This document shows, piece after piece, positions 1 to 24,639 of a DNA stretch of 24,639 bases (positions within the stretch are counted from its first letter, which is position 1; the number at the start of each line of letters is the position of its first letter). The DNA is from a virus: positions 1 through 24,639 of the IMG/VR virus record IMGVR_UViG_3300032275_000024, one strand, 5' to 3'. A model generated the notes under the pieces. The model saw only the letters and a program-made list of their open reading frames with translations, ran no database searches and was not told the DNA's origin. A program made the translations under genes and the position numbers.

Positions 1-1
1 C

Positions 2-259
2 GACGAGAAGAGCCTTGCCATGGTCTCCGAAATGGCGGCCGCGGCCGAGGCTCAGGTGTGGGTGGAGCGCGTCGGCAAGGGCGAAGAATGCACCGTCATC
101 ATCGAGGACGGCCAGGTGCAGGCGGCCAGCGCCGAGCCCGTGGCGGTGGCACCGCCCGCGGACGCGGCGAGCATCCCAGACGCCACGAAGGCCGAGCGCG
201 AGGCGAACTTCAAGGCGAAGGCCGGAGCGCAGTACGACGAGCCTGGCTCAAGAGGGTAG
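2..259 (+). CDS. 3' end of an unidentified left-arm protein (5' end outside window)
   Basis: The frame is open from the first bases of the window and ends with TAG at 257-259, so this is the C-terminal part of a longer gene. An internal ATG at 20 could be a start, but the upstream codons (DEKSLA) continue without a stop and no Shine-Dalgarno site is visible in the short lead. The visible segment is Ala/Glu-rich, has one short hydrophobic strand-like stretch (CTVIIEDG), a Pro/Ala linker and a charged tail ending near YDEPGSRG. I do not recognise the family. Position upstream of small early-type genes would fit a recombination or DNA-metabolism gene, but that is only context. Confidence 0.6.
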   Translation, partial: DEKSLAMVSEMAAAAEAQVWVERVGKGEECTVIIEDGQVQAASAEPVAVAPPADAASIPDATKAEREANFKAKAGAQYDEPGSRG

Positions 260-264
260 CAAGT

Positions 265-319
265 TGGGCGCCGGCCGGGTGGGTCCTCCTCCTTTCCCGT
301 GGTTTCCGGTCGGCGCTCA
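265..319 (+). terminator. Stem-loop directly after the first gene's stop codon
   Basis: Bases 265-278 pair with 306-319 to give a 14-bp stem with two G-T wobbles and an unusually long 27-nt loop. It begins 6 nt after the TAG at 257-259. The following TTGATTG is only weakly T-rich, so a classical intrinsic terminator is uncertain. It could be a partial terminator, an mRNA 3'-end protector, or chance in GC-rich DNA. Confidence 0.35.
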
Positions 320-335
320 TTGATTGAGGTTGCTC

Positions 336-461
336 ATGCCAGAGTCGAAAGACTTATCCCCCGTCCGACGCGAAAGGGATCATGGCAGTTGCGCACGTCG
401 GCCGGAAAGCCTCGGTGAACAGGATTGGCGGCTCGGAGAGACGAGCACTTACACGAGGTGA
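336..461 (+). CDS. Possible 41-aa charged micro-protein
   Basis: The ATG at 336 has a GAGG Shine-Dalgarno site 7 nt upstream (TTGAGGTTGCTC), and the frame stays open for 41 codons to TGA at 459-461. The product (starts MPESKDLSPVRRERDHG) is highly charged and has no recognisable domain. Its stop lies inside the ribosome-binding site of the next gene (ATG at 466), the coupled layout used along this arm. It fills an otherwise empty gap. Against it: the ORF is short and in GC-rich DNA, so chance is possible. Confidence 0.35.
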   Translation: MPESKDLSPVRRERDHGSCARRPESLGEQDWRLGETSTYTR

Positions 462-465
462 CAGG

Positions 466-1059
466 ATGAGTTTCGACGAACAAGCAGATAGCGACCTTGA
501 CCTAGCGATCGAGCACGGTCTCAAAATGAACGCTCGCGTAGCCGAGCTGACCGAGCAACTATCCGCGAGCTGGGCCGAGGTCGATCGGCTGCGTAATCTG
601 CTGGGACAGATGGTTGACGTGCTGGTGCTCCGCGGGCACGCCATATCGCACGCGGATTGGGAGGAGGCGACACACCTCTCGGGGCGTAGCGATGCGCGCA
701 TGCCTGACTGGGACCGCGACGCGGCGAAAGAGGCCCGCGCCCTCCGTGCCGAGCGCGACGTCCTGCGAGCCCGCGCCGAGTCGGCAGAGGCGGCGTGCGC
801 GGCGATGCGCTCTGCCCTTGACGTATGTGACAACACGTTGAGCGCGTGCTCGCCAGGAACCGACCTACGGCCAGCATTTTTGGCGATTGAGAAAGCCACG
901 ACGCCAGTCGCTGAGCCGCCATGCCGTGCCTGCGGGCATCGCGCCAAGACCCACCATCAGGACGGCGCCCAACGGCTGGAATGCCGCGAGCGGGGCTGTG
1001 ACTGCACTGACTACGAGGAGCCCGCGACCGAGCCCGACTCGACGGAGGTGAAGCCGTGA
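466..1059 (+). CDS. Coiled-coil protein with C-terminal Cys/His zinc-binding motif
   Basis: 197 residues. ATG 466 is chosen over ATG 382 because GAGGTG lies 7 nt upstream of it and the extra 28 residues would be atypical and basic. Residues about 18-55 and 85-125 have heptad-like leucines and charged residues, suggesting coiled coils. The C-terminus holds C153, C156, H158, H163/H164, C173, C178 and C180 in a CxxCG...H...C....CDC pattern, a small zinc-knuckle arrangement found in uncharacterised phage and actinobacterial proteins. The function is unknown. Its stop overlaps the GTG of the next gene (GTGA), so the two are translationally coupled. Confidence 0.75.
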   Translation: MSFDEQADSDLDLAIEHGLKMNARVAELTEQLSASWAEVDRLRNLLGQMVDVLVLRGHAISHADWEEATHLSGRSDARMPDWDRDAAKEARALRAERDVLRARAESAEAACAAMRSALDVCDNTLSACSPGTDLRPAFLAIEKATTPVAEPPCRACGHRAKTHHQDGAQRLECRERGCDCTDYEEPATEPDSTEVKP

Positions 1060-1060
1060 G
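1041..1060 (+). repeat. Gene-junction repeat, copy 1 (copy 2 at 1325-1344)
   Basis: Two 20-bp segments 284 bp apart differ at one base (T at 1049, C at 1333). Each carries, in order, the last codons of a gene, a GGAGG Shine-Dalgarno site, and an overlapping stop/start written GTGAG. The whole translational-coupling unit therefore appears twice, which fits duplication or recombination at a gene boundary. Confidence 0.6.
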
Positions 1061-1343
1061 GATGACCAAAACGATCGACATGACGATGACTGCGGTGGGC
1101 ATCCGTCTCGGGATGGCCGTGTCGGCAGGGATCATAGGCGAGGCGCGCACCATGAGCCATGTCCAAATCGCTCGCATGATCGAAGAGCTGGCGATGGATG
1201 ACCGAATGATCGGCGCACTCATCGCGCAGGCGCTCGAGGACGGTTCCACCAAGGTCGACCCTGTCGTCTGGGCCGAGAGGATGCGGGCGATGATGGCACG
1301 CACCAATAAGCCGCGGCTGGTTGCGACGGAGGCGAAGCCGTGA
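1056..1343 (+). CDS. Hypothetical 95-aa helical protein
   Basis: The GTG start at 1056 overlaps the previous stop by four bases. GGAGG sits 7 nt upstream, which decides this start over the in-frame ATG at 1062. The protein is methionine-rich and probably alpha-helical. A hydrophobic stretch at residues about 10-27 (TMTAVGIRLGMAVSAGIIG) is marginal for a membrane segment, and a helix-loop-helix region follows (HVQIARMIEELAMDD). No known family is recognised. It ends TEAKP, almost the same as the upstream protein's TEVKP, because the gene-junction DNA is repeated. Confidence 0.65.
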   Translation: MRMTKTIDMTMTAVGIRLGMAVSAGIIGEARTMSHVQIARMIEELAMDDRMIGALIAQALEDGSTKVDPVVWAERMRAMMARTNKPRLVATEAKP

Positions 1344-1519
1344 GCGACAACACCAGGATCGCAGATCGTCACCCGAGCCGAGCCAGGATCGCCCGTAGCG
1401 CCGGCTCGAGCTCGCCTGGACCGGGCGCACGTGGAACCCATGGCAGGGTTGCCACAACAGCGCGCCAGCGCGCGCAGAGAGGACCGGGACAAAATGATCG
1501 AGACCGCGGCAGGAAATGA
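1340..1519 (+). CDS. Possible 59-aa Arg/Ser-rich protein
   Basis: It starts with GTG at 1340, overlapping the previous stop (GTGA), with GGAGG 7 nt upstream in the second copy of the junction repeat. The frame is open to TGA at 1517-1519, overlapping the start region of the next gene (ATG 1494) by 26 bp. The product is Arg-, Ser- and Gly-rich, low in hydrophobic residues and without a domain; the composition could also come from an unselected GC-rich frame. The strong ribosome-binding site is the main support. Confidence 0.35.
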   Translation: MSDNTRIADRHPSRARIARSAGSSSPGPGARGTHGRVATTARQRAQRGPGQNDRDRGRK

Positions 1520-1730
1520 TCGTAAGTGCGCCCGCTGTGGCGCCGACGAGTGGCGGCAGGACGGCTACTGCTCGGTCGAGTGCCGGGATCTGCACGAGGT
1601 CGAGCACATCGCGGACGTGATCGTGACCCCGGGCGCGGGCTATACGATCACAGAGGAGACTGTCGCCATCGCCAGCGCGATCTACTGGTCATGGTGGCGA
1701 GCCAGAGACATGCACGGGGAGGCGCCATGA
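1494..1730 (+). CDS. Small zinc-ribbon-like protein
   Basis: 78 residues from ATG 1494, preceded by GAGAGGA about 10 nt upstream. The N-terminal half has C12-x2-C15 and then C27-x3-C31 (KCARCGADEW...GYCSVECRD), a compact four-cysteine site like the treble-clef or ribbon zinc knuckles of small phage proteins. The C-terminal half has a helix rich in aromatic residues (AIYWSWWRARD). It may be a DNA- or protein-binding adaptor; function is unknown. The stop overlaps the next ATG (ATGA). Confidence 0.65.
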   Translation: MIETAAGNDRKCARCGADEWRQDGYCSVECRDLHEVEHIADVIVTPGAGYTITEETVAIASAIYWSWWRARDMHGEAP

Positions 1731-2014
1731 GCGGCGAAGCGCAGTGGAACAGCGACCAGGCCATCGGCGAGCGGGCGCTCCGAGAAGACGCAGAGCGCTG
1801 TCGTAAGTGTCGTGCTGGTAAGAGCATGACCGAAGACGTGTCGTGGGAGAAGAATGCTCGCGACCGATTCCTGTCCGTCTACGGAGCGACCATCGCCGTC
1901 CAATGGGCGGCCCATGTCCGCGAGGGCCGGGGGCTCGGTGAAAGCTCCATCCGACGCTTCGTCTCCGAGGCGCGTGCTCTGGCCCAGTGGACCGAGGAGG
2001 TACAGCATGTGTGA
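1727..2014 (+). CDS. Hypothetical 95-aa protein
   Basis: ATG 1727 overlaps the previous stop by four bases and has GGGGAGG 4 nt upstream. The sequence has one CxxC pair (RCRKCRAG, about residues 24-27). After it comes an amphipathic helical segment around WEKNARDRFLSVYGATIAVQW and a Ser/Arg-rich helix near the end. No family is recognised. The coupled overlaps on both sides support translation. Confidence 0.6.
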   Translation: MSGEAQWNSDQAIGERALREDAERCRKCRAGKSMTEDVSWEKNARDRFLSVYGATIAVQWAAHVREGRGLGESSIRRFVSEARALAQWTEEVQHV

Positions 2015-2237
2015 GGAAGCATTCGACGAGGTGATCATCCCCTGTGAGGACGGCATGGTCCTGCACGTCACGGGGGGCTACGGGCGCGAGGATGTTTGTC
2101 TCGGCATCGGCAGGCCGACCGAGGATGACCGGAAAGCGGGCTGTGCCGGTATGCCTGCGATGATCGTCCTGCTCGACAGGGAGGCCCGCACGGCGCTCCG
2201 CAAGGCCCTGCGGTCGATGATGCGAGGTGGGCTATGA
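2007..2237 (+). CDS. Hypothetical 76-aa protein
   Basis: ATG 2007 has an AGGAGG site exactly 6 nt upstream and overlaps the previous gene by 8 bp. The protein begins MCEEAFDEVIIPCEDGMVL, with alternating hydrophobic residues suggesting a small beta-sheet, and ends in a basic helix (REARTALRKALRSMMRGG). It has three Cys but no clear metal motif. Function is unknown. The stop overlaps the next gene's ATG. Confidence 0.65.
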   Translation: MCEEAFDEVIIPCEDGMVLHVTGGYGREDVCLGIGRPTEDDRKAGCAGMPAMIVLLDREARTALRKALRSMMRGGL

Positions 2238-2743
2238 AATGCGAAGCCCGCGGGAAAGATGGCACGCTTTCGGATGCTGTTGAGTGCGATGTAGGCACCT
2301 ACGATCTCGACGTTGCTCTGGGCAAAGAGCCCTTGTCGGTTGTGCGCGTATTGATGCTCAACGGGTTTCGATCTCGCATTAGAGCCGACGAGCGAGCGAA
2401 GGTGTTGGCGATGGCGCGGGAGCGCGTAGCACAGATGTGGCGCGTTGCCGATGCGCGTGACGAATGGGTCAGACTACCTGACGTGCTCGCCGTCATCGAC
2501 GACCTGACGAGGGAGGGGGGAGTCAAGGGGGAGATCGAGCCATCTTCCCCCCTCCCCCTGGCCGATGTTCCCCCCTCCCCCCACGGGTCTGTATCCGGTC
2601 TGTATCCGGTCTGTATTCGGTCTGTATCAGCCGAGGGCATGACCTGCCCTGACTGTGACGGGCGCGGCTACCCGGTGGGCAGAAGTGCGGACAAGTGCGG
2701 ATTCTGCGGAGGGACCGGCCATGTGCTCAGAGATCACAAATAG
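2234..2743 (+). CDS. DnaJ-type zinc-knuckle protein with repeat-encoded linker
   Basis: 169 residues, ATG overlapping the previous stop. The N-terminal ~90 residues are probably helical (DERAKVLAMARERVAQMW). The C-terminus has two CxxCxGxG-type knuckles, C138-x2-C141 (CPDCDGRGY) and C155-x2-C158 (CGFCGGTGH), matching the cysteine-rich zinc motif of DnaJ and of many small phage proteins. Between them, residues about 93-132 form a Pro/Ser/Gly-rich linker whose DNA contains a G/C-tract inverted repeat and four 11-bp direct repeats. No J domain is present, so it is not a true DnaJ. A DNA-replication accessory role is possible but unproven. Confidence 0.7.
   Translation: MKCEARGKDGTLSDAVECDVGTYDLDVALGKEPLSVVRVLMLNGFRSRIRADERAKVLAMARERVAQMWRVADARDEWVRLPDVLAVIDDLTREGGVKGEIEPSSPLPLADVPPSPHGSVSGLYPVCIRSVSAEGMTCPDCDGRGYPVGRSADKCGFCGGTGHVLRDHK
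2511..2579 (+). repeat. G-tract / C-tract inverted repeat with two competing 3' arms
   Basis: The purine arm at 2511-2521 (GGGAGGGGGGA) is perfectly complementary to 2546-2556 and again to 2569-2579. A second arm, 2526-2532 (AGGGGGA), pairs with 2553-2559. The array can thus form alternative hairpins in RNA or single-stranded DNA, and the G-rich strand could form a two-layer quadruplex. It lies inside a coding region. Confidence 0.7.
2586..2629 (+). repeat. Four tandem 11-bp repeats (iteron-like)
   Basis: GGTCTGTATCC at 2586-2596 and 2597-2607 is exact. The third copy (2608-2618) has one change and the fourth (2619-2629) differs only at its last base. The 11-bp period matches about one DNA helical turn and is not a multiple of three, so protein periodicity does not explain it. 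It sits directly after the G/C-tract inverted repeat, in the linker-coding part of the zinc-knuckle gene. Confidence 0.85.
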
Positions 2744-3184
2744 GCCCTGTCCGTGGGGCGGGGCAGTTGCGAAGACCACCCCACTCGACGCCGAGCCGGC
2801 CGAGAAGGGGGCCTCGCCGACATCGCAGGATGGCCTGCGGACGGTGGCGGTTCGCCAGTAGCCGACCCCATCGGCGAAGCTCGGCGACGATCTCCGGGGG
2901 ACACCATCACCGGAGGTGGCGCAGGCGCGCCTCGACTCCGGGAGAAGGAATCTGGACGACGCGGTGATGTCTGGCCACCGCCCCCGGACGACGTGCACGC
3001 ATGGGGGACCGTGCCGCCCGACGCTCAACCCGCGCTTTGTCGCTTGGCTGATGGGGTTCCCCCTCGACTGGCTCGACGTCGAGCCAAGCTCAAAGCCCTC
3101 GGGAACGCCGTAGTGCCGGCGTGCGCTGAGATAGCCGGCCGTCGCGTTCTCGAACTCGAGGCGCGCGCCACGGGGGCCGCATGA
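2721..3184 (+). pseudogene. Broken C5-cytosine methyltransferase-like gene (amber codon plus frameshift)
   Basis: ATG 2721 has GGAGGG 7 nt upstream and starts MCSEITNRPCPWGGAV. Reading stops at TAG 2859-2861, exactly where this family has the Trp of its recurring WPTPSA motif (RTVAVRQ*PTPSAKLGDD). The same frame continues through LNPRFVAWLMGFPLDWL, the typical C-terminal block. Near 3075-3090 the homology jumps frame into KLKALGNAVVPACAE, the conserved last methyltransferase motif, which runs to TGA at 3182-3184. One base appears to be missing there. No PCQ catalytic domain is present, so even the repaired form (about 154 aa) would resemble the shortened Dcm-like proteins of phages. As written, translation gives only 46 residues. 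Sequencing error is possible. Confidence 0.7.
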
Positions 3185-3378
3185 CCGCACTCGACTACTT
3201 ATTCCCGCCGCCGAACACGGTCATCGGCCGATGCCGTGCCTGCGGCGTCGAAGTCCACACGTACAACGGCGACTGGAACGACCCAACGCAAGCCGTTGGG
3301 AATGGGGGGCTGTGGTGCAACGAGTGCGAGCGCCGATCCAGGGCCGCTCCAGACCGTGCCACCGCCGAGGACAAATGA
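3181..3378 (+). CDS. Small zinc-ribbon protein
   Basis: 65 residues, with the ATG overlapping the preceding TGA (ATGA). It has two CxxC pairs, C18-C21 (GRCRACGVE) and C46-C49 (LWCNECERR), about 25 residues apart: a classic zinc-ribbon spacing. The tail is basic and polar. Such ribbons often bind nucleic acid or partner proteins; the specific role is unknown. It overlaps the next gene's start by four bases. Confidence 0.65.
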   Translation: MTALDYLFPPPNTVIGRCRACGVEVHTYNGDWNDPTQAVGNGGLWCNECERRSRAAPDRATAEDK

Positions 3379-3698
3379 CAGCCCCGGTCTATGACGTCGT
3401 GCTTCGGCTTCCTTCCGGCGTCGAGCTCGCCCTTTGCTCGCCTGAGACCGCGGCCGGGCACTCGTGGGCCTTCCGGCTCGCATGGACATGGCCCGTTGTC
3501 GAGGAGATGACCAATGCCGTCCGCAACGTCTTCGAGGCCTTCCCCGGCGCCCAAGTCACGACCGCGGCGCGCGCGCTCGCCGAAGCGACCGACCAAGCCA
3601 TCGAGCGCGGCGTCTTCGACGACCCCGCCGGACGGCTGCTCGCCGAACGCCTCGGCATCGACCTGCGATGGCGCACCGGACCGAAGCGAGCCGCCTAG
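3375..3698 (+). CDS. Hypothetical 107-aa protein
   Basis: ATG 3375 overlaps the previous stop and has GAGG 4 nt upstream. The start MTAPVYDVVLRLPSGVELAL suggests a beta-hairpin, followed by a helical half (VVEEMTNAVRNVFEAFPG, ARALAEATDQAIERG) and a basic end (RWRTGPKRAA). No family is recognised. It is the last well-supported plus-strand gene before the convergent junction with the minus-strand lysis genes. Confidence 0.6.
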   Translation: MTAPVYDVVLRLPSGVELALCSPETAAGHSWAFRLAWTWPVVEEMTNAVRNVFEAFPGAQVTTAARALAEATDQAIERGVFDDPAGRLLAERLGIDLRWRTGPKRAA

Positions 3699-3795
3699 GT
3701 GCGGGGCGTGGATTGGCTCGAGCGTCTGCCTACTCGAGCGCGGTCACGCCACGATGCACGTCACCGGCGCGCCGTGTGCCGACGCTATGGTCTGA
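3668..3795 (+). pseudogene. Possible broken small Cys/His protein
   Basis: In the frame ending at TGA 3793-3795, the codons from about 3700 read CGAWIGSSVCLLERGHATMH then VTGAPCADAMV. This resembles the C-L/V-L-x-R/K-G-H-x-x-x-H pattern of many small phage zinc proteins. No start lies just upstream in that frame; the nearest ATG is 3514, buried in the previous gene. The ATG at 3668 (MAHRTEASR) is one frame away and would join smoothly if one base were missing near 3695. Chance similarity cannot be excluded. Confidence 0.3.
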
Positions 3796-4528
3796 CGAGC
3801 AGCAGGGCGGAGCCCGCCGGCCCTTCTGTGCCCCAGCCCGCCGCCACGGATAGCTCCATGGACAGGCCCAGAGCCCGCAGGGGCGGGGCCGCCAGCGCGA
3901 TGGCTGGTGCGAGTCCATGCGCTGACCCCAGGATGGCGACGCCAGCGCCCCAGCGGGCGCCCAGCGCCACAGGAGGGGCAGAGCCGAGCGCCTCCGTTAC
4001 GTCGGCCTGCCACGTCCCACTGACGAGCTGCGCCTTGGGTGCGGGGTCGAGCCGCCACGCCGCAGCGGCGCCGACCAGGACCCGGTTGCCGGCGCGCGTC
4101 TCGAACGTCACCTGGTCGACGCGGATCTCGGCGCGGTCGCCGGGGGCGAGCAGACACGGGGCTTCCTGTTTTGGGGTTACGATTGAGGAGGTGGCGACTG
4201 GACTTGGGGGACGAGGCTCTCCGGTGGCCGTGGCCGACCCCGTCGACGCACTCACTACCGAGACCACGCGGGCGCCGCGCGCCGCCTTCTCTGCGCGCTC
4301 GAGTGCCGCGCGCAACTCGGGGTTCTCCGCCGCGAGTCGGTCGCGATCGGCCTGGAGAGCATCCTTTTGCCGGCGCTCTTCGACGACGAGCCCCTGGGCG
4401 CTGAGTCTGCCCGCCTCGGCCATGCGCGCGAGCTCGGCCTGCGCCTCGGCTCCACGGTTGAGCTTGTACGCCAGCGCTCCAACCGCCGCGAGTCCGGCAA
4501 GCATCGCGATGATGACCGCGCGGGTCAT
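3785..4528 (-). CDS. Rz-like inner-membrane lysis protein (predicted i-spanin-like)
   Basis: 247 residues from the ATG at 4528, which overlaps the holin-like gene's stop (ATGA); longer upstream ORF readings are shadows. Residues 5-22 form one N-terminal membrane anchor. Residues 26-88 are an Ala/Glu/Arg-rich coiled coil, followed by a Pro/Ser linker and a single Cys125. The C-terminal ~60 residues have alternating hydrophobic stretches (GARWGAGVAIL, LSMELSVAAGW), beta-strand-like. Anchor plus periplasmic coiled coil is the layout of phage i-spanins, which help disrupt the outer membrane at lysis. It is longer than lambda Rz (153 aa), and no Rz1-type lipoprotein is seen embedded in or next to it. 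Confidence 0.6.
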   Translation of the reverse strand: MTRAVIIAMLAGLAAVGALAYKLNRGAEAQAELARMAEAGRLSAQGLVVEERRQKDALQADRDRLAAENPELRAALERAEKAARGARVVSVVSASTGSATATGEPRPPSPVATSSIVTPKQEAPCLLAPGDRAEIRVDQVTFETRAGNRVLVGAAAAWRLDPAPKAQLVSGTWQADVTEALGSAPPVALGARWGAGVAILGSAHGLAPAIALAAPPLRALGLSMELSVAAGWGTEGPAGSALLLVRP

Positions 4529-4872
4529 GGCGCGGGCGCCTGCGGCGGCTGGTCGACTCCAGCGGCTACGGGGGGTGCCCGGCGTCCAGTCTGCCGCAGC
4601 ACCTTGTAGGCCTGCCCAACGAACGACCCCAGCAAGCATCCGAGTAGCGCGCGCGCGCCTGCGCCCGCGGGAGCCCCGACCCATGGGATCCACAGCGCCG
4701 CGGTGCAGAGCATGAGCGGCAGCAGGGGTAGGAGGCGGATGACGAGCGGGCGCGCGAACAGTTCCGGGAGCACCCGGCGCGCTGTCGTGATGGCGATTGC
4801 CACCGAGCACACAACCACGATGTTCTCGGTCTTGATGACGATGGCCAGCAGCACGTTGGCGGCAGCTTCCAT
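4525..4872 (-). CDS. Putative holin
   Basis: 115 residues. AGGAG lies 8 nt before the ATG and overlaps the amidase stop codon. There are probable membrane helices at about residues 15-31, 43-64 and 67-86, then a Pro-rich polar tail (VDQPPQAPAP). Small size, three hydrophobic segments and position between an endolysin and an Rz-like gene fit a class I-type holin, which permeabilises the inner membrane at a set time. I do not recognise a specific family. Confidence 0.65.
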   Translation of the reverse strand: MEAAANVLLAIVIKTENIVVVCSVAIAITTARRVLPELFARPLVIRLLPLLPLMLCTAALWIPWVGAPAGAGARALLGCLLGSFVGQAYKVLRQTGRRAPPVAAGVDQPPQAPAP

Positions 4873-4883
4873 TGTGTGGTCTC

Positions 4884-5489
4884 CTACGCCGCCTTGATGG
4901 CGGCATGCAGTTGGTAGCCTCTCGACTCGAGCTCGCGCGCCACGTAGTCGCGGTCGCGGACGCGCCAGTCGGGCGGCAGGATTTCGCGGACGGACGTGAC
5001 GAGCTCGCGCATGTGGATGTGCGGCCCCGGGCAGATCTTGCGCGGGTCGCGGCTCGCATCCGGTAGATCGATGTGACCCGCGAGAGACACGCGCTCGAGG
5101 CGCATCAGGTCAGCGCACACGACGATCAGCGCTCGCTGTTGGCTGTCAGTCAGGGGGCCGTGCTCACCCACCGCGGCGACGGCCAGCGAGTAGGCGTTGT
5201 GGGCTCCTGCGTGAGCTGCCTGGATGTCGAGCGGCAAGGCCTGCTCGATGACCCCGGAGGGCAGCACCAGTATGTGATACGGGAAGAGCCCGCGGGTGTA
5301 CGATGCCATCGGCCCGCGGCAGAACGCGGCGGCCAGCGTGACCACGTCGAGGTCGGCGTCGGGCACGGGGCGTGGATTGTGCGGCTCGATCTGCGACAGG
5401 CTGGTCTTGTGCACGACGACATGACGCAGAGGGCGCGGCAGAGCGCGGCTGTTGGGCGCCTGCACCTCTGCGATGCGGTTGAGGATCAT
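4884..5489 (-). CDS. N-acetylmuramoyl-L-alanine amidase endolysin
   Basis: 201 residues from ATG 5489, which overlaps the stop of the 33-aa gene upstream. It matches the Amidase_2/PGRP (T7 lysozyme-type) fold. The strand VVVHKTS gives zinc ligand H27. The region SYTRGLFPYHILVLPSGVIEQ is the conserved core. The late block AGHIDLPDASRDPRKICPG gives H139, K151 and C153, matching H17, H122, K128 and C130 of T7 lysozyme. It would cleave the amide bond between MurNAc and the stem peptide. There is no signal peptide and no separate wall-binding domain, so export should depend on the holin. Confidence 0.88.
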   Translation of the reverse strand: MILNRIAEVQAPNSRALPRPLRHVVVHKTSLSQIEPHNPRPVPDADLDVVTLAAAFCRGPMASYTRGLFPYHILVLPSGVIEQALPLDIQAAHAGAHNAYSLAVAAVGEHGPLTDSQQRALIVVCADLMRLERVSLAGHIDLPDASRDPRKICPGPHIHMRELVTSVREILPPDWRVRDRDYVARELESRGYQLHAAIKAA

Positions 5490-5587
5490 AGCCGCGGCCC
5501 CCGCGCGTTGAGAACGATGCCGGCGGTGAGCGCGAGCAGCAGCGCCACCCCGACGCCAATCAGATCTCTTGCCTCGAGCGCGGTCAC
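5486..5587 (-). CDS. 33-aa single-membrane-segment micro-protein of the lysis cassette
   Basis: A GTG start at 5587 overlaps the upstream stop (GTGA) and the TGA at 5486 overlaps the amidase ATG (ATGA). GAGGG lies about 6 nt upstream. The product begins MTALEARDLIGVGVALLL and ends VLNARGPRL: a short N-terminal cap, about 17 hydrophobic residues and a positive tail, a typical one-pass peptide with cytoplasmic C-terminus. Double coupling fills the only gap in the cassette and strongly suggests translation. It could be a small pinholin, antiholin or holin partner; the exact role is unknown. Confidence 0.65.
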   Translation of the reverse strand: MTALEARDLIGVGVALLLALTAGIVLNARGPRL

Positions 5588-5964
5588 TTGCGGCCCTCGC
5601 GCAGCAGCTGCAGCAAGAGATCCTGCACCTTGCCCATGGACTGCTTGATCTCGCCATGGTCGCGAATGTTGGCGTCCCCGACAGCCTGGTTGACGGCCTC
5701 GATCTTTCCCAGGCGCTCGCCTAGGCGGCGTTCGAGCTCGGCGCGGTGCTCGGACTCGGCCCTCTGCGCGGCGGCGATCTTGTCGTCGACATGGTCCGCC
5801 GTGGCGAAGCCACGCGACCCGAGCCAGATAGCCGAAGCGCCGGCGAAGAGCCCCGCAACGACAACCACGGTCCCGAGCGATGGCGTCAAGTCGGCAAGCG
5901 CTCCCTTGATGGACACCCAGCGGGGATGCTTCGGCGGAACTGGCAGTGCGCAGGTCTCGGCCAT
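5584..5964 (-). CDS. Lysis-cassette membrane protein with coiled-coil tail
   Basis: 126 residues from ATG 5964, with GGAG about 9 nt upstream. Residues 28-49 (about TPSLGTVVVVAGLFAGASAI) form one membrane helix; residues 57-122 are highly charged with a heptad pattern, ending LLLQLLREGRK. One TM plus a long coiled coil at the head of a lysis operon resembles holin-like or haemolysin-XhlA-type membrane proteins. The specific family is not certain. It is coupled by a 4-bp overlap to the 33-aa membrane peptide downstream. Confidence 0.6.
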   Translation of the reverse strand: MAETCALPVPPKHPRWVSIKGALADLTPSLGTVVVVAGLFAGASAIWLGSRGFATADHVDDKIAAAQRAESEHRAELERRLGERLGKIEAVNQAVGDANIRDHGEIKQSMGKVQDLLLQLLREGRK

Positions 5965-5977
5965 CGGCGTTGCTCCG

Positions 5978-7177
5978 TTACGGGGTCTGGACCCCGACAG
6001 TGGTCCATGTCGCGCCCGCACCAGTACCGGCTACCGTGCAAATCTTCAGGACTCCGGCGGTGGTGACATAAATGTCGCCCACCACGACAGCCCCAGACGG
6101 ATACGAGTTTTGCGGGGTCAGATGCAGAAGCGGCTTGATCGGCGATGTGGTGTCGCCATCCACATATAGAGCGTAACCGTCCGTCGCGGTCGCCTTGATG
6201 GCGATGCCGGTCTCCTGGGCCAGTGCCTTGACAGCATACCCGCTTCCTGTGGAGGATTCGGCATAGACGGCCGCGCCGTTGCCGTACGCGGTCGAAGAGA
6301 TACCGTCGCCGTTTGTCGTGCCCCCGGAGAAAATACCACCTGTGCCGCTAGGCTCGCCGCCTGTCGCCGTGATGCCGGTACCGCTCGTCGGCCCGCCGGT
6401 GAACGTCCCTCCTTGGCCGGTCCCCGTCCCGACCGAGATGACGCCGGTGCCGTTGCCAGATCCGGCGGTGAACTTACCGGCAGTGCCGTTAGTAGCGCCG
6501 CCGTAGAAGTCGCCGCCGATGCCGCTGGTATGCCCGCCGAGGGCCTGGATGCCGTAGCCGGTGCCGTCGCCCGCGACGTACAGCCCGTCTCCGTCCGAGG
6601 CCCCGCCGTAGATTCTGGCGCCCTTGCCGTTCGTCGCACCTCCGCGAGCCTGCAGTCCGATGCCACCGCCTGCGCCGCCTGTCGTATAGACGCCGTACCC
6701 GCTACCGGCCCCCGTGGAGGTGATGCCGTAACCGGATCCGCTGTTCGTGGCGACGATGGCGGATCCACTGCTGCTGTTCGTGGCGGTGAGCGCTGCGGTG
6801 GCGGTGGAGCTCGACGCCGTGATTTGGTTGTTGAGCGCAGAAGATGCCGGGTAGTAGTGGTCACACGTCCAGACGGTGGCGCCAGCGGCGTCTTTCATGA
6901 CGATCTTGTATTCGGCCGCCGTCAGCCAGATTTCGCCGAACCAGCCGTTGCCGTCTGCAACCACCGGGTTCGCATTCGGCACCGTCAACGCCGAGTCGGA
7001 GTAGGTGTCCTTCGGCGTCGTCGTGGTGGGTAGGTAGAAGTAGAGCTTGGCGCTCGGGATGGCCGCGCCGGTGATGGTCTGCGCGCGGAACTTGGGGATG
7101 GTGAGATTCGACGCCGGAGCCGAGACGGCCCAAAGCGACAGGGAGAGGACGAGCAAGGCTCTGACGGACTTCTGCAT
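5978..7177 (-). CDS. Tail fibre/spike-like protein with P22-type head-binding start and a signal peptide
   Basis: 399 residues; AAGGAAAGG precedes the ATG. Residues 1-22 look like a Sec signal peptide: K3/R6, a leucine core, and an SAPA cleavage region. Residues about 24-108 match the N-terminal particle-binding module of P22-type spikes (IPSAKLYFYLPTTTTPKDTY, VVADGNGWFGEIWLTAAEYK). Residues about 125-340 are Gly/Thr/Ser-rich repeats around NGTG-x-(hydrophobic)-x-(hydrophobic)-GG, suggesting a beta-helix or trimeric fibre shaft. The C-terminus (VGDIYVTTAGVLKICTVAG, WTTVGV) is a common fibre ending. It would bind host surface receptors. A signal peptide on a virion protein is unusual. Confidence 0.7.
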   Translation of the reverse strand: MQKSVRALLVLSLSLWAVSAPASNLTIPKFRAQTITGAAIPSAKLYFYLPTTTTPKDTYSDSALTVPNANPVVADGNGWFGEIWLTAAEYKIVMKDAAGATVWTCDHYYPASSALNNQITASSSTATAALTATNSSSGSAIVATNSGSGYGITSTGAGSGYGVYTTGGAGGGIGLQARGGATNGKGARIYGGASDGDGLYVAGDGTGYGIQALGGHTSGIGGDFYGGATNGTAGKFTAGSGNGTGVISVGTGTGQGGTFTGGPTSGTGITATGGEPSGTGGIFSGGTTNGDGISSTAYGNGAAVYAESSTGSGYAVKALAQETGIAIKATATDGYALYVDGDTTSPIKPLLHLTPQNSYPSGAVVVGDIYVTTAGVLKICTVAGTGAGATWTTVGVQTP

Positions 7178-7199
7178 GGGTCAACCTTTCCTTTCCTTA

Positions 7200-8081
7200 C
7201 TAGATCAACTTCTTGGCGACGACGGTCACGCATCCACCGGCCCAAACCACGACGTTTGCGGAGAATGTGATCTCTATCGCGCGGTTCGCTTGACCAGCCG
7301 CAAATCTCGCGTACCCTGTGAAATCATTACCGCTATGCTGCTCCATCCAGAAGCCGGGGTTGCCCTGCGTCCCGCTGGCCTTCCACCACAACGCCGATAG
7401 GATGCACGAGCCCAGGTGCTGGTGATAGTTGGTTCCGTCGTACTGCACGTTCACCATCACGGCCCACGTCCCGAAGAGGTCCACAGGGAAGGCGGCGCCG
7501 ATGGTGTACCATGTCCCCGCCGTGTAAGTTCGCGCCGTGGAGTCAGTGAGCGTTACTAGCCCGTTGGTGTGAACACCAAGATCCGCGATGTGCGTGTCGA
7601 TCGCAGCATGGGTTCTCGTTCCTATGTTCGCCAGCGTGGTATGGTTGACTTGCGCCCCATCACCCCCGTTGTGGTCGTGTGAATCGCCATTGGTGACACC
7701 CTTGGCGGTGACAGCGTACAATCCATCGAAGTACGTCTTGAGCGTCGACTTTAGGTTGGCCCACGTAAGCTTCTTGAGGACGTGGCTCGCCGCACTGTCC
7801 GTGATAGCGACGTTGTCCGCGTCGACCGGCGTCGTCTTCGCCGTCGCGCCGTCGACGAGCGTCCCCGCGGTAGTGGTGGTCTCATTGCCGCTGTTGGTGC
7901 CGCTCGTGTTGCCGAGCACGGTCTTCTGGGCGTCGGTGCAGTAGCGGGCGTTGGTCGAATCGGCGATGTCGGCAGTCGTGCGCGTCGGGAGAAACTGTTC
8001 GCGTAGGTACTTCGCCCAGGCGGGCGTGATGGGTTCCTTGCCTGCGATGGGCGCGGCCAAGTTCGGGAAGTGGAGCGTCAT
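7200..8081 (-). CDS. Tail fibre protein
   Basis: 293 residues; its ATG overlaps the stop of the gp10-like gene. Near residues 45-70, YCTDAQKTVLGNTSGTNSGN resembles the DAQ/SGTNTGD repeats of phage fibres. The stretch NGDSHDHNGGDGAQVNHTTL is a His/Asp-rich motif common in fibre shafts, where it may bind metal along the trimer axis, and is followed by THAAIDTHIADLGVH. The C-terminal ~110 residues are aromatic and strand-rich (YTAGTWYTIGAAF, VNVQYDGTNYHQHLG), likely the receptor-binding or knob domain. Its position between the gp10-like plug and the second fibre supports a tail-tip role. Confidence 0.78.
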   Translation of the reverse strand: MTLHFPNLAAPIAGKEPITPAWAKYLREQFLPTRTTADIADSTNARYCTDAQKTVLGNTSGTNSGNETTTTAGTLVDGATAKTTPVDADNVAITDSAASHVLKKLTWANLKSTLKTYFDGLYAVTAKGVTNGDSHDHNGGDGAQVNHTTLANIGTRTHAAIDTHIADLGVHTNGLVTLTDSTARTYTAGTWYTIGAAFPVDLFGTWAVMVNVQYDGTNYHQHLGSCILSALWWKASGTQGNPGFWMEQHSGNDFTGYARFAAGQANRAIEITFSANVVVWAGGCVTVVAKKLI

Positions 8082-9469
8082 AGGGCGAGTTGCTCCATCT
8101 CGGCATAAGCGCCGACGACGGCGAGCTTTGTCTTGTCCGAGATCGAGAGGCGAATCGTGCGCTGGTAGAACCTACCAAGCCGCGTCCATACGGCGCGCCG
8201 CGTGGCCTCTCCTGTCTTGCCTGCGGATCGCGTGAGCTCCGCCGACCAGGTTTTACCCCCGTCGTCGCTCCAACTCAGCATGAACTGCGGGTCTTCATAC
8301 GCCGTGCCGCCGGCGTTCTGCACGGCGCCCATCTCGCAGTCGATGTACAACTTGTGCATGACCAACTGCCTGCCGCTGCCATGGATGGGCGCGCTCTGCA
8401 TGGTGCGCACGAACGGCTGCGCGTTGTCGTCGTAGGTCTGCGGGTCGAGCTCGTATAGGTTGCCGCTCTCAAAGTCGCCTGCCAGGTCGAGACCGAAGGC
8501 GCGCACGTAGCTCTGAACTCGCCACCGCGGCTTGTCGTAGGTGGCACGGTCCCGCCACAGGCCCGTCGTGATGTCGTAGGCGAACGACGCCGTGATGAAG
8601 TTCAGCACGTAGTGGTCGTGACCTTCCACCCCGTAGGCCACGGCACTCGCCAGCTCTTTCGCGGGCAGGGCCTTGATCTCCCGCTCAATGCCGGGTGTGC
8701 TGATGCGCTTGGGCTGGTAGCCGGACATGGAGTAGACGGCACCGTCGTTTGCGAGCCAGAACACCTGGTCCGCCCTGACGACCACGGAGCCGGCCGCCGC
8801 GCATCCGACGTTGCGAACGCCGCCGGGCGTGCGCGCGAAGGGGAAGTAGGCATCACCAGAGGGGTACCAGTGCTCGAGCGTCTCGGCTCCGAGCAGGACG
8901 AGCTCGCGGTTGATCTGCGCCACGGCAGCGAGCATGTCGGCGAACGTGTCGGCGCTCGAGAAGTCGAGGGGGTTGATCGTCAACATGTCATCGACCCCGG
9001 TGACGAAGAACTGTTCCGAGTCCGCCAGCGCCAGAATGCCGATGCCATCCATGTATGCGGCCGAGGTGTAGCGGTTGCCGTCAACCAGCACGGGAGCCGC
9101 GTCGAGGGTCGCAGCGCAGAAGCCAAGATTCGTCGCGATGCCGACGTGCGTCGCGTTGGCGATCATAGCGACGTCGCCGTTGCCGGGGATGGTGCCGATC
9201 AACGCAAGCACCTTATCGGCGGTAACGGCGTACAACTCGGTCCCGCTCACCACGAACAGGTTCTCGCCTTTCAGCAGCGACCCGCGAATTGGGCCCGCGC
9301 CAATCGCCCCCCACAGCTTGAGCCCGGCGTCGCCGTAGACCGCGACCGGACCCTTGCTGCTCGCTGGGTTGACCTCCAGGTAGCAGTTCACCAAGCGCTC
9401 GGCGGAGACGACGCCCGATTGCGCCTTGGTGCTCTGGGTGGCCCAGGGGATGGGAACGAGCTCGCTCAC
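8078..9469 (-). CDS. P22 gp10-like packaged-DNA stabilisation / tail plug protein
   Basis: 463 residues, close to P22 gp10 (472). The start MSELVPIPWATQSTKAQSGV, the early RLVNCYLEVNP block and repeated beta-strand units (LFVVSGTELYAVTADKV, VFWLANDGAVYSMSGYQPKRIS) fit the Phage_stabilise family, a propeller-like protein that closes the portal vertex after packaging and joins connector to tail needle. FQRTIRLSISDKTK-like and LSWSDDGGKTWS segments near the C-terminus are typical for it. ATGA overlaps on both sides place it in the same translational unit as the ejection protein before it and the fibre after it. Confidence 0.88.
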   Translation of the reverse strand: MSELVPIPWATQSTKAQSGVVSAERLVNCYLEVNPASSKGPVAVYGDAGLKLWGAIGAGPIRGSLLKGENLFVVSGTELYAVTADKVLALIGTIPGNGDVAMIANATHVGIATNLGFCAATLDAAPVLVDGNRYTSAAYMDGIGILALADSEQFFVTGVDDMLTINPLDFSSADTFADMLAAVAQINRELVLLGAETLEHWYPSGDAYFPFARTPGGVRNVGCAAAGSVVVRADQVFWLANDGAVYSMSGYQPKRISTPGIEREIKALPAKELASAVAYGVEGHDHYVLNFITASFAYDITTGLWRDRATYDKPRWRVQSYVRAFGLDLAGDFESGNLYELDPQTYDDNAQPFVRTMQSAPIHGSGRQLVMHKLYIDCEMGAVQNAGGTAYEDPQFMLSWSDDGGKTWSAELTRSAGKTGEATRRAVWTRLGRFYQRTIRLSISDKTKLAVVGAYAEMEQLAL

Positions 9470-12009
9470 TGCCTCATCCTCGGCTTCTGCTCGGGGTCGA
9501 CCAAGGTCGCCTCGCCGGCGAGCCGGCCCATGGCGGAGATGGACTCGCGGAGCATGTCGACGGTCGGCGGCGTCTTGCTGATGAGCGGCCGGATCATGGT
9601 CTCGACGCTCGCGATCCCCTCGGGCGTCGACAGCGCCTCCATCATCGCCTGCGGCGACATCAGGCGACGGTCGATGGCCTTGGCCGCGGCGCGCGCCGCC
9701 TGCGACACGAGATCACCACCTCCGCCACCGAATCGCGATGTGAGTTGCACCAGGCTCTTGAACATCGTGTCAGAGCCTTCAATCCCGGGCCCGCTCCCGA
9801 GACGGTCGAGCCCGCCGACAAGTGCAAGCAGGTTCTTTCGCGTGCGCAGATCCTGTCCGAAGAGCTCTCCGAGTAGGTCGGCGTTCTTGCGCAGCGAGTT
9901 GGCCAGCGTCACGGGTCGCATGCCGGTCGTCGTGGACTCGTTGAGCACATCACGCCCGAACTCGGTGGCGGCGCGCATCTTGCCGCCCGACTCATAGACG
10001 CCGAGCAGGACTTGCGCGCGCAGGTTCTTGGCGACGGCCGGGTCGGTCTTCTCGAGGATGTCGAACAAGCCGCGGCGCTGCTTTCCGCTCATCGACATCA
10101 CGCGCCCCACCACTGACTCTCCGGCGCCCGCCTGGTCGAGCTTGAGGATCCGGTTCAGCACGTCCGTGGCCGCCTCGTTGATCGGCTTCGACATCTCCCG
10201 CCAAGTCGAGTTGGCCTTGCGAAGGAGAGTCGCGGCCTCGCCGTTGACGGTGCCCTCGGTTGCGGTGAGATCGGTCTCGATGGCGTCGAGCACCTTGCCC
10301 GCCAGCCGGCGCTGGTTCGCCACCGCCAGGCCCTCGATGGGCGTCAACTCTCCCGACTGGATGCCGACGAATAGCGACCGCAGGTTCTGCATGTCGTCGA
10401 TGGTGACACGGCCACCCTTCTTCGTGCCCGCTTGGGTGAGCTTGTCGAGGACGGCGCGGGCTTGGGACTCCGTCTTGGCCGGATTGAACTTGTTGGATTC
10501 GATGATGTCGCCGAGGGCCTTGCGCGTGGAGTCGGTGATGGTGTTGCGCGCGCCGCCGCCAGCTTCGCTCGAGGCGCGGTAGATCGGACCGGCGGTGGCC
10601 GAGCGGGCTTCGCGGGCCGCGCCGATGTACTTGCTCACCGTGCCGGCCGTCGCCTCTCCCACGGTGGCGTCCCCGAGCTCGTCCGGGTTGGCCGCCACGA
10701 GGTCGACGATGCGATCAGCGGCCTTCGAGATGGATGCGGCCTTGCGCGCCTTCATCATCGCCATCTCGTCCATCGTCTCGGGGGTCTGTGCGAGCACGCG
10801 CTGCACGCCGAGGCCATACTTGCTGCCCGTCGCCTCGGGTACCGTGAACTTGACCGGGTCGTCGACGTTCAGGGCGGAAAGCGTCTGCTCGATCTCCTGC
10901 GTCCGCTCGTAGAACTTCTTGGTGGTCGTCGCTTTCAGGCCCTGCGATGCCTGGCCGCCGACGTCGATCCCGACCGTCTTGGCGAGCTCCGTGGCGGCTG
11001 CCGATCGCCGAGCGGCGGCCACGCCCGGGACGGCCTCGGGGAGCACGCCATAGACGCGTCTCGCCCCCTGGAGCATGGTCCGGCCGACTACGCGGGCGCC
11101 AACTGCGATGGGGATGGCGGCGGCCTCGCCGGCGGCGCCTAGTCCCGCCGAGAGGCCAATATTGACGAGTCGATCACCTGTGGAGAGGTTGTCTGCTCCG
11201 GGTAGAGTCGCAGAAGCCACCTGCCGAGCGGCGGCACCAAGGCCGCCACCAACAGCACCGCCAGCCACAGCGCCAGCTGGACCCCCAAGCAGAGCCCCAC
11301 CGACAGCACCAGCTGTACCAACGCTCGTTTCAAGCGCATCCCCCGACAGGTCCGCAACGTCGCCCAACGTCCATAGGTCTTTGCGGTCCAGGTACCGCGG
11401 GGGCTTGCCCGGCTCGCGAATGATGGCGTTGCCGGTCAGCGTCCCGTCTTCGTCTACGTCGGGGATGATTTGCGCATCTGGGAAGCGGTTTTGCAAGTAG
11501 TTGATGGCGCCGTTCGGGCTCGCCTTGAGCCCCGCCCCGGCGCGCGCCGCGAAGCTCCCGATCTCGGGCTGCTGCTCCGCCTGAGCGCGCAGGATCTTGT
11601 GTGCGCCGCGGTAGATCTCGGCGAGTGCGTCGGGGACCATCACTGTGATGCTGCCGTCCTTGTCGGCGGCGGTGATTCCCATGAGCGCGCCCGAGTCGTC
11701 CTCGCCGGGGGCGATGACGGGGTAGCGAGACTGCAGCGCGGCCATCGTGTTGGCGAGCAGCTGCTTGTCGTCGATCTTGTTCTGCGCGACTGCCTGGATC
11801 GCCGCTTCGCGGTCCTCGTCGAGCAGCGTCGGAGGCTTCTCGGCCCGCGCCTGTCCGAACGCTTGGCGCTGTCCCCCAAGGCGCTGTTCGAGAGCGGCCC
11901 ATGTGTCGGCCTGGGACGGCCGCGCCACAGGCACGGCTGCTGCCTGGCCACCGGGCGCGGAGCCACCGCCGACCTTGGCCTCGAGTTCGTCCCACGTGAG
12001 GTCAGCCAC
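9466..12009 (-). CDS. Large internal virion / DNA-ejection protein
   Basis: 847 residues, starting 8 bp inside the end of the preceding internal protein gene. The N-terminus holds two copies of a short motif (TWDELEAKVGG at 5-15 and TWAALEQRLGG at 36-46). Residues about 95-205 form a mixed domain (FPDAQIIPDVDEDGTL, REPGKPPRYLDRKDLW) seen in ejection proteins of many short-tailed phages. Residues about 228-262 are a glycine-zipper, membrane-compatible segment (GAVGGALLGGPAGAVAGG), and 283-310 is similar. The remainder is long and helical. This fits a P22 gp16/gp20-type protein that leaves the capsid before DNA and crosses or lines the host envelope. Confidence 0.72.
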   Translation of the reverse strand: MADLTWDELEAKVGGGSAPGGQAAAVPVARPSQADTWAALEQRLGGQRQAFGQARAEKPPTLLDEDREAAIQAVAQNKIDDKQLLANTMAALQSRYPVIAPGEDDSGALMGITAADKDGSITVMVPDALAEIYRGAHKILRAQAEQQPEIGSFAARAGAGLKASPNGAINYLQNRFPDAQIIPDVDEDGTLTGNAIIREPGKPPRYLDRKDLWTLGDVADLSGDALETSVGTAGAVGGALLGGPAGAVAGGAVGGGLGAAARQVASATLPGADNLSTGDRLVNIGLSAGLGAAGEAAAIPIAVGARVVGRTMLQGARRVYGVLPEAVPGVAAARRSAAATELAKTVGIDVGGQASQGLKATTTKKFYERTQEIEQTLSALNVDDPVKFTVPEATGSKYGLGVQRVLAQTPETMDEMAMMKARKAASISKAADRIVDLVAANPDELGDATVGEATAGTVSKYIGAAREARSATAGPIYRASSEAGGGARNTITDSTRKALGDIIESNKFNPAKTESQARAVLDKLTQAGTKKGGRVTIDDMQNLRSLFVGIQSGELTPIEGLAVANQRRLAGKVLDAIETDLTATEGTVNGEAATLLRKANSTWREMSKPINEAATDVLNRILKLDQAGAGESVVGRVMSMSGKQRRGLFDILEKTDPAVAKNLRAQVLLGVYESGGKMRAATEFGRDVLNESTTTGMRPVTLANSLRKNADLLGELFGQDLRTRKNLLALVGGLDRLGSGPGIEGSDTMFKSLVQLTSRFGGGGGDLVSQAARAAAKAIDRRLMSPQAMMEALSTPEGIASVETMIRPLISKTPPTVDMLRESISAMGRLAGEATLVDPEQKPRMRQ

Positions 12010-13258
12010 CGTCGCCTCCGTCCGCCCCTGAGTCGTCGACGTAGCCCTCGCGCACGAGCTGATCGAGCGCTTGCTTGGGGGTCAGGTTGCGCGACTTGAG
12101 GTCGCGGAGGCGAGCGATTCGGTCTGCGGGTGATCTGGCTTGCTCGCCCTGTGCCGCCAGGTCAGCCACCATCTGCCCCTGTTCCTCGGGCCGCAGGCTG
12201 AGGCCTTCGCGGAGAACCTTGCGGTGAATGCGCAAGCGGATCGCCACCGCGTCGCGGAAGTTCTTGAGCGAGGCAGCGAACTCGGACGGCCCCAGGTCGG
12301 GGTTGAGGGTGGTCTTCTGCAGGCGGACGAGCTCAGAGTCACTGGCCGAGGCCCCTGTGACCTGTTGCCTGTAGGCGTTCCAGACCTGGCCCACGGTCTC
12401 CTCTGCGGCCCGGCGCTGGCTGATGTAGTCGACGTTGCCGGGCGACAGATTGACGCCCGCGTAGTCGGCACCCTTCAGCAGCGCGGCCTTCGCCCGTCCA
12501 CCGAGGGTTAGGAACTCCGGCTTCATCTGCCCGTCGAGCTTGTCGAGGTTCGTGAGGAGTACGGAGTCGTCGATGATGTTCTGTTCGGTCTTCCCCCGGA
12601 CGGCCTTTTCGAGACCCGCGCTGGGCATCTGATTGACGACTTGCACCTGGTTCTGCGGCATCGTCTTGCCGCGCTTGCTCGCCTCCCACATGTCGGCGAT
12701 GGCCTTCTGGACCTCCGGGTCGCGCAGCCCAGAGCCCTCCATCCCGGGCCCGTAGCCGTGGGCGCCGAGGGCCTCTTTCATCATCGGGGTGACCTCGGGG
12801 GTGGCGAGGATGGAGATCACCCGCTTTTGCTCGTTGACCATCTGGCTGAGCGCCTCGGGCGGCGGAGGCTCCGGCGGCAGAGAGCCTCGCTCCGCGCGTC
12901 CGGTTCCTTCGAGAATCGCGACCAGCCGCGGCCATGCCTGCGGGCTCCGCTGTGTCTCGGTGAGCGCCCCGAGCATGCCTTGCGCCTCGTATAGGTTCTT
13001 TTGCCGGGCTCGCTCGGTGGTGTCTGCTGCGGCCTTGTCCTGCGCAGCCGCGCGGCTGACGCGATGGGTCTCGAGCTGCGACCATTCGTCGGGCGCCAGC
13101 TGCTGCAGTGCTGAGCCGTTGCCTTCGAAGTACTGCGCGCGCGCGCCCGGGATCTGCTCGAGCATCGAGCGCTTGATCTGCTCGCCCTTGAGCGCCTCTT
13201 CCTGCACTCGCGCCTGGCGACCGAGGAGGAAGAACTTGACCGGATCGAAATCAGACAT
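12002..13258 (-). CDS. Internal virion / ejection protein, helical
   Basis: 418 residues, almost entirely polar and helical, with a coiled-coil-prone N-terminus (LLGRQARVQEEALKGEQIKRS). Residues about 225-340 contain the best-conserved-looking block (LTLGGRAKAALLKGADYAGV then GNVDYISQRRAAEETVGQVW), which resembles segments of large ejection proteins of podoviruses. The end is Asp/Gly-rich. It lies between two other ejection-protein genes, the order gp7/gp20/gp16 takes in P22-like phages. The individual P22 counterpart cannot be assigned by eye. Confidence 0.62.
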   Translation of the reverse strand: MSDFDPVKFFLLGRQARVQEEALKGEQIKRSMLEQIPGARAQYFEGNGSALQQLAPDEWSQLETHRVSRAAAQDKAAADTTERARQKNLYEAQGMLGALTETQRSPQAWPRLVAILEGTGRAERGSLPPEPPPPEALSQMVNEQKRVISILATPEVTPMMKEALGAHGYGPGMEGSGLRDPEVQKAIADMWEASKRGKTMPQNQVQVVNQMPSAGLEKAVRGKTEQNIIDDSVLLTNLDKLDGQMKPEFLTLGGRAKAALLKGADYAGVNLSPGNVDYISQRRAAEETVGQVWNAYRQQVTGASASDSELVRLQKTTLNPDLGPSEFAASLKNFRDAVAIRLRIHRKVLREGLSLRPEEQGQMVADLAAQGEQARSPADRIARLRDLKSRNLTPKQALDQLVREGYVDDSGADGGDGG

Positions 13259-13268
13259 TGGCGGGCCT

Positions 13269-14498
13269 CTACTGGTAGTAGCCCGCAGGGGCGTACGCGG
13301 TGCCGTAGATGTCGTTCAGCCTGCTTGGGTCGCGTCCAACGTCAGCTCCGCCGTATGGGTCGGCGTAGCCCCCTCCTCCTCCACCGAAAGCGCCTGACGA
13401 CGCCCCGAACATGGCGAGGTTGCCGAGGTCGCCAAGCAGGTTGCTGCCGGCCTGCAGCCCCGCCCCGGCATAAGGAACACTGCCGTAGCGGGATGGCACG
13501 ATGCCCTGCATGGTGAGCTGCGCGTTGCCGGCTGCCACGTTGTTCAGCGAGTTCGCTCGAGCGGCCGCCGTGTTGGTGCCGATCTGCGCCAGGTTGCTGC
13601 CGAGGCCCGTGGACAGGTTGGCCAGATGTGCTCCCTCGTTGGCCGCCAGTCCGGACAGGTACGACCCTTCGGCGCTGTCGATGTTGGCAAGGGACGAGCC
13701 GCGCGCCATGTCGACATTCGCCAGAGATGACCCGCGGCGCTCGGACAGGCCAGATTGCGCAGACCCGCGGCGCTCGGACAGGTTGGCGAGGCCGGAGGTT
13801 GCCTGGTAGCCGACGTCGCCCAGGTGCATCTGCATGTTGCGGATGGCGAGATCGCGTTGCGCCGCTTGCCCAAACTCGTTCGACGCGAAGCCCTGGTTGT
13901 ACTCGGTGAGCTTCTTGAGCGCCGCTCCGCTGAGGCGGCCGCCGGCTGCGGACGTGGCGCGCGAGAGCGCTTGGTTACCCTGCTCGAGACGGAACTTGTA
14001 TCCGGGGTCTTGCTCGAAATTCGCGCCGAGGGGCGTCTTGACGGCGTCTTCTCCGTAGTGGCCGAGACCGGACAGACCGCTCAGTCGCGACTCGGCGCCG
14101 GCGTATCCGGCATCGAGTTGGCCGGCCGCTGCGTCGTAGGACGAGTTCAGTCGCGACTCGGCGCCGGAGAAGCCCTTGTTGAGGTTCGCTCGCGCCGCAT
14201 CTGCCCTCTGCGACCAGAGCTGAGCAGCACGCGTGTCGCCGGCTTGCAATGCCTGCCGTGATTTCGCCTCGGCCTGGGTGAGCAGGTTGCTGGCCTGCGT
14301 CCCGGCTTGCTCGATGAGATCCGAGCCCTGCTTGCCGGCCTCGATGCGCTGCTGTTGTGCGGCTTGCGTGTCTGCCCGGGCTTGGGCGTCCGCCTTCTCC
14401 TGAGCCTGTCCCTGCTTGCGGCGCTGGTAGTAGTCGAGCCCGGCTTTCGCCGCAATGACCCCGCCCGTGATGGCGAGGGCGGTTCCCGTTGCGATCAT
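13269..14498 (-). CDS. P22 gp7/gp20-like DNA-transfer (ejection) protein with 11-residue repeats
   Basis: 409 residues from ATG 14498: AAGGAG lies 6 nt upstream and the start overlaps the acetyltransferase stop, so the longer 517-codon reading is wrong. Residues 5-20 form a hydrophobic N-terminal helix, then Gln/Ala-rich coiled coil (31-105). Residues about 163-212 (DPGYKFRLEQGNQALSRATS, GGRLSGAALKKLTEYNQG) are the hallmark block of DNA-transfer proteins in P22-like phages. Residues 238-314 are seven consecutive 11-residue repeats (ANLSERRGSAQ, SGLSERRGSSL, ANVDMARGSSL and so on). The C-terminus is Gly/Tyr-rich. It is expected to be packaged in the head and ejected to form part of the DNA conduit. 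Confidence 0.8.
   Translation of the reverse strand: MIATGTALAITGGVIAAKAGLDYYQRRKQGQAQEKADAQARADTQAAQQQRIEAGKQGSDLIEQAGTQASNLLTQAEAKSRQALQAGDTRAAQLWSQRADAARANLNKGFSGAESRLNSSYDAAAGQLDAGYAGAESRLSGLSGLGHYGEDAVKTPLGANFEQDPGYKFRLEQGNQALSRATSAAGGRLSGAALKKLTEYNQGFASNEFGQAAQRDLAIRNMQMHLGDVGYQATSGLANLSERRGSAQSGLSERRGSSLANVDMARGSSLANIDSAEGSYLSGLAANEGAHLANLSTGLGSNLAQIGTNTAAARANSLNNVAAGNAQLTMQGIVPSRYGSVPYAGAGLQAGSNLLGDLGNLAMFGASSGAFGGGGGGYADPYGGADVGRDPSRLNDIYGTAYAPAGYYQ
13729..13782. repeat. 21-bp direct repeat, 33-bp period
   Basis: A 21-bp sequence beginning GACCCGCGGCGCTC occurs at 13729-13749 and, identically, at 13762-13782. The 33-bp spacing equals one 11-residue protein repeat (SERRGS...), so it records recent duplication of one hendecad unit in the ejection-protein gene. 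Confidence 0.85.
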
Positions 14499-14968
14499 TG
14501 CAGGCTCCTTGCGTAGATGGTCTCGAGTAGGCGGTAGCCCTTGTTGATGTAGACGCGGCCGACCTTCTGCGGCTCGCTGGCGCCGAGGGCCACCATGTAG
14601 AGCGCCTGGGCGCCCTGCTCCTTGGCCCACGCCTCCGCCGCGGACAGCAGGCGAGAGCCCAGGCCATGGCCCCGGCAATCGGGCCTGATGTACCAGGCGA
14701 GCTCGTGAGCCACCTGCGCATCTGGGCAGAGGGAGTGCGGCGACGTGGTGAGCAAGATGAACCCTGACGGCTTGGCGTCCACCGTCGCGACGATGAGCGC
14801 GCGCCCGTCCTCGAGCATGCACGTGCAGAGCAACGCGCCCAGGTAGTCGTCATTGCGTGGCGACACCTTGCCGAGTCCCGCGGCCGCGTAGAAGTCGCGC
14901 GCCATGGCGAGGACGTCATCAAGATCGGCGTCGACTGCCGGCCGGACCTCAACCACGTGCTCGTTCAT
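14495..14968 (-). CDS. GNAT-family N-acetyltransferase
   Basis: 157 residues. The fold is recognisable: N-terminal VEVRPAVDADLDDVLAMARD, central strands (ALIVATVDAKPSGFILL), strand HELAWYIRPDCRG, then the acetyl-CoA pyrophosphate-binding loop R99-G-H-G-L-G104 leading into helix SRLLSAAEAWAKEQGA, and the C-terminal VGRVYINKGYRLLETIYAR typical of GNATs. It would transfer acetyl from acetyl-CoA to an amine; the target is unknown. It sits, coupled (TGATG before, ATGA after), between connector and ejection-protein genes, where podoviruses sometimes carry an acetyltransferase. It may modify a virion or host protein. Confidence 0.85.
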   Translation of the reverse strand: MNEHVVEVRPAVDADLDDVLAMARDFYAAAGLGKVSPRNDDYLGALLCTCMLEDGRALIVATVDAKPSGFILLTTSPHSLCPDAQVAHELAWYIRPDCRGHGLGSRLLSAAEAWAKEQGAQALYMVALGASEPQKVGRVYINKGYRLLETIYARSLQ

Positions 14969-15321
14969 CAGAAGTGCCTAGCGCGAATGGGCGCCCGGGG
15001 GCGGCCCGCTGACGTCTGCGCGCACAGCGTTTGCCATCCCCGCGCCGCGTCGTTCTCGACTTCGATGCGCCGCTGGCCGGTGATCCCGAACACGCCAGAG
15101 AGGCGGCCGGCCATGTACTCCTCGAGCGCGAGCTGTGCCCACTCAGGGATCGTGGCGAGCGCGAACGGAGCCTTGTTGAGGCGGCGCAACTCGGCATGCA
15201 CCGAGTCAATCGCCGCCTCGGTCTTCACCTGGTCCTCTGCCGATGCCGGCTGCCCCGCCGCCTTCGCGCCAAGGCGCTCGAGCACCGCAGCTGCCAGCTC
15301 AGCTTTTGACCAGGTCGCCAT
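14968..15321 (-). CDS. P22 gp4-like head-tail connector (tail accessory factor)
   Basis: 117 residues from ATG 15321, with GGAGGG 5 nt upstream; the preceding gene's stop ends one base before it. The start MATWSKAELAAAVLERLG and the helix DQVKTEAAIDSVHAELRRLN resemble the helical connector family of P22 gp4 and related adaptors that ring the portal and recruit the gp10-like protein. It is somewhat shorter than P22 gp4 (166 aa) and has a basic end (RPRAPIRARHF). Gene order (coat, small protein, this, ejection proteins) supports the call. Confidence 0.7.
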   Translation of the reverse strand: MATWSKAELAAAVLERLGAKAAGQPASAEDQVKTEAAIDSVHAELRRLNKAPFALATIPEWAQLALEEYMAGRLSGVFGITGQRRIEVENDAARGWQTLCAQTSAGRPRAPIRARHF

Positions 15322-15322
15322 G

Positions 15323-15751
15323 TTAGCCCTCCGCGGGCGCCCCGGCGCCGCGCGGCTTCTTCTCGGCCGCGAGCGACAGCACACCGGAGTCGATCAGGAC
15401 GTCCAGCTTCGTCTTGCGGCCGGTCGGCTTGCCCGTCTTCGGATCCAGGTCGACCTTGACCAGGTCGCTGCTCGTCGGCACTTCGACGGGCTCGCCCTTC
15501 CTGAAGACGATGCCGTAGATCTCGCGCTCGGCGTCCATGCCCGCCAAGCTCTTCTCGAGGTCGGCGCGCTTCTGCGCGAACCAGGCCTTGCGGGCCTCGC
15601 GCTTGCGCTCCTTGATCGTCTCGTGGTCGTCGCGGTCGATCTCGTACTTCTTCTCCTCGCCGCGCTTCTCGGGCGGGACCGCCGCTGCAAGCTCGGACTC
15701 GATGGCCGCCTTCTGGTGCTCTTTCGTGATGCCTTGGTAGATGACCTTCAT
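15323..15751 (-). CDS. Head-region protein of unknown function
   Basis: 142 residues from ATG 15751, with an AGAGAG-type site just upstream. The start MKVIYQGITKEHQKAAIESE is followed by a strongly charged helix (residues about 30-70, Lys/Glu/Arg-rich) and a strand-rich half (IYGIVFRKGEPVEV, SSDLVKVDLDPKTGKP); the tail is Ala/Pro/Lys-rich. The family is not recognised. Its place between coat and gp4-like connector suggests a structural or assembly protein, for example a decoration or head-completion factor. Confidence 0.65.
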   Translation of the reverse strand: MKVIYQGITKEHQKAAIESELAAAVPPEKRGEEKKYEIDRDDHETIKERKREARKAWFAQKRADLEKSLAGMDAEREIYGIVFRKGEPVEVPTSSDLVKVDLDPKTGKPTGRKTKLDVLIDSGVLSLAAEKKPRGAGAPAEG

Positions 15752-15781
15752 CGCACTCTCTCTTGTCGGTTGGGTGAGAGA

Positions 15782-15812
15782 GCGGGCGCCAGCCACAACG
15801 ACCAGCGCCCGC
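15782..15812 (-). terminator. GC hairpin just downstream of the coat gene
   Basis: GCGGGCGC at 15782-15789 pairs perfectly with 15805-15812, leaving a 15-nt loop. It lies 15 nt past the coat stop in the minus-strand transcript. After the stem comes TCTCTC rather than a U-run, so a partial attenuator or an mRNA-stabilising 3' structure for the highly expressed coat message is as likely as a true terminator. Confidence 0.4.
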
Positions 15813-15827
15813 CCAGCTCACGAGCTA

Positions 15828-16910
15828 CTAGGTGTCGGCGACGCCGGACACGTAGAGGGTCAACACGCCGTTCTGGACGCCGTTGAACATCAGCTTGTCC
15901 ACGCCTCGCATCTCGGAGACGCCACGGCCCTTGATGTTGCCGTAGTCGTACTCGTCGAAGATGGCGTGCGTCTCCTCGCCGATGGCGAAGCCCACCGCTT
16001 GCGCGCCGAGCATGTAGCAGGGGGCGACAGCGATGCCCGCTGCGCCGACGCCGGCGATGGTCGAGATCTCGGGCACCTCGTGGATGATGACGCCATCCCA
16101 AACGATGTCACCGTCGCGGAACAACGGGTTGTTCTCGCCGCGGACGCCAGCGCCCTGGTGAGCGGCGACGGTGGTCGCGTGCATCTTCATGTCGCGGAAC
16201 GCGACGCTCGGAACCAGCAGCAAGAACCACTCGCCGCCGCCGTCCACGCGGATGGGCCGCATGTTGGGCTTGGTGGTCGCGACGCGGCGTGCGACGCGCT
16301 TGGCGAGCGACACGATGGCCGGCTGCAGGATGTCGTTCGTGCTGTCGACGTTCAGCAACGAGGCCGAGTGGTCGGCCGCCGAGTAGTTGCCCACCGCGGC
16401 GCCGAACAGGACGCGGTCACCCGTGTACTGAGCGGTAACCCACGTGTCCTTTTGCGCCTCGGAGCAGCTCGCATAGGCGGTGCTGCCGTCCGCGTTCGGC
16501 GAGCCGAGCGCGACAAGCACCTCCTCGCGTGCCTTGTCCATGCGCCAGTTTTTGAGGGTCTTCTTGGCCGCATTGAGCAGAGGGATGTGGGTCTTCTTCT
16601 GCTCCATCTTGCCGACCGACACCGCGTTGCGGAGCTGGTCGATCGTGATCTTGTGGCCGAAGTTGCCCTGTGCGACCTCGCTGCCGAACAGCGTAGAGTC
16701 GCCGGTGACGCCGGCATTGGTGAGCCGCGAAACCATCGAAACGGTGATCTGGTCACCGGGGACGGTCTTGAGCTCGTTGATGACCTGGATCGGCGCATCG
16801 TCGCTCGTGCCCATGTAGGGCTCGAGCTCGTTGTCGCGCATCCACTCGGTGTAGAATTCCTTGGACCACTGCTGAACGTTGTTCGCAGCGGCTACGCTCG
16901 TGTTTGCCAT
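15828..16910 (-). CDS. Major coat (capsid) protein, N4 gp56-like
   Basis: 360 residues. The start (ANNVQQWSKEFYTEWMRDNE) and the blocks ITVSMVSRLTNAGVTGDSTL, FGHKITIDQLRNAVSVGKME and LLVPSVAFRDMKMHAT match the HK97-fold coat family typified by N4 gp56/DUF4043. The C-terminal part (FDEYDYGNIKGRGVSEMRGV) is also typical. It would form the icosahedral shell with the scaffold encoded just upstream. It is followed by a hairpin and a spacer of about 75 nt, one of the larger gaps in this compact operon, as expected for the most strongly expressed gene. Confidence 0.85.
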   Translation of the reverse strand: MANTSVAAANNVQQWSKEFYTEWMRDNELEPYMGTSDDAPIQVINELKTVPGDQITVSMVSRLTNAGVTGDSTLFGSEVAQGNFGHKITIDQLRNAVSVGKMEQKKTHIPLLNAAKKTLKNWRMDKAREEVLVALGSPNADGSTAYASCSEAQKDTWVTAQYTGDRVLFGAAVGNYSAADHSASLLNVDSTNDILQPAIVSLAKRVARRVATTKPNMRPIRVDGGGEWFLLLVPSVAFRDMKMHATTVAAHQGAGVRGENNPLFRDGDIVWDGVIIHEVPEISTIAGVGAAGIAVAPCYMLGAQAVGFAIGEETHAIFDEYDYGNIKGRGVSEMRGVDKLMFNGVQNGVLTLYVSGVADT

Positions 16911-16950
16911 GACTCTCCGCCTTCTCTGCGGCGATGGTCACGGGCGGGGG

Positions 16951-17775
16951 TTAGTAGGACTTGCGCCGATGCTTCGAATAGAGCGCTGCGTCCACTCCCG
17001 TTTGTGCCCGTGGCTCTGCCGCACTGACGCCTGCGCCCGTGGCGCCGGCATTGCTGTGTGGTACTTGAGTCGCGGAGTCGATCGTCTCTTGCTCTTTGAG
17101 CCTGCTCTCGAGTTCTTGGATCTTGGCGGTGAGTGCCTTTTCCTTCGCGCCGCCGGTCTGTTGCTTCTCGACGAACCGCTTGGCCCATCGATAGGCGTAC
17201 TCAGCCGGCCGCGTCTGGCGCAGGAGGCGACGATTCATGGTCGGGTCGAGCTTCGCTTGCTGAGCGAACACACCCTCCATCTCGTCGTAGTCCTCGTGCT
17301 CGTCGCGCATCTCGGCAACATCGTCGGACAGCCTCTCTTGCCACTCTTGCGCCCTCTCAGCTCTCAGGATCTCGCGCGTGCGCGCCTCCTGGAAGCCAAC
17401 GGGGTCTTGCCAGAGTTGGGCCTCGAGCTCCGCCTTCGACAATGCCGCCGGTTTCTCCGGTTCGATGCGCGACGGACCTTGCCGCCGCAAAACCTCAAGC
17501 TCTCCGAGCGCCCTTTGGTGCTCAAGCTCGATCTTCTGCCGCTTCTCCCTCTCTGCCTTCGCAACCGCATAGGGCACGGTTTTGGGCTCGTGCAGATCGG
17601 AGCCTTGCGACTCAGCCGGAGCTTGCTGGCTGGTCTTCGGCGGCGGAGCAAAGTCAGGGTGCCCAACTCCCGAGTTATCGGCCGGAGACGCCGAGGCACC
17701 TTGGCTGCTGTCCGCTGCTGGCGGAGGAGGTGCCTCCGCTGCTTGCTTGGCTGCCATTTCCGCTGCGATACCCAT
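16951..17775 (-). CDS. Scaffolding protein (predicted)
   Basis: 274 residues if ATG 17775 is used; an in-frame ATG at 17841 would add 22 residues but lacks a ribosome site. The N-terminal ~65 residues are Ala/Pro/Ser-rich and disordered, then come long charged helices (AKAEREKRQKIELEHQRALG, KALTAKIQELESRLKEQE). The end KHRRKSY is basic, like the short positive C-terminal helix of P22 gp8 that contacts coat. Low complexity, coiled coils and position between portal and coat are the classic signs of a scaffold. No enzyme motif is present. Confidence 0.75.
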   Translation of the reverse strand: MGIAAEMAAKQAAEAPPPPAADSSQGASASPADNSGVGHPDFAPPPKTSQQAPAESQGSDLHEPKTVPYAVAKAEREKRQKIELEHQRALGELEVLRRQGPSRIEPEKPAALSKAELEAQLWQDPVGFQEARTREILRAERAQEWQERLSDDVAEMRDEHEDYDEMEGVFAQQAKLDPTMNRRLLRQTRPAEYAYRWAKRFVEKQQTGGAKEKALTAKIQELESRLKEQETIDSATQVPHSNAGATGAGVSAAEPRAQTGVDAALYSKHRRKSY

Positions 17776-17857
17776 GATAGTTGCCCTTTTCTCGCCCGTG
17801 TTGCCGGCGGCGCAATCGCCCATTGAGAGGGTTGGCGGCACCCGTACTTACTGCATA

Positions 17858-17881
17858 GGTTGCCATACTATCTCAGCAACC
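17858..17881. promoter_or_regulatory. Short inverted repeat in the gap upstream of the scaffold gene
   Basis: GGTTGC at 17858-17863 mirrors GCAACC at 17876-17881 around a 12-nt AT-rich centre. It lies in the 123-bp untranslated gap before the scaffold ATG, the largest inside the structural operon. A TTGACG hexamer (minus strand, 17886-17881) is adjacent, but no -10 box stands at the right distance. It might be an operator or a weak hairpin. Confidence 0.25.
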
Positions 17882-17898
17882 GTCAAACGAACTCTCGA

Positions 17899-18807
17899 TT
17901 ACTGGTAGGAGACTTCCCACTTGGTGATGATAGTCGACTCCGCGACATCCGCGTCATGCCGCAGGTGCACGAACGGTATAACCGCGTCGCCGTCGTCGAG
18001 AGTGAACGCTGCGACCGTCGTCGGGGCGGCGTTGTCGGTCTTGTAGGTCACCACGCCGGCTGCGGAGACGAGTGTGCAGAGCTTGTGCGTCTCCGCATCT
18101 GCCCAGTTGTCGGTGGTGTCGGTGCTGGTAATGCCGCCGCTGTTGAGGTTCGTCTTGAGGTAGATGTCCCCGGACACGCTGCCGATGGCGGCGAAGTCCG
18201 TGTAGGTGGGCGTGGCGTTCATCGCGGCAACGATGCGGAAGCCCGCGAACATGAAGTCCGAGCCGCTCACGTCGGTGAGCTTGATCGTCGCGCAGAACTG
18301 GAACGCCGGGTCCTTGCCGACGATGAACGGTCGGCCCGAGGCACCCAGCACGCCGCTGAACAACTCCAAGCCGTCGTTGTCGACCAGGTCGGCCGAGATA
18401 TCCAGGCCGGTAGCCACCATCGCAGGGGCGAGCGTCTCCGTGACGACCGACGCCCACATCAGGAGCATGCCATCGCCGAGCGTCAGCACTGCGGGGACGG
18501 TGGTCGTCAGGCCCGCCACGGTTAGGCCGGTACTCCACGCGAGTTGCGACAGGCCCTTGCCCGCGCCCCACTTGCTAAAATCCTCGTAGAGTCCTTGGCC
18601 GAGCGGCGCCGCCGCCGTGCCGTTGCTCAGGATGTAGACGCCCTTGGAGTTGACCTCCTGGTAGACGCCATCCGAGCGGCCAGCGAAGGCGCCCGTGCGA
18701 CCGGCGGCGCGGAACACGTCCGGGTCGGCCTGAGTGTTGCCGGCAAAGGCCGGGCTGGAGAGAAGCACCGCCATGACGGCGGCAGAGAGCACCAGGAACC
18801 TCTTCAT
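17899..18807 (-). CDS. Sec-signal-bearing beta-rich protein in the head operon
   Basis: 302 residues. ATG 18807 is preferred over GTG 18810 because AAGGAG then lies 6 nt away; it overlaps the portal stop (TGATG). Residues 1-22 are a textbook Sec signal peptide (K2-R3, hydrophobic core, AFA cleavage before G23). After it come a Gly/Ala-rich stretch and a strand-rich domain from about residue 125 (FQFCATIKLTDVSGSDFMFA, GVVTYKTDNAAPTTVAAF, FVHLRHDADVAESTIITKWE) resembling the jelly-roll/lectin-like virion proteins common in environmental phages. It could be a surface or decoration protein; why it carries a signal peptide is unclear. Confidence 0.68.
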   Translation of the reverse strand: MKRFLVLSAAVMAVLLSSPAFAGNTQADPDVFRAAGRTGAFAGRSDGVYQEVNSKGVYILSNGTAAAPLGQGLYEDFSKWGAGKGLSQLAWSTGLTVAGLTTTVPAVLTLGDGMLLMWASVVTETLAPAMVATGLDISADLVDNDGLELFSGVLGASGRPFIVGKDPAFQFCATIKLTDVSGSDFMFAGFRIVAAMNATPTYTDFAAIGSVSGDIYLKTNLNSGGITSTDTTDNWADAETHKLCTLVSAAGVVTYKTDNAAPTTVAAFTLDDGDAVIPFVHLRHDADVAESTIITKWEVSYQ

Positions 18808-20978
18808 CACTGTCTCCTTGCAAACCCTGCCGCCATGGCAGGGGGTTGTTGCATCTGCGGAACGGATCGTTGCCCGGCCTCGACGGCCTTGTGCATCGCG
18901 TTCGCCTCGTGGAGTTGCGCCGCGGACTGCAGGCCGGGGATTTCCGCCACCGTTCGTGCCGTCTCGGCCTTGATCTTGTCGATCTCGGCCATGAGCTTCG
19001 CGAGCTCCGCCTGCATCGACTGCATCTGCATGGCCACCTGCTGCTGCTGGGCCTGCGCCTGCGCCTGGGCGGCCGCGGGATCCTGCGGCTTGGACATCTC
19101 TTCGATCTGGGCGATGAGTTTGCGCTTGTCGCGCAGCTGCGAGGCCTCGAGCAGCATCTTCATCACCGGGATCGGGGTCATCGCGGGGTTGAAGACGCCC
19201 TTGGCCGCCATGTCGGCCAGCATCTCGAACTGCTCTTCCTGGACGATGGCCATGTCGGGAGAGGTTTCGAGGATGATGTCGACGCCGATGCTCGACACGT
19301 CGTTGGCGATGAACTCTCCACGCAGCGCCGGCGAGCGCATGAGGAACATCTCGAACGCCTTCGCGCCCTCTTGCTGGGCTAGCTGCTGCATCTCGGGGGG
19401 CAGGTTGTTGACGTCGAGCCCGCGCTTCTTCGCCTCGAGCGCGATAAGCTGCTGGGCCTGGTTCTTCGCCTCTTCGATCGTCGACTGGATAGCCTCCGGT
19501 TCAAGGCCGACCATCTCGAGAGCATCGACCAGGTGCACGCCATCTTTGACGAGCTCCTGCAGGCGCGCCGCCTTGGTCATGCGCCGATTGAGGCCGACGA
19601 AGCGATAGCCGCTCTTCTTCTCGTCGTCCCCGACGCGCAGCCACATCTCGCTGGGCCAGTACTGGCGGATCAGCCACCAGAAGCCGAGGATCACGCCGTG
19701 CTGCCACTCTTCGATGTTGGCGAACAGCCCGCGCAACTCCGTGTTGCCGATTTGCTTCTTGCGCAGGATGGCGATGCCGCTCGCCGACTTGTCCCCGGCG
19801 ATGACCGGAGCGCTCGGGCCCGTCGCGTCGATCTCGGCCTTGGCCTCGGCGAGCAGCTGCGCCTGGCCGCCGGCCATGTCGACGTTCTCGACGACCTTGA
19901 CCTTGCCGCCGACGAGCGCGCCGGCGCTGACCTCGGCGGCGCCGTCCGGCTTGGCCAACTCGGTCTGGAAGTCCTGAACATTGTCGATCGCTCCGGTCTC
20001 GTAGATCACGCGGCGCTGCATCAGGGCATGCAGGAGCAGGCTGCGCCGCTTGTTGATCTCATCCTGGGGCGACAGCATGTTTTTGACCGGCCCGTAGCGG
20101 TCGTTGGTTCGCGACGTCTTCGCCGAGACCGGGCGAAGCGGGCACCAGGTGTTGCCGTCCTCATCCACGAACGGCACGAGCATGGGCTTGATGAGAAATT
20201 CATGGCGCACGAAGTGCGCGAGCCACCACTGCCCACCCTCGCGCCAGTAGCACTCAGCGACCTTGATCCGCCCACCCTCTTTGGCATCGTACCAGCTCTC
20301 TGGGCGGTCCTGGTGCGCCTCTCCCGGGAGCGCGGACCCTGAGGCTGTCGACGCGTTGCGGATGAGGGCCTCGGCACCGGGATACTTGGCGTACTTCTCG
20401 ACGGCGTCGTCCTCGGCGAGCCACGTGACGACGCCAAGATAGCGCGCGTCCTCGAGCAGCGGCATCCGCGAGCGCGGGTCACGCCAAAAGCGGTCGTACG
20501 GGACGTGGTCGAGCGTGAGACGCACCCGCTTGCCGTCGACCTTGACGCCGAGCAGGCCCGCGCTCAGGCCTTCCACGAAGAGTTCGCCAGCCACGGCGGT
20601 GCGGGTCTTGTCGAAGTTCGCGCCCTCGCGTCCGGCTGCATAGCGCAGCGCGTCCGTGATGGCCTGCGCTCCCGATTCCTCGGCCGGCGTGCGAGGCAGA
20701 GCCTTCGGGTCAATGCGCGTCTCGATCTCGCCGCCGATGAGGAAGTCGACCTTGGGGGCGATGCGGTTGCTCGTGACCACAGGCTGGCCGCACCGCTCGA
20801 GCTCGGTCTTCTCGTCGTCGGTCCACTGCTCGCCATCGTAATAGTTGCGAGCCGTCTCGGCTGTCTCGCGCTCGGAGTGGGTGACTTCGTCGGCTTCTTC
20901 GTACCACTTCACCAGACGCCGGAGGGTTACTTGACTCTCCAAGCCCTTACTGGTGCTCTTCCCGTCGACGTCTGCCAT
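18807..20978 (-). CDS. Portal protein, P22 gp1 family
   Basis: 723 residues, against 725 for P22 gp1. GAGG precedes the ATG. The N-terminal block (AETARNYYDGEQWTDDEKTE, PVVTSNRIAPKVDFLIGGE) and the central LRPVSAKTSRTNDRYGPVKN and MLSPQDEINKRRSLLLHALM are family landmarks. The C-terminal third is long helix, then Gln/Ala-rich coiled coil (AQAQAQAQQQQVAMQMQSMQ), like the barrel of P22 portal. The dodecameric portal forms the vertex through which terminase pumps DNA. It overlaps the terminase nuclease ORF by 52 bp, much more than any other junction in this operon. Confidence 0.9.
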   Translation of the reverse strand: MADVDGKSTSKGLESQVTLRRLVKWYEEADEVTHSERETAETARNYYDGEQWTDDEKTELERCGQPVVTSNRIAPKVDFLIGGEIETRIDPKALPRTPAEESGAQAITDALRYAAGREGANFDKTRTAVAGELFVEGLSAGLLGVKVDGKRVRLTLDHVPYDRFWRDPRSRMPLLEDARYLGVVTWLAEDDAVEKYAKYPGAEALIRNASTASGSALPGEAHQDRPESWYDAKEGGRIKVAECYWREGGQWWLAHFVRHEFLIKPMLVPFVDEDGNTWCPLRPVSAKTSRTNDRYGPVKNMLSPQDEINKRRSLLLHALMQRRVIYETGAIDNVQDFQTELAKPDGAAEVSAGALVGGKVKVVENVDMAGGQAQLLAEAKAEIDATGPSAPVIAGDKSASGIAILRKKQIGNTELRGLFANIEEWQHGVILGFWWLIRQYWPSEMWLRVGDDEKKSGYRFVGLNRRMTKAARLQELVKDGVHLVDALEMVGLEPEAIQSTIEEAKNQAQQLIALEAKKRGLDVNNLPPEMQQLAQQEGAKAFEMFLMRSPALRGEFIANDVSSIGVDIILETSPDMAIVQEEQFEMLADMAAKGVFNPAMTPIPVMKMLLEASQLRDKRKLIAQIEEMSKPQDPAAAQAQAQAQQQQVAMQMQSMQAELAKLMAEIDKIKAETARTVAEIPGLQSAAQLHEANAMHKAVEAGQRSVPQMQQPPAMAAGFARRQ

Positions 20979-21523
20979 CTATCCTCGCGCTTCTTGTCCT
21001 GAGTTCGTACTATCGCGGGATGCGCGTTGTCAATCACCAGGAACAGCAAACTTAGCGCATCGACAGCGTCGTCATGCTCACCGGCCGGGAACGCGATGAG
21101 TTGCTCTACGACCCTCCCTGCCCAATCTGTCTCCGGAAATATCACACGCCCCATCGAGGCCCATGCTTGGCAGGCGCGTGCGCGCACCGCCTTGTCGGCT
21201 ATCGGGGCAACCCACTCCTGCTGGAAGTACACACCAAGCTCGCTGCAGCGGCGGTTGAGCTGAGGTTCGATGGCTCTGCGGATGACGCCGGCTTCCCCGA
21301 ACCAACACAGCGGCTTGTGGCGCTTCACGAGATCGAGCAGCGCATCTATCCATACATCGGCGGTTACCTGTCCGTGCCACCAGTCGATGACGTAGACGCG
21401 GTCGTCGGGGCCTATGCCGTAGACGCCATGCTCGGTGAAGTCCGGATCCACGCCCTCAGCGGCCTCGCGCACGGCGAAGTCGCTGGCCATGTAGATCCTA
21501 AGCGACTCGGGTAGCGTCGCCAT
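20927..21523 (-). CDS. terL: Large terminase, C-terminal nuclease domain (separate ORF)
   Basis: 198 residues. This is the RNase H-like packaging nuclease of TerL: D15 in YMASDFAV, E77 in FGEAGVIRRAIEP, and D151/D152/D155 in HDDAVDALSLL supply the metal-binding acidic triad; IADKAVRARACQAW is the usual DKxxRA block. It lacks an ATPase domain, which is encoded by the ORF overlapping its start by 26 bp in another frame. An AAGGTGG sequence just before ATG 21523 could permit its own initiation. Together the ORFs give about 490 residues, the normal TerL length. Either a split gene or a single-base frameshift explains it. It cuts concatemers during packaging. Confidence 0.85.
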   Translation of the reverse strand: MATLPESLRIYMASDFAVREAAEGVDPDFTEHGVYGIGPDDRVYVIDWWHGQVTADVWIDALLDLVKRHKPLCWFGEAGVIRRAIEPQLNRRCSELGVYFQQEWVAPIADKAVRARACQAWASMGRVIFPETDWAGRVVEQLIAFPAGEHDDAVDALSLLFLVIDNAHPAIVRTQDKKREDRWQTSTGRAPVRAWRVK

Positions 21524-22400
21524 GCTTCCACCTTTCCGCGAACCACTCGCGCCGGAAGTAGGTTCCCTGGTCTACCGTGGGCCGTTGCATGTACTGCGCG
21601 TACCACTCGCGCATTCGGCCCGCCTTGGTCATCTGCCCGCGGAGCTGCCGCATCTCGCTGAGGGGGAACCACTCTGGCCACAGCGCCTCTGGCTGCTCGG
21701 TGTCCTCTTTGGAGATCGCTGGCATCTCGAGCACGGTCCAAAGCTCGCCCTCGGTCTTGAGCAGCCGGCCGGCGAGGTCGTCGACGTGCCATCGGGTCAT
21801 CATCAGCAGGATCCCGCCGCCCGGCATCAGGCGCGTGTGGAGATTGCCCCAGTACCAGCGCCATGCGATCTCGCGCATGCGCAGCGAGTCGGCCTGCTCG
21901 CGGCCCTTGATCGGGTCATCGATGATCGCTCTGTGCGCTCCGCGGCCGACGATAGGCCCGCCGACGCCGGCGGCGACGTAGATACCTCCCCCCGTCGTTC
22001 GCCAGCGGCCCGCGGCCTGCGAGTCGGCGCGCAGCTCGACGCCCGGAAAGATGTGCTGGTAGTACGGGTCGCGCAGGATGTCGCGCACATCCTGCCCGAT
22101 GTCGTGCGCGAGCTCGTCGCCGTAGCTGGCGCTGATGACCTGGTGATCCGGATGTCGTCCCAAGTACCACGCCGGGAACCGGCGGCTCGCGATCTCGCTC
22201 TTGCTACACCGCGGCGGAGCGAAGATCATCAACCGGCGAATCTCGCCGCTCTCGAACTTCTCCATGGCCTCGCAGATGCGCCGGTGATGCGCCCCCGAGC
22301 CCCAACAGGGGTGGGTGTACTCGACGAACGGCAACAGCCTGTCGCGCGCCGCCTGGCGCCTCAGAATGGCCTGCGCGGCCTCTTGCGGGGTGATGGCCAC
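21498..22400 (-). CDS. terL: Large terminase, N-terminal ATPase domain (separate ORF)
   Basis: 300 residues. The motor motifs are in order: Walker A-like APPRCSKSE at 61-69, DHQVISASYGDELA after it, Walker B with catalytic acid IIDDP at 159-163, and coupling motif LLMMTRWHVDDLAG at 198-210. The end REWFAERWKHGDATRVA stops where the nuclease domain should begin; the rest of TerL follows in the +1 frame. The Walker A loop has Ser where this family normally has Gly before the catalytic Lys (usual form PPRHGKSE). It hydrolyses ATP to translocate DNA into the prohead through the portal. Confidence 0.87.
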   Translation of the reverse strand: MAITPQEAAQAILRRQAARDRLLPFVEYTHPCWGSGAHHRRICEAMEKFESGEIRRLMIFAPPRCSKSEIASRRFPAWYLGRHPDHQVISASYGDELAHDIGQDVRDILRDPYYQHIFPGVELRADSQAAGRWRTTGGGIYVAAGVGGPIVGRGAHRAIIDDPIKGREQADSLRMREIAWRWYWGNLHTRLMPGGGILLMMTRWHVDDLAGRLLKTEGELWTVLEMPAISKEDTEQPEALWPEWFPLSEMRQLRGQMTKAGRMREWYAQYMQRPTVDQGTYFRREWFAERWKHGDATRVA

Positions 22401-22414
22401 ATGTCGACCGGTGG

Positions 22415-22633
22415 CTACGTCTGCTCGGCGGCCAGCATGGCGGCCTCGCGCTTAGCGAACCGTGCGACCTCGCGCACCCCATAGCCCTTGGCGCGCATCG
22501 CCGCGACGAGCGGGCGCACGCGGTCGGCGATCGCTGCCTCTACCGGCGTCACGTCCGTCTTGACCTCCATCTCGGCCAGGACGCGCACGACACGGTCGAG
22601 CCGCACCCCGTTGACGACGCCATACCACTTCAC
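22415..22633 (-). CDS. Hypothetical 72-aa basic protein
   Basis: The ATG at 22633 overlaps the stop of the preceding gene (ATGA). The product starts MKWYGVVNGVRLDRVVRVLA and is largely helical and basic, with a segment YGVREVARFAKREAAMLA resembling a helix-turn-helix-like half. No family is recognised. It lies directly before the terminase ATPase ORF, where small DNA-binding or packaging accessory proteins occur. Confidence 0.6.
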   Translation of the reverse strand: MKWYGVVNGVRLDRVVRVLAEMEVKTDVTPVEAAIADRVRPLVAAMRAKGYGVREVARFAKREAAMLAAEQT

Positions 22634-22866
22634 TGCACCCTCGGGATGGTGATCAGCTGCTGTGCGTGGGTGAGGTTGATGAACTTCGCCAGGCGCTCGA
22701 GTTGCGCGTCGTCGAGGATGAAGCCGAACTCCTTGGCGTTCACCTCCACGTTGCGGTCGAACTCGACAGAGAAGACGGCCGCATGGCCGCCGTTGAACGG
22801 CTGTAGGTAAATCCCCTTCACCTTCGCCGCATGCTGCCCGTCGATGTTCCAGGATGGTCTGCTCAT
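22630..22866 (-). CDS. Hypothetical 78-aa protein
   Basis: GAGGAAAG lies about 10 nt before ATG 22866. The protein has a strand-rich first half (KVKGIYLQPFNGGHAAVFSV, EFDRNVEVNAKEFGFIL) and a C-terminal helix (DAQLERLAKFINLTHAQQLI). It is not recognised. It begins 38 bp from the oppositely directed lipoprotein gene, so the short divergent gap 22867-22904 may hold initiation signals for both; I cannot identify clear promoter boxes there. Confidence 0.6.
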   Translation of the reverse strand: MSRPSWNIDGQHAAKVKGIYLQPFNGGHAAVFSVEFDRNVEVNAKEFGFILDDAQLERLAKFINLTHAQQLITIPRVQ

Positions 22867-22904
22867 GGTGTCCGCTTTCCTCTCCGTGCTACGCTTGGCA
22901 GTGC

Positions 22905-23198
22905 ATGGGAACCCTTCTCGCTTTGGCTATCGTCGCCTGTGCGCACCCCGTCGCGCCACCGATGCCCGACACCGTCGAGGCGCGGCTCGAGGGCTACGCC
23001 CATGGTGTCTGCTACACGAAGCCGTGGAAGGGCGACGACCAGGTGGAGATGCCGTTTCACTGTACCATCGCCATGTGCAAGTACATGCGCGAGCATCGCT
23101 ACGACGACATACGCGACCGGAAGCCGGAGCCAATTCGGCGCCAGCCGGCTGCGGTTGAGCGACTCTCTTCCGACTTCCTGAACAGCCATTCCAGCTGA
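22905..23198 (+). CDS. Small predicted lipoprotein on the opposite strand
   Basis: 97 residues from ATG 22905. The start MGTLLALAIVACAHPVAPP gives a lipobox I9-V10-A11-C12, so processing by signal peptidase II at Cys12 is predicted, although the n-region lacks Lys/Arg and the signal is short. The mature part has C36, C53 and C58 (GVCYTKPWKG, FHCTIAMCKYM) and a polar basic tail. No strong ribosome site is visible. It runs against the late operon, ends one base from the convergent gene's stop, and fills what would otherwise be a 333-bp hole. Candidates are an outer-membrane exclusion or conversion protein, or an o-spanin placed away from the lysis genes. Confidence 0.6.
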   Translation: MGTLLALAIVACAHPVAPPMPDTVEARLEGYAHGVCYTKPWKGDDQVEMPFHCTIAMCKYMREHRYDDIRDRKPEPIRRQPAAVERLSSDFLNSHSS

Positions 23199-23199
23199 C

Positions 23200-23742
23200 C
23201 TAGCGATTCGGTCCACCATCTGCGTCCACCTGGGCCTGTGCGCGCTTGCGCGCGTCCTCGAGTTCGTCGAAGTACTTCGGGTTGAGGGCGCGCTTGATGA
23301 GATCTTGCTGAGCCGGATCGAGGCCGGACAAATCAACGCCGACAAGTTGCCGCGGTCCCGCTCGCTTGGCCATATCGGCATCGGAGTCCGTTGCCTGCAG
23401 CCGGGCGCGGTAGCGGTTCGCGACGTCGGGAACGAGCGCCTCAACGCCGAACTGGCCCGCGTCGTGATCGACGCCACGGGGCGTGCGCGACCAGATCACG
23501 CGCTGGTCGAGCAAGTCCCACAGGGGCTTGTTCTCGTCAACCGGAGCGCCACTCGCTGCGTCGCGCTTCTTCTTCGCAGCCACGCGCGCAGAGAGGATGC
23601 CCGCGGCCGCGGGCGACGCACCGGCGGCGGACTGCGCCGCAGCGTTCGCGCGCAGCTCGTCGAGGGGGCTTCCTGTCCAGCGCGCGCCGCGCGCCGCCAT
23701 CTGTCCTGAAACGATGTCGAGAAGGCTGCTCGGTTTAGGCAT
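23200..23742 (-). CDS. Hypothetical phage protein, 180 aa
   Basis: ATG 23742 is chosen because it overlaps the preceding gene by 8 bp; the upstream 43 codons are Arg/Ser-rich shadow. The start MPKPSSLLDIVSGQMAARGA is followed by an Ala-rich region (residues about 30-60), a central block KPLWDLLDQRVIWSRTPRGV and a helical C-terminus (LDPAQQDLIKRALNPKYFDE). No family is assigned. Its place between a sheet-like virion protein and the small ORFs ahead of terminase suggests a packaging or structural accessory role. Confidence 0.62.
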   Translation of the reverse strand: MPKPSSLLDIVSGQMAARGARWTGSPLDELRANAAAQSAAGASPAAAGILSARVAAKKKRDAASGAPVDENKPLWDLLDQRVIWSRTPRGVDHDAGQFGVEALVPDVANRYRARLQATDSDADMAKRAGPRQLVGVDLSGLDPAQQDLIKRALNPKYFDELEDARKRAQAQVDADGGPNR

Positions 23743-24067
23743 AGTCGCGCACTCCGTTGTCGATGCCGCGCCACCGCAAGCGCTCGATGAGCGTCTGGCC
23801 GCCGCTCGTGACGATCTTGAGATCTCCCGTGCCTGTCTTGCCGACGCGAATGGTCGCCGTCGTCGTGTCATTGCTGCTCGCGTCGTTGGTCGGCCCGTTG
23901 AGCGTCCAGGTCACGGACGCGATGGTCTCGCCCGCGAGGCGGTCGGCGAAGTCAAAGACGTAGGTTTTCGACTCGTCCTGATACTTGCTGGTCGTCAGTC
24001 GACCATCGAGGTCGCGGAACCAACCATCGGTGCGGCTGTCGGTAGGTGGAATGAAGTGGGTTGGCAC
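23735..24067 (-). CDS. Phage fibre/adaptor-like beta-sheet protein
   Basis: 110 residues from a GTG start that follows the small terminase's TAG directly; AGCGGA lies upstream. The central part, KTYVFDFADRLAGETIASVTW then TATIRVGKTGTGDLKIVTSG, matches the pattern of small virion proteins found beside terminase genes in many environmental phages (a polarised start, TIASxTWT, alternating strands, then a GGQT(L)xR(L)R ending). They are thought to be Ig-like structural or fibre-associated proteins. Exact location in the virion is unknown. Confidence 0.65.
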   Translation of the reverse strand: MPTHFIPPTDSRTDGWFRDLDGRLTTSKYQDESKTYVFDFADRLAGETIASVTWTLNGPTNDASSNDTTTATIRVGKTGTGDLKIVTSGGQTLIERLRWRGIDNGVRDYA

Positions 24068-24520
24068 CTATTTCCGCTCAACTATCCCGCCGGCGGCGAT
24101 TGCCATGAGTTCATCGGTTGTACATTCGTCAACCTTCCGCGTCAACAGTGGGCGCTTTGGGTCGCTACCAAGGTCCATGCGGTCTCGATACTTCTCGGGC
24201 TTGCCGCCCTTGAGCATGAAGATCAACAGGGTGTCGGAGTACCGCTTGATCGCACCGCACGTGGAGCCCTGGTAAAAGACGGGCTCGTCCACGCCCTCGA
24301 TGGCGCGCCTCCACGCCTCATCCTCTGCGGCTTCCAGCCCGATGGCGCGAGCCTTGTCCCACTGCTCCGCGAACTCGGGGTCCGCCTCGCGCTCTCGGTA
24401 GAGCGTCGTGCGCGACACGCGCAGCTTGTCGCCGATGGCGGTCACGTTTGGGCAGTCGGCGAGTTCCGAGAGGAATCGCGCCTTCTTTTTCGGCGTCAAC
24501 CCTGTGCCCACTCCGCGCAT
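24068..24520 (-). CDS. terS: Small terminase subunit (predicted)
   Basis: 150 residues from ATG 24520, chosen because GGTGAG lies about 5 nt upstream and the start overlaps the preceding stop (TGATG); the extra 34 codons upstream are shadow. Residues about 8-35 (LTPKKKARFLSELADCPNVT then AIGDKLRVSRTTLYREREAD) form a helix-turn-helix. The later RYSDTLLIFMLKGGKPEKYR block is the hallmark of one widespread small-terminase family. It would recognise the packaging site and load the large terminase. It is first in the packaging order on this strand, seven genes before the portal. Confidence 0.8.
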   Translation of the reverse strand: MRGVGTGLTPKKKARFLSELADCPNVTAIGDKLRVSRTTLYREREADPEFAEQWDKARAIGLEAAEDEAWRRAIEGVDEPVFYQGSTCGAIKRYSDTLLIFMLKGGKPEKYRDRMDLGSDPKRPLLTRKVDECTTDELMAIAAGGIVERK

Positions 24521-24639
24521 CAGCTCACCCGCGACAGGTCGGCGCAGTCGGGCGTGAGCATGTCGGCAGCGCGCAGCATCGCCTGCCGATAGCGCTCCAC
24601 GTGCCGGCGGCTGATGCCGCACAGGTGCAGCCGTGCCGG
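24520..24639 (-). CDS. 3' end of an unidentified gene running off the right edge
   Basis: Forty codons are open from the window edge to TGA (24522-24520), overlapping the small terminase start (TGATG). The visible C-terminus, RLHLCGISRRHVERYRQAML then RAADMLTPDCADLSRVS, contains a helix-turn-helix-like segment. The close coupling supports a real gene. The 5' part is outside the window, so family and length cannot be judged. Confidence 0.6.
   Translation of the reverse strand, partial: PARLHLCGISRRHVERYRQAMLRAADMLTPDCADLSRVS

Follow-up and report, generated by a model that had tools for sequence, protein, structure and literature searches.

Background

Models of force transmission in the phage large terminase subunit (TerL) include the hinge that joins its ATPase and nuclease domains. 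Cutting phage T4 gp17 at the linker is reported to leave the ATPase and nuclease activities in place and to abolish translocation completely (PMC3012670, PMC9958956). TerL is also reported to be interrupted by an intein in Mic1 (PMC7156551) and by group I introns in Bastillevirinae (PMC11878797). Searches of the open-access literature (PMC) brought up no TerL naturally split at the hinge.

The locus reported here shares both domains and their order with the TerL proteins (PF03237/PF17289, TIGR01630 type) of the Pseudanabaena phages Pam1 and Pan3, of Phage CBW1004C-Prop1 and of contig L386. Identity to the halves of the Pam1 protein is 45 to 55%. However, TerL is encoded by one ORF in each of these four, whereas here it is encoded by two.

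Results and discussion

Organization of the TerL locus

The window (the whole stretch of DNA analysed) is a viral record of 24,639 bases from a metagenome; the genes for packaging and structure lie on its minus strand. TerL has its ATPase half (21498..22400, minus strand) in an ORF that is 300 aa long, starts at a GTG and ends in HGDATRVA, followed by a stop codon. The RNase H-like nuclease half (20927..21523, minus strand) is 198 aa long, starts at an ATG and has the N-terminus MATLPESLRIYMASDF. The two ORFs share 26 bp (21498..21523, minus strand), a stretch identical in a second contig described below, and the nuclease frame is +1 relative to that of the ATPase (22400-21523 = 877 = 3x292+1). 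The coordinates thus bear out the original prediction of overlapping ATPase and nuclease ORFs, with a 26-bp overlap and a +1 change of frame, and place both genes on the minus strand. A single ORF carrying both domains, the arrangement at most of the loci compared below, is absent; there are two ORFs in different frames.

The split gene occupies the genomic position of a TerL, between the terminase small subunit (TerS; 24068..24622, minus strand; phrog_4044, E 3e-33) upstream and the portal protein (18807..20978, minus strand; phrog_156, E 3.7e-81), which overlaps the nuclease half, downstream. TerS is separated from the ATPase half by approximately 1.6 kb (22415-24067) containing small ORFs without PHROG matches; in L386 the spacing between the TerS and TerL ORFs is approximately 0.5 kb. 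A GNAT-type acetyltransferase (phrog_1249) is encoded amid the structural genes (14495-14968, minus strand).

Identity and integrity of the two halves

The ATPase half matched Terminase_6N (PF03237) above the cut-off (E 1.8e-9). The nuclease half matched TIGR01630 with 71.4 bits (cut-off 41.65) and fell just under the cut-off for Terminase_6C (21.7 against 22.6 bits). Both aligned to consecutive parts of the PHROG TerL profile phrog_38, the ATPase half to positions 255-534 and the nuclease half to 546-733 of 760; such consecutive matches to a single TerL profile are far beyond chance.

Conservation was scored on 73 one-ORF relatives, at columns that at least 90% of them share. The nuclease half keeps all 27 of its conserved columns, and the acidic catalytic residues D15, E77 and D151/D152 are present, as in a C-terminal RNase H-like nuclease. 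The ATPase half keeps 57 of 61, as in an N-terminal TerL ATPase; those kept include P62, P63, K67, S68, D161 and D162, which we take to belong to Walker-type motifs. Two of the four deviations, L269Q and Q271M, lie near the cut; residue 269 is leucine in all 73 relatives and residue 271 is glutamine in 69. Four or more deviations among the 61 columns were also found in 21 of the 73 one-ORF relatives themselves. The two substitutions near the cut (near 21590) are possibly tied to loss of the covalent hinge.

Solved structures searched by sequence, using either the ATPase or the nuclease profile, gave no match up to E 1, and a fold search was needed. The predicted model of the nuclease ORF is a full domain (mean pLDDT 89) with its first strand at residues 9-15, and it matched the nuclease domains of RB49 gp17 and G20c as well as T4 gp17. 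For the nuclease half, as for L265, a relative with one ORF, the best structural match was the PhiV-1 terminase in complex with the defence protein Avs3 (8dgc), which raises the question of whether a split TerL might alter recognition by such defences.

Judged from these comparisons, the two halves are predicted to be TerL-derived domains that work like TerL, although not as a one-chain TerL. Neither looks decayed, though a recent break would give the same picture.

Position of the break

The ATPase half stays in frame through the motif REWF in an alignment of 31 rows. The proline of the motif LP, which at least 90% of relatives share, is encoded in the nuclease frame, downstream of the ATG and five residues into the ORF. 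The change of conserved frame therefore falls within approximately 28 bp (21512..21539, minus strand), from the phenylalanine of REWF to the proline of LP in the alignments, in a variable hinge. In the structure predicted for L265 (mean pLDDT 88.8), the equivalent of the cut follows the last ATPase helix (251-270) and precedes the first nuclease strand (298-304); it is in predicted coil with little secondary structure. On these models, a cut in the variable hinge leaves a complete nuclease fold.

Start of the nuclease chain

The Shine-Dalgarno-like sequence AAAGGTGG (21528..21535, minus strand) ends 4 nt before the nuclease ATG and is the only copy in the window. The computed pairing with the anti-Shine-Dalgarno sequence at this ATG was -9.1 kcal/mol. 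Only one of the 18 starts listed had a stronger value, and some of the 18 are merely the first start of an ORF. Pairing of this strength occurs at 1.6% of the 314 ATGs on the minus strand, the nuclease ATG included, and at none of the 112 internal in-frame ATGs of window genes (3 of 251 when GTG and TTG were counted as well). In a 34-codon hinge window, 51 of 256 unique one-ORF relatives have an in-frame ATG and only one has an ATG this strong; with GTG and TTG starts, nine of the 256 reach the same strength. None did so at -7 or better in a stricter set of 61 relatives, in which the hinge was located by a regular expression.

The plausible ribosome site proposed ahead of the second ATG is thus a strong Shine-Dalgarno sequence. 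Since the threshold was the window's own value, picked after inspection, and the genomes compared vary in composition, the comparison is a strong suggestion, rather than a pre-planned test, in favour of separate initiation over recoding. Such initiation of the nuclease would probably be coupled to translation of the ATPase.

Distribution among relatives

Relatives of either half were collected from viral contigs, prokaryote genomes and phage records, three of the scans contributing their best 80 matches each. A locus was scored as one-ORF if profile matches to both domains shared one stop-to-stop ORF. Among the matches listed, 381 loci had a TerL domain match, several contigs being counted twice, and 359 of these (302 unique segments) had both domains in one ORF. 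The remainder comprised ten loci with a nuclease only, six with an ATPase only and six with the domains in different ORFs. Five of the last six are the window and its sister contig in repeat copies, and these form the only clean split among the 381 loci from the matches listed.

The sixth, L214 (Neoroseomonas terrae LMG 31159), was taken to be a broken remnant, with partial profile coverage of both domains. In this prophage-like TerL an incomplete ATPase ORF is adjacent to an incomplete nuclease ORF, and intact copies are present elsewhere in the strain (L188 and L191). In nine of the 16 single-domain loci (six nuclease-only, three ATPase-only) the ORF reaches the end of the available stretch, and in six (three of each) the domain lies in a long ORF (479-600 aa) in which the score for the other half was too low; L216 has only a partial nuclease near a contig end. 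Searches with the portal and capsid genes gave the sister contig and two distant relatives, L386 and L385. The former, reached via its capsid gene, has the same TerS-TerL-portal order with a single 509-aa TerL; the latter is a short contig in which no ATPase or nuclease match was found.

By parsimony, the one-ORF TerL is taken to be ancestral and the split derived in this lineage. The nearest relatives among the matches listed share no more than about 60% identity with either half, too little to date the split.

The ATPase half is nearest to L003 (60% identity; 42% in the nuclease) and the nuclease half to L225 (60%; 49% in the ATPase), again among the matches listed. Separate origins of the halves, suggested by these identities, are not claimed: the position of the window in the nuclease tree is poorly fixed, and the AU test rejected neither its grouping with L003 and L004 (P = 0.39) nor that with the wider ATPase clade (P = 0.11). 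L163, L225, L247 and other one-ORF relatives group differently in the ATPase and nuclease trees. L163, for example, has its ATPase with L223 and L238 and its nuclease with L165 and L262, as if domains had been swapped at the hinge.

Alternative explanations

A one-base sequencing or assembly error could have produced the split, as the original prediction allowed. The window does come from a metagenomic viral record and, among the matches listed, its close relatives all have one ORF. However, a search with the ATPase half revealed a second contig with the split, IMGVR_UViG_3300032173_000031 (28,107 bases). It differs from the window by 7 mismatches over 8,093 bp and, over a further stretch of 12,861 bp, by 99 mismatches and one gap opening; neither aligned stretch covers the first 3,688 bases of the window. 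From these mismatches it is a different genotype with its own assembly. Window and sister contig are identical over 13627-23180, the junction included, and the sister was the sole match to a 24-mer from the junction. The site has no homopolymer longer than three bases. With the same junction in a diverged, separately assembled contig, a one-base error is very improbable, and an assembly error common to both contigs is unlikely on the sequences compared. Relatives with one continuous ORF, which had been expected to count against a real split, were found at 359 of the 381 loci among the matches listed; they mark the split as derived and, since the sister contig also has it, do not point to an error. 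Substitutions between the two contigs cluster in 3699-4555 and 6044-6998 and are absent from 13627-23180, as if by recombination.

A real break need not give a working terminase. A recent frameshift may have broken TerL, leaving genomes that are defective or that are carried by complementation or as a decaying prophage. The split is confined to one lineage and may be young, as the two genotypes are identical across 13627-23180, and a cut at the hinge is harmful in T4. Two genotypes nevertheless have the split, no further damage is seen at the 27 nuclease columns or beyond the four deviations among the 61 ATPase columns, and the nuclease start with its Shine-Dalgarno sequence fits separate translation better than chance in the relatives; we consider a broken gene unlikely. 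Alternatively, a +1 shift by a fraction of the ribosomes at the hinge might yield full-length TerL, with or without the two short chains. The overlapping frames do differ by +1, and T4 requires its hinge, but positive evidence is wanting. No classical slippery site had been noted from the letters and none was seen here: the junction has no slippery run and no homopolymer longer than three bases, and its RNA folds no better than shuffled sequences (z-score 0.64), although the lack of a known type of programmed +1 site is still compatible with recoding. If ribosomes shifted at the stop codon, the LP stretch that relatives conserve would be replaced, and recoding leaves a strong Shine-Dalgarno sequence directly before an in-frame ATG unexplained, making it a rather doubtful explanation. 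An intein- or intron-split TerL was rejected because the ORFs overlap, so that there is no insert; an Rfam search of 20800-22600 gave no match up to E 1.

A split TerL in one lineage

The observation of a split is correct and probably reflects real biology in one lineage. The presence of the junction in two genotypes, the conserved columns kept, the cut in the hinge, the strong Shine-Dalgarno sequence and the LP proline in the nuclease frame point to a lineage-specific fission of TerL, giving two chains that are initiated separately and act in concert. We favour this explanation with reasonable confidence, counting within it cases in which two chains are made but work poorly. Against it are the loss of translocation on hinge cutting in T4 and the four ATPase deviations, two of them near the cut. 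Given that no diverged relative among the matches listed shares the split and that the two genotypes are identical across the junction, selection to keep it cannot be shown.

Under fission, a net change of frame in the ATPase/nuclease hinge would end the first ORF a few codons later, and the nuclease would begin at its own ATG, 8 residues ahead of its first strand. The strong Shine-Dalgarno sequence within the end of the ATPase gene would drive this start, probably coupled to translation of the ATPase. The two chains would then join without a covalent hinge, the ATPase ring powering translocation and the nuclease giving a DNA-contacting surface and making the initiation and termination cuts. 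The genuine split with coupled motor and nuclease that had been offered as one option is favoured by the strong Shine-Dalgarno sequence and ATG, by the intactness of the domains and by where the cut falls; synthesis of both chains, their assembly and working packaging are inferred.

Conclusions

The chances are about even that this phage has a natural two-chain motor, in which the ATPase ring and the nuclease/translocation domain assemble by a contact surface alone and still package DNA. If so, the covalent hinge would not be essential to this class of motor and the two parts could vary in number. As T4 gp17 loses translocation when split at the hinge (PMC3012670), a working split motor would be notable, and a phage encoding the domains apart is a natural test of the need for a covalent link. 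A split motor would also have two parts that can be produced, combined and counted independently. Should the phage instead produce a small amount of fused protein, the hinge would be a new place for recoding. The value of the split depends on its function, which lies beyond what sequence settles.

Other separately encoded pieces of TerL may be held in two PHROG families annotated as terminase large subunit, phrog_4758 (243 positions) and phrog_5573 (250 positions), which match the ATPase half or both halves. Judged from the profiles alone, they are half-length like the halves in the window; phrog_5573 starts inside the ATPase end, so that its break, if real, is elsewhere. In Mic1 and the Bastillevirinae the TerL coding sequence is interrupted, as it is here, but by inserts after which the product is rejoined, whereas the window has no insert. 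The laboratory cut of the T4 gp17 linker is the same kind of break, with the domains parted at the hinge. However, the cut in T4 was engineered, whereas the break in the window is natural and its second chain has its own start and Shine-Dalgarno sequence.
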